From: Ulota crispa
Lineage: Eukaryota > Streptophyta > Bryopsida > Orthotrichales > Orthotrichaceae
Direction of reading: 5' to 3'
NCBI GenBank assembly: GCA_963920765.1
Contig: OY987245.1
Span: 14,772,727-14,836,726 of the forward strand
Length of the DNA: 64,000 nt
The notes under the pieces were generated by a model, which saw only the letters and a list, made by a program, of their open reading frames with translations, was not told the origin of the DNA and did no database searches. How positions within the stretch are numbered: position 1 is the stretch's first letter; each line of letters starts with the position of its first letter. Shown piece by piece: positions 1 through 64,000 of the stretch. Position numbers and translations under genes: made by a program.

Positions 1-1165
1 TCATTTTAAGGCTATATTCAATAAAGTTGGAGGTGTTTAAATTTGATTAAAAAAATATGGGAATTTTGAATTACTTGAAACAAAATTACATCAAAAAAGT
101 AGCAATGTTGTAATAAATGTTTGACAAAAAAAATGATTTTTTCTTTTGTCTTTCAAGAAGGTAGTAATGCCATGATTGAAGTAATGATGGACCACTTGAA
201 TAAAAAAAATAACATTAAATTCTCAAATTACATGCTCACAAAGTGTGACATTAGCCATTCCCTATATATATGTATATGTATATGTTCTCAATATGGGTTC
301 TAGTGCAAAGTTTGACACTATTTCAATAGTCCAAATTGCCTTGTATATAGTTGAAGTTGTATGGAATCTCTCACTTTGTCGTCAGATCATGAAAATAACT
401 ATAAAAAATAGAGACTAGGACAGAAGCAATGTGCTGGAAAAACTGGCTGCTAGTTCATTGTTAGCCAATGGAATTAGGAAAATAACCGGTTGGATTTTAA
501 ATATAGAGGATGCAAAACCGGAAAGAAATTTAAAAAGCCGGATTTTAACCGGTGCCTTCCAAAATTTGTAGGATTTTTAACCAGCTTTCATTAAAATACA
601 ACGGATTTTAGCCAGTAGGTTAAAGTATTCACTGGCTGATACCCAGGCAAGCCCACTGTTATACCTAGGTACCATTCCACAGCCCGTTGGGTATAGTTCC
701 TTGAAACACTATAGATATTATTTCTCACTCTAATACCCTAAACCCTATGCGGAGTGCACAATGGTGCAACGATAAACCATTGCCAAACAAATGCCATTGC
801 TGAAATCGTAAACAGTTGCCGGTTTGCCGCTCACAATCATCACATAGTTTTCCTAGACTTAGGGCGTTGGTTGTGAATTTATAACATTCACTATCAACAT
901 CTTTGTCTTTTACCTTTGTTTGTGATTTTTTCAGTGGTTGTGTTTTCTAATCCCTTTGAAATTGTCTTTTCATTTATGCATTATGAGAATTTAATAAAAT
1001 TACCGGTACAAATTTTGGTTTGGAGGAAATTAGCTGGTAAAAATTTGAAATAATAGGAAATCAATCTGGCATTTTTTTAATTGAGAAGATGCAACCGGTG
1101 CCCGCTAAAAAAACCTAGTTTAATTTTGGAATAGGAGGAAATCAGCTAGAGGGGCTCTAAAAATT
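1..1165. other. AT-rich intergenic DNA, no gene seen
   Basis: No coding region is supported here. The stretch 426-640 (words such as TTCATTGTTAGCCA and CCGGTTGGATTTTAAA) resembles 27514-27720, so part of it is a dispersed repeat. The rest shows only AT-rich sequence. Confidence 0.6.
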
Positions 1166-1171
1166 TCCCAA

Positions 1172-1487
1172 TCACTGGACAGAAGACAATATATTCCCTA
1201 CAAGTGCCATGCGCCACCTTTTGCAGGGTGGGGCCAAGGAGCTTTTTCATATCTCAAAATTTTTGAGATTTCAGAATTTTACTATCTAGAGATTGAATTT
1301 TGGAATTTTGAATTTAGATTTGGATTCAAGGATCTGTTTTACTTCAAAGACGTTGGAGAAGTTTATGATTGAACAACAAAAAAATAGGGGGTAAATTATT
1401 ACTCTTACCTCTGTTTGGACCCCAACCCCACATTGAGAAAGGTGGTGCATGGCACTCGCAAGGGGGTATATTGTCTTTTGACTAGGA
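1172..1487. mobile_element. Foldback/MITE, family with interior TTGGAATTTTGAATT
   Basis: The ends are inverted repeats: AAGACAATATATTCCC followed by AGTGCCATGCGCCACC on the left matches the reverse complement of the right end near 1440-1487. The AT-rich interior resembles those of the elements at 10861-11155 and 30403-30633. It is non-coding; no target-site duplication was fixed. Confidence 0.6.
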
Positions 1488-1566
1488 CCATGAATTGCCC
1501 AGTTCATGCAATCTCATCATAGTGCTGTGATGACATGCTATTGCGATGACGAACATCGACGCAATA

Positions 1567-1946
1567 AGGTAAGAGGCTTGTAAATCGACCATCTAAGAGT
1601 TGAAACTAAATTTTGGGATGGTGGAACTTCTTGATATATTTTTCAGTAAATTTTTCTTGAAAGACAAGAGGAATTGGCATCTAACTCAAGTTATTTTGTA
1701 TTTTTTAGAACAAAGTGGAATTAGTTATGAAATTTTGAAGTGAAAAGATCATAAGGCTCTAAAATGATGCACCTTCTCAAATGCACATCAGCTTGTTCAT
1801 TATGGAAAGGCTATAAATAAAACATGTACTGGCTGAGATCATTTGGGGGAGGTGAGCAGAATTATTGCCCTAACTGAATGAGCAGAATTACTGCCCTAAC
1901 TGAATGAGCAGAATTACTGCCCTAACTGAATTCAAGCCTTCGACCT
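1567..1946. mobile_element. TA-inserting MITE of the AGGTAG family
   Basis: The element begins AGGTAAGAGGCTTG and ends with the inverse (CAAGCCTTCGACCT), flanked by TA on both sides. This matches the family whose TA duplication is shown by an empty site for 3340-3665. It contains a 26-bp triplicate at 1854-1931. Non-coding. Confidence 0.75.
1854..1931. repeat. 26-bp tandem repeat, three copies
   Basis: The unit GAGCAGAATTACTGCCCTAA CTGAAT occurs three times head to tail, differing by one base in the first copy. It lies inside the AGGTAG-family MITE and probably arose by replication slippage there. Confidence 0.9.
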
Positions 1947-2009
1947 TAGTTGCTATTGATTTTATCTACACTATCTTTGTACATACAAAGGTTTCTAAGT
2001 TTCTAAGAG

Positions 2010-3130
2010 ACAAACCCCCTTCTCCGATGTCGGAAGTTTGAACTATTCGGTATTCGTTGCTGATTTTGAAATATCTGCCGTGCTTGGTACAGACAGCATG
2101 GACTCCTTCCGATGACGGAGTGCAACTCACATATTTGCAAAGGTGGCTGGACCCAGCAAAGAGACGTTCAAGTTACTTTCATGGCTTCAACAATGTGAAA
2201 ATTGCATTGTGAAGATTTGAACTGTAGCACATTTTAGCATGTTTTTTCCGCAACTTAAGCTCATTATGATTATCTTACATAAGAATCATGCTCAATGTAG
2301 GCCTTCTTTTTCTCTAAGATTACTACAGTACACTAAATATTGCATTTAGGTTGCTTTCCCTTGGAAAATTATTTCAAACACCACATTACGTAAATTGAGA
2401 AAAACAGAGGGATCATTTTATACTCCACCTTAATCCTACATATAATAAATATAAACATAATTGTAGCTCAAAGTTGTAATTATTTGAAATTTTTGGAGGC
2501 AATCAATGAGACTTCACTAATGTACAAGAAAATGCACGGATGTTTTTTTGTAATATGCCAAATTGTACATAAAGATAGAAATAGTGAAAGTCCCAGAATG
2601 TATCATTTTCCAATTTATCTAATATGGTGTTCTCATGACTCATTTTTGACCACTTGGAGACTAATGCTCCTCTTTATATATTAGGATAGTACATGGTTTA
2701 TTACTTGGAAGCCACTGGTTTATTTTCCACAACTTTATTGTCGTTGTTGTCAGACCCTTCAAAAATTGTTTCTTACAGAAATTATTGCTGAAAGTTACTG
2801 CCGAACCAGTATTTAAATAATAAAAAATGCCAAGAAATTAGTGTGGGGCAGCCTGAACGCAATATTGAGTGTAAAAGACTCCCGAGTTTTTAAATCTGTG
2901 ACCTCCGATGTCGGAAGCCTGAAGTGGTCTGCTGAATGCAGCAGTCCCACTGTCACGTTCTAAGTTAAATGTACTGTGAGGTGTCAGCCGTGCCTAGTTT
3001 TCTGTTGAATGGAATCCACGTTGGATGGAAGGGGAGTGGTGGAATCTGGACATGTGTCATGAGGTCGGACGTCCCGTTCAATGACGAAGAATTTTGTTGC
3101 TCAGATATCGAAGTAAGCTTAAATATATGG
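2010..3130. repeat. Two GC-richer fragments with TCCGATGTCGGA
   Basis: The 12-bp palindrome TCCGATGTCGGA occurs near 2022 and 2905, each time in a short segment richer in GC than its surroundings, with shared words such as GCCGTGC. The same motif recurs three times in the GC-rich island 8669-9286. I read these as fragments of one repeat family of unknown type. No gene is supported between them; a 66-codon open frame at 2484 has no recognisable features. Confidence 0.45.
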
Positions 3131-3169
3131 GGAAATGTCGAAAATGACCCTGACAATCGGCCTTATCAT

Positions 3170-3790
3170 AATATTCAGTAGCCTGAAGAGAGGCTGTCTT
3201 TCTCAGGTATCACTCACGAACTTCATCTTGACAAAAAGAAAAAAAAGTTTTTTATTTTTATTTTTATTTATTTTTTCTAATTTTTTGACACGTCTGGCCC
3301 CCTTGACGTGTGTATACTAAACTAAGCCTCTCTTTCATAAGGTAGAAGGCTCAAAAACCGCCCAGGCTTTAAAGTCGCTCACCCTCCAAAATGTTCTCAT
3401 TCAGTACATGTATTTTTTCATAGATTTCCAAAATGTACAAGTGGTATACATTTGAGGAGGTGAGCGGTTATAGAGCCCTATGCCACTTCAGCTTCAAATT
3501 TTCATAGCTACTTCTACAAAACTTTAAAAAATATGAAACAACTTGGGTTAGATGTCAATTCTTCTTGTCTTTCAAGGAAATGATACTGAAAAATATTTCA
3601 AGAAGTTCTACCTTCCCAAAATTCAATTTCAGCCCTTAGATGGTCGGTTTTTGAGCCTTCTACCTTAAACTTTGACAAATTCAGCCAAGTGTCCCCATAG
3701 CTAAAGAAGGGTGTGGAATATTCCACACCATTTTCTTGGAGGGAGGGCAGCCTTTACTAGTACTACTAAATGTTATGATTTGGAAACTAG
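3170..3790. repeat. Dispersed repeat, copy 1 (interrupted by a MITE)
   Basis: Sequence from CAGTAGCCTGAAGAGAGGC through GGAGGGAGGGCAGCC matches 25262-25640 in the same order. Here it is interrupted by the MITE at 3340-3665, which is absent from the other copy. Non-coding, with an A/T-rich low-complexity run at 3230-3275. Confidence 0.75.
3340..3665. mobile_element. TA-inserting MITE, AGGTAG family (insertion proved by empty site)
   Basis: The terminal inverted repeats are AGGTAGAAGGCTCAAAAACC and its inverse GGTTTTTGAGCCTTCTACCT, with TA on each side. The related repeat at 25262-25640 reads straight through (CTTTCATAAACTGTGAC, TA at 25428-25429). This shows a 326-bp insertion into a TA that was duplicated, as Tc1/mariner-type elements do. 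It has no coding capacity. Confidence 0.88.
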
Positions 3791-4937
3791 TCCTAAGATT
3801 CTGAAAACATCAAAAATAGGCATGAGTGAACACTTTGAAGTCTGAACAATGAGTCGCTCTGAAAAACTTGTTCTCCATAGCATCATTCTCTCCCACCAAA
3901 ACTAATTTTCTCTTGATGCATTGCAAAATCAAGAATAGAAGCTGAATCCAAGACTTTGAAATCACACGGGTCCAAACCTTGAAGGATTCCATTGAACGTC
4001 TTAACCCCTAAAGAACCGTTGGCCCTTTTGGGGGTCAAATGGGATTTTGGGCATGTACTTACAACTAAACTACTTTGTGCAATTTTTTGAAACTTTTATG
4101 GATGATGGGGAATCCAAAGATCTATGTGGGCATCTAATTTTTTCTTCATTTTGACATTTATTGAAGAAGTTAAAAATGAATTTATGGAAAACAAGTGAGA
4201 TCAGGCAGCCCAAAAACTTCTTTAAAAATTGCATTTTTTCAAACTAAAAATATAAAATAGATTCTTTAGACTTGTATATAGGTGAGGGGCTTTTAATCAT
4301 TCAATTTTGATTGATGAGATGAAAGTTATGAGAAGTTTTAGTTTGCAAGTGAGTGTGGTTTTGAGACCTATTGCAAACTAAAACTTCTCATAATTTTCAT
4401 CTCATCAATCAAAATTAAATGATTAAAAGCCCCTCACCTATATACAAGTCTAAAGAATCTATTTTATATTTTTAGTTTGAAAAAATGCAATTTTTAAAGA
4501 AGTTTTTGGGCTGCCTGATCTCACTTGTTTTCCATAAATTCATTTTTAACTTCTTCAATAAATGTCAAAATGAAGAAAAAATTAGATGCCCACATAGATC
4601 TTTGGATTCCCCATCATCCATAAAAGTTTCAAAAAATTGCACAAAGTAGTTTAGTTGTAAGTACATGCCCAAAATCCCATTTGACCCCCAAAAGGGCCAA
4701 CGGTTCTTTAGGGGTTAAGACGTTCAATGGAATCCTTCAAGGTTTGGACCCGTGTGATTTCAAAGTCTTGGATTCAGCTTCTATTCTTGATTTTGCAATG
4801 TATCAAGAGAAAATTAGTTTTGGTGGGAGAGAATGATGCTATGGAGAACAAGTTTTTCAGAGCGACTCATTGTTCAAACTTCAAAATGTTCACTCATGTC
4901 TATTTTTGATATTTTCAGAATCTCAGGACTAGTTTCG
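3783..4937. repeat. Long palindrome, arms of about 570 bp
   Basis: The sequence from ACTAGTCCTAAGATTCTGAA runs inward to about 4350, then repeats as its inverse from about 4372 to TCAGGACTAGT near 4935. The loop is about 20 bases and the arms are nearly identical. The same 60-codon open frame therefore appears on both strands (3810-3992 minus, 4727-4909 plus); it is a shadow of the symmetry, not a gene. Near-identity suggests a young foldback or inverted duplication. Confidence 0.92.
4001..4718. mobile_element. TTAA-flanked foldback element inside the palindrome
   Basis: TTAACCCCTAAAGAACC at the left and its inverse ending GGGGTTAA at the right match the ends of the other TTAA elements here (24006, 31574, 35363, 57949). 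TTAA target sites with CCC termini are the piggyBac pattern. The symmetry continues beyond the TTAA into the flanks, so the palindrome is larger than the element. Confidence 0.55.
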
Positions 4938-4980
4938 AAATAAGGCCAATTGTTAAGGTCATTTTTGATATTTTGCCTAA

Positions 4981-5229
4981 AACACCATATTTGTTAATTT
5001 GGGAAAAATGGTACATTTGGGACTTTCAAAATTTTGATATAAAGGTTTTAGGTGGCCTTTTAAAACCTACACGTGTCCTCACTTGAGAGGAAGAATTTGC
5101 AAAGGAAAAAATCTTATTGGCTCAGATTGAATCTAATATCTTTGAATCTAGTTTAAAGTAACTTTTTGGATTTTAGGTGGAATACAAAGTGGGACACCTA
5201 TTTTTCCCAAATTAATGAATATGGTGTTC
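4981..5229. mobile_element. MITE of the CACCATATT/TTAATTTGGG family
   Basis: It starts AACACCATATTTGTTAATTT and ends with the inverse ending ATGGTGTT; the interior has the family words GGTGTCCCAC/CACGTGTCC. Sister copies lie at 6863-7115, 7662-7804, 9601-9859, 38270-38415 and 56433-56538. Non-coding. The target-site duplication is unclear. Confidence 0.75.
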
Positions 5230-5303
5230 AAAATATATTGCTGGTGTGCAAAGCCCGCACTTTGTGATTCTAGCGCCGTGTGTTCCAAGTCTGGGAACTA
5301 TGA

Positions 5304-5443
5304 GAGCATCTCCACTGCAGCACGTAGGCTGACCCGGAACACCCAGCTTCACGAATTAAGAGATATCAGATTCTGATCTGATGTCTCTTAATTTGTGAAG
5401 CTGGGTGTTCCGGGTCAGCCTACGTGCTGCACTGGAGATGCTC
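5304..5443. repeat. Near-perfect 140-bp hairpin
   Basis: GAGCATCTCCACTGCAGCAC at the left folds onto GTGCTGCACTGGAGATGCTC at the right through arms of about 68 bp, with a central TCTGATC. It is GC-rich against an AT-rich background. It could be a MITE (GAGCATCTCC ends occur in plant MITEs) or a recent foldback; a transcript would form a long perfect stem. Confidence 0.9.
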
Positions 5444-6050
5444 AGAAGAGGATGTTGCTTTCACCGCTACGCAAACAAAGATTCTCTTATGGTTGTTTCA
5501 CACATCATCCTTTTGTTTTTATAAGTCTGTACTAATACTACACTAAATAGTGCATTTAGGTTGCCCCACATTAATTTCTTGACAATCTACAATATATTAA
5601 TACTTACTAGTGCTATAATATATTTCATCAAAGATTCTTGCATTAAACAAATTTTAAGAGTTTGGTAACGACAATAAAAATGCAAAAGAACAATCAGCAG
5701 TATATAAGTTGTAAATCATGTGAAATCTTAACATCTAGAGAGTTACCTATGGGCACCTCAAATTGGCTAAGCAATGACTCATCACTTATAAGATAACGTT
5801 ATAGAGCACAAGAAAACTTTTCTTGGTTCCTTGTGGGAAAATTCCCAGCAAGTCCGATGTTTCCCAATGTTCAATGTTTCCAACGCTGTGAAACAAGGCA
5901 TTCTTTTTAGGGCGTTAGAGTTTTCGCCACAAGGGTCTCCTTCTAATTTGATTATAATTGGAGGGACAAGCTCGCATTTGCCACTGCATGTCAGAAGTGT
6001 CGTCACACTGGCTTCCTTTTGCCAGAAAAAAATGCAGTGCTGTGAAACAT
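5444..6050. other. Intergenic, no gene supported
   Basis: The opposed open frames at 5831-6157 and 5782-6063 overlap each other and lack homology I recognise. They run partly into the neighbouring MITE. I see no gene. Confidence 0.5.
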
Positions 6051-6052
6051 TA

Positions 6053-6479
6053 CGGGTAGTCACAGCTTCTCAAAGAATGAAAAGAGAATGGAGATTGAGA
6101 AGTTGTGGAGAGAAAGGAGGAGCCAATAGGAGCTCGTTCTTTATGAAGATGCCGTGACACCTCCATTTGTGTGTTTTGGAGAATGAGAATGGAGAATGGA
6201 GAATGGTTTACTTAAAGAAAGGTACCATGGTCAGCAATTGGAAGAGCAAAAATAGCTAGCATGAAAAGCGATTCACAAGCGAGGAAAACGAATAAAACAT
6301 GGTAAGAAGTTCACATGCTAACTCATTCTCCACTCCATTCTTCATCTCCAAAGGAGAATAATGAAGCTCTAAAAAGTTTAGCACGCTAATCAAAACGTCA
6401 CATGCGGCAACCACTAGCAACTCGGCACGTAAGAGTTCTCATTCTTCACAGTCGCTAGAAAAAGTGCCGTGACTACCCC
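6053..6479. mobile_element. TA-flanked MITE of the GGGGTAGTCACA family
   Basis: Ends CGGGTAGTCACAGC and GCCGTGACTACCCC are inverted repeats flanked by TA. The interior repeats the family phrases GAGAAGTTGTGGAG and GAGAATGGAGAATGG. Sisters lie at 26548-26974 and 59683-60119. 427 bp, non-coding. Confidence 0.8.
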
Positions 6480-6862
6480 TATTGGAAAACACCAGACTCA
6501 CCGGAGATTCTCTCACATGGAACCAAGAAATTTTTTTGTGTGGAGTAAGCCACCCTAAGGCAACCTAAATGCACTATGTAGTGCGGTGAGAATTGGCATT
6601 TAATAAAGTGTGAGCTTGTGGAAACAACCAAGTGTCCCGCTGGCTTTTGAAAAGGTTGGTTTTGATATTGGACAAAAGTTTGACAGGACGGAAAAATCAA
6701 TCAATGAGAGAAAAATAAAGCTTGCAGATTCTTTACCCTTGTGATATGTAATTAGCGCAGATGAAGTCTGGATTTGGTCGATCTTGTTTCCACAATGGAG
6801 GTTTTGAGATAGTTGGATGGTTCAAATGCTAGCTAATATGCAACAATGTGGTTTACACCTAA
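6480..6862. other. Intergenic, no gene seen
   Basis: A 73-codon minus-strand open frame (6479-6700) has no recognisable features and overlaps repeat sequence. Nothing else is visible. Confidence 0.5.
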
Positions 6863-7115
6863 AACGCGTTATTCATTAAATTGGGAAAAACACTTTCCCA
6901 AAATGTATTTTAGGAAGGCTAAATTTTGCATTGGTGAGGATATTTGGTGATTTGGAGTGAGTTTTTTTTGACAATTTCTATAAGGTATTTTATCATTGAT
7001 GTAAGGTCTTGAAGAAATCATCATACTAGTGTTCACTCTAAATCATTTAAAAACTTTTAAAATTGAAAAATTCAAAAGTCCCACTATGTAAGCTTTTTCC
7101 CGATTTAATGAATAA
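6863..7115. mobile_element. MITE of the CACCATATT/TTAATTTGGG family (diverged)
   Basis: GTTATTCATTAAATTGGGAA on the left is answered by TTTCCCGATTTAATGAATAA on the right. The interior is AT-rich and non-coding. Confidence 0.6.
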
Positions 7116-7660
7116 CAACTAACAAGTTCTAAGATATGGATGTGTGGGGTGTGGACTTGGGGGTTGAATGGGCAACTACAAGTAAGTGGATTCATTGACA
7201 ATTACTTCTAGATTGATGACTCCCCTTCCCAATACATAATCACAATTTCACAAATGATCTTGCAATAGTCAAAGAGTTACCACCTACTACAAAGAAACTA
7301 TTTTGTTCCAATTATTGGCCAAAAAGTATTACAAACAAAGAGAATTTAAGTATGGATGCATTTGACATTTTTAACAAACACACTTCAATTGAAATCAATC
7401 CAAAAACACATTTGCATTTTATTGGATGATAAAATTTAATAGAAGAGCCCTCACTACACAAAGGGAAGTCTTAACTTTATTCTTAACTTGTTGCCCATTC
7501 TTCCAATGTAACAACATGTCATAGGTTCTTTAGTAACACTATTCATCACAATTTTCAATGCACAACAAGCATGCTAGTATAGTAGTTTCTACCAAAAATA
7601 ATTGGAAAGTAGTATGGAGGACATTCACATTGATCATTGAAGCTAACTTAAGACCACAAA
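7116..7660. other. Intergenic, nothing recognised
   Basis: AT-rich sequence with no supported gene, RNA or repeat edge that I could define. Confidence 0.5.
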
Positions 7661-7661
7661 T

Positions 7662-7804
7662 AATGCCATATTCATTAAATTGGGAAAACCAAATTCCCAA
7701 GTTGTACTTCACCTTAAACCTAGAACTTGGTTTAAGGTGGTCACCTTAAACCTAGTTTGTTCCCAAAAATCAAGGTTTCTTCCCAAATTAACAAATATGG
7801 CGTT
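7662..7804. mobile_element. Short MITE of the CACCATATT/TTAATTTGGG family
   Basis: AATGCCATATTCATTAAATT and AATTAACAAATATGGCGTT are inverted ends of a 143-bp element. The middle contains a small hairpin around CTTAAACCTAGAACTTGG. Confidence 0.7.
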
Positions 7805-7916
7805 AAATTCTTTCAATTTTTTTTTAAAAGACGTTCAAATCCCTATCTTAAACAAGGTCTCAAAGTTTTTTGAACACCAAAATTTGGTGCCTTGTGCATT
7901 TATAGATTAAATTATA

Positions 7917-8272
7917 GGAAAAATTTCATGGAAACCCCTAAAGTTTGCAATATTTACATAGATACCCTTGCTTTTTCATAAATTACACAAATACCCTCAC
8001 ACGGCAAAAAAAAAAAAAAAATTATTTGTTTGTGCTGGTACTTTCTTCATGACCATTGTTGAAGAAGGGAATGTAATGAAACAAAAAAGAAGCAACATGC
8101 ACACAAAAGAATTAGGGAAATGGCATGCACAACAAAACAAACACTTGAAATTTTGGTCCAAAAGGTATTTGTGTAATTTTTGAAAAAGCAAGGGTATCTA
8201 TGTAAATATTACAAACTTCAAGGGTATCTATATAAATATGGCAAACTTCAAGGGTATCCACAAAATTTTCCC
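7917..8272. mobile_element. Mutator-type MITE, 9-bp target duplication
   Basis: Ends are GGAAAAATTTCATGG and its inverse with TTTTCCC. The flanks TAAATTATA (7908-7916) and TAAATTACA (8273-8281) agree at eight of nine bases. The terminal segment GGGTATC...AAACTTCAA is repeated once more at the right end (8213-8260). Three sisters at 17692, 59326 and 62512 share ends and interior. A 9-bp duplication is the Mutator/MULE signature. The open frames inside are shadows. Confidence 0.85.
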
Positions 8273-8310
8273 TAAATTACAAAGTGCTTTCAGCCATGAC
8301 TCATGAGAGT

Positions 8311-8668
8311 TACTCCATCTGTATTGAAATGATCTTCTTGTTGACCTTTATTTAGTGTCTCAAAATGATCTTCTTGTTGGAGGAGGAAGGGAGCTAGCAA
8401 CACTTGCACATAGTCCAAAAGCAAGGGCACGCTAACCAATCTCATGCCATCTAGTGAGTGGCCACCGGTGCTATTCAAAAATGCCTCAAAATTTCAATTT
8501 TCAAGCACTTTGAAACCACTCTAAAAACTAATTTATTACTCAAAATTTTAGAACTAGAGTAGGACATCAAACTCTAATCATAAGTCAAAAATTTGAAAAA
8601 TGGTTCTTTTTTAGCTTAATCTATAACATTTGTGTAACAGGAAGATCATTTTGGGACGGAGGGAGTGT
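8311..8668. mobile_element. Stowaway-like MITE with CTCCCTCCGTCCC ends
   Basis: The right end GGGACGGAGGGAG and left end TACTCCATCTGTATTG are inverted. The interior matches, in reverse orientation, the outer parts of 9287-10858, which is the same element with a large insertion. CTCCCTCCGT ends flanked by TA are typical of plant Stowaway elements. Confidence 0.75.
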
Positions 8669-9286
8669 AATTTATACAAATGACGCCTGGATCACTGCCA
8701 GCTGTAGCAAACCTCTGGTTGGAGACAACATCACGCAAACCCAGAGTTCGGGTCTACCGGGAGTGCAACTTCTGCACAGAAGCGTTGGTACGGCTCTGTG
8801 ATTATGAACCTTGTCCGATAACGGAGAGCTGGGCAGCCATGTCCCACAGCGGAGATCCTTCCCGGAATCGTATGAAAAGGCAGGTTCTCAATGAACACCG
8901 TTCGCAGGATTGGTTGCAGATAGACACCACCTACGTACCTCCGATGTCGGAGAAGTCTAGACTAGGTGCTCTGAAACTGCTACTCGGAACTTCCAGCCCG
9001 GGCCACCGAGTTGACGCACATGCTGGGCCTGGTCGATCCACCGACGGACCAGTGATCATTGTCGTGTTATCGTGTACTCTTGATGCTCCGATGTCGGACG
9101 AAATCAACTTTCTCTGATGGATACCGAACTTTCTAGATATCTCCTGGCACTTTGGCCTTTCGGAGGGTACGCCAAATTCGTTGCTCCGATGTCGGAACTC
9201 GGGAAGTGCTTGGTGACAGAAGAGTTGCCATGGCCAGCGCACTCGCGGAGCACGTTCCATTAGCTCGCACCTCCGTCCGTTTCATA
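8669..9286. other. GC-rich island of unknown nature with three TCCGATGTCGGA palindromes
   Basis: This 0.6-kb block is clearly richer in GC than its neighbours and sits exactly between two Stowaway-like elements. TCCGATGTCGGA-type palindromes lie near 8940, 9089 and 9185. A 145-codon frame (8680-9117, plus) and a 109-codon frame (8931-9260, minus) are open. Neither shows a domain I know, and overlapping frames are expected in GC-rich DNA. It may be a fragment of a repeat also seen at 2.0 and 2.9 kb, or a captured gene piece. Confidence 0.5.
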
Positions 9287-9600
9287 CTCCCTCCAACCCA
9301 AAATGATCTTCCTGTTACTAACAGGAAAAATATGAGCCCTCCACAAGGCCCTTAACCATTGAGCGCACATGCCATATTCACCAAAATGCATACCTAGTCA
9401 CACTGAATTCAACTAATCTATCATTACAAACGAGATCCATAAAATCCACCCGTATTGATTGATAGGAGACATAGGCCCAAAAGTGTAGGAATAAAAGATA
9501 CATGATTTGTCTATATTGATGAAAAGATTATAACAGTCAAACGTGAAACTTTTTCAAAAGTGGGAGGCAATATTTGGGACTGTGGGGTGCTCAGGGGTTA

Positions 9601-9859
9601 AACACCATATTTGTTAATTTGGGAAAAATAGGTGTCTCACTTTGTACTCCACCTAAAATCCAAAAATTTACCTTAAACCAAATTCAAAAGTATAAGATTT
9701 AGTTTGAGCCAATAAGATTTTTTCCCTTGCAAATTCCTCCTCTCATGTGAGGACACGTGTAGGCTTTAGGTGATCACCTAAAACCTTCACCTCAAAATCA
9801 CCTCAAAATTTGAAAGTCCCAAAATGTACTGTTTTTCCCAAATTAACGAATATGGTGTT
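9601..9859. mobile_element. MITE of the CACCATATT/TTAATTTGGG family
   Basis: AACACCATATTTGTTAATTT and its inverse near 9840-9859 bound a copy closely similar, over its whole length, to 4981-5229, in the opposite orientation. Confidence 0.8.
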
Positions 9860-10124
9860 CTTAAGAATGGTCTCTCTTAACATTTGTTGGGCCTAGAGTG
9901 GGTACATTAAAAGCGTGTGTGAAGTGTCTCTACCTTGTATGACTTTCCTATTGTACATCACAAAAACTATGAATAGGAAATGGCAATCTAGTACTATGTC
10001 ACAAAGTTCTTAATTATTCTCCTATTATTGTACGCAATCATAACTAATGTTACCCTTGCAAGTACTAGGTTAACAATTTTAATATAGAGAAAAAGGACCA
10101 TAGTAATATGTACATGTAATCATT

Positions 10125-10355
10125 AGCAAAATTTTGAGCCCTCCAAAAGGCCCTTATGAATGCGTGCTAGCTACATAATGTGGGTAAAAAAAATAGTAAT
10201 TTATTTATTTATTTTAATGCTTTTTTTGAGTGGTTAGTACAGTGTGTCATATGATCTGATTGCTTGACAAAGGTCAAATCTGACCTTTGAAATGGTCAGA
10301 AATTTTCTCTAAAAGCACATCTCTTAAGGGCCTTCTAGAGGGCTCAAATTTTTCC
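10125..10355. mobile_element. Small GAGCCCTCC-family MITE
   Basis: CATTAGCAAAATTTTGAGCC is matched by the inverse GGCTCAAATTTTTCCTAATG, giving a 230-bp non-coding element inside a larger member of the same family. A further single end of the family lies at 26041-26080. Confidence 0.7.
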
Positions 10356-10860
10356 TAATGTTGTAATGCCCAATGAAAATTGGACATGCCAATGTGAGCC
10401 ATGATTGTGCTCAAAGGCATAGTAAGGTGTAAGGAATTTATTTTTTCCCAAAATAAAAATTAAAACAATTAAAGAGACTCCTTGAAAGGGGTTCTTAAGG
10501 GCCTTGGGGAGGGCTCATATTTTTTCTAATGCACAAAATGTTGTAGATTAAGCTTGAAAACAACCATTTTTCAAAAAAAATTGACCTATAAATAGAGTTT
10601 GATGTCTTCCTATTGTTCTGAAATTTTGAGTTTCAAATTAGATTTCAAAATGTGGTTTCAAAAAGCTTGAAAATTGAATTTTGGAGGCATTTTTGAAGAG
10701 CACAGGTGGCCACTCACTTGATTGCATGGGATTGGTTAGCATGCCCATGCTTTTGGACTATGTGCAAGTGTTGCTAGCTCCCTTCCTCCTCCAACAAGAA
10801 GATCATTTTGGGACACTAAATAAAGGTCAATAGGAAGATCATTTTGGGACACGGGGAGTA

Positions 10861-11155
10861 ATATTTTCCCCCTTGCAAGCACCCTACGCAATATCTCCCA
10901 TTGCAAGTTAATTTCCAAGCAAGGGAAATAGTAATAATTTTGTCCCTCTATCTTTTTAATGTTCAATTATAATATTCCCCAAGGTCCATAGATTAAAGTA
11001 GGTCTCTAAATCCAAATCAAAATTCCCAAGTTCAATCTCTAGAGGGTAAAATTCTGAAATCTCAAGATTTTTGAAATGTGAGAAGGCAAAGCCTTTTTCC
11101 CCTAGACCCACATTGCAAAACAAAGTGCAAGGGGCATGCACGGGGAAAATATTGT
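10861..11155. mobile_element. Foldback/MITE related to 1172-1487
   Basis: AATATTTTCCCCCTTGC and GGGGAAAATATTG are imperfect inverted ends. The interior (CCAAATCAAAATTCCCAAG, TCTCTAGAGGGTAAAATTC) matches the inverse of the interior of 1172-1487. Confidence 0.5.
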
Positions 11156-11700
11156 TCACCCCTCTGTTCCAATGCTCAATCTACTACACAGGTTGGAAAA
11201 CTTGAGCAGAGTCACAATCCATCCCCTACTTTGGCGTTGTTTGGTTTACGGGTTTCAGAGTAAGAGCATCTGCTCCCTTGCATGCAACTTGAAGGTGTAA
11301 AAAGTAGGTGTCTACCTAGGCGCATCCCCTCTTGCAAATTTGCTCAAATCTCAAATGCTCCACTCTTGCCCCTCGAGAAGGAGCATAGAGCATATCGTAG
11401 AGAATAGGTGTTGAGTTTGAACTATAAGCCTTTGTTGTTGACCTACCAGCAAGTTTTGACCATCTTGGATTTGGGCGCACTAATTATTCACCACACCCTT
11501 ATGATGTTCATGTTTTCAAGCTACAATTGAATGAGTCTTGGCTCGCAAATGACATTTGCTTCTTTGATGAGAGCATCTCTACCAGTGCTCGTCATGCCTG
11601 GCTTGTTCAAAGATTTACATCTATTTTTAAAAGGGTCTTGGACTCCTTAATCTCCAAATTCTCCAACCATGCTCTTTAAAATTGTGACCCTTAAGGGTAA
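11156..11700. other. Intergenic, no gene seen
   Basis: No coding or RNA signal. GAGAGCATCT words at 11270 and 11570 resemble MITE ends but lie in the same orientation, so no element is called. Confidence 0.5.
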
Positions 11701-11702
11701 GA

Positions 11703-11822
11703 AAACTATGGTTGAATCTACAAAAAGTTGACAAAGATTGTGACCTAATCTATGGTATTCTGACATACTATAGATTAGGTCATAATCTTTGTCAACTTTT
11801 TGTAGATTCAATCATGGTTTCC
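11703..11822. repeat. 120-bp inverted repeat (hairpin)
   Basis: Arms of about 54 bp (AAACTATGGTTGAATCTAC ... and its inverse GTAGATTCAATCATGGTTT) flank a loop of about 9 bases, with only a few mismatches. No transposon family match is seen. A small-RNA precursor is possible but not shown. Confidence 0.85.
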
Positions 11823-13070
11823 TTGTAGTGCTTGTATTCCTGATAAATAACCAAAATTCTACAAGTTTGCTATGATATTGATGAAAACTACAATCAATGA
11901 TGTAGTTGGATATCATTAGTTGAGAAAATGATGTTTAGAAACTATAATTATGCAAGCCTATAACGGCACTTACAATGCATTGACTAATGTATTTATTTTC
12001 AATGACATGTAATCTTGAATACAATATCATATAAATGATAGGCAACGTGCTCCAGTTTTTTCCTTATACCCTTTTTTTCCCTTTTATCTCATTTTTTCCT
12101 TGTAACCCATTCTCTTTGTTATCTCCAATCTTTTTCCTAAGTTTCCCATTGTCTTGAAAGTGTATATTACTAGGAGCCATGCTGCAATGATGTGTACACA
12201 ATTTCATCATAAGAAACCAAAGGCAAAGAAAAGCCAAAAGAAGCATCAATAATACATACAAAAACAAAAACAAACACCAAAAAAATATAGTTTGTGTTGA
12301 AGAACACAGTCAAGGATGGAAACATGTGTCCTAGCAACCACCCATCTTCAAATTTTAAACACTAGTTAAAATGTACTTTCTATTTGTGTTGGATGAACCA
12401 TGAAACCCAAACTCTATACCCTATAGCCTAGACCCTAAATACTCACTACTAACCTTTTTTTGCCGTGCTATTTTACATACATGGCTTACATAATTCTATC
12501 ATTTTTGGTCTACCTTGTATCATTTATAATCATATTTTCCACTATTAGAATACCCTATATTATATGCAATATTTTTACAAATTTTACTCAAAATTAATAT
12601 ACAAGACCCTATTTTTTATTGCACGTAGTTCTTACGTTTTTTACTAGTGTTCCCCACTGAGATTCTTGAACATTTTCATCAACAACAACAAGATCCTTTT
12701 CATTTTCTTCTAAACATTTTCTTATCTTTGAAAAAGAAATGCATGGAATTGTAGAAATTATGTTTTATTTATTTTTGACATTTATGTCATCTTTTAAGGA
12801 ACCATGTTGTTCTTATAAAAATAACAATAAACTAGTAGTAAGTGATTTTACTTGCTACAAATCAAACCAAAATAAGACCCTTATTGCTAAAAAGAAAAGA
12901 TTGCAAAGCTTTTTTTCAACATGTAGAAGATTTTGCATTATCATCTCAAAGAGATCACGTAGTGTATATATAGTATACCACATGCGGCCAAGTGATCTTT
13001 TCATGCCAAATTTACTTTTTAATATTCTATAATTTTAGCCTACAATTTTGGACATTGTTTAATCAAGAGT
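11823..13070. other. Intergenic, no gene seen
   Basis: AT-rich; open frames at 12064-12273 (minus) and 12739-13032 (plus) are low-complexity and unrecognised. Confidence 0.5.
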
Positions 13071-13073
13071 CAT

Positions 13074-13434
13074 GGTTGTTACATTGGGCTGCCCGTCCGC
13101 TTGCCCGCTCGTACACCCGAAGTGTCTGATTGAGGTTATGGTTCATCCGGTGAAGTCAACTCATAGTTGATTTTAAAAATGGTCCAAAATGATTAAAAAA
13201 CTTACTTTGTACATGCTAGTGACACTCATTGTTGCCAAAATGAAGTCAAAGCGTCCATCAAAGCCTTATCATGTAATAAAAATGAAAATTTATAATTTGA
13301 TTCTTCCATTTTTAGGTCAAAAACCCTGAAAATGCCCTAATTTGCCCATTTGCTCTGATTTGTCCGCCTATCCTATTTGATTCGTCCGCCCATCCGTGTT
13401 GTCCGACAGCCTTAACTCGCCCAAAGTAACAACC
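13074..13434. mobile_element. MITE with GGTTGTTAC ends
   Basis: GGTTGTTACATTGGGC on the left and GCCCAAAGTAACAACC on the right form inverted ends. The interior matches 21574-22218 (AAGTGTCTGATTGA, GTACATGNTNGTGACACTCA). Non-coding, about 360 bp. Confidence 0.75.
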
Positions 13435-14240
13435 TCAAGATTATAGGATTCTATTGCCAAAATCTTCAATCCAAATAACATATTAAATGATTTCTAGAGA
13501 AGGTTGAAAAATGAACTAAAATGGCATGTTCTTCAACTCAAATATTTAAAGAGAACACATTTAGATGATTGTTGCATCAATATTCAAGAACAGTAAACTA
13601 GAGCCTCATTTCTGAGAAATTTTTATGTAATTAAAAAAATAATTATATAAAATAGGAGTGTGAAAGTTATTTTTAGCTTTATAATGTATCCTTTTGTTCC
13701 AAAAATTTGTAACTAATTATGATTAACAAGCAAAAATATCAATAATTCAAAACATAAACTTTCAAAGTAGGAAAATTGATTCATATTGTTTTCTTTTTCT
13801 TTTATTTAAATTTTTAGAACATAATACCCTAAACCCTAAACCCAATAAAAATGGAGTTGTATAAGATTTTATGCAAATATCTTTTATTCACTCGATATAC
13901 ACCACCTTTACAAATAAAGTAGATGTGACAAACAAATTGCATGCTTCACGTTCTTTGCAATACTTAATATTACAAAATATTAAATTGTTTTTTATTTTCA
14001 ATTTGACACTACTATAATGAAAATAAACACTGTATACTAAACACATGGCGAGAGGAAAATTTAAAAATGATCCAAGATCCAACTATAATTCAAAATACAT
14101 CTCTATGTAGATTAATTCAAAATTATCGTAGTTAAAAGAAAAAATCTAATGAGGACACTTGTGGTAACACCTAACTGCAATAAAAAAATTCCTTAAGAAT
14201 TATATTGAGTTGAATACTTATTCAAATTTTTGAACATTTT
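13435..14240. other. Intergenic with a short telomere-like run
   Basis: No gene is seen. ACCCTAAACCCTAAACCC at 13826-13843 is two and a half plant telomere units, a common interstitial motif with no assigned role here. Confidence 0.6.
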
Positions 14241-14246
14241 GCTTTA

Positions 14247-15084
14247 AAGTGTTTGCAAGAAACATTTCACAATTTTGTCTCAAAATGCCTCTTTTTGGGT
14301 GTAATACTGGCAGTACTACCAATACTGCAAGTACTACACAACATCCTTCTAGTGGAAATTTGAATTGTCCCTCCCATCCCAAATCTATTGGGAACAAGGC
14401 ACGTGGCATGTCCTTTAGGAAGGCCAATTATCAATAATGGCAATTCAATGAATGGATGAAAAAATATATATATTCTAAAATGATGTCAATGGTCAGTGGT
14501 ACTACGTAGTGCCAATTAATGGAGGGGAGTACTACACAGGCATGTGGAGCAGAAATTACTTGAATTTCTAAGCTACCATGTTTTTATTTATGGTAATTAC
14601 AAAAAAACCAAAAAAATAAAACAAAAATTGGCCATTTGTGGCCTCCTTGATTGGCTTGAAATGATGAAAGTACTTTTTCTAGGAAGGTTTCTATCTATCA
14701 CTTAGGCAAGGAGATAGGATGCCCATTTTGAGAAAACGTGCAAGGCATAGAATTTTGAGATTTGCAAAATTGGTCAACATATTTGTGTAATAATCCTTCT
14801 TGAATCACTACCTTGATTTGTGGCCAAAAATTCGCATTTTTTCACCCAATGCAGTATTGAAAACCCCCAAAACCATTTAGATAGACATGCAATAATTATT
14901 CAATTATAAATAGTAAATATATTTTTTAAATACCAAAAAATTATTGAACGTCAATAACTTTGATATTTTCCTTACCTTGAAATTTCAGGTTAGAAGGACT
15001 TGTTAAGCAAAAGATACGATCCTAATACCACCTAACCGAGGGGAAGAGGACACAATGTAGTACTAGTGTTTCTTGCAATCACCT
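14247..15084. mobile_element. 838-bp non-autonomous derivative of the large 39.6-54.6 kb transposon
   Basis: The left end (GTGTTTGCAAGAAACA, then TTTTGTCTC and a run of GTACTAC-type words) matches 39614-39740. The right 580 bp matches 53990-54586 in the same orientation, including GGGGAAGAGGACACAATG near the end. Left and right ends are inverted repeats of each other (TTGCAAGAAAC / GTTTCTTGCAA). TTTA flanks both sides (14243-14246, 15085-15088), a possible 4-bp duplication. There is no coding capacity; it looks like an internal-deletion copy. Confidence 0.8.
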
Positions 15085-15199
15085 TTTATATATATTTTTC
15101 TTCCTTGAACCATGACTTTCCATTACTTAGGCTTTTTTATTCCACACATTGGTTGTAGTAAGAATTACAATGTTTTATTATGGAGTATGTGAAATATGA

Positions 15200-16050
15200 T
15201 GTATGGGGTATCTTCTTCTTCTTATATCCACATTCTAATTGGTTGAGAGAGTGTTGTGGTGCAACTATCAGTGACCAATTGTTAACGTCTAGTGAAGCGA
15301 CTCAATCTAATTGGTTAATAGAGAGCGTTGTGGTGTAACTTCCAGTGATCCGTCACATTTTATTGTTAACCACCACATGAGAGAGGGATACATGCATAAA
15401 ATTATTTACATTAACGCTTAAACAACCGAGGAGCCCTTTGCGGCCAATACAGTATTTCATATTTTCTTGTATTTGGAATGCATTCACAACTTTACTACAT
15501 TTGAGATCAACAAAGAAGTTAGAATATAGATCAATGCGGTTCTAGTGAGCTAGTCAAGATCTCAAATCAAAGCTTTTTATTGGTAGCAAATGCCAGTTAT
15601 ACGGCAGCGTATTTACTATGCAATATGTAGAGCGGTCCTTTAAGGGTTAAGTCTTTTTAGCAAAAGATCAACAAAGGAGAGGGATAAATACGTAAAGTGG
15701 TTTACATTGAGTCCTTTTAGCAAAGGACCAATAAGGGAGAGAAGCGTACATGCATAAAGTGATTTACATTCACCCCTGAACAGCCTGAAAGCCCTTTGCG
15801 GCCGTATGTACAGAAGTATTTGAGTTGCTATGAGGGCTTTTCAAAAAAAATTATGCACCCACCATCATACAACCCTTCAGTATTTATGGTTATAACACTT
15901 AATTTCAAGCTGATTCAAACTTCTAAATATCAGTTGCAACCGTATTTGATACCGTATCTCCAAAGCCCAAGGGCCCTTCAAGGGTTAAGTCCTTATAGCG
16001 TAAAACCAACAAGGGGTAGAGGAATACATGCATAAAATAGTTTACACCAA
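15200..16050. repeat. Array of diverged direct repeats
   Basis: The phrase GAGAGGNATACATGCATAAA with TTTACATT recurs near 15375, 15675, 15735 and 16013. AGCCCTTTGCGGCC recurs at 15428 and 15788, and TTGTGGTGNAACT at 15250 and 15330. Copies are irregularly spaced and diverged. No gene is seen. Confidence 0.6.
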
Positions 16051-16087
16051 GATTTTACTTTGAATCAAGTTGTTGCCTCCATTGGTA

Positions 16088-16484
16088 AGGTAGGCGCACC
16101 CATCCCCGTCATGTCCCCATGGGCGTTACGTGACATTGCCAGGAACTAACAAATATAAATCAAATGGTTATGGGTAATTAAGTGATAGTTACTGGATGAC
16201 AAAGTGATGATTGTGAGTGACTTGCATGACGGTTTTGAGTACCCATCTCACTATTTAAGGACCAACAAGCCTTGTTTTTAACATCTCTTACACATGGTTC
16301 CTACAATTTCAATGATTTTGGACTTTGAAAAATCTTTGTGAACAAATGTTTGCAATTGAAACCTTGAAATTGATGCCAATATTTTTGGTTTCCACTTCCT
16401 AACTTACAGTATTTTTTTCAAAGTTAGTCAATTGTTTTACCTACTCCAAAACCCTTATTTCCACGCTTATGGGTGCGCCTACCT
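16088..16484. mobile_element. TA-inserting MITE, AGGTAG family, upstream of RPL18A
   Basis: AGGTAGGCGCACCCATC and its inverse GGGTGCGCCTACCT are flanked by TA. The interior phrase GGACTTTGAAAAATCTTTGT is shared with 19821-20268 and 20351-20852. It ends about 210 bp before the RPL18A start codon and so probably lies in or next to the promoter. Confidence 0.8.
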
Positions 16485-16697
16485 TACAACTGTTACCAAA
16501 ACTCGCAATACTATAGCATTGTCGTTCTAGGAACACTAGCTAGTGTGAACGGAGCAACTACTCGTAACCCTAATTCCTCAAGCGGCTGATTGAAAGTCCC
16601 CTTCGTTTCACTCTCGCACTCTTTTTCAAGCGTGCCAGGTAGGGAGACAGGCGCTCTCGTTGCACAGCTTTTCGGAGAAATTTTCCTGCACGCAGCC

Positions 16698-18431
16698 ATG
16701 GTCTTCCGGGTTTGTACTCCTTTTCTACCAACTTGTTTCTAGATGAAATCTCTGTGAATGCCAGCTTATTCATTTTAGGGTTTCGGTTCCATGCTTTCAG
16801 AATAAGAATCGCTCGTGTCCATTTTCGATGTGAATGGTGTGCGATTCCCTGTGAAAATGAACGCTGTGGTACCAGTCTCTTTGCAGAAGATTTTCAGAAA
16901 ACCTATGTTCCGTCAACACCATTTTTTCTCTGCATTTGAGTGGTCTGATCGTGCCATTGTTCTGCTGTTATAGTTTCACCAGTACCAGGTGGTGGGGCGA
17001 GCCCTTCCAACTCCCGCCAAAGATGCTCCTAAGGCTTACCGCATGAAGTTATGGGCCACCGACGAAGTGCGCGCTAAGTCGAAGTTTTGGTATGTGGCGA
17101 TTTTATAAATGTAACTGTTTTGGTGATCTCGGCTTAGATACGTTGATTGTACTCGAGATGTCCCGATTTTCGAATCGATGAGTAGTCTTGCAATGCCGTT
17201 GTCTTGGTTTGCGCTTCATTTGATTCTCGTTTTAGCACTTCGAGGGTGTTTTTTACATGATTTTCTTTTGCAGGTACTTCCTGAGAAAGTTGCAGAAGGT
17301 CAAGAAGTCCCATGGTCAGCTCCTGGCTATCAATGAGGTACTAGAATTTCCGTGCTCAGATTATTCTCTTTTCATGTCAAATGTTGGAGATTTAGCGCTA
17401 GCAGTGTAGCATTATTCTACGCAGCGAGATAGTGTTTCAGAGTTCTGTGTAGGTCAATTTATATTGTGAGTCACTTGATTAAGTAGACAAAAAAACTACT
17501 TTGAAACACCAGGGTTTAGAAAATTACGATTATGATTATCTTTTCAGAATGGATGCATTGTTGCGAAGAGTTCAGTGTGCAGCATCCCCCCGTCTGCATG
17601 CGAGTAGTATCAAGTTTTTCGAGTGTTACTTTACATTCTGATTCCTAATGTTCATTTTAAATAAGTTTCTATGCTACAGTAATATATAAAAGGGAAAGTT
17701 TCACAGATACCCCTGAAACTTGCCATATTTACATAGATACCCTTTGGTTTTTTAGAAATTACACAAATACCCTTGTTCATAATTGTCATGCTATAGTTTT
17801 GTTATGCACGCTACTTCTTTCACGGCCAATGTTAAAACAAGGAGTGCAATAGAAGCAGCGTGCACACAAAGGAGAAAGAAGTGGCATGCATGATATAACA
17901 GACGCCTGAAACTTATGGACCAAGGGTATTTGTGTAATTTCTGAAAAACCAGGGGTATCTATGTAAATGTGGCAAACTTTACGGGTATCTGTGAAATTTT
18001 CTCTATATAAAATACATTATGTGTCTAAGGTTAGATTTACTGCAGAAAGGAAAGGAAGTCATGCTAAACGAGCTTATTATTATCTCCAGATTTTTGAGAG
18101 GTTCCCCACCACCATCAAGAATTATGGTATCTGGGTGCGCTATCAGAGCCGGACTGGGTACCATAACATGTACAAGGAGTACCGAGACCTGACTCTTAAC
18201 GGAGCAGTGGAGCAGATGTACGATGAGATGGCTTCTCGTCACCGGGTGCGCTCTCCTTGCATCCAGATCATCAAGACTGCCACTATTCCGGTATCTCTCT
18301 GCAAGCGTATGCATACGAAGCAGTTCCATGACTCCAAAATTAAGTTCCCATTGACTTATCGCAAGATCCGCCCTCCAACTAGGAGCCTGAAGACTACATT
18401 TAAGGCATCCAGGCCGAATACCTTCGTGTAG
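16698..18431 (+). CDS. RPL18A: Ribosomal protein L18a (eL20), cytosolic 60S subunit
   Basis: A structural protein of the cytosolic large ribosomal subunit. By eye the exons are 16698-16709, 16974-17089, 17274-17337 and 18090-18431, with GT-AG introns and matching phases. They give 177 residues, against about 178 in plant L18a. The start GCAGCCATGG is a good plant context. The product begins MVFR then [12 protein letters not shown], and carries [53 protein letters not shown] and [10 protein letters not shown], all hallmarks of the family. Some positions ([24 protein letters not shown]-terminal NTFV) differ from common land-plant forms. Intron 1 has a telobox-like TTAGGGTTTCGG, common near plant ribosomal protein genes. 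Intron 3 holds a Mutator-type MITE. The gene appears intact and functional. Confidence 0.96.
17692..18003. mobile_element. Mutator-type MITE in RPL18A intron 3, perfect 9-bp duplication
   Basis: GGGAAAGTTTCACAGATACC and the inverse ending GAAATTTTCTC bound a 312-bp element. TATATAAAA flanks it on both sides (17683-17691 and 18004-18012), a perfect 9-bp duplication. Its right edge is 86 bases before exon 4, so splicing evidently tolerates it. Confidence 0.92.
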
Positions 18432-19815
18432 ACATGCTCTCGAGGTAGGTCTTTGCTGCAGGTGTTCATTTTGTGTGGTTCATACCGGGATCAGTAAAAG
18501 CTTTGGAGCCACGTTACATTCGAAGGACAGAAATTGTGCATTTATCCCTTTATGCAATGTACCTTGAGATATTCTTGTGATTGGTGTTTCTGTTCAATGT
18601 AGGGTGCATTGATATTGTATCGTTGCAGGTGTCGCTAGCTTGGTCGTTATGCAATTGATTTAAGTTGCAAAATTCTAATTAGCAAAACAGCAACTCCAGT
18701 CTCCTTCCAGAGACTTATACTTCTGTTTTTTAAGGTTTTGTAAATTGTGATCTTCAGTGGGAGTGATGAAGGTGTTTATATCCATGGATTGGATTATTTC
18801 TATAGAATATGGATGAAATATCATTTATTCCTCCAGGAGCATGTTGAACTGTTCATAAGGTAGTATAACTATCTCAAGGTTAAGGAGCATTTTGTTAATT
18901 TTATACTGTAAACGGGGAATTTTTTGTCAAAGATTCCTTTAACAAGTTCTATTGCGTTCAAGTTAAACTTCTCAAGAAATGGTTGTTCCCTCTTACGTCA
19001 GCTTGTGATTGTGCACCTTTACTTTGGGTTTAGACTCTGCAGCTTGAACAATGCCACAGTAGTGGCATATTGCTCAGATTAACAAAATTAAAGTTTGATG
19101 TTTTTGTTGAGCAAGAATTTCGGTGCCTGCATTTATTCCTCTCTATGATAAGAGGAGGATTTCAAAAACAACGAAGGAGAAATGGAGTCATGCATAGTAG
19201 CGTGTAGATACCTTATGTGTCAAGACATGAGCATGTATATATACAAACTCGAAAACTAGAAATTGTGTTTTAGCAAGTTTCTTGAAGTAAAGAAATTTTA
19301 AGTAATCAGGTTCCCAAAATCAAAAAACGCCATCATTATGACCAATTTAGATGGAGCATGAACATTTGCCTTAACTAGATACCAGGGTAAGGTAGTATGC
19401 TCTAAATGCAACCCTTTCATACAAAGCGTGTCAGAGGTAGCTCAAGAATGGATATGAAGCGGTCCTTGAATGGACCTCTTCAAGCCTTAGAAAAAAGTTG
19501 TATTTTATTACAAGAGTCAATCACACTCAATTTCTCTTCAATTCTTTACAAGTTGCAAAGGAATAGTTTATGAAAGGTCTAGAGTCATAAATAGGTATTT
19601 ACTAATGAAAACTTTGAAAAAACATCAATAATTCAATAATGCTTCAAAAAATATGAGAAAAATTGTGTTACATTTAGCATCCATTTCTCTTTGTCTAAAA
19701 ATTAGACCAAAAACCTTCATATTTTGGAAGCCCATGAAAATGCAGATGAGCCCTTACAATGACAATTTTTGAGCTTACTCTAAAAAATCCTTTCTCTTAC
19801 TCATTGAGTTGATAG
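18432..19815. other. RPL18A 3' region and intergenic DNA
   Basis: The first few hundred bases should contain the RPL18A 3' untranslated region; no clear poly(A) signal could be fixed. Beyond it nothing coding is seen. Confidence 0.5.
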
Positions 19816-19820
19816 TATTA

Positions 19821-20268
19821 AGGTTGGAACATCCCTCTCCATGAGTCTCTATCCCTAGTACCTACTTGTATCAATGATGTTAGTGACTAACAATATAAAA
19901 AAATTTGGTTATGGGTGACAAAGTGATGGTTGTGGGTGACAAAGTGACAATTTTGGGTGATAAAGTGATGTTTTTTGAGTGATTGACATGATAGTTTTGA
20001 GTAGCCATCTCACGATTTAAGAACTCATCAAGTTAGTGTTATGAGCAAATGAGCACACTAAAGACTTCACTAAGCTTCTTCTTTAGCATCCCCTACACAC
20101 AACTATACATTTTCAGTGATTTTGGACTTTGAAAAATCTTTGTGAACAAATGCTTGCAATTGGACCTTTTGATGCCAATATTTTTGGTTTCCTCTTCCTT
20201 ACTTAACACTATTTTTAAAAAAGTGCACTCCAAAATCCTTAGTTTCATGCTTATGGGTGTTCCTACCT
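19821..20268. mobile_element. TA-inserting MITE, AGGTAG family
   Basis: Left AGGTTGGAACATCCCTC and right ATGGGTGTTCCTACCT are inverted ends next to TA. The interior matches 16088-16484. Non-coding. Confidence 0.7.
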
Positions 20269-20350
20269 TACCGGAGGTTGTGTAAGAGCAAGGTGGTCAA
20301 TGAGGCTTTTTATCAGTTGATTATGGGGAGTTGGAATACTGTTGTTATTA

Positions 20351-20852
20351 AAGTAGCAACACCCATCTCCTTCATGTCCCCATGGGGGTCACTTGACATT
20401 GTGAGGGAGGGACAAATATAAAATCAAATGATTATGGGTGACAAAGTAATGGTTGTAGGTGATGAAGTGATGGTTGTGGGTGAGGAAGTGATGGTTGTGG
20501 GTGAGGAAGTGATGGTTGTGGGTGAGGAAGTGATGGTTATGGGTGATGAAGTGATGGTTATGAGTAACAAAGTGGTGCTTTTGGGTGACTAAATTGATAA
20601 TTTTGAGTGCCCCATCTCACTATTTAAGAACCATCAAGCATTATATTTAGCATCTCTACCACACAACTATACAATTTTAATGATTTTGGACTTTGAAAAA
20701 TCTTTGTGAACAAATGTTTACAATTAGAACTTTGAAATTGATGCCAATATTTTTGGTTTCCTCTTCCTAACTTCACAATATTATTTTCAAAGTTCATCAA
20801 TTGATTTCCTACTCCCAAATCCTTAGTTTGACACTTATGGGTGCTACTACCT
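20351..20852. mobile_element. TA-inserting MITE, AGGTAG family, with internal minisatellite
   Basis: AAGTAGCAACACCCATC and GGGTGCTACTACCT are inverted ends flanked by TA. It is longer than its sisters because the 21-bp unit at 20430-20590 has expanded. Confidence 0.75.
20430..20590. repeat. 21-bp tandem repeat, about seven copies
   Basis: The unit GTGATGGTTGTGGGTGAGGAA is repeated head to tail, perfect in the centre and diverged at the edges. The sister MITE at 19821 has only two or three units. Confidence 0.9.
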
Positions 20853-20855
20853 TAC

Positions 20856-21570
20856 CCCAGGCTAGCCATCCTCTCTCGTACTTGTGGAGGCATGATGGGG
20901 AGTTTAGCAGAACTCTACGACAGCGTCGTTATTCCTAAGGTTCTTCATGTTTGGTTCAAGTAACCGCCAGAGGCAAAGCAGGTAACCAGAAGGCTTTTAA
21001 TCTTGAATGAGTATTGTGGACAAATAAATGGATAGAAAGACCATAAACTTATAGAATGTCCCTTTCTAAGGAGGAGAATTAAAGGAATATATATTAAATT
21101 CTGTAGAAAATTTTCTAATATAAAAAAAGTATTGCATTACATGCTTTTATTCAAATTATACAAAAAAAAAAGTGTTAGTGGACAGAAACACATTTGTACT
21201 GAATTCCAAAAAAAATTGCTCTAATTTTTTTTGAGAACCACCTAAAATTCAGCCCAAATCAAAAACTTCAAACATATTCTTTATTCTATTTGCCCTCATA
21301 GGGTTGTAGCCCTTTGTCTGGACCATTGTAGCACATATGTTGCTCATGGCATGAAACTTTCTTAACCTCACTATATACTTTATTTTTACAAGAATTATCT
21401 AAATTGCGCATGGGCCCATTTAGGATATGGATTCAAGCCTTCCAACCCTTGCTAAACCTAAAAACAAGGGTTGAAGGTTATAAGTTGCATTAGATAAAAG
21501 CTTGTACCCAATCAACCATGGAAATAATAGGACTCTATCTCCAATTCTACCCATGAAAACGTGTTCTTTG
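20856..21570. other. Intergenic, no gene seen
   Basis: No coding, RNA or defined repeat signal was found. Confidence 0.5.
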
Positions 21571-21732
21571 CATGGTTGTCACATTGGACCTCCCTTTGGT
21601 CCGCTTGCCTATATGCCCAAAGTGTCTGATTGACCTCATGGTCGTTCAATGTAGTCAATTCATAATTGACTTTAAAAAATGATACAAAATGTTAAAAAAA
21701 ACTTACTTTGTACATGTTGGTGACACTCACTA

Positions 21733-21968
21733 CAGTAGAACTCCTCTAAACCAATATTCTCTAAACTGATATCCTCTATAATCTAATATACAACACAAAT
21801 CTCAATGTCAAATCATACATTAGTCATAAACCAAAGCAATTAATTCAATAATAGTAATACTCCTTGGTGCTGTCCCAACACTAACCTCAAGGTACCTAAC
21901 TAATAACTTACTTAAACTACTATAGTTCTTGGGGTCCCCAACCATATCAATTTAGAGGAGTTCTAGTG
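21733..21968. mobile_element. Emigrant/pogo-like MITE
   Basis: CAGTAGAACTCCTCTAAACC at the left and its inverse TTTAGAGGAGTTCTAGTG at the right, with TA on both sides, closely resemble the ends of plant Emigrant (pogo-related) MITEs. The sister repeat at 13220-13245 lacks it. Confidence 0.8.
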
Positions 21969-22099
21969 TATTGTCAACATGAAGTCAAAATGTGAATTTA
22001 AAGCCATATCAAATATTGAAAATGAAATATAATGATTTGATTCTTCTAATTTATGTCAAAAATCCTAAAAATGACCTAAAATAATACAAGGGACGGACA

Positions 22100-22181
22100 C
22101 ATCTGTCTGTATGTGCTATCATGCATCTGTCCGTATGTGCTATCATGCATCTGTCTGTATGTGCTATCATGCATCTGTCTA
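22100..22181. repeat. 24-bp tandem repeat, three and a half copies
   Basis: The unit CATCTGTCTGTATGTGCTAT CATG is repeated with one or two changes. It is not found in the sister MITE at 13074-13434. Confidence 0.9.
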
Positions 22182-24005
22182 TGCTGTCCGATAACACAAT
22201 CTTGCCCAGAGTAACAACTATGGTCCTTATGGAGACTTGTCCATGTGCAATGGCGTGCTAGGCCCACTTTCCTCCACCAGCAACTAAAGTCAACAATCTC
22301 AGAAAAGTGAGGGCGTACGGAACTACTAAAGACCAGCCCCTGTGATTCAAAATAGAGGTTGTGCCAGTAGGCAAGTGCGTGACCCCAAGAATCCATTGCA
22401 GGATGGCAGCGACCATGATGAGAGCTCTCATCACAGTAGCAAGCCAATGGCCTGCCACAACCTTGGCCCACAACAGGGCTGACAACGCCAGCAACGAGGC
22501 GTCGACGATACCACACACACTAGTAAGAACTCCCCACTTGAATCTCGACGTGGAGTGATTCACTATCCAGAAGTAAACATTAGCAAAATTCGCCATAGTC
22601 GCCACAAAACAAGAAACTCTATTGGCCCAGATGGGTACGCCATTCAAGTAGCTGCTTCCAACCAAGTGGAACCTCGGAGTGACAGCGATGATCGTGATCC
22701 AAACCACAACTGGCAGCGCTTCTAACCCACTCGCTATCATCAGCCTGTGCATTGGCAGCGACAAGTATCCACTCACAGGCTCCAAAGCCACGACGATGAA
22801 GTGATGTTCTAGCGAGATTTGACACGTGGCTTCGCTGCAGAACGACGACAACGGAAGCTTGGTTTGTGTGGAATCGACAATGTATCCACGCATGGCGCGT
22901 CTCGTGAGAAGCGCCGTAGAGAATGCGTCTGTTCGGAAGAAAACTACGAGCGTGCAAGACAAGAGGAACGAGCAGAGGCGCGATAGCCACCACACGGATG
23001 GGTCGAAGTCGGTTTCGTTTTGGGTTGGGGAGGACTCACCAACTAGAGCTTTGCGGTAGCTGACTGTGAAAGGATTCTCGTTTCCACGCTCTTCGGCATC
23101 CTTGATAGTACTAGCTTCAGAGATCGTGGATTGCCACGTCACGCTGTTTTCGTTTGCAGGCTCCACCAGTAGCAGTCCTGTGTGTCCCTCGGCAGCGAAT
23201 AGATTGGCTGAGCTCACGGAGAGCGCTCTCCTGCAATCAGATCGACGGAAATCCGCCCGACCCAGAGCAACTTGAGGATCTGAGCCTGCGTCCTGGTAGA
23301 ATGCATCCCGGGAGTTATGGCACCTTCCACTGAAACAAGCGCTGGATATAAGTGCATTGTACGTGTCATTGACGCGGAAGACTGATCCAGGAGCCACTGT
23401 GGTTAAGTGCTTGCTCACGCCTTCGACTCGCTCGAACTTTAAGCAACTGCATTGTGATGAACATGCACATTTAATTGGCTCGGCCTTGGGATCGCGTAAG
23501 GGCGGGCATAACCCTGAAGCAGGCATCAAGTCCGCCCTCTTACCCGTCGTGGCTCCGTAATAAGAAAACAACTGATGTGCCTAGGGTTTGGAATTTGCTT
23601 CCACCAGTATGAGCACTCGACTGAGCGAGTGTTGGTCGGAGATCGTTAATGTCTTCACGTTTGGTGATGATACCCCGTCTAGTAACGTCAGTAAGTCTCG
23701 TGTGTTCGTTCTCTGCGTCCAACCTCCGCCGCATGATTGTTGTTACGAGCGCCATGACTAGACCTAAAGCTGTGAGACCAGCGTCCAAAAAGTTGGCCGT
23801 GTCCGCGAGTAGAAGGTTGGATTCTTGGGCTTGGACACGCCGTACAAAGCACCCCGATAATATCACGCTCAGTAACCATCTTCGCAATCCTAGTATCCTT
23901 CAGCAACGAGGAATAGTAACAGGTCAGTTAGATCAAGAGCAAAAGGTGCCTTCAAAAGAGGCAAACTCTGTTAAGAACTAGCAATTGAGGTAGACCCTAG
24001 TAACG

Positions 24006-24083
24006 TTAACCCCTAAATACTAAATACCCAAGGCATCAATTTCTAGTGTAAAACCTATTTTGTCTTGGGCATTTAAGGGTTAA
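24006..24083. mobile_element. 78-bp TTAA mini-element in the intron of copy A
   Basis: TTAACCCCTAAATACTAAAT and CATTTAAGGGTTAA are inverted ends on TTAA, like the larger TTAA elements. Short palindromic relic. Confidence 0.6.
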
Positions 24084-24157
24084 AGACAAATCATCTGCAC
24101 TTCATCATCTGCAACACAAGCAAAGCTAGTTGCTGAGCTCATCCACTTGCAGGCAAT

Positions 24158-24326
24158 AGCACAAGGAGATTATTTGAGTTTACTACACTACCATCACCAC
24201 ATCCAAAAGTGGTAAAATCCGTAAATTACCATTTTGCAAATTATCCAAAGTGATAATTATACTGATTTTACCACTTTTGGATGTGGTGATGGTAGACTGG
24301 TATTGTAGTAAACCCTAATAATCTCC
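24158..24326. repeat. 169-bp hairpin in the intron of copy A
   Basis: GGAGATTATTTGAGTTTACT and the inverse AGTAAACCCTAATAATCTCC are the tips. The inner arms CTACCATCACCACATCC and GGATGTGGTGATGGTAG pair perfectly. The loop is about 45 bases, itself partly symmetric (AATTATC...GATAATT). The B copy intron (225 bases) lacks it. Confidence 0.85.
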
Positions 24327-24681
24327 TTATAGTATCGATTAAAATCGAAACCACGCAAAGAGAAGGTCCGTGCTCCATAAGAGTGGTTGCATATACAAAA
24401 ACTGTGTAGATCGAACAAGTGTCAAACCTGTGAAAGTTGTACAGGGGAGATGCAAGAGGATATCCAAAGAGGTTGAACAATAAGACTTTCATTTGAGAGA
24501 GGAGTTCATAGCCAGCAACCATTCCGATCTGTGAACTCTCCGATCCTGAAGGCAAGACTTGCGGGCTTTGGAGTGCGGGCAAAACCAGATCGATCACGAA
24601 GGCAACAGCGCAGGTGTTGCAGGTGTTGCCAAGAATCTGTAGCAAAGCTGTGGAAACTTGGAAAGGGAACGCACTAAGGTA

Positions 24682-24994
24682 AGGTAGGAACACCCATAAG
24701 CGTTAGTATCTCCATAACCGTCATCTCTAGAATCTTGGAAAATCTGTGGAAGTGAATAGATGTAATGTCAAGGATGTACAATATGTGAACATGAAATCTT
24801 AAAAGTCGTTATTGGTGCAATGGTAGTTTGTTTTTTAAAAATTCACAACTTATTCTCATAGTATCCATATAATACATTTAAAGGTGTAAACTCATTTTTT
24901 TCTGTTCCTAATAGGATCTTATAATTTGCTAGTTGTTTATTAATAATCATCATGTTCAGAACCCTTAGTTTGACGTTTATGGGTGCTCCTACCT
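24682..24994. mobile_element. TA-inserting MITE, AGGTAG family, at the 5' edge of copy A
   Basis: AGGTAGGAACACCCATAAGC and GGGTGCTCCTACCT are inverted ends beside TA. An extra TAAGGTA at 24675 suggests a second, truncated member. The first ATG in frame with exon 1 of copy A lies inside this element, so the original start is lost or lies elsewhere. It resembles 35050-35363. Confidence 0.78.
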
Positions 24995-25261
24995 TAGTAT
25001 GCTCTAAAACCGGGTTGGTGTGCCTTTTCATGGACTTTCTGAGATGTCCGGGAAGACTTTTTTGTCTAATTTCTAGACTAAGAGAAATGGATGTCAAATG
25101 TAGCACAATTTTTTTCCTGTTTTTTGAAGTATTATTGAATGGTTGATGAATTTTCAAGTTTTTTTTTTGGAGTAGGCATTTATTTGTAACTCTAGTCTTT
25201 AGGTCTCCCATAAAATATTCTCCTACAGCTTGAAAGATGAGGTGAAACAGAGGAATCTGAT
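24995..25261. other. Intergenic, no gene seen
   Basis: Resembles parts of 30060-30230 (phrases such as TCTAATTTNTAGAC and AGAGAAATNGATNTCAA), so it is a dispersed repeat. Non-coding. Confidence 0.5.
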
Positions 25262-25640
25262 TAATTCTCATAACATTCAGTAGCCTGAAGAGAGGCCACC
25301 TTTTCCTCTCTTCACGTATCATTCATGAACTTCATCTTGACAAAAAAAAAAAAAAAAAAAAAATTAAATTTTTTTTGACACATCTGGCCCCCTCAACGTG
25401 TGTGCACTGAACTAAACCTCCCTTTCATAAACTGTGACAAATTCACCCAAGTGCCCCATAGTTAAAGAAGGGTGTGGAACAAATTCACCCAAGTGCCCCA
25501 TAGTTAAAGAAGGGTGTGGAACAAATTCACCCAAGTGCCCCATAGTTAAAGAAGGATGTGGAATATTCCACACCATTCTCTTGGAGGGAGGGCAACCTTT
25601 ACTAGTGCTACTAAATGTTATGCTTGCAATAGAATACACC
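25262..25640. repeat. Dispersed repeat, copy 2 (empty site for the MITE at 3340)
   Basis: Matches 3170-3760 but reads through TA at 25428-25429 without the MITE. It contains an A-run at 25340-25360 and a 42-bp triplicate at 25437-25562 that is single in the other copy. Confidence 0.8.
25437..25562. repeat. 42-bp tandem repeat, three copies
   Basis: The unit ACAAATTCACCCAAGTGCCC (then CATAGTTAAAGAAGGGTGTG GA) repeats three times almost perfectly. The 73- and 85-codon frames across it are by-products of the 42-bp (14-codon) period. Confidence 0.92.
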
Positions 25641-26353
25641 TTTTTTTTTATATGACTTAAACTTAACAAAGTTCATTCAAGGACCACTTCATATCCATTT
25701 TTGAGCTACCTATGAGACGCTTTACATGAGAGCATGGAAATTTGAGCACACTACCTTAGTTCCAACTTCCAACGTGCATTGAGTATTATATTATCGACCT
25801 TTTCATAATCTATGGTTTTCTTATTTTGATACTTTGATGTTCCTAATTTTGGATAGCCATTTGCAAACAAGTTTAGTAAACTGTGTACGTGCACACTGTA
25901 CGTACACTGTAGTCGGTACTTGGTTCGCTGGACAGGTGTTCAGCTTGTCCGGCCTCATATTGTGGTCACACCAATAGCCTGTTGGCACTTGGCAGTCTCA
26001 CACCAACGTTGTCTGTCTATAGCTTTTAAAATGTCCACCCATTAGCAAAATATTGAGCCCTGTACATGGCCCCTCACCATGCCCTTTTCAAGCCAATAAA
26101 GGTTTTAATTTGAACTTGAAAATATGGAAAACACTTTACAAACTACTTTTTCTAATTTAAAACTTTGAGTGCAATGATGGTTGAGAGAGTTCCAATGGAA
26201 ACAAGGCAACTATTCAATCATGATGGTGCACATCACCAAAAAATCATAAAAAATTGTGGCACTATACTTGATCTTGTTTGTGTCAACTCAAGTTTGGAAT
26301 ATAATACTAAATTTATGCCTTCATAGCGCTTAAGATAGGTGTACCCAATCTTC

Positions 26354-26530
26354 ATCATGAATCTGAAGCCGTCACTATACACACATGGTGTTCATTTTAG
26401 ATCTCAAAACTAGGTACCCCACATATAGCTTATCTTTTGTCACAAAAGATAAGCTATCTATAGGGTACCTATATTTGAGATTTAAAATAAACACCTTGTG
26501 TACATAGTGATGGCATTAGGTTCATGATCC
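26354..26530. repeat. 177-bp hairpin
   Basis: ATCATGAATCTGAAGCCGTC on the left pairs with the segment ending GGTTCATGAT on the right. The centre AAAAGATAAGCTAT pairs with ATAGCTTATCTTTT across GTCAC. Arms are about 85 bp with scattered mismatches. Confidence 0.8.
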
Positions 26531-26547
26531 GGTTGAGGTTGACGTGA

Positions 26548-26974
26548 GGGGTAGTTACACCTTCTTCACCACATTCTCAATCAATACATGATGGAGTTGT
26601 GGCCATTTGTCCTTGATTTGCAAAAACTCAATTCTATATAGATTGAGAAGTTTTTCTCTTCACCTGTAGAGGAAACAAATAGATGTGAATAAGATTTAGC
26701 ATGTGAAGTTTTTATTCATGTGTGTCTCTTTTTCATATAGCTCTTCTTGCTTTCACCCTCATTGTAATTGAAGATGATTGATTGAGTGTGTGAATGCAAC
26801 TCATTTTCTTACCGCATCACCATTTTTTAGATAAATTCATTTTTCATTCTCCATTGCTCATAAAAAGGGGGTCATCTTTTTCATGAAAAAAATACTCTTG
26901 CTAACTCTTGTTTCCACTCCACAACTTCTCATTCGTCACAGAAGTTTCATTCTTGGAGAAGGTGTGATTACCCC
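26548..26974. mobile_element. MITE of the GGGGTAGTCACA family
   Basis: GGGGTAGTTACACCTTCTTC and its inverse GAAGGTGTGATTACCCC bound a 427-bp copy, the same length as 6053-6479. TA follows the right end; the left flank is GA, probably mutated. Confidence 0.75.
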
Positions 26975-26992
26975 TATGGTACATAATAAGGT

Positions 26993-27175
26993 ACAAGGTA
27001 GAAGCTGTGTCACGTCAAGAATGTTTGCAAGCTTCATCTCCAGGAGTGTGAATTTCGGAAGATTACTACCGAAACTGTGGGGGGATCTTTGGTTACACCA
27101 GCCAAATCTGATTCAGATCAATGTATTATCTCACTCTGTATGAGTTTCGTAGGCAATTTCAAAGGATTAGGGTTG
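26993..27175 (+). pseudogene. Decayed gene fragment related to 55734-55905
   Basis: The phrase TCTTTGGTTACACCAGCCAA with ATCTGATTCAGATCAA, and the flanks GTACAAGGTAGAAGC and GTTTCGTAGGCAATTTCAAA, match the exon-like segment at 55734-55905. Here the frame is broken by stops. It is a second copy of the same unidentified coding fragment. Confidence 0.55.
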
Positions 27176-27970
27176 TTGACCTCCTAACTTTCATAGCAAA
27201 ATTCATGTCAAATGCATAACAAAATTTAATTTCGTGTATTTGTTTTTGCAAATGTGTTCACTTGATTCTTCTACTGAAAATTTGCATGCACAAATACGTG
27301 ATAAACGTTGGTGTAGCAATCAAAAAATTCCACAATTGCAAGTACATGACCCATCTATGCTTGGGGAGCCTTATAGCGCTTCATTAACAAATGTTTAGCA
27401 TTTCCCATGAACAACTAGTTTTTCACAAGCGTGCACAAAATATTGCCCTAACTAATGCGGATATTAATAAATAATTATGTTTTTTTTTTTTGCATTTTAA
27501 CCAGGTAGCGCTCAATGTGCAGGGAAAATTGGCTGTTTGTTCATTGTTAGCCATTGAAATTGGGAAAAATATTGGTTGCATTTTGAAATTACTAGCAAAA
27601 AAAACGGTTAGATTTCACTAAAAAGTCTAAATATAATATATTACAATGTAAATTTAGAAAAACATCCGGTACACTCTAGGAAAAAATCGGTTGTATATGA
27701 AAAATACTAGATTTTAGCTTGTGAATTATGCAAAGTTTGTGAGGATGGTGGATTAATCAACATTGGTGCCTTTAACTCTGCCAATAGTGTGAACAACAAG
27801 TACTATTCATCCTTGCTTAATGGAGCTAACAACGTTTGCAAGCTATAAGTACCCTTTTGTATACCTACTTTGTTATTCTTAACAAAAGGAATCATAAATT
27901 GTTATTACAAGCAAGTGGAAACAAGCCTTTAGCTTTCAGATGAAAATGCTGTTTATCTGGGATGTCAGTA
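27176..27970. other. Intergenic, no gene seen
   Basis: 27514-27720 resembles 426-640 (TTCATTGTTAGCCATTGAAA). A T-run lies at 27480-27490. Nothing else is recognised. Confidence 0.5.
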
Positions 27971-28846
27971 CGCTAGTAATGATATTTAGTGTTATGTTGC
28001 CAATAGTGTTACGTGCACTTTTACTTCACTCAATCTAAATCTCAATTAGTTTGCATTTAGAGTTACCTTCTTTTTGTACACACCACTCTTTGTTGCCTCC
28101 TCTCCTTGTCCTAAACCCCTTGTAGTCTACTCAACTTCTCTGCTTGCAACCCGCGTTGAGCCTCTCTCTCCCTTTAACCTTGCTTCATTTGCGTAGCTCA
28201 TCTTGTGACTTTGTCTTTGTTGTGCTGCCTTGGAAGTCAACCTTTGTTCTATCTCCTACATGCTTGTTGTTCCACGCTGCTCCATTTGCATGCCTTGCAT
28301 TGCTCACATTGCCAAAGAGCCACAACGTTCATTAGGTGATTTTTCTCTTGAATTTTTTCAATTTTGGTGTGTTTCTTCCAATTTTCAATGGTGCAGCATT
28401 TTTATTTAATCATATCTAGAAGGTAAGTACAATCCCCCGCCTTCCATGGGCCTTGACCCTCCTCATGCAATCAATATGAGAAGATACCCATTGCTTGTTC
28501 ACTGGTTGCTTATTTCTCAAACACCTTGATTTACCAAGGGAAAAGTTGTTGTTTTTTTTATCAACGCCACTTCAATAACTAGGATTTTGGTTACAGATAT
28601 AGAAATTTGTGTTGGTTGTCTAAGTATTAACTCATAAATTTAATTTGTATTTTTTTGTTGTAATAAAAATGAAACAATTTCTAACATTAAATGTAAACTT
28701 GTAAAAAAAATATGCTCCCAAAAATTACTATAGTTGACAAATAGTGTATACGTTAACATTTAATGTTGGCAACATTAAGAAAATTGTTAACATTTAGTGT
28801 TGAGATTTGTATTTAGTGTTACCGACACTAAATACCATTATTAGTG
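27971..28846. mobile_element. Possible CACTA-like non-autonomous element
   Basis: CGCTAGTAATGATATTTAGTG on the left is answered by CACTAAATACCATTATTAGTG on the right, and the subterminal word TTTAGTGTT recurs near both ends. CACTA-type ends plus subterminal repeats suggest an En/Spm relative. The 3-bp target duplication is not clean and no transposase is present. Confidence 0.4.
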
Positions 28847-29088
28847 TAGTTTAGTACTTTCTAGTTTCTACAACTATGGATGCCATCCAATAAAAATTTG
28901 CTTGGTATGGCCACGCGTCCACACCAGAGGTGGAGTTTATAAAATGCTGCAGAGAGCGAACGTGGGTGTGAGACTGCCAAGTGCCAACAGGTTGTTGGTG
29001 TGACCAGAGTTTGAGGCCGGACAACTTGAACACCTGTCTTACCTATCGAGTACCGACTACAATGTACAGTACGCACAGTGTGCAAGTA

Positions 29089-29416
29089 AAGGTAAGAGGC
29101 TCATAAACCGACCATCTAAGGGCTGAAACTGAATTTTGGGGAGTTGGAACTTCTTGAAATAGTTTTCAGGAAGTTTTACTTGAAAAACAAGAGGAATTGG
29201 CATCTAACCCAAGTTTTTTCATATTTTTTAGAGTTCTGTGGAATTAGTTAAGAAATGTTGAAGTGGAAAGGTCACAGGTCTCTAAAATTGCCCACCTCCT
29301 CAAATGTACTTTCAGTGTACATAATTGAAAGGCTATGAATAAGATCATGTATTGGGAGAGTTCATTTGGGGAAGTGAGTGGTTTTATTGCCCTAATAGAG
29401 TTCAAGCCTCCTACCT
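29089..29416. mobile_element. TA-inserting MITE, AGGTAG family
   Basis: AAGGTAAGAGGCTCATAAAC and TTCAAGCCTCCTACCT are inverted ends; the interior matches 1567-1946 and 3340-3665 (CATCTAAGGGCTGAAACTGA). Non-coding. Confidence 0.75.
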
Positions 29417-29522
29417 TACATTGTTAATCAATTTGATTGCAAAGGGCTATTTAGAACTAGGAACATCAAATTATCAAAATGAGAAAACCATAGATTATGA
29501 AAAGATTGATAGCATAACGATA

Positions 29523-29927
29523 AGGTAAACATACTCATTGCCGACTACCTCCCAATACAGCACTCTACATTTGAGGTGTTCTCCACACATACTTGAATCC
29601 AAAGTGGAGTAGCGAATGCCACTTGCACAAGCAAACCCTACCACATATCAACTTAGGAGTTAGTTTGGGAGGGTTGAGATTGGAACCATCAAGTACATGT
29701 ATAGGAACACAATTAGGCAAGTTCAGAGTTAGTCTATAGTTGCTTTTAAGATCCTTTGAGTTGTAACTTTGCCCTTTAATATAAAATGTTCTATAATTTT
29801 TTTTTCCGCAAAAATGACATTCCATGATAGCTTGTTGAAAGGCTAATCCTATGGATTTTTTCCTAAATTTTCTAAAACCTCACGGTACCCCAAACCCTTA
29901 AACAATTGGGTATGGGTATACCTACCT
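29523..29927. mobile_element. TA-inserting MITE, long AGGTAG subfamily (uninterrupted copy)
   Basis: AGGTAAACATACTCATTGCC and GGGTATGGGTATACCTACCT are the ends, flanked by TA. This copy is the uninterrupted reference for the sister in Nudix intron 1, which carries a TTAA element, and for the one after gene copy B, which carries another MITE. The 86-codon minus frame inside is a shadow. Confidence 0.78.
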
Positions 29928-29929
29928 TA

Positions 29930-30400
29930 CTACATGCACCTGATGCACGTTGGAACAAGTTTGTTCTCCTTCCACATGGTATGGTTTAAAATAGGTAGCT
30001 TGAAAAGCGACACTCTAAGGGTTGATTTACCTTCTCATGGGCACCTTGAGATTTTAAAAAAATTGTCTAATTTTTAGACAAAGAGAAATAGATATCAATT
30101 GTAACACAATCTTTTTCATATTTTTTCAAGCATTATTGAAATGCTGATGAATTTTCAAAGTTTTCTATAGTAGACACTTATTTGTGATTCTAGGTCTCCC
30201 ATAAACTATTATCTTATAAAGAGATGAGGTAAAATCAACGAGTATAATTGACTCTTGCAATGGAATATGCCTTTTCTTCTATGACTAATGAGGGTCTATT
30301 CAATAACCACCTCATATTCACTCCTAAGCAACCTGTGGGACACTTTTCAAGAGAGGGGACGCAATTGGAGCTACCCATCTTATTGCACGTACATTGATGT
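29930..30400. other. Intergenic repeat-like DNA, no gene
   Basis: Shares phrases with 25030-25260 and 34040-34330 (AGACAAAGAGAAATAGAT, TTTTGAAGCATT). No coding signal. Confidence 0.5.
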
Positions 30401-30402
30401 GA

Positions 30403-30633
30403 GGTCAGGGTGGAAAAGCTCAAGTTTTATTTGCAAATAAGGATAATAATAATACTTTGCTCCTAGTATTTTGTTGTTGTTCAGTTGTGAAATTCTGAAG
30501 GTTTTTGCAATGAAGCAAGGGTTTTTGAATTCAAATTTGAACTCAAAATTCTCAAATTCAATCTCCCTTTGGTGAATATCTAAAACTCTCACATTTTCTG
30601 GCAAGTGAAAGAACAGAGCTTTTCCACCTTAGC
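30403..30633. mobile_element. Foldback/MITE with AGGTGGAAAAGCTC ends
   Basis: AGGGTGGAAAAGCTC and its inverse GAGCTTTTCCACCTT bound a 230-bp copy whose AT-rich interior (CTCAAAATTCTCAAATTC) resembles 1172-1487 and 10861-11155. Confidence 0.65.
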
Positions 30634-31573
30634 TCCACATGGACAAATGTGCATTAACTCCTAAAATTCTTTTGTGTTTAGAGGCCCAAAACTGCTTCAA
30701 AATACTAGTCTCCAAACCAGGGTCAAAATCTTCATTGAAACTTATTTTTTAACAAATCCAATTGTAGGATCCTTTGGTTGACTTGCACAAGTACATTGTC
30801 CCAAAATTTTAGAATGAATGTCCCCACCAATTGCAAGATCAATGTGCCTAAACTTCAAAATGTAGGTTTTTCTAGTCTTTCCAAAAGGTGAAGTTTTGAT
30901 TTTCAAACTTTTTAGAAAAAAACACATATGTTATATTTCTAGTGCAATTTTTGCAATATGTTGGAAAATGGGTTGAAAGCATATATAAAAAAAATTAGCC
31001 AAAAAAAAATTTGGATTCATTTTTACAAAAATTGTAAAATGAAAGGTATTGATGAATGAAAGAAGTAACTTATATGCTAGAAAGTTTTGGAAGAATTTGA
31101 AAATTGTTAATCCCAATGGTGAGAATGCTCTAACAAACAATTAGTAACTTTCATTTTCATTTTCATTTGAACAATTTCAAAATTGAGAGAAAAAGATAAC
31201 TTTATATGGTTTTTCTACCCTCTTCCTACCTTCATTGCCCGCAAAAGAAAACTCCTTGTAACTCTCATATCATTATTTGGAATTGAGTGATTCAATTTTT
31301 TTGAGTAGGTATCAATCTATACAATTCATTAAAAAAATTTAAAAAAAATTTAGAGTATATTTTTTGCTGCCCGATTTGACATTGAAATTGAAAAAACCTT
31401 CTAACTTTTCCAATACTTATGCAAATGACATGAAATAAAGCTTCACATGTAGATTCTGATGAGTAGCATCCATCCTAAAAATTTCATGAAAAAATTCCAA
31501 ATTATGAAATCAATAGAGCCTGCCCAAGTTCTCATAAGGCCCAGAGTGGGTTCCTTGGGCCTTTAGGGTTAAG
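30634..31573. other. Intergenic, no gene seen
   Basis: Very AT-rich. The end CCTTTAGGGTTAA at 31560-31572 looks like a TTAA-element terminus, but its partner was not found with confidence. Confidence 0.5.
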
Positions 31574-31870
31574 TTAACCCTTGAGCACCCCAGGACCTGA
31601 AAATGAGGTGCTCAATTTTTAAAAATGTTCACGTTTAACTCTTATCTTCTTCTTAATGGTAAAGTCAATGGACTTATACTTTTTCATGTACCTTTAAGCA
31701 TGTGTTTACTACCATTCAAAAAAAATTCAAGCTATTCATTCAAAAAAAATTCAAGCTATTCATTCAAAAAAATTCAAGCTATTTGACCCTACCTAGGTAG
31801 TACTTTTATTTGACTAAGTACACAAGGGTATGGATTTGAGTGAAAACGCAGGGGGGCGCTCAGGGGTTAA
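31574..31870. mobile_element. TTAA element overlapping the 5' edge of gene copy B
   Basis: TTAACCCTTGAGCACCCC and the inverse GGGGCGCTCAGGGGTTAA are ends on TTAA. Inside is a 24-bp tandem repeat (31714-31783, unit ATTCAAAAAAAATTCAAGCT ATTC, three copies). The first in-frame ATG of copy B (31830) lies within this element. Confidence 0.65.
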
Positions 31871-33965
31871 GCCGAGCCTTTCCACAGCAGTTTGCTGCAG
31901 ATTCTTGCAACACCTGCTGCGCTGTTGCCTTCGTGTTCTACTTTTGCCCGCACTCCAATGCCCCCAAGACTTGCCTGCAGGATCGGAGAGTTCGCAGATC
32001 GAAATGGTTGCTGTCGACTATGAACTCCTCTCTCAAACGAAAGCCTCGTTCTTCAACTACTTCAGATATCCTCGTGCATCTCCCCCGTACAACTTTCACA
32101 GGTTTGACAAGCGTTTGGTCTCCATAGTTTTTGTATTTGCAACCACTCTTATGGAGGAGTAATCAGCGACTAGCTTTGCTCGAGCTGCAGATGATGCAAT
32201 CTAGGAAGAGTACTAACAGCTCTGACTTAATATCTTTAACTGTTACTAGGGTTCACCTCGATTGCTTGTGCTTAACCAAGGTTTCATCTTTAACTTAAAA
32301 TCTATTCCGATCCCTCGTTGCTGCAGGATACTAGGCTTGCGAGGATGGTTGGTGAGCGTGATAATATCGGGCTGCTTTGTACGACTCGTCCGAGCGCAAG
32401 AATCCAACCTTCTTCTCGCGGACACGGCCAACTTTTTGGACGCGGGTCTCACAGCTTTAGGTCTAGTCACAGCGCTCGTAACAACAATCATGCGGCGGAG
32501 GTTGGACGCCGAGACAAACACACGAGACTTGCTAACATTACTGGCAGGGATATCACAAGAGAGTGTGAAGACTTTGACGATCTACGACCAACACTCGCTC
32601 AGTCAAGTGCTCATTCTCGTGGAAGGAAATTCCAAAGCCTGGGCACAGCAGCTGTTTTCGTATTACTCGGCAACGACGGGTAAGAATGCGGAATTGCTGC
32701 CTGTGTCATGGCTATGCCCTCCCCCAAGCGATCCCAAGGCCGTGCCAATACAGTGTGCATGCTTAGTGCAGTGCAGATGCTTGAAATTCGATCGCGTCGA
32801 AGGCGTGAGCAAGCACTTAACCACAGTAGCTCCTGGATCAGTCTTCCGGGTCGATGACACGTACGATGCACTCATATCCAGCTCTTGTTTCAATAGAAGG
32901 TGCCATAACTCGCAGGATGCATTCTACCAGGATGCTGGCTCAGCCTTACAAGGCGCTCTAGGCCCCGCGGAAAATCGACGACCTCTTTGCAGGAGAGCGC
33001 TCTCCGTGAGCGCAGCCAATCTATTCGCTGCCGCAGGACACACAGGACTATTACTACTGGAGCCTGCAAACGAAGACAGCCCGACATGGGAAACCACGAT
33101 CTCCGAAGCGAGCACTATCAAGGATGCCGAAGAGCGTGGAAACGAGAATCCTTTCACAGTCAGCTACAGGAAAGCCCTAGTTGGTGAGTCCTCCCCAACC
33201 CAAAACGAAACCGAGTTCGACCCATCCGTGTGGTGGCTATCGCGCCTCTGCTCGTTCCTCTTGTCTTGCACTCTCGTAGTTTTCTTCCGAACAGACGCAT
33301 TCTCCGCTGCGCTTCTCACAAGACGCGCCATGCGTGGATACATCGTTGATTCTACTCAAACCAAGCTTCCATTATCGTCGTTCTGTGGTAAAGCCAGCTG
33401 CGAGAAATCGTCAGAAGAACGCTTCATCGTCGTGGCTTTGGAGCCTGCTAGTGGATACTTGTCGCTGCCAATGCACAGGCTGATGGTAGCCAGCGCGTTG
33501 GAAGCACTGCTCGTCATGGTTTGGATCACGATCATCGCTGTCACTCCGAGGTTCCACTTGGTTGGAAGCAGCTACTTGAATGGCGTGCCTATCTGGGCAA
33601 CTGGAGTTTCTTGTTTTGTGGCGATTATGGCGAGCTCTGCTAATGTTTACTTCTGGATAGTGAATCACTCCACGTCGAGATTCAAATGGGGAGTTCTTAC
33701 TAGTGTGTGTGGTGTCGTCGACGCCTCGTTGCTGGCGTTGTCAGCCCTGTTATGGGCCAAGGTTGTGGCAGGCCATTGGCTTGCTACTGTGATGAGAGCT
33801 CTCATCATGGTCGCTGCCATCCTGCAATGGATTCTTGGGGTCACGCACTTGCCTACTGGCACAACCTCTATTTTGAATCACAGGGGCTGGTCTTTAGTAG
33901 TTCCGTACGCCCTCACTTTTCTGAGATTGTTGACTTTAGTTGCGGGTGGAGGAAAGTGGGCCTAA
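31830..33965 (+). CDS. Unrecognised multi-pass membrane protein, copy B (open)
   Basis: I do not recognise this family. Exons 31830-32101 and 32327-33965 (donor CACAG/GTTTGA, acceptor TTGCTGCAG/GATA) join in frame to about 636 residues. The start is uncertain: ATG 31830 is inside a TTAA element, and ATG 32004 would give about 578. Visible parts: a hydrophobic segment at about 96-113 ending VRAQE, like a signal or anchor; a helix at 127-145 (FLDAGLTALGLVTALV); a Cys-rich motif CACLVQCRCLKF near 234; VFRVDDTYDALISSSCF; the conserved WWLSRLCSFLLSC; then helices near 393-413, 477-495, 517-535, 546-568, 576-596 and 612-630. About eight spans suggest a membrane protein with a soluble loop of about 240 residues between helices 2 and 3. 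Its inverted duplicate at 22258-24690 is broken. The stop TAA is formed by the edge of a MITE. Codon use is GC-richer than its surroundings, as expected of coding DNA. Confidence 0.75.
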
Positions 33966-34540
33966 GGTAGACGTAAGGTAGGAGGCTCGAAAACCGACCA
34001 TCTAAGGGCTCATCCCTTTATCATGATTTTCCATGGATGGGAGGATTTTTAGTTCATTTTTCAGACAAAGAGAAATAGATGCGGAATGTAACACAAGTAG
34101 TTTCATAATTTTTGAAGTATTTTTGAATTATTTAAAGAATTTTCATAGGACAAGTGTCATAGGTCCCTATTTATGACCCTAAATCTTCTAAGAACTGTTC
34201 ACTTGCAAGTTGTGAAGAGATTTGGGGAAGCAAGGAGAATGATTGGCTCTTACAACTTTTCTTCCATGCATTCAATGACTCTAAGAAGCTGATTTAAGAA
34301 CCACCTCATGTCCATTTCAATGCAGCCTGTATGGGTGGTTCAAAATGTATGAACAGGTTTTGAGCCTCTTACCTTACCCATTGCCAACCACCTCCCAATG
34401 TCGCACTCTATGTTTGAGGTGTTTTCCACACATTTTCGAACCCAAAGTAGAGCACTGAACGCCACTTGTACAAGCAAATTCCATGACATGTCAGCTTAGT
34501 TAGGAGCTAGTTTGAGAGGGTTGGGGTTGGGACCGTCAAG
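33965..34540. mobile_element. AGGTAG-family element (long subfamily), interrupted; right end lost
   Basis: AGGTAGACG at 33965 continues, after the nested insertion 33976-34374, with CCCATTGCCAACCACCTCCC. Joined, this matches the start of 29523-29927. The right terminus is not seen before 34540. Its target TA (33963-33964) is the TA of the stop codon of gene copy B. Confidence 0.7.
33976..34374. mobile_element. AGGTAG-family MITE nested in a relative
   Basis: AGGTAGGAGGCTCGAAAACC and TTTTGAGCCTCTTACCT are inverted ends with TA on both sides (33974-33975, 34375-34376). The uninterrupted relative at 29523 reads ACATACTCATTGCC at this point, giving a related empty site. Confidence 0.8.
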
Positions 34541-34780
34541 TATAGTGCCCTACCAAAAACATTGTTGCCTCTGCTTTTTTTTCACATTTTTCAATGTCAT
34601 CTTTGGTAACAAAGTAAACATCATGTTACTTTTTTTTACTTTAACAAGCTACTTATTGGGAAGTATTATGGTCATAGTGGTAGTTTGGTGCATGTAATTT
34701 TAACCTTGAAGCTACTCTATGTTATAAAACAAGGGTGATTAAAAAAAAAAAGGCAACAATCTTTTTGGTAGGCCACTATA
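34541..34780. mobile_element. MITE with TATAGTGCCCTACCAAAAA ends
   Basis: TATAGTGCCCTACCAAAAA and its inverse TTTTTGGTAGGCCACTATA bound 240 bp; AACAATNTTGTTGCC-type words sit just inside. A second copy is at 37059-37302. Non-coding. Confidence 0.8.
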
Positions 34781-35049
34781 CAAGAAAACAATGAAAATAA
34801 TGAGTTAGATAGATATTTGGATGAATAAAGAATTGTTAATGCATGAACTAGCCAAAATTTTATTATCGACACTGCTAAAATTGTAATTTCCTCATGCACA
34901 AATTTTTTTTCATATTTTATCTTTTTTTATACAAAAGTAAGCTGATTAATCAATGATGGAGAATCTATTTGCTTTTGCAAACAAGAAGATTTGTCAATAG
35001 TTATTTGCTGACTTACCTTTAATTAGATGGTGGGAGAAACAAGTGGTTA

Positions 35050-35363
35050 AGGTAGCAACACCCATAACCATCATTGTACCCATAACTATCACCTCTACAA
35101 TCTTGGAAAATCTGTGGAAGAGAATAGATGTAATTACAAGGATGTACAACATGTGAACATGAAACCTAAGTGTTGGTATTAGGTGCAATTACAGTTGGCT
35201 CTTTAAAAATTCACAACTTATTCTCACATTATCCAAATAATACATTCAAAAGTGCAAACTCATCATTTTTCTCTTGCTAATAGAATCCTATAATTTGCTA
35301 GATGTTTATTAATAATCATCATGTTCAAAATCCTTAATTTGACAATTATGGTTGTTACTACCT
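35050..35363. mobile_element. TA-inserting MITE, AGGTAG family
   Basis: AGGTAGCAACACCCATAACC and GGTTGTTACTACCT are inverted ends with TA. The interior (GGATGTACAACATGTGAACA) matches 24682-24994 over its length. Confidence 0.8.
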
Positions 35364-36147
35364 TAACCCTTTAATGACCAGTTGACCTATTTGTGGTCAA
35401 TTTTGACTCTTTTCAATTTGTAGAGAGAGCATGTCAAGGAGTTTGATGACATGGCAAAGGGGAGGGGTCTGGGGAATTCAAAAGTGAAGAGTTTAGGACA
35501 ATAATCAGGCCAATTTGAGGTGCCATGTGGCTAGAAGGTTGAAAAAACTAAAAGAGTAATGGCTGAAAATACACCAATAAATGCAAAAAGATGGCCATAA
35601 CAACTAAAGAGTGAGCATAATTCATGATGCATAACACTAAACCTTGCAAGATACTTCCATCTATACGGTCAGATCTGTCGTAGGCATTTGTATTCAAAAG
35701 TTTTAAAATTTCCTCCAAATGGCCATATAAAGGATTGCCCACCACCCAAATCAACCTCGGTCCTTAACCCTTAAAGGACTAATCTTGAACCTGTGGCCAA
35801 CCCGGGGCTCAAACCGAGGAGAGTGCACTGTTTATGGGCAGTGAACAGCCTATGGCATGTGTCCAAGAGAGATAATATTCTCCTCAAAAGAAGAGAAAGT
35901 CAATAGTGTATCCTACCCTCACAAAAAAGGCATCAGGGACCTTGAACATCTCTTTACAAAATGGTGTTTAAAAAAATATGGAGGCATTGAAAGCAGCTAT
36001 TTTTGGCATTCAATGATGTGGCACATCTCTCTTACCACTTTCAAGAAAAAAAATTTGAAAAAAAATCTTTTTTTACCCTTGGGGTGTATTTTTGGCATTA
36101 AAAGGATGATTTTTGTCCTCTTGGACGGTTAGGGGTTAAAGGGTTAA
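35363..36147. mobile_element. TTAA element carrying a second TTAA element in its terminal repeat
   Basis: The outer left end is TTAACCCTTTAATGACC. Removing 35764-36139 plus one TTAA restores an outer right end reading GGTCCTTAAAGGGTTAA, its near-perfect inverse. The inner element begins TTAACCCTTAAAGGAC and ends GGACGGTTAGGGGTTAA. Both use TTAA targets, the piggyBac pattern. The 91-codon frame at 35857-36132 lies inside and is unrecognised. Confidence 0.72.
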
Positions 36148-36536
36148 CACTACAAACACAAAATACTATGTTTCCTAGTGATGAATTTTTGATGTCAAAT
36201 GGAGATGCTCTTAGGAGTTAGGGGGGCTTTTCCATGTGGAATGGCATGCTAGGCTTGGAGTTGGTATTTCTTTTTTGTTTTGGTTAGGGTAGAGTAACTT
36301 GCACCCCAAAATGCACACTAGTAAGAAAAGTTGGATAATAATAGACAGGAATTAACAATGTGTACATTCATCCACAAAATTTTCTAAAAATAGTTACTTT
36401 CATCCAACATTTGGCAAAAATGGTGTTTTCTTGGAGAGATTTCTAGCAATTTCATTCACTTATTCAACCAATTTCTGTAGTGTAATTGAGGAAAAATTTG
36501 GGGAAATTTTTGCCAAGAAAAAAAAAACCTTAGCTA
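36148..36536. other. Intergenic, no gene seen
   Basis: TTCCATGTGGAATGGCATGC TAGGC at 36227-36251 resembles the sequence beside the 3' end of membrane-protein copy A (22229-22255). Otherwise nothing. Confidence 0.5.
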
Positions 36537-37020
36537 AGGTAGACATATCCATACCCAATTGTTTAAGGGTTTTTAGGGTACCGCAAGGTCTTGGAAAATT
36601 CAAGAAAAAGCTATGTAGGATTAGCCTTTCAACAAGGGGGAATGTTAATTTGTGGGTAGGGATCCATGAGCCGTGAGCCACAATTTAGGATTTTTGTCAA
36701 ATAAATAATTTGTTCCACCTATAATTGTGTGCGTAGGACCCTATAATTCTATGCGTAGGACCCTATAATTGTGCATTTTAAACTATTATTTCTTTTAATA
36801 TTTGCTATTTTTTGTTTGTCCATTAATTTTGAGCCAAGAATTGATTCTTGCTCACAAAATCTTGAATCATTGCTCATGGCGCATTGTTATAAGCTCACAA
36901 AAATAGCATCATCCTTTCAACTAGCTATCATGAAAAGTTGTTTTTGTGGCAAAAAGTACTGTAGAATATTTTATATTAAAGGACAAAGTTACAGCTCATA
37001 AAACCCTAAAAGCAACTGTG
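36537..37020. mobile_element. Partial AGGTAG element (long subfamily), reverse orientation
   Basis: AGGTAGACATATCCATACCC followed by AATTGTTTAAGGG and GGTACCGCAAGG is the inverse of the right half of 29523-29927. The other terminus is missing near 37020. A small GCGTAGGACCCTATAATT duplication lies at 36730-36775. The open frames here are shadows. Confidence 0.65.
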
Positions 37021-37058
37021 TAATAACCTCAAAACTGCTTGGATGTATTTCGCTATAT

Positions 37059-37302
37059 GTACAATGCCCTACCAAAAAGGTTGTTGCTTCTCCAATTTTA
37101 CACCTTTTTCAAGGTCATCTTTGGCTACAAAAATAGCCAGAACATTGCTTCTTTAGTTTATCAAGGTGCTTATTGAGAAGTATCATGGTCCTAGTAATGG
37201 TTTAATGTTTTATTTTTGGCTATAAAAAACTATTCTACACTGCAAGAGGAAGGTGATAAGAAAAAAATGTGACAATCTTTTTGGTAGGCTACTATGCTGT
37301 AC
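37059..37302. mobile_element. MITE with GCCCTACCAAAAA ends, second copy
   Basis: ACAATGCCCTACCAAAAAGG and CTTTTTGGTAGGCTACTATG are inverted ends matching 34541-34780. Confidence 0.75.
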
Positions 37303-38269
37303 ATTGAATATTTGACTTTGTTGCTAGAATGTTCATAACTTTTATACAAAAACTTCAACAATAATCAATAAAAAATACGTCTTGAATTCATATCTACAAT
37401 TAATAAAAAAACTCACATTGGCGACCTGTCCGTACAATCGCTAGATGACCGGTTTACCTGTTGTCAAAAATGTAACTGATGTTAGGTAGTTAGATTGCCG
37501 GCGGGTAGCTTCAATTCCTCTCGCCCACGTAAGTAATATTAGGTGGTTAGGTTTCTCATGTTAGGCGGGTAGGTTGCTGGTGAGGCTTCCTTTTTCCCAA
37601 AACCTAATGGTTAGCTTCAATTTCTCTCTCTCCACGTAATTTATGTTGCCGATGAGGCTTTGTCTCTCCCACCCATGTAACCAATGTTACAATCAACAAG
37701 TCCCAAGGACAAACAATGAACAATGTTGGAATTCATTTACCTAAACTAGTATTTACTCATGGTTAGTTGTATGTAGCTTTGTTGCGAGCGACTTGAGTTG
37801 CAGATGTTGCTTTGTTTGTTGCAAATACCACAACAATGACAAATGTAATTTATCATGAGTTGTTGCAGTAATGTAAGTTGGAAGTGTAACTATTTGGAAT
37901 CATGTGTTAAGGCCTTCATTTACCTTGGTAAATGGGTTTACAAGACTTGTCTTCTACTAACAAACCTTGCGTGACATTTAGATGTTAAGAAAGAGGTTCT
38001 CTTTACACTTGAGTGAAATCTATGGAAGTAAGGCAACTGAAATTGAAAGGCCACCTAATGAGAGTATTAGGTGTAGGAGAGAACACTAGACGCATATGCG
38101 TGGATTTGGGTTTTATTTTTGTTATAGTTGAACACTCTTGCATCCTTGTCTTTGTTGATACCTAATGAATTGTAAAGAGCTAACATGAAATGTACACTTG
38201 GGGTAATTTCTTTTGTGGATAACAGAGGCCACTCAACTCATTAATTTATCACATTACATGATAGAATCT
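37303..38269. other. Intergenic, no gene seen
   Basis: Diverged short repeats (GTTAGGNGGGTAG, GGTGAGGCTT) lie at 37470-37680. No coding signal. Confidence 0.5.
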
Positions 38270-38415
38270 AACACATTATTCATTAAATGGGGAAAAAGTG
38301 ACATTCTGGGGCTTTTGGATTTTATATTTTTTAAAGGGTATTTAATGCATCCTTTTTAATAAATATAAAATTCAAAAATCCCAAAATGTCACCTTTTCCC
38401 AATTTAATGAATAAT
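38270..38415. mobile_element. Short MITE of the TTAATTTGGG family
   Basis: CATTATTCATTAAATGGGGA and TCCCAATTTAATGAATAAT-type ends are inverted, with AAAATCCAAAAGCCCC and its inverse inside. Confidence 0.7.
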
Positions 38416-39605
38416 TTGCTGATCTATTTTGGGTGTTCACAATAAGGGTTTCAAAGTTAGGATAAAAAATATGTATATCCTATAAGCTTTATCACAAAAA
38501 CTCTAGGTTTATGAAGTGAGGTGATAAAATAGCTTGATAACACTTGATTTTTTTGTTTACTCCTGTTTTTCATGTTAGTAGGTGAGGAAAATTGCTCAAC
38601 AAAACTTTTGAACCTATTAAGGGGAGCAAGAGTGGACTCCAAGCATGCATAATTATGATAACACAATACTATCCCAACGCTCAAAATACTAGCTTCATGG
38701 TGCAATTTACTTCTACAATATAGTTAGTTTTATCTCTATTATAAAACAACGGGTGTCCATCACCTACCAATTCCCAACCATGAACACCTACCCCTCAATT
38801 TTCATTAGGTAAAATCATCATTAAATTCAATATAAAGTCTTTTGTCATAAATCTCTTCAGTATGCTTGAAATATCACTTGCATAAAATGCTTAAAATGAT
38901 GGAGTGACAAACTCATTTTGATTTACATGTAAAGTGATTGAAAATACTTACACTCCAATTAGGGGCTTCAAACATAAATCTGGTCTGGTCTATGAGTTTC
39001 TCACCTCAAAGGGTCCCAGTTCAATAGTGAATTATTTTTGTTCACTTGCATGTCCAAAGTCTGAGACACTCGTGAGTTTGCGATTAGGGTTTTGTGCACA
39101 CATTGGAGTCTGAGTGTTTGAGGCATCTGTGAGGATAAGCCGTGCAAAAGTGAGTTTCTAAAATTCACTCCTAATGTCAATCACGCTAGGAGTGAATTCC
39201 ACATGTGAGTCACCTTGGTATTTACAAGTGAATTCACCAAAGTGAATTACAATGTGAGTCACCTGAAAAACTTGATGTTTGAAGCCCCCTATTATTCAAA
39301 TACCAATTTGGTCAATTGGACAATTGGCTTTAGTAAGCTTTATGCTAGGGTTTCTTTACGCATTAAGGCATATTATATATGGCTGCCATATAATTGGCAT
39401 TTCCAACCAATAAGAATTTTTAATTTGGGATCTCAAGTAGCTCACTAAAAACCCTTTTGTCTATTCTCCAACTTCTTTGTGGATCTTAAATGTAGTAAAG
39501 GTGTGAATCTATTCCAAATACAAGAAAGACACCTCATATTGTAGTAGTTATAATAACATGGTCAGACATTTAGGGGTTAAATGCGAGAAAGCTACAAAAA
39601 AATCA
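38416..39605. other. Intergenic, no gene seen
   Basis: AT-rich DNA with short symmetrical words (GTGAATTCAC, AATTCACT) near 39150-39260. No supported gene. Confidence 0.5.
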
Positions 39606-39738
39606 AGCTACAAGGGTGATTACAAGAATGACCTCCTGTTTTTGTCTCAAGAGGGCTGTTTTTTTGCTACACTGCTCTCAGTGCTACCAGTACTACTAGT
39701 GCCAAAGACCTTCCTCGTACTACAAATATGAACCGTCA

Positions 39739-39987
39739 TTGCTCTGCCAAATTGACTCTGAAAGCGACACCTGGCATTACATTAGTGGGGCAATGTTTGA
39801 AAAGGTATCCTTAAAGTCCGCGGATGTTATAGAGACTGCCACATTACATTCGGCAATGGGTCTCACATCCATTGCAACCACGGATGACATCCATTTTTGT
39901 AAAGCGTTGTTGTCTCTCTTGAAGGGTTGCCACCTAGGGTTCTCTTCTCCTTCTTCTTCTCAAGTTGTAGCAGATGTTCAAGTTTGA
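39739..39987 (+). other. Unassigned 82-codon open frame near the left end of the large element
   Basis: The frame reads CQIDSESDTWHYISGAMFEK and onwards with no known domain and base usage that could be coding. It lies just inside the left terminus. It may be a remnant exon of the plus-strand gene or chance. Confidence 0.3.
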
Positions 39988-40217
39988 TCGTCCTTGAGCG
40001 GCTTAAAATCTACGCCAGAAACACTCCTGCTCAAAGCTTCATTGGGTTTGAGGATTTAGGATTACATTGGACAACTAACGGCATAGTCAATTTAGGATTT
40101 AGAAAACAACGACACTTTTTTGTACTCGGCGTTGTTCTTTGGTGTACTTGGGCGTGTGTTCACAGTGGGGGTTTTGTTGTATCGGCCATTCCAAACTTTA
40201 AAATTGCTGGTGATTAG

Positions 40218-42983
40218 CTTTGTTGGAGAAGTTGTTCAAAAAATGGCAGATGTAAGTCCGCACTAAACTAGATTTCTCATTTCCATTTTTGTTTTCAAAT
40301 ACAAGTTTTTAAAGTCATTTTCCAATATGATTTTATTGTTTCTGTGCATTCTTGGATTACAGTATTTTTTTCAAGTCTAGGGTTTATGGTTTCTGTCTAA
40401 GAGGTTTTGTCTTTTTTTGAAAAAAACCCTAACAAGGTTCCCGTAGGAGTCCGCACCCAATTCAACTTAGCATTCTGGAGCTATAACTTAAGTTTTAGAG
40501 ACAATGATGTACTGTCTTAGGCCTCATTGGGTTCTTATTGCAGCTCCACTTTGGAGCTAGGCTGAATGTTGCTCTTGATAGTTGACGGTGTGCTTTGCCT
40601 GCCGATTTAATCTTGAGAGCAAATACATGGGGTCATACGGACTCGTCGTCCACCAAATACTGCAATATTCCGCCGCAATTGGCTTTAGGTACCTCCCGCA
40701 TATTCAATTACAATGTTAGTAGGCTATTTATACTGTTGGTAGGCTATTCATATTAGATTGGAGATTAGGGTCTACTTTTTTTTTTTTTTTCATTGCCCAA
40801 ATATTCATAGCAATTAATTGTGAGCACACTATTGTTCCCACCTCCTTGTACTACATTTGTAATGTACAATGATCAACACATGCAATACTTTAATTAATGG
40901 ACACCTTGTCTAGTAAGTAGCGTTTTTTCTTATTTACCTTTCTGAGCCCTCAGTTCTAAAGGCACATCCCTTGCAATTTCAGAAATTACAAGAAAATATT
41001 AATCTTCTAATGCATTAGGTAGTAAGGAGACATCATACCAGCCATGATGAATGCATCTTCATATAACACATTTAAAAAAGTTAACTTTCAGCAATACAAC
41101 CATATATGAAGTTAAATTGACGCTTGAAAGATAAAGCAACCCACATTCCGACATGGTTTTGAAACATTTTGTAGAAGCCCTACACAAACATAGAGGGCCT
41201 ACACATACACATTTCCTTCCTGTCTGCTCTGGTATTTTGAAGGTAAACCTTAAGAATACCTCTAAATACTCAATCCATAATTCCTTTGTAGTACTGTTTC
41301 AAAAAGTATCTACAAAATAGTCTGCATATTTACTTCAATGGTTATTGCTGAGCTGTTTCTCTTTACCTCAAATTGAATAGTGTAATAACATAATAATATG
41401 TCGGCCACCAATGGTTTTAGAATTCATTGTACAACTAACATGAAGATAGAAGGTAGAACAATAAGACATTAACCTAAAAAGCAATTATCCGTAATTGATT
41501 TCAACTGAAGTCGCTCAATACTGTCTTCTGCACTTGAGCTTGAGGTCCACTCATGCACATATTTTGCCAATTTGTCATCCTCTTTTCCCTTCATAATTTC
41601 TTGGACAATCTTCATGGATGATTTCTAGAACAGTGACGCATTCTATCCAAAATTTGAAGAAGCCCCCTTCCCTTGATGTATGACTTGCTATCATTGATTT
41701 TTATTCCGCTGTCATTAATCCTAGTAAAGTATAGATGATGTTTCTCAAATACAATATCCCCACCTACAAGTTATATTTTCAAAATTTCTCTTAGAATCAA
41801 TTGTCCATATGGTCCCATAATGTATTCAACGTTATGGAGAAGTTTCTAAATAGTTCAATACAAATCCATGGCATTTTAGTCGATTTCAAGAAAACTGGGA
41901 GAGTCTTGCCCTCACTACAATCATGTCCCTATTGCAATGTCTTTTTTTCCAAAGACTGTTCTAATGCTAAGCCTACTATATTGGACCACTCCATGTTATT
42001 TTGAATCAAAGTTAGTACTTAGTGGTACTAATAGTTGTTCAATTCATTTGAATTGCAGAGACGTATCCGCTACATGTAAGCTGCCATGTGCATGGTGGCA
42101 CTACAAATACAAATAGTACCCTCGGTAGTCATTCTCATACTAAGGAGTACAATTGCTCCCTTCCTCCATGTCATTGTCCTTCCACTTCTGCCTGGCTTCT
42201 TTAAAATTTATGGACTTGCTCAAGTATTGGAATTTTTTGAAAGTACTAATGCACTAGGTAACTACGCTTCCACAACCTACTGGTTCATTTAGCAACTTGT
42301 TAGTACTACTATGTGAGCAATAGTCTTAATCATTTTTTCAGACATTATTGATGCCTTCTACAGTCATCCTTTCAACCTTGTAGTACTACTAATACTCGGC
42401 TTCCATAATGTAGCTTCTTATGGGTATTCCAAGTGTGCTACCACATTTGTTATGGTTTATACATTTAAGCTGAAGTGAGAGTTTCAGTTTTGTTCGAGGA
42501 GCTACGCATACCGCAGTACTATTCCTAGTAAACCCTCATGAACTTTGCAAACTCATAGTACTAAAGTTGGTACTACTAGCAGTTCAACTTAGCCAGCTCA
42601 ATACTTGGTAATATAGTAGAACGGCCACATTACTGTCTCTAGAAGTACATAGTAGTACTTTACAAAGTGCTGACATAACTGTCTTTTGTACAACGTAGTA
42701 GTTCTCTATCACTTTGTCTAAGATTGAATGAACAGCACTTGTGTTCTCTTCACCGTTTTGTAGTACTTCATATTCAACTTATAGTACTACAGTCATGGTG
42801 TGAGTCTTTTGATTGTATTTGATCTTCTATAGTATCTTCCAAGGTGAATTGTCCAATGTACAAGCGTCACGACTCCACCTCATATGTTTCATTTCTTCAC
42901 TTCATTATGACTCACCTCAAATGTTTGCTTTTCAGTCTGGCCAAGCGGTTTGCCCTTCTTGAGAGACCCGGAAAATACCAACT
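40218..42983. other. Non-coding part of the large element, rich in AGTACTA words
   Basis: No supported exon. From about 42010 to 42860 the palindromic word TAGTACTA and its variants (GTACTAC, AGTACT) recur many times. Such spaced motifs could be transposase-binding sites; that is inference. A T-run lies at 40770-40790. Confidence 0.5.
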
Positions 42984-45900
42984 GTGAAGCGTCATGCTCG
43001 TGGTGGATTACGTGACATAGCTCAGCAAGCCACCTTATTTCTGCCAAATGCGGACGTAGATGTACAGCAATCCGCCTCCAAGGTTGATGTCAATGCGGCT
43101 CTTGCTACCTTCAAAAAGACCTTCCAGTCTAGAGGGAAGAACTCCTCTGAGAGGGGCTCCTCCTTGTTGGAGAAGACTACGGGAACACCTCTGGCATTGA
43201 CGTCAGTTTCTGCTCTTGAACAAAAGGCCACTTCTCTTTCTACGGATGGCATAGTTAGGGTTGACGTGCCCGGACAAGCATCACCCCACGTGACGCCTAC
43301 TAATTCAATATCCAAATTCGACAGGGCGGACGTTGTCAAGGAAGGTACATCACCATCGGAAGGACCTTGTCGTACGCCCATAAAGCACATGGGGCGAAGA
43401 GGAGGGGTGAATCCAATGGGTCAAACCGTCACACAGAAAGAGGAAGACAATGATGGAAACTCTATTATTGACAGACTAATTGGTTTTGAGGTAGTTTACC
43501 AATTCATTTTTCATTGCTTCTTTCTTCATAATGTATGCACATCTATAAGAGTGGAACGTTGTAGTTCAAGTTTCCACGCATTGATATTGCTTCTTGTCAT
43601 GTTGCTAGTATGTTATGTAACTGTTAACTTGCACAGGGAACAAAGCGATAAAAGAAGGTCTATAGCGCCGACCAATGTCAGAAGGCGCTAGAAGACCTGC
43701 AAATGCCGTCGAGGAGGCCTCCTCATCTCTTGACCAAAGTGGAATTCCGGGATGAGTTTCACCTTAGCAGCTCTGGCATCAACCCACATAAGTTAAAACT
43801 AAGTAAACGTGTCTGTATTTTGATATGGAGGCAGTTTTTGGTGCTGACAAGAGTTGCAATGGATATAGCTTAGCCGAGTGACTTGATATTGCTCAGAGAA
43901 AGGAAGTGAAAGCCCTATATTGTCTTTGTTATCAAAAGGAGTCGCCAACTCATCACGTTGCCAAAGAGCTAGCAATGGGGTGGGTGCTGCAATATAAGAA
44001 GGGGGAGAAAATCAATTGGGTTGAGTTCTCAGCAGAAACTAACCACCTTCACCAAAGTAACTACAGAGTTTAGATGAAGTCATGGCTCACACGCCTGCAA
44101 GTAGCAGAGAAGACTGACATGGATATAGTGGCAGAGGTTGATTCCATTGTGAAAGGCAGGACATGTGATAATAGGAAGGCCCCTACTAACAACCCTTTTT
44201 GGCACCCTGGTGATGTCAATGTGGTGCCTCACAATGGCCACGTTAGACTTTGACATATTGGCCTTGAGGTAAAGACGGGCAGTGTATGTGTTATACCTTT
44301 CTTTAATTGCATGTTGATCATGTCCTATTCTATGATTTCTCCTATTCTAGTTATGGTTGATAGTGACTCAAAGCAAACGATTTACCATGTCTAGGAATGC
44401 TGACATGGAGACAATGCTGAACAAAGTGGAGGAGGTGGTGGACTGTCTCGTTGAGGAGTCCAACAACATTGGAAATAGACTTGCCGACGCTGAGAAAGAG
44501 GCCTCCTTTTGCGGTGGGATAGTAGAACAATTGCTGAAACAGCTTGCAAATTTTGGTATGACATTTGACCTACCTGATGTTGAGAACCGTGAAGGCTGGT
44601 CCACCAAAATTGTAAGAGATGGCTCCATGCACAACATGCTCACAACAGCCTTGCCAACCACAAGAATCTGCTGCTGCGGAAAAAGCTCTTGGAAGTGGAA
44701 CAGGTCAAGACCAAATGTCGATTGAAAGCATGTAGTTGATATCTCATAGCACTACAGGTGGAGCAGATGTCATTACAGGCTAGATAACTGGGCTGCGTCA
44801 TGCACCTAGCGCCAATTCTGATGCCAGGACTTGACATTCCCTCAATGCCAAATTTCAAAGACATGCCATACTCACCCAATTGTGTCATTTGCTTGGAGGG
44901 ATTTCCATATTGGCACGCCCTCATCTAGAGCTGCAAACATCTATACTACCCTTGGTGTGCTGCGTCATGGTTTAGGGATACTTTGGATTGTGCGGTGAAG
45001 GACTGTGGTAGAGTTTCATCGATGTGGCTAAAAGCATGCGGGTTTGCAAGCTTCCACAATGAAAAGCGCAGTGCAGCTACTCACGACAGTATAACTCTTG
45101 CCTCCGGAGTTGATAGTGGTAACCTACATTTGACTGGAGGCCATGCCAAGTTTGGTAATGCCTACTTGGCTTCCAAAATATACTAATTGTTTTTGTCAAT
45201 TCTCTTTCCATTGTACATAAGAGTATCAACCTCTGTGTGTAACATGACATTGGTCATTGCCTTGTACATAGTAAGTTTGTGTGAGAGCTTAGACAACATA
45301 GTTCTGAAGTCAACTCCCTTTCCTATTGAATTAGGAATGTTTGGTTATTTGTGAATTTCAATGTGTTTATGTTCTGTCCAACTAGTGCTAACTAATCGTT
45401 AATGAAGCTGCTTTCATCATAATTTATGGTTGCATTAGATATTAGGTTCTGATTTGCGGCTATTATGCACTACCCCAGTTCATGGTATTATTTAGTCCTT
45501 CATGGGGTTCAAAGTAAAGATTCACTATTAATCTTACATGGCGATCTCTTGCAATGCCTTCAATGATGTTTGTTTCAAAAAATGTAACAACGTTGTCGAT
45601 TAGGTACATTTTGAACATAGTTTTGTCTGAATTGTTGAGTTACAGGTTTTGTTGGGGAAGGTGCGGCTGCCACTTCGGCATCCAGAAGTACTTTCTTGAC
45701 TTCCCTTGTCGACACAATTGACACAAGAAGGGGGCTTCCACTCCAGAATGTGTCTCAAAATGTAGGGGCGGACTTTGCCTACGTTTCCCCGTCAGTGACT
45801 CCAACTTTATTCCAGTCACATGCCACTCAGGTGCACCTCGTCAAGTGCACCAGGGTTCCATAAGGACCAACATTAACAACCAAAGAGCCGGTTTGCACTT

Positions 45901-47292
45901 CATCCACATTGGTACAAGGCGTCGGCAAAGGCAGCCAAGACCTTAATGATGAGGCCCACGAGGAGAACATTGATGTGCTCAGGCAAGAAGAGTGGTCCGT
46001 GCTCAATGCTGAACCCATTGAAGACAACATGCAAGTGTGTGTACTCATTACCAAAAGTGGTTATCGCTATGTGGTAAGTCGTCCCTTTGTTAATGGGGTT
46101 TCTGATATGCTGCCGTCTTGCGTGATGTTCGCCATTGAAGGTTTTTGACAAGGCTGCTGTAGCATCACCTCTTGGAGCAACTTCACCAACCACTGTGGAG
46201 TGTCCCGTTCACAAAAATATTCAAGCTCCAACAAAAAATGCTTACATGGAGTTTTTTGAGGAGGAAGAACTTAGAGCCTCCCAAAAGCAAGTTAAAGGTA
46301 TGCATTTCATGAAGAGCAATTTGATTTATACAAATGCTTGGCAATTATTTCAAATTGTATTATTTGCAATTGGCTTTCATAATAGCACGCCTTTATTTGT
46401 AGATACAGTTGTTCATGTGGACATTTTTCAACAAAATTTACGGGAGGAGACAATCAGTCCAAGGGCTAAGGCTTCCTCTGCCTTGCCAACACACAATAGA
46501 TTGAAGAATGTTTTGGAGGAATGTAGGAGCCCCTCTCCCTTGCAACAAGAATTTGCATTGCCCAAACGTACTCGGTTGCTTCAATCGTTGAAGCAATCAC
46601 CCGTCGTTGCACATGCGCCAAAGTTGAAGGGGCATTGGGCGGGTCGTTCAACACAAAACCTGAAGGTAACAAAGAAGTGAGATTGTCCAAGGTTGAGTCT
46701 AGTTGGACATGCAAATGGGCATGCCATGCTAGGGCGGTTCAATGTCATTATCGTCCAGTAAACCTTGTACGTGTACTTACAAGGGTCGCCCTGTGTGTTT
46801 GCTCCTCTTGTGGTGATGATAATGTTTGTCATCCTCCGTCAATGCTATTTATGGCTACTATGAAATGGAAAAGGTTTCCAATTTTGCATTGACTTGATGA
46901 TGCCAAAAAGATATGTACAGAGTTGCTGTGGTTGGAAAACTATTTTTAGTGCGGTCTCCACAAACCGTTCCACTACCACTTCTAGAACTACTGTAAGTGG
47001 TTCAAGAGTGAAATTGTGTTTGACTAATTCATTTTTGTGGTGGTGTTATTGTCTTACAAGTCATGGATGTATGCCGTGTGTTTGATTATGTGTCTTTACT
47101 TTTTTGGTTCTCTTAAAAATGAATTATGGACACAGGAATTTGTTGAGCTTGACTGCTCCCAAGGTATCAAGAGCATCCCAATTCTTTGCTCTTGAGGTGG
47201 TGGCATTGACAAGGCCCCACACTGGGATGTTTCTTCCTACACATACATCTGATGTCCTATTTTGCACTCATCTATACAGTCGGGTGCATTAG
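42984..47292 (+). pseudogene. Decayed plus-strand gene of the large element: coiled coil plus RING-like cluster
   Basis: Coding-like blocks follow in order: 42984-43510 (Ser/Thr/Lys-rich, probably disordered); 43880-44070 (KALYCLCYQKE, HHVAKELAMGWVLQYKKGEK); 44357-44640 (METMLNKVEEVVDCLVEESN, a heptad-like helix with further acidic turns); 44860-45180; 45650-46150 (ENIDVLRQEEWSVLNAEPIE); 46135-46680 (basic, KRTRLLQSLKQ); 47160-47292. In 44881-44999 the frame reads CVICLEGF, then SCKHLYYPWCAASWF and CAVKDCG, with a TAG at 44926-44928. The spacing C-x2-C, C-x-H, C, C-x4-C is RING-like, but one His ligand position is Tyr and the last pair is wider than usual. Introns probably separate some blocks. 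I cannot name the family. Stops and a missing start make a pseudogene likely. Confidence 0.5.
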
Positions 47293-48955
47293 TAGCATCC
47301 CCTTCTGCAAAAATGTTGTGTATTTTGTACAATTAGCTGTACAACACAAAGTAGTGAGTATTCCTATTATGCTTTAAGTGGAGGGTGTGCGTACAAGAGA
47401 GATGGCCGATTGAAGGATTGACTAGTAGATCAAGTAAATGTCTAGTTCCATCTTCTCTCATTTTATTTATTTTCAATTCTTCCTTTCTACATAATGTGTT
47501 TGATGTTAGTCTTGTATCATGTAATAGTGAGTGGGTTACATGTTGGATATGCTTGAGTGTCACTCATTATGTATTGTCTTGTTCCTCAATTTATGAACTA
47601 TAGAGATGGAGGCAAGGATTGGGTGGTCCACTGCTCAGGGGACTTTCTATGCAAATGTTACTGGATGGGTGCTTGTCCTAAGCATGTCTAGTGACTGTAC
47701 ATCAAGGAGTGCTCTACAAGCTGCTGTTGTAGCGTAGATTGTGACAATTGCATGATGCAAAGAGGAATGACATTACCATTTCAAGTTTGAATACTACTTG
47801 AATCCCCGTTTCTTTATTGCCTTCAACTTTTTTTTCTTTGTCATGCACCCGAGCATGGTCATAACACGCTTCTTTCCAGGTTTTTTTTGCGAGCAAGGAG
47901 AAGGGTTGGGGCATTAGGTCCATGCATGCAATCCATAGAGGGTCATTTCTTTTTTAGTATGCCGGAAAAGTTCTGACTAATGCTGAATTAAATAGACGTG
48001 GAGATGGTGGTAAATTCTAATTTTCACTCAATGCACATTGGCAATCTGAGTCCTCTAAGGGTGATGACGAGTTGTTGTGTATCAACACAAAACAAACCAC
48101 TAACCTAGCACACTGGATGAACCACAGGTACGCATATAAATTTATCTTGTAGTGGTACATATCTCACTGTACCCATTCGTTTCACTCATTCCATGCATTG
48201 GGTGTAGGTGTGGAGATGCTAACGTCATGAACATGCCGATGTGGATCCACACTACATAGCCTACCCTATATCATATAAGCACTACAACATGTTCGACAAT
48301 GTTTTCTCTTTGAGGTAGAAATTGTTTGCATAATTAAAGAAGTGGATGTCAATGTTTTTATAAATGCATGCAACATAGGTGGCCTTCTTTGCAAATATAG
48401 ACATTCCGGCAAGTGAAGAGCTAACTTGGGATTACGGTTTTGAGTTTGGAAGTTTTGATTCTTATATTTTTCCTTTTGCTTGCACTTGCAAGAGTCGCTT
48501 CTGTAGGCAAAAGTGAAGGATACTACTTACTGACCGCCATTACTACTTTATATATAGTACTTGCAAAGCGAGTGTTACTAGAGACATTATGTATTCCATT
48601 TAGTATTACTTTGCATTGAAACGCAACTTAAGTAAGAGTCACATTTAACTTTCAATTTGATTTATTAATGCTTTTGTAATTTCTTGAACACCCACAAGTC
48701 CAATGCAATCATGAATATAGAATTGGTCCTACGGTATGACATCGTCATGGTTGGAACTCCCTAGCTCAAAGGTACGTAATTGTATGAGTATTGAATGAAA
48801 TTCTTCACTAGCCTATGTCGGATTACGCAATACTATGTTGTACTACTTAGTGACAGGCAGTCCTAAACATAGTAATGAAACATCATGTAGTGCATGAAAA
48901 TTATGGATAGTTTTACCTTACATGTATTACCTAAGAAGATGTGTGCACTATTTTT
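47293..48955. other. Region between the two convergent genes of the large element
   Basis: No convincing exon. Small unrecognised frames (47385-47603 plus, 47714-47923 minus) and AGTACT words at 48500-48860 are all that is seen. Confidence 0.5.
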
Positions 48956-48958
48956 TAC

Positions 48959-51900
48959 TCAATTGTTATCATTGTATTCCTCTAATGTGCATGTAATGAT
49001 GTCAAAGCTTTTGCTAGGTAATGTGTATATGAGATCTCCGCCCTTCACCTGGTGTAAACATGGTATCATTTGGAATTTGCAAGCTAGAACAATGTCTGCG
49101 TCAATGTGCGCTGGTCTTGAGTCCTTTAGGTACACATAGTTGTGAGAACCCGTTCTTCTCCACTTCTGGTAGTAAATAGCAATGATGACATAGTCACCTC
49201 TTTGGAACTTTCCGCCCCATGGACAGTCAAAGTCTTGTTCGACCAATTGCTTTGCTGATTGGCATTGAAGGATGTAAAATGAAACTCCCTCAGTATTGTC
49301 AGCTTTTGCAAGTATGGCAAAATTGTCTCCTATTTGGACCAAGCCAGCCATGTGGCTCTCCTCTTCTTCATACTCCCAATTGCCTTTGTCATTGTTTTCC
49401 TCGTTTTCTAGAACTGATACTGCATAAGTAACATCTATTGGCTGAATTTTGTAGACCTTCCAATCTGGAACATATGATTACTGGTCGCAATTAATGAAGT
49501 TTTCATCTAAGCAAGGACCGCAAAAGCAAGTCTAAGGGCGCAGAAGGAGTTTTGTTGGATCTTGTGCATCTGGCGCAAACACAAAATGCAATTTGGATGA
49601 TCTCAATATTGGACGGTATGCATGGACATGGCTACGGTCCACGTCGTCAATGCCTATGAGATGAAAATAGTGGTACGACATATTGGCAGATAATGAATAT
49701 TCATTAGTTTTTGGAAGATACATTAGTTAAAACAGAAGCTAATGTAGCAATAATTGAAAATGTGAACATCAATTTACATTTCTCTTCATTAATGTTGATG
49801 ACAAAAATGACTATGATTCCTTATTGAAATTAGATTGCTATACGTAGAGAATTCTATTATTGGTGAAAGTATATTTCATTTTTGAAGTTAATATTTGGTG
49901 AAGGTTACAGGTCGTTTTCAAGAAAATTTTATTCCATTGACTACTAAATTGAGCACTGTGAACAGAATTTACCCATCTTGATACGTGAAGTTTCTTTGGC
50001 GCTGCATATGTCTAAAAATGATGTACTAATCCTGTCTGTAGTTTTTCAAAGTATAGAAGATTTGTCCACTTTGTGAAATCGGTGTTACCTAACAATTACA
50101 TGCATGTCAATAATATCAGTCTTTGCCATTAGAGAATGACTACACCTTGCACATTACAAGAACTTCGATGAATCCTTTAGTTAACTAGAATTAATTAATA
50201 TTTAATAGAATGTATAGTGGGATCATGATATTTTGTTCCAAATAGTGAACAAAGCATGTTTTATTTTACAATAGTTACTGTCTAGTATAGATGTCTCAAA
50301 GTATTTTAGTTATTAGTAATTGTTAGTACATTGATCCATGGATGGGGTTTACCTAAACATAAATTATGAAAAGGAAGGCAAACATCATTTCCAATAGATT
50401 ATTTGTACCACAGGTCTTCTTGTTTACCTCATCTGGCCATATCTGATTGGTACTACACCTCCCATTGTTTTAGTCAAGAAAGAGACACAATCTTTTGCAT
50501 CCTACAATTGTCTGTTGGAATTCCTGAGCTGCTCCTGCCGTAGGGCTCTCTTTACCATAGCACCCGTGCCATCTCACTCTCCCTTGTTGTGATCAGAATC
50601 GTAGAAGTTCCAAATCATCCTACATCCTCCTGTCAAAGATAGGTACCTGATGTTTGGGACATGCGCGGAGGCAATTGCCAATTAGTAATAAGAGATGTCA
50701 GAGGATGTTTATACATAAGCTGAAGAGGAAATGTTGGTTCAATGAGGTGGCAGTACCTAGCAACAAAGTAGAGGGACCTTGCACCTTTGAATTGAGCTGT
50801 GCATCCGTCACTGAAAACAATGTGCAAGTCTAGGCGGCATTTGTGGTCTAGTAGCCACCTCCAATGCTTGAGTAAGCAGTGTTGAACGAATAGGGTGTCA
50901 TACGCTTTGTCGTCTGAAATCCAGTAGTGCGTCTCTCGGATTAGCATTGAATCTGTGTCATTCTAATGTTCCACGACTTCCACTTCGTAAAATACTTGCA
51001 CCATTATTGTCACCTGTGTTGAGCAGTAATACATGGACTGGATCTTGTTTCGAATTTGGAAAGAGTAATTTTCAACAAAATCAATGTGCATTAGTATTGA
51101 ACCTTGGGGCAAGGAGTATTTTACCAGCTTAGTTTGATCAGATTGCCAACGAGCGCAAAAGTTGTGGATTACAAAGGCTTGGAAATGTGGCCTGAGGAAA
51201 TCCATGAACGCCGAGAAAGTGGTGAGTTGAGTAACCTCTGTGATTCTCTTCTATGGCTTGCTTGAATCAAGTGCTTCGTCAGTTTGGTACTCAATTTTTT
51301 TCCAGCTTATTTGGCGATGAGGTCTGTCCACTCTTTCAAGTGGGCATAGCCAAAATGTTTGCACCTCGCATTAGTTGCAGGATCCAATCAAGCACTTGTA
51401 ATGCCCATACACATTAATAGGTACAGAAGGAAGTCTTTGGCTATACTAGAGAGAATGACAAAGAATCAATGCGTCTAGAAGGGATAGAACCTCATATTGT
51501 GGAATTCCGCTTCATGTTCTTTAGCGCAGAATACGGACATCCACATCTCTGAAACCCCTACAAATCAACTGGCACCAACATGACATCTTCCATCAGCACT
51601 TGACCCGCAAATGGCGTATTGACATCTGCAGTGGAACAAAACGTGTGCCCCATGTTGAGGGTCACAGAAAACATTAAGGGCTTGAAGAAGAAATAGAGCT
51701 TGAATGTGATGGCGACAGCAACAAACATTGTGTTTTTTACAAAGGATGACGAAAAATGGCCGCAGCTTAATGAAAGACCGCATTTAGATTTGAAAATGAG
51801 GATGAACATCACAAAATTGCTGGAATAAATGTACCTGCAGAACACGCACTATCTTCAGTGAGGTTGTATTTGACTGTACAGCTTGGTTGATGTGCAATAG

Positions 51901-53540
51901 TCAAGAGTCCTACCTGAACATAACAAATAAAGAGTACTTCCTAATGTACATGTAGCATAAGTCTTAACTACATAACTGAATAAATAGTACTTTTTAGTAC
52001 TACATACTAGACATGTAGGACAGTTATTATGCAGTAGTGCAACTAAATATTTACATTGACGCAATAGTGATACTGTATAGTACTGACATTTGTAATGTGA
52101 CGGAGGGAAACAATGAGGGATCATGCCAAAGTGCCAAAAGCATGCGTCATAGTACAATGAACAGACACATGTATGTCATCAATATGACACATACGCGTGT
52201 GGAATGCACCTTGCTTCCATTACTAAGTAATGCAAACCGCACCGGTAGAAAGGTACAGACATGGGTTTCAAGTCGTAGCACTAGGCAGGAAAGACTGTAG
52301 GCTTACTAGGTAGGAGGAATTGATACATTCTTGCAAGAGAGTCATCAATGTGGAACACAGTACTACTGTGTACGTATAGAAGCATATGACAGTGGGAGTC
52401 AATACTAGTGATATGACTTTGACTCTTGAGTATAAGACACCTGCGTAGTTTGGGTATTGAATATGAAAAATAGTGAGCATAACTATTGTGGCACAAACCC
52501 TGCACCTAAACACTAAACGTAGTACAGTGTATTGTAGTGATACTAATAGTATGAACTAAGCTGCTTCTACAATGCTGTCCGTGGAGTTCACAAGTCCGTT
52601 CACGCTAGTAACATCAAATGCCTATGTGAACGACCTCTGGAAGACTGGAAGTCTTTACAGGTAGACTATGAAGTCCTACCAGAATAAAAAAAACTGTAAT
52701 GCGTGGTAAACAATGGTGGAGGGAAATGGAGATGAGCCGGTCACGGCGTAGCTTCAATGATTTTAACACAACCCCAAGAAGTAGTTGCCATAGGTGACAG
52801 CATTAAGAAATGTAGTAGGTCCAAAAACCGCTTTGATAGACAAAATTTGAAACTCAATCCTAATTTATAGGTAGAAGTGAAACACCTCAAAAAGATCTAG
52901 TTTGCCGTATATACTAACCATAAGCATAGCAATAAACATTTACTACAGCAAAAATATGACATTTTGAGAATCAACAAAAATGACTGAGAGTTGGAAATAC
53001 CTGGCTCTCCATGAGCAAATGTGCAGCATGTCATTCATATTGGCTTTGTCCAAGTCGCTTCTTTTGAACTTGCTTCCTATTAGGACTCACCCTAGTTTTG
53101 TCTATCCACCACGCAATGACAGCGGCCCATACTTCTTCGGCAACCCCTCCATTGCGCTTCTTCCTACAAGGTAATTTAAAACAAAATGCTAGTTCTGGTT
53201 CAGCATTGTGTACCCTACGGGTTGCGGAGTCCACATTGTGTTTGTGAGTGCCTATAAGCTTGTGAAATTTGTTTGAGTCGCAGTCCTAGTCCAACACAGC
53301 TACTTCTAGAATAGAGTGCTTCCGAGCAAACATCCCATAAGAGCAGGGGATCTTCATTGCCTGCAAATCTAGTCAAATGTTCTGCAGTATATTGTGTTGA
53401 GCTCGTGCATCCTCTGAAGTGGAGTAGTAGTTTGGAATGAGCATTCTCACTATTTGGTTTTTAAAAACTGTGTCCATGACGGCGGCCCTAAAGTCCTCAT
53501 CTAGTAACTGCTCCAAGTGGTAGATGAGGTCTCTGGACAT
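48959..53540 (-). pseudogene. Decayed DDE-type transposase-like gene of the large element
   Basis: Four coding-like blocks on the minus strand. (1) 53540-53031: MSRDLIYHLEQLLDEDFRAA, later GGVAEEVWAAVIAWWIDKTR and VSPNRKQV, with in-frame stops at 53373 and 53286. (2) 51240-50633: FLRPHFQAFVIHNFCARW, then SILMHIDFVENYSF, WISDDKAYDT and HIVFSDGCTAQFKGARSLYF, with a TAG at 50963. (3) 49720-49480: DDVDRSHVHAYRPILRSSKL, then the Cys motif TCFCGPCLDENFINCDQ with stops on both sides of it. (4) 49460-48959: acidic linker, then LVQIGDNFAILA, FDCPWGGKFQRGDYVI and HNYVYLKDSRPAHI. HIDFxEN and SDGCxAQFK fit two acidic sites of a DDE/RNase H-fold transposase as seen in uncharacterised animal and plant transposon proteins; that assignment is inference. 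Introns probably lie between blocks. It cannot make protein as read. Confidence 0.6.
51850..53030. other. Gap between transposase-like blocks
   Basis: Probably intron or decayed sequence. AGTACT-type words recur at 51930-52550. Nothing else is recognised. The 51558-51845 minus frame (CSTADVNTPFAG...) may be a further decayed exon. Confidence 0.4.
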
Positions 53541-54590
53541 TTCCGCCGCATGTCAATGCAAAGTGCTACAAAATGGACCTATTTCACCCTCCTCCATCGC
53601 CTTATGCCTTCTCTCACGCAATCGATGATGGTACCTGCGCTTCTTCTCCCTCCATCCCCTTCTCTGTGCATCAGCAAATTGCCGTTCTACATCTTGCCGT
53701 GTCTATGGCCCTTGGCGCCTCTTCCTTGTTGGTGGCATACCTTCGTTGCGGCAAACATGGCATGCAGTTCTACTCTCTCCACCTACACAAATCTAGTGGA
53801 AGCGCAAAGAAAATGCATCTGAACTGGTGACCCCCCCCCCAAAAAAAAGGAAAGAATGGCAAAGGGTCCAATTAGGTGACGCCCCTAGACTTTACTGCCG
53901 CTGAAGGAAAACTACTGCGGAAGCCTAACTATAAATAACTGTAAATCAACAAATGGATGAGAAATAGCACCGTCAATTCATAAGATTTCATCCAACACTG
54001 GTACTACCTAGTATCCCATAACAGTAGCGGAGTACCGTCAAGGCCTTTGGTCTGGAAATTACATGAATTTGTAGGCTTCCAATGTTTTAATTTTTGTAAA
54101 TACAAAAAGAATCAAAAAATTGAAATAAAAATTAATCATTTTAGATCTCTATGAATACATTTGCCTAATGCAAGTGAGATATTGAGGAAAATTTTGGTCT
54201 TTTCCCAACCAAGGGAGGGGAGCCCACTTTGAGGCTATGTAGAGGCCATGAAATTAATCATTTATTGAAATGCTATTACAAATGCATGTAATCATGGCTA
54301 ATGAACTACTTCCTTGAGTTGTGGATCCAAATTTGATTTTTTGGTCCCAAAATAGTATTGCAAACCACCAAAAGTACAAAGGTAGACACTTGATTGGAAA
54401 ATCCCCAAAAATAGCAGAAAAACTTTTTAAAAAATTAAAAATTTAGACAACAACGCTAACTTCCCCGTTCACCTTATTCTAAAATTTCAAATGAGAATTA
54501 GTTTGTATGCAAAAGTTATGAAGCAAAACATGATTGCAATAGAGGAGGGGGACACAATGCAGGACAGGTCATTCTTGCAACTACCCACAA

Positions 54591-55040
54591 GCCTAAACAA
54601 AAAAGTGAAGAAAAAACAATGTCATGGTGTCAAATATTGTTCAACATTCCAAATCTAGATGTCTATCACCCTTTAGACAAAGGAACATGTTGTTGCTTGT
54701 AGGCAACCAATTAAGACCTTGAGCAAAAACAATTCAAGCCATGTGGAGGCTTATTATTTGAAAACAAGCCGCCCTTAAGTTTCTTTGGGATGATGTCTCC
54801 TTTGTTATAAGTTTTTGTTATAAGTTTTTGGGTTTGGTCACCCCATAAAATTCATTCTTGTAACGCCAATTTTTGATTAAAACTTTTTTAGTCACAACCA
54901 ACAAGCTCAAAGTGTAAATATTTGCAACCTAATTTGGCACTTAAAAAATACTCCTTGTGGCCATATCTGCACCATTAAAGATTACCACATGGCCTGAGAA
55001 GCTGCCGGTTCAAATTATAAAAAACCCTAATTTATGCACA
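54591..55040. other. Intergenic, no gene seen
   Basis: AT-rich DNA outside the right end of the large element, with no coding signal. Confidence 0.5.
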
Positions 55041-55048
55041 ATGCTTAC

Positions 55049-55700
55049 TTAGGACGAAACCGACATACTCATTTGAGCTGGTGAGGGCATGAACTTTGTG
55101 CACAGTTTAAGTAATTTGGATTTAAGCTCACAGTATTTCCTCACAGCCAGCTTGATACTGCCGCACGAGACTTCCACCCTGATTTGAAGTTGATTCAAGG
55201 AGCCTACCGGGCAGTATTCAAGGTAGCATATTTTCTTAACGCCCAAAGGAAATCATACACGAGGTTCATGCAAACCCTCAATAGATAAATAATTGCAAAA
55301 TCTCTTTGCTCAAACTGGATCTAGCAAATGCCCGAACAGGAAAAGTTGCAAATATGTGTTCCATGCATTGTAAACAGTGCTAGCAACTTGTTCATCGAAC
55401 TGACAATCCCTTTGCCCCCAGCAGGTCTAAACAAGGCCCTCCTGAGTTGGCCTGTGCGTTTGAAAATTTGCTTGGTAGTGGCTCCTGCATGCACTTGCTC
55501 ATCCAGTTGAGATATCAAATCCAGTAAATATTGAACCAGCCCAAAATCACAAACCCAAAACTGCAGATTTTGGCTGGGCCTTGCTGTTTTCTGATGAAAA
55601 GATTTACACATTAACCTATCACTCCGAATGGGCAAGCTGGCCTTCTGCCATTCCAAGTACTCACTGTTGAACCGAAGATATGAAATGCAGTAAGCTTACT
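55049..55700 (-). pseudogene. Unidentified conserved-looking gene fragment
   Basis: A minus-strand frame from about 55700 reads YLRFNSEYLEWQKASLPI, SDRLMCKSFHQKTARPSQNL, FWVCDFGLVQYLLDLISQLD, TKQIFKRTGQLRRALFRPAG and GKGIVSSMNKLLALF to about 55350. A second block at 55230-55049 reads YCPVGSLNQLQIRVEVSCGS and IKLAVRKYCELKSKLLKLC before a stop. The composition is protein-like, with amphipathic helices. I do not recognise the family. No start, flanking exons or complete domain is present, so it is probably a stranded piece of a gene, perhaps moved by a transposon. Confidence 0.4.
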
Positions 55701-55724
55701 TGTTAGCACCTTGGGGTTGACATG

Positions 55725-56223
55725 GTTAGAATAAGGTACAAGCTACAAGTTGTGTTCCATCAAGCATGTTCGCTTCTCCAGGAGTGTGATTTTCAAGAGA
55801 CTGTTACAGAAACGGAGAGATCTTTGGTTACACCAGCCAAATCTGATTCAGATCAACGTCTTTTTTCTCTCTATGTGAGTTTCGTATACAATTTCAAAGG
55901 GTTAGTTTGTAGATCACAGACATTCGAGTTCTATATGGCCAAGTTATGCTTACACCACTTGCTGATCCAATTCTTACCAAGTATATTGATAGATGAGTTG
56001 CAACCCTCAGTATTTCTGTATTCTTATATATTTCTTGCACTTGGTTTACCATACAGTTTCTGATATTGCAGGCCAAGGAGCTGCACCGAATGGGAACCAG
56101 ATGGACATGGTGGGCCCATCACTGAGCTTCCAAGACAACGAAGTGCCGGAAGTGCAACGTATGATCAACACAGCTCTCATATGCATTCAAAGCGCAGCCG
56201 AGCATGGAGCGAGACCATTTTGA
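55725..56223 (+). pseudogene. Receptor-like kinase C-terminal fragment
   Basis: Two exon-like blocks. 55734-55874 reads KLQVVFHQACSLLQECDFQE then ETERSLVTPAKSDSDQRLFS and ends at a good donor (CTCTAT/GTGAGT). 56072-56223, after TTGCAG, reads SFQDNEVPEVQRMINTALIC then IQSAAEHGARPF and a stop. The phrase VQRMINTALICIQSAAE-x-RP is the kinase subdomain XI segment of plant receptor-like kinases, where VxRxIxxALLCxQ-x-RP is typical. No other kinase motifs are present, so this is a remnant. The first block has a decayed copy at 26993-27175; its origin is unknown. Confidence 0.55.
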
Positions 56224-57440
56224 AGGGTGCTACGCTTGAGCTCAATGAAATCCGAGTCAGATAGAATGTTTATTGCTTGCTGCTACCTCAATATTGGCAA
56301 CCAAGCAAGCAATAGTAAGAACTGGGCACATAAGGGTTAAGGTAGACAGAGCAGCCAAAAATACACAAATGCGGAATTGTTAGTTGTTTACATTTGTATG
56401 CATTCAATGATCCCAAATACCGCACCTGTGTAATACGCCATATTCATTAAATTGGGAATTGTACCCTAATACTCGGTTTAAGTTGGTCACCTTAAACCCA
56501 TAATGTCCGAAAAGTTCCAATTTAATGAATAAGGAATACTATTCCTTATCAGGCATGATCTCACTCACAGAAATGTAAAGTGGAGCTAAATCACTGCATG
56601 CTGTTGAAACGAGTGTAATGCAAGCGTAAGGCACCAAGTGGTGTAAATTTCTTACACTTTTATGTGAGATAAGCTCCTCCACCTCATGGTCCCATACTCG
56701 CTTCTATGGCTCTTGCCCTCGTGCACAGTTGCGTTGCCTTAGCTTGGTGAAACTGCATTTGAAATGGCATTCTCTTCAGAAAAGTAAAGCAGTGCATGGG
56801 TTCAGTTCTGCGTGGTATGTCGGTATGTGAGTAGTGTACAAAATAGACGCGTCCGAGTAAATATTACCACGGAGACGATTGAGTGAGTACATAATACCAC
56901 ACTGTGCTCTGATATTAGGATTTAGGGTTTAAGGTTTAGGGTTTTGAGATTTATGGTCATGTGATGGTTGAGGTTGATATATTGCGAATGCAACAGGGAC
57001 AAGGAGAATCAAGACCAGTCTGGATCTTGGCGGTAAACTCATCCTGATTTATCTTCTCCTATCTCGAATGTGTCGGTAAATGATTTTCAACACACGGAAT
57101 GCTTCGAATTGCTGGGCAGTGGTTGGAAACTTGTGATCAATAGCAGCTAAGTTAGGTGGAGGCGTTTTTCAGTCGTATTTTCAGCATTTCGGGAAAAATC
57201 TGACTGGGGGACCCACTGTGCCGTACGAGCTCACCATGGCGAAAGCCACTTGTCAGGATCGCTAAGTTATATGCATCAATTCGACCTCTTTATGGACGAT
57301 AAAACTTCCTCTGGAGTGTTATTCAGACATCGGTAGTCTTCGTTCTCAGGGGTTCTGGATTTTGAGCAACTCCATGTCGACTGTAGTGGTTTCTAGTTGA
57401 AAAAGTTTAGGGTTTCGGGTCCTCAGTCGCAGCTGTAGCA
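56224..57440. promoter_or_regulatory. Region upstream of the Nudix gene, with telobox-like motifs and a MITE
   Basis: No gene. A TTAATTTGGG-family MITE lies at 56433-56538 (ACGCCATATTCATTAAATTG and the inverse of CCAATTTAATGAATAAGG). GATTTAGGGTTTAAGGTTTAGGGTTTT-like telobox runs lie at 56928-56948 and TTTAGGGTTTCGGG at 57408-57421, just before the start codon. Such motifs are common in plant housekeeping promoters and leaders. No TATA box could be fixed. Confidence 0.5.
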
Positions 57441-60400
57441 ATGGCGACATTGTCCACCCCTTGTGTCTCCCGATTCTTGGCATCTCCTCGATTGCGACCA
57501 GCATTGGGCGAGCCCATTCGAGTCAGAAGAGCGATTCCATGCCGCAATCCGAAGCTGTGGGTACGTGCCGTGAGAGCGCAGGCTTCGGTTGAAGGAGAGC
57601 TCCAAGGCTACTGGCAGCATGTTCATACCTGTAACGCTGGCCGGGTAGGTTTCCACATCGCTTCTGTGTTTAGGGTTCGAAGGCTTTAGGGTTTGAGGAT
57701 CAATTTAATGCACTCTTTCAGCATGCAATAACTAAAATTTTAGATATCTTGCACTAAGGTGGACATACCCATTCCCGTGCGGCTCTGAATTCCGCACCCT
57801 ACATTTGAGGTGTTCACCATACACTTCTGAACCCAGAGTAATGAACACTACTTGCACAAGTCAAGTGCTGTCATAAGAACACATGCAAGTAGTTTCTTAG
57901 TCTACAGTTGCTTTTAGGGTCTTATGAGCTGTAACTGTGCCCTTCAATTTAACCCCTAAACGCCCAAGGGAGTAAGGGCAAAACATAAATGCGTTCAAAA
58001 AAAATACTCTTGTAACTTAAATGAAGTTTGTTTCAAAAAAGAAAACAAAAATCATGATATTTAGCAATTATAAGTCCGGACCAATATTAAAAAAAAAGTT
58101 ATGTACTCTTATTTAATGACTTTAGAAGCATTTACCATTTAATATTCATCAATATTACAAATTTTATTCATGAAACACAAAATTTGGTATGATTGGTTAA
58201 AAACAGACATTATGTTTGAAAGTTCAAAAATGCAATATTTTTGATGGAGAGAACATCATTAGTTTCCCAAAATAGTAAATTTTGTAACACTAGCAAATAT
58301 TGAAGTGTTTGTTTTTGAAAAATTCTCCTTGATGGAGTTTAACTTGGATTGACATGATTCAAATTGGGTTGGAAAGTAGACTTACTTTCTTATATAAAAG
58401 TATTTTTTGTTTTTCAAAAAATGTTTTTCTTTTCTTTTTGGGTAGCCCGCAAAAAAGGGCAGCGACCAAAAAATGGTCCATTGGGCGTTTAGGGGTTAAA
58501 ACATTCTGCAATACTTTTTTCCACAAAAATAATATTCCATGATAGCTTGTTGAATGGCTAATCCCATGGATTTCTTTCCTGAATTTTCTGAGACCTTGCG
58601 GTACCCCAAACCCTTGAACGGGTCTGTCCACCTTAGTTGTACTCAGTAGCTGAATGCAGTGACGTCCTTGCAGGAAAGGCAGGTGGAGTTCTTACCATTC
58701 ATTCTCGAAGACAGGAAAATTGGTTACATCCATCCGAGGTAAAGTGTCAGGCACTAGCTCCGTGTATGTTTACCAAGCTCTCTACCATTTCCATTGTTGT
58801 CTCAGATGGCATGCTGAGTTTGCTGTAGAAGTTCAATTGGATTACTGCGTGTTATAACAGATTCTTGCAACATTTAAGACGATTTCCTGAGGTTCGTGTA
58901 TGTTTACAAAGTGCTCTACTATTTCCACCGATGTTTGAGATTCAGATGGCATGCTGAGTTTGTTGTAGAAGTTCAATTGGAATATGCGTGTTGTGACAGA
59001 TTCTTGCAACATTTAAGACGATTTCCTGAGGTTTTTACTGTCCGTGACGATGGGGACAATGAGACGAGCAAAGGCTGGGTCACGCTGCACAAATTGCTTC
59101 AGTCACCCAGAGAACGCACGGATGCGGTAGAAACTGTGTTGCGCTTACTGGAATCGGAAGGACTCGTCCCTGGATGGCGCAATGAGGTACTTTTTTAATC
59201 AACAGCTCTTCTCCAAACTCAAAACTTTACAATGCAGAGATATTTGCTATGAAATTGAATCCCAAAGGATCTGTTGTTTGGATGCTGTCGATACATGCCA
59301 AAGTTAGGAAAGCTCATAGTTTTATGGGAAAGTTTCATGAATACCCCTGAAATTTGCAATAATTTCATAGATACCCCTGCTTTTTCAGAAATTTCATAAA
59401 TATGCTTAGACCCAAAAAAATCAAGCGTTTTTTATGTTGTGCATGCCACTTCCCTTCTTCCTTTGTGTGCATACATAACAAAAAAAGTAATGTGCGCACT
59501 CAGGGAGAAGGGAAATGGCATGCACAACAAAAAAAACGCATAATTTTTTTTGGTCTAGGGGTACTTGTGAAATTTCTGAAAAAGTCGGGGTATCTATGAA
59601 ATTATTGCAAACTTCAAGCGTATCCATGAAATTTTCCCTAGTTTTATTGGTGGATGACCTAAAACCGACACTTGAATCAATAGGGGTAGTCACAGCACTT
59701 TCTTGGCCGCCTGTGCAGAATGAGAATGCAAACGTGTCGTTTTGCTTTGCTGTTGGCTGCTTGAGCTTCTGTTTTTGTTAGTGTGTGAAACTTCTCACAG
59801 CCCCATTCTTCTCCTCTAGAGGTGAAGAATGGGGCGGTGAGAAGTTTAGGAGGAGAAGTTTCACCTCTCGCACCCCACGTTTCACCTTGTTGTGCTTGTT
59901 TTTATTGTTGCTTGATTGCTCCCATTGGTGGAGAGCGAGCGCAGTAATTACTGCATCTTCTAAAAGCAAGTAATCATTCCCCATTCTCATTCTCCAAATC
60001 AAACAAATGGGGTGTCACACCATCTTCACAAAGAATGAGCTTCTATTGGCTCCTCTTTTCTCTCTGCAATTTCTCAATCTCCATTCTCTTTCCATTCTCC
60101 AAGAAGCCGTGACTACCCCTAATATGAGAATGAAACTTCTATGAAGGATGAGAAGTTGTGGAGTGGAAGTAGGAGCCATTGGGAGCACTTTTTCATGAAG
60201 GTGTGACTTTTGTGGGCAGTGGGGAATGGAGAATGAGTTTTTAAAAAAAATGGTGATGTGCTAAGAAAGCAAGTTGCATTTGCACACTTAACCAATATTT
60301 CCAATTACAAGGAGGGTGAAAGCAAGAAGAGAAAAATGAAAAAGAGACATGCATTGGTAAAAATTTCATGTGTTATAGCTTCAAAGACTGAGAAGTTTTC

Positions 60401-63400
60401 CTCTTCACCTTGCACGCCCACTCTTCTCCTTAGGAGGTGATGAAACAAAGTTCTCAGTTTTCAAAGAGTAGGGGTTAACAAAGCAAGGAGAGAGTGCCAC
60501 AACCCCATTTTGTGAAGATTGAGAATGCGGTGAAGAAGGTGTGACTACCCCTAATGTTCCCGTAACATATAAAACCTCATATTTCCCGTTTCAACCACCG
60601 TGGGTGCTCCTACCTCACATCATTGCTATTTCAGCTCTAGTACCATAAATAAGGTTTTAAATAGGACTAGCCTATATTTGGAACTTCGTAAAAACGGCAT
60701 ACAGAAAGTCTTCTCGATGATCCATGGGAGTTTTTTCTGTGGTCATAAGAATCATGTAGTGATTTCCGTATAGGGAGCCTTTGCATGATCACTATGACTT
60801 TAGAGAGACCAAGAAGTAGATTCTCTTTTAAGCTGTCGTCTACTGTTCTTGCAACAAGTTAGTTTTGCTGGAAAAACTTGCTTTTGTAGCTAGTAATGCT
60901 ATCTTGTTTTAGAGGCATTTAATCAGCATTCAGTTCAGATATTTATATTATGTAATTGACTTAACTTTGTTGCTTCTGTTGTTCATGCAGCATTTTCCAG
61001 TGGTTACGAGTTTTGGAGGACGACCTCTTTTCACTTTAGAACGTGCTGCTGTTCCGTTTTTTGGCACCAGAGTACAGTTTTGTTCCCGTTTCGTCAGTGC
61101 AATCTACTCATTTTCTGCATTTTTTTAAATCTCTCAAGGCTACGATGCACTTGAAGTTTATCATCTTCTTCAGGTTACGGAACTTTTTTAGGTGAGAATT
61201 CCCATTGCAAATAGTCTCATGTGATTTAAACCAAAACAGGCATATGGGGTTCACATGAACGGCTATGTTCAAGTTGATGGAGAAAAGCATCTTTGGGTTG
61301 CTAAGCGTAGTGCGACGAAGCAAACCTTTCCGGGCATGCTGGACCATCTTGTTGGTGGAGGCCAGGTCAGACTTTGTCTCACTTAGCTCTTGAATTTCTC
61401 ACACTTTGTGATGTGGCCAAAAAGGTTAACCTATCCTAATTGCTACACTTCCTTTGATTCCATTACCTCACTGGCCTAATTTTTAGATCAATGCAAGAGA
61501 CTCATAATGCTTATTGTTTTGTATATTTTTTTGATATTTTCAAAGATGAAATTTAGGGAACGTAAACTACCTTTGTATAGGCCATCCTTGTAGTAAACAA
61601 AATGCTTCAACTCACATTGGCTGCTTAGAAAAGCTCGTCTACTTCGATTAGTTACATTTGAAATCTAGTCATAGTTTCGGAGATTGCGCTTTCCTTTGAG
61701 TGCTAAATATAAGTTTAGTATTTTGGATGGTGCCTCTTTTTAGGTAGACATTCCTGAGTACTGAGGTCCTTGTGAAGTTTGAAATTCTGTTATGTCCTTG
61801 TAATTGTTCTTGTGAGGAACAGCCTGAAGGAATTGGCTGCAAGGAGAACCTTATCAAAGAATGTGATGAAGAAGCTGGAATCCCGGCAGATATTGCAGCC
61901 AAGTATGTGAAGCCAACCCTTGTCCAAAGAATGCCACAAAAACTCAACTTTTCTTGCAATACCTTGAGATTCTCCAACTACTGAATGAAGTAGAAAATTG
62001 TGTCTTTTGTAGGGCTACCCCTGTAGGATTTGTCAATTATGAGCAGATCAAGGGAGAAGCGTTTAAGAGAGACGTTCTCTTCTGCTACGATCTGGAGCTG
62101 CCCACGGATTTCCTGCCTTCAAACAAAGGTATCAATCAGAATCCCTGCCTTTTCTTTGTCCAAAGTAGAGGACTTTTGAGGTCAAATTTTTCCTGTTATA
62201 TTGAAATTTCTCATGCAACTTCCAAGTGGAAGGTTGTAGAATACTTAAAATCAACTTGAATATTTTAAGCAAAATATTTGGTGGGACCTGGCTTTGAAGT
62301 TTGTTGCTCCCAACTCTGGAGCAAAATCTCACCTTCTTTAGTGCCAAAACTTCGAAAAATTTGCTGCCATGTAGGCATTTCTAAGTGAACTATTGTGCAA
62401 AAGAACATAAACCAACAAAGATCTAACAACCATATGAGCTATTCATAGCACCCCTCAAATAAGTTGAAACTCTTTGTAACTATTAGCAAGAAGGTCTTGG
62501 GATAAATTTTAGGGAAAATTTGATGGATACCCTTGAAGTTTGCAATATTTGTATAGATATTCTTGTGTTTTTAGAAATTGCACAAATACCCTTGGACCAT
62601 AATTTTCAGGCATTTGTGTTGTTGTGCATGCCACTTCCTTCTCTTTGTGCGCACATTGCTTCTTTTTTGTTATTGCACTCCCTTCTTTAACATTGGTCAT
62701 GAGAGAAGTGACAAGCACAACAAATAAATGCCTAAAATTTATAATCTAAGGGTATTTGTGCAATTTCTGAAAAACGAGGGGTATCTATACAAATATGGGA
62801 AACTTTAGGGGTATCCGTCAACTTTTCCCTAGAGGTTACTAAAATAAATTGGAACTATCCTTTGTCAAAAAAAATTATTGGCATTCAAAGTTGACAATTC
62901 TTTGACATTTTTGACCAATAGTTTGTTGATTGATGTTGTCTTGCATTATAGGACTTGAGACATAGTGTAAGTTGCCAGGTCCTAATTTTCAGCTCTTGAC
63001 CAATCATGTTTTTGAGATTTCAGTGGGACTTGGGATATAGTGTGAACCGCCTTCAGTGTCTAAGTATTAATTTTTCTTGTGATATGTACTGATGCAGATG
63101 GTGAAGTTGAAAGTTTCGACCTGGTACCTGTTTCTGAAGTGTCTCAAGTCATCCGCAATTCCCAGCGCTACAAGCCAAATTGTGCTCTGGTTGTCATTGA
63201 TTTTCTATTCCGTCATGGGTAAGCTCTTCTGTAAACTTGAAGCACTTCTGGAATTATTACTCATCTTCTTATTTTCATAAAACTTAACCCCCAAGTGGCT
63301 TAACTAGAAAATAAAATGGCCAAATGAATAGCCAATTTAGGTAACCTTTAACTCATATTTCTATCATAGAGCATGATTTCTTCTTTCTGTTATTGCTTTT

Positions 63401-63564
63401 GGTTACTTTTCTTAAAACTTTTTGGATGGTTTTTTTCAACTCCTTTATATGTTGGAATGTTGAAAGTATCTCAAACTCTTCATGTTTCGTCCAGATTCAT
63501 TCATCCAGATCAACCCGGTTATTTGCACCTTCTGCAGAGTTTGCGAAGTGGTGAGTGCCAATAA
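57441..63564 (+). CDS. NUDT20: Plastid-targeted Nudix hydrolase with DUF4743 domain (NUDT20/24 type)
   Basis: Nine exons read by eye: 57441-57644, 58683-58738, 59000-59186, 60991-61071, 61240-61365, 61823-61902, 62013-62128, 63098-63218, 63495-63564. Introns are GT-AG with matching phases, giving 346 residues (Arabidopsis NUDT20/24 about 374). The Ser/Arg-rich start (MATLSTPCVSRFLASPRLRP) fits a chloroplast transit peptide. Then come the DUF4743 part (FLPFILEDRKIGYIHPRF, about 70-150), GGRPLFTLERAAVPFFGTR, GYVQVDGEKHLWVAKRSATK, TFPGMLDHLVGGGQ, and the Nudix box near 216-238 (GGGQPEGIG...KECDEEAGI). As in this subfamily, the first Glu of the box is Ile and the REU Arg is Lys. The end is FIHPDQPGYLHLLQSLRSGE. 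Known relatives remove phosphate from damaged (oxo-, oxy-) thiamine diphosphate; that role is inferred. The introns are full of MITEs. It looks intact. Confidence 0.93.
57757..58633. mobile_element. AGGTAG-family element in Nudix intron 1, carrying a TTAA element
   Basis: AGGTGGACATACCCATTCCC and the inverse GGGTCTGTCCACCT are ends with TA on both sides. Without the insert at 57949-58499 it is about 326 bp and matches 29523-29927 throughout. It ends about 50 bases before exon 2. Confidence 0.85.
57949..58499. mobile_element. TTAA (piggyBac-like) element nested in a MITE
   Basis: TTAACCCCTAAACGCCCAA and the inverse TTGGGCGTTTAGGGGTTAA are perfect 19-bp ends on TTAA. The sister host at 29523-29927 reads through (TGCCCTTTAATATAAAATGT), while here the flanks are GCCCTTCAATTTAA and TTAAAACATTCTG. 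The interior is AT-rich without coding capacity. Confidence 0.88.
58761..59032. repeat. Tandem duplication of the intron 2/exon 3 junction
   Basis: 58761-58894 and 58895-59032 are two copies of about 134-138 bp. Each contains the 3' part of intron 2 and the first 31 bases of exon 3. Those 31 bases (58861-58891 and 59000-59030) are identical, and both are preceded by CAG. Copy 1 is followed by GGTTCGTG with a GT, so it could act as a 31-base decoy exon; including it would shift the frame. Confidence 0.9.
59326..59638. mobile_element. Mutator-type MITE in Nudix intron 3, perfect 9-bp duplication
   Basis: GGGAAAGTTTCATGAATACC and the inverse ending ATGAAATTTTCCC are the ends. TAGTTTTAT is present on both sides (59317-59325, 59639-59647). 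The interior phrase TTGTGCATGCCACTTCCCTT pairs with its inverse. 313 bp, non-coding. Confidence 0.93.
59683..60119. mobile_element. TA-flanked MITE of the GGGGTAGTCACA family in Nudix intron 3
   Basis: GGGGTAGTCACAGC and GCCGTGACTACCCC bound 437 bp with TA on both sides. A hairpin (CCCATTCTTCTCCTCTAGAG and its inverse) lies at 59800-59840. Confidence 0.82.
60120..60551. mobile_element. Second, left-truncated copy of the same MITE
   Basis: The right end GAAGGTGTGACTACCCC with TA is intact. The left end lacks the terminal repeat and begins GAATGAAACTTC, directly after the previous element. The interior (GAGAAGTTGTGGAGTGGAAG) matches 6053-6479. Confidence 0.6.
62512..62829. mobile_element. Mutator-type MITE in Nudix intron 7
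   Basis: GGGAAAATTTGATGGATACC and the inverse ending TCAACTTTTCCC match the other three copies. The flanks TAAATTTTA and TAGAGGTTA agree at six of nine bases, so this copy is older. Confidence 0.8.
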
Positions 63565-64000
63565 TAGCGCATGCCTTTCAGCTGAAACTTGGAAAGAAAC
63601 TGCAAGTTTCTTAGATTGTGCAAAAGAGATGCGTGTCCAACATTCTTTAGCAATTGTGAAACTCTTCCTATTTCCATTGTACAAATCAAAAACACCTAAA
63701 AACAATGACTTAATAGTCTAACATTGTCTTTTTGCTTGACATTGCCTTTTCTTTTTTAGTACTACCCACTACATTGAATACTCTTATTAGGTTGTCTTTC
63801 AATTTAGATTGCCTTACTTTCATTAAAGTTTCATGGGTGTGACTACTTTCTCAACAAGGATATGATATGGGGGGTTTACCATATGAGGATATGAAATTAG
63901 GGTTTGTTGGCAAAAAATATTGTATTACTTATGATTGTTTATTGCTGAAATTTTTGTACAAAAGCTACCAACATTGTAGCAAAAAATGTAAATTTTCCCC
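63565..64000. other. Downstream of the Nudix gene
   Basis: Presumed 3' untranslated region and flanking DNA. No second gene begins before the window ends. Confidence 0.5.

Follow-up and report, generated by a model that had tools for sequence, protein, structure and literature searches.

Among described mobile elements, the closest counterpart of the one reported here is Sola1-1_Ec32 of Ectocarpus, described as a giant Sola1 transposon of 21.5 kb with a ParB and DNA-methyltransferase gene on the strand opposite to its transposase (PMC12477816). In Phytophthora, HarbingerS and SET-bearing MuDR elements, attributed to Kojima and Jurka 2014 (cited in PMC12730594), are DNA transposons that have gained a SET histone-methyltransferase gene. 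SET and transposon functions are also combined in SETMAR, a lone fusion domesticated within one host gene of primates. On the plant side, the WIYLD domain marks one SUVR group, V-6 (PMC3063831), and Arabidopsis SUVR4 converts H3K9me1 to higher methylation states and binds ubiquitin via WIYLD (PMC7218100). Here, we analyzed a 64,000-nucleotide stretch of Ulota crispa DNA (the window; C4:14772727-14836726 of the 274.8-Mb genome). The best overall explanation, which we consider probable, is that it holds a dead copy of a giant Sola1-type transposon equipped with a chromatin-acting RING-like/SET accessory gene. Like Sola1-1_Ec32, this would be a giant DNA transposon with a chromatin- or DNA-modifying accessory on the opposite strand, but the accessory consists of a RING-like exon with Pre-SET, SET and Post-SET regions of the plant SUVR type instead of ParB and DNA methyltransferase. 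Unlike the Phytophthora elements, with which it shares the gain of a SET gene, it has a 4-bp target duplication, a plant host and a RING-like exon connected to its SET; unlike SETMAR, the accessory is borne by a mobile element. Among the titles, abstract openings and passages listed from open-licence PMC papers, none described a Sola-type or plant DNA transposon bearing a SET or RING-SET gene. The suggestion of the first-pass annotation that the element may be undescribed therefore holds for a giant Sola-like plant transposon with a RING-like/SUVR-type SET gene, unreported in that open literature as far as the excerpts extend, but not for SET-bearing transposons or for giant Sola1 elements with an epigenetic accessory, both of which have been published.

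The element occupies positions 39614-54586 of the window (14,973 bp) and is a single DNA transposon. Its left terminal inverted repeat (GGGTGATTACAAGAATGACCT, 39614-39634, plus strand) and its right terminal inverted repeat (54566-54586, minus strand) are 21 nt long and 86% complementary across that length, and the termini read GGGT...ACCC. The sequence ACAA lies immediately outside the left end (39610-39613) and again immediately outside the right end (54587-54590). The inverted-repeat ends and the ACAA on both flanks, both recorded in the first-pass annotation, were thus borne out, the latter as a 4-bp target site duplication. Its description of two convergent decayed genes was likewise confirmed, with in-frame stops in both, and the copy in the window is a defunct relic of its transposon family. 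The left 301 bases had 22 matches in the genome, the window's own included, and the end motif GGGTDDTTDCAAGAATGACCT had 309 exact matches, compared with none for the reversed control. A second large copy (L041) was found at C3:19704004-19721539, measuring 17,536 bp and flanked by an exact TTAG/TTAG duplication. The position of its left end had been forecast from the window copy at 19721527, and examination of 10 kb of sequence located the end at C3:19721539, with one mismatch and 12 bases from the forecast. Within this copy lay a transposase match (19707990), a SET match (19712631) and a RING-like match (19715991). The ends and both genes of the window element therefore recur together, 17.5 kb apart, at a second locus, contrary to what the first-pass annotation had named as grounds against its proposal. 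At a third locus, on C7, a right end was located 3.8 kb from a transposase match, compared with 3.6 kb in the window. Both ends together with a duplication were established in two large copies only, those of the window and L041. The left-end search, with its 22 matches, revealed no left end beside any further SET-transposase pair, and none of the 100 listed of the 309 GGGTDDTTDCAAGAATGACCT matches, spanning C1, C2 and the beginning of C3, fell within 20 kb of the nine SET-transposase pairs on C1 and C2. The other copies are mostly old, or come from lineages with ends beyond those compared here.

The same type of ends also bounded much smaller elements. The 838-bp element at 14247-15084 of the window, previously noted as having the same left and right ends, did have related ends, was flanked by TTTA/TTTA and is a non-autonomous relative. 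The right-end search scored 40 of 802 candidates. Among the 20 right-end loci examined, one was the window's own and two (L040 and L041) were without a left end in the examined DNA, whereas the remaining 17 (L042-L058) were short relatives of 721-837 bp. Their duplications were exact over 4 bp in 10 of the 17, matched at three of four positions in four and at two or fewer in three. Left-end loci besides the window's own (L002-L008) had a right end 836-854 bp away in six of seven cases (L003-L008), four of which showed an exact 4-bp duplication. Since there were 802 right-end candidates and 309 GGGTDDTTDCAAGAATGACCT matches, short relatives with common ends probably number in the hundreds. Separately, the right end at L040 (C9:6102899-6103499) was the nearest to the window copy among the 40 scored (80% over 600 bp), with ACAA as its outer flank and no transposase or SET match listed nearby; this locus is possibly an internally deleted derivative.

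To place the two genes in the context of the whole genome, searches were merged into at least 72 transposase loci and at least 58 SET loci, the window's own included. Fifty-two of the 58 SET loci were located no more than 10 kb from a transposase locus, and all 52 pairs were convergent; in 500 random placements, the mean number of linked SET loci was 0.5 and the maximum was 3. The host SUVR and five other SET loci had no such partner, nor did 20 of the 72 transposase loci. RING-like sequences showed a comparable order: 59 of 66 merged loci were upstream of a SET tail, on the same strand and within 25 kb, and none of the 66 was found within that distance in the opposite orientation. Of the 58 SET loci, 43 were preceded by a RING-like exon in the same orientation (nearest, 2.9-6.9 kb), and 15 of these 43 had a further one 12.0-16.3 kb upstream. 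Such elements, where a transposase match was present, spanned about 18-25 kb from the transposase to the outer RING match, a figure that may include nested insertions. At L090 (C2:6517900-6519099), the outer RING-like exon belongs to an open frame that also encodes a coiled-coil-like stretch, and the elements at this and 14 similar loci may carry at least three gene modules.

These distributions bear on a skeptical reading in which the co-location would stem from chance or from an ancient duplication of a segment containing a host gene pair, with coincidental ends. Two copies on C11 are so similar that they may represent a segmental duplication, and no ends were seen at most pairs; nevertheless, we regard this reading as having a negligible probability, given 52 linked and convergent loci against at most three at random, two full-length copies with exact target duplications, and the 309 motif matches against none in the control. 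Chance association in particular was rejected on the end-motif counts, the L041 duplication and the convergent linkage. The first-pass view of the block as one mobile unit whose second gene is an accessory is supported by L041 and by the 52 linked SET loci, at which the two genes stay together, always convergent, rather than occurring apart. Two further observations were made at individual loci. The RING-SET/transposase copies at L079 (C11:5576273) and L080 (C11:6138067), on a small contig, were 99.7% identical over 3,138 bp, which reflects either very recent transposition or segmental duplication. A 346-aa open frame beside one transposase copy (L031:2162-3199) had a weak gag-type CCHC zinc-finger match below the Pfam cut-off and is possibly a nested LTR element.

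The transposase gene runs on the minus strand from about 53760 to 48962 and contains in-frame stops. Its probable 5′ exons (53034-53760, minus strand) were delimited from open stretches and from reading of the sequence, and its N-terminal exon (51487-51849, minus strand) was found by tblastn with L020 (E 4e-85 for two pieces jointly). The core (50729-51418, minus strand) carries the first and second aspartate motifs, HIDF and FSDG, and is followed by the third catalytic exon (50469-50648, minus strand), which reads HNKGE*DG with an in-frame stop, and by the C-terminal region (48977-49609, minus strand; tblastn with L027, E 1e-39). Across 30 loci examined, the first aspartate was present in 21 of the 24 in which the motif was found and the second in 21 of 30, with asparagine in eight and glutamate in one, while the third acidic position is ambiguous between E282 and D284. 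Predicted models of the transposase displayed an RNase H-like strand order with weak matches. In the match to HIV-1 integrase, judging from the ends of the aligned ranges, the two conserved aspartates correspond to residues 64 and 116, the catalytic positions of that enzyme. The fold lists were headed by mitoribosomal chains and a designed protein, and the recognizable matches among the best 50 listed were Argonaute/PIWI, retroviral integrase, terminase and RT chains; names in a viral fold library included ribonuclease H and RuvC, with E values above 0.001. Within the best 50 matches of each list, none was labelled as a eukaryotic DNA transposase, an absence that excludes nothing.

The superfamily, left unidentified in the first-pass annotation, could be narrowed by comparison with published descriptions, and the transposase is most likely of the Sola1 type. 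Sola elements have terminal inverted repeats of 11-1124 bp and mostly measure 2-9 kb, some exceeding 15 kb, and they have been described from a moss (PMC10741241). Our elements share with them the 4-bp duplication (ACAA, TTAG and TTTA, plus the exact duplications in 10 of 17 and four of six short relatives), as well as the repeat length and size, with 21-bp ends and totals of 14,973 and 17,536 bp. A transposase from a new superfamily outside Sola is a rather unlikely alternative. In its favor, no scanned transposase piece reached a Pfam cut-off, a single-protein scan of viral_contigs (IMG/VR) with one query returned no relative, and the third acidic residue is ambiguous. Pfam gave only weak, unrelated names for the transposase pieces, but this lack of a match is uninformative because Pfam may hold no Sola model. 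Against a new superfamily, the 4-bp duplication, the short ends, the size above 15 kb and the occurrence in a moss all fit the published description of Sola (PMC10741241), and an accessory on the opposite strand has already been described in one giant Sola1 (PMC12477816). Other superfamilies, compared through excerpts of their descriptions, were ruled out. Ginger1 and Ginger2, with TGTNR termini and, respectively, CCGG/CCGT duplications and a 6-bp RTATAY target (PMC2836005), do not agree with GGGT termini and varied 4-bp duplications; the 4-bp duplication also dismissed MULE/Mutator (7-12 bp; PMC10741241) and PIF/Harbinger, including HarbingerS (3 bp, TNA/ANT; PMC12477816).

The accessory gene extends on the plus strand from about 42963 to 48513 and comprises, in this order, a coiled-coil-like region, a RING-like exon and SET, with in-frame stops. 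Its decayed 5′ exons and coiled-coil-like region (42963-44722, plus strand) were recognized as open stretches with 65% DNA identity to L041. The RING-like exon (44785-45150, plus strand) has two in-frame stops and 66% protein identity to L089:392-772, but falls below Pfam cut-offs. A putative degraded Pre-SET remnant (47128-47440, plus strand) was read against translations of L060-L063. The first part of SET (47931-48173, plus strand) keeps the NHR motif and has three in-frame stops, the last of which lies beyond the inferred intron boundary after NHR. The end of SET (WDYG) and the Post-SET cysteines (48379-48513, plus strand) form the 3′ limit of the gene; this short exon matched Pfam SET at E 0.0086, below the cut-off, and had 48 further matches in the genome. 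When eight pieces of other copies were scanned, Pre-SET exceeded the Pfam cut-off in L084 and L075, and SET did so in L084, L087, L076 and L061, whereas RING was below the cut-off in all scanned pieces (best E 2.6e-4), for which reason we use the label RING-like. The closest solved chains to L084 were EHMT1/EHMT2 (best E 6.6e-12), and the SET domain resembles plant SUVR and G9a-type H3K9 methyltransferases. The earlier reading of the accessory as a RING/coiled-coil gene was therefore right as to the RING-like exon and the coiled-coil-like region but incomplete, since the gene continues into Pre-SET, SET and Post-SET.

The catalytic residues of SET were mostly retained: the catalytic tyrosine in 29 of 30 SET copies, and NH in 22 of the 26 and N of DAN in all 28 in which the respective motif was found. 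The Post-SET cysteine pattern was present in 23 of 30. The histidine of NHR was lost in L084, L085 and L070. This loss would suit a dominant-negative or decoy SUVR that opposes host silencing by competition without methylating, and, in one report, Arabidopsis SUVR1 and SUVR2 were inactive as methyltransferases in an in vitro assay (PMC7218100). The near-complete retention of the catalytic tyrosine and of N of DAN argues against a decoy, which we judge to be rather unlikely.

The genome also provided a host gene for comparison. The sole WIYLD match was located at C1:30107207-30107290 (minus strand), and none was found in 14 control genomes. At a distance of 3.8 kb downstream, and likewise on the minus strand, is a SET match without a linked transposase (L091; C1:30102618-30103399); the two were taken as the host SUVR gene. 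No WIYLD was found at transposon loci genome-wide, a search that a strongly diverged WIYLD could escape. The transposon gene is like plant SUVR (V-6) in having Pre-SET, SET and Post-SET of the same type, but differs in its RING-like exon and coiled coil and in having no WIYLD match; for the last reason its SET is called SUVR-like, and the gene is not classed as a SUVR gene. Interrupted translations pointed to an intron after NHR that the host SUVR has in common with the observed copies of all three transposon lineages, and to an intron after YHV that it has in common with lineage A alone; a third host intron, which splits WDYG between W and D, was absent from the transposon copies observed. 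As the putative intron position is common to the SET part and the host gene, the SET part probably derives from a cellular gene taken up as DNA rather than as a retrocopy. A SET tree of 12 transposon copies supported lineages A, B and C at 100, 87 and 99, and SET pieces of the three lineages were about 27-52% identical to each other (L084 comparison). Monophyly of the transposon SETs relative to the host gene received a support of only 57, so both single and repeated capture are compatible with the tree.

The record of substitutions addresses whether the accessory is more than a captured fragment. Among SET tails (29 copies, with L080 left out as a near-duplicate of L079), pN was lower than pS in 405 of 406 pairs, and among transposases (30 loci) in 434 of 435, a result that includes a selection bias because the loci were picked by protein similarity. 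In the lowest-pS pair of each gene, pN exceeded pS, in line with decay once a copy has inserted. The similarities of the two genes correlated at the DNA level across 19 close lineage-A pairs (Spearman Mantel 0.53, p 0.0002; 19 of 20 pairs, with the distant L035/L083 pair removed), and both genes had the same nearest neighbour in only eight of the 19. When similarity was instead taken as the score to the window queries, the 45 convergent pairs other than the window's yielded a correlation of 0.59 (p 2e-5). A Mantel test of protein similarity, run on short stretches, gave no significant correlation. A passive passenger, captured and kept merely between functional ends, would account for the stops in both genes of the window copy and many others and for the 20 of 72 transposase loci without a SET match within 10 kb, and plant transposons often capture gene pieces, as in Pack-MULEs (also mentioned in PMC12477816). 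However, the convergent layout is retained across three lineages despite their SET divergence, the catalytic residues are mostly kept, nearly all deep pairs show a pN lower than pS (subject to the selection bias), and the similarity of the transposase and SET genes correlates. We consider a passive passenger improbable, more so than a decoy.

Elsewhere in the window, positions 22259-23922 and 32302-33964 form an inverted near-duplicate (89-90% over about 1.66 kb), whose open frames of 440 and 571 aa had no Pfam match at E 0.01. Several further inverted pairs occur between 19.5 and 32.2 kb, which suggests that they are part of a larger palindromic arrangement. A tandem array with a 21-bp unit around GGGTGAGGAAGTGATGGTTGT occupies 20415-20601.

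H3K9 methylation is a main silencing mark against plant transposons, and the transposon described here may carry a version of the plants' own transposon-silencing tool. Under the favored explanation, a Sola1-type transposase with an RNase H-like DDD/E core would cut and join at the GGGT...ACCC ends, leaving 4-bp duplications, and, judging from the common ends, would also mobilize the short relatives. The RING-SET protein would act on chromatin, with RING as a ubiquitin-ligase or targeting module and SET as a putative lysine methyltransferase; more speculatively, RING beside a SUVR-type SET could stand in for the WIYLD ubiquitin link. The most likely benefit would be setting the chromatin state of the element or competing with host SUVR silencing, with the result that the transposase could work without full silencing. 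Some elements of the family, with a second RING-like exon, reach at least 18-25 kb. The more specific proposition that a land-plant transposon lineage acquired a SUVR-type H3K9 methyltransferase, connected it to a RING module and retained this enzyme by selection across three diverged lineages, and that the element writes or disrupts the mark by which its host silences transposons, is a tentative one that we consider somewhat short of probable. If true, a plant transposon family equipped with a SUVR-like enzyme would offer a natural experiment on the ways in which elements escape or exploit silencing. It would also suggest that giant Sola-type elements repeatedly gain chromatin- or DNA-modifying accessories, a DNA methyltransferase in Ectocarpus and SET here, and transposon copies may inflate the number of SUVR genes counted in related plants.
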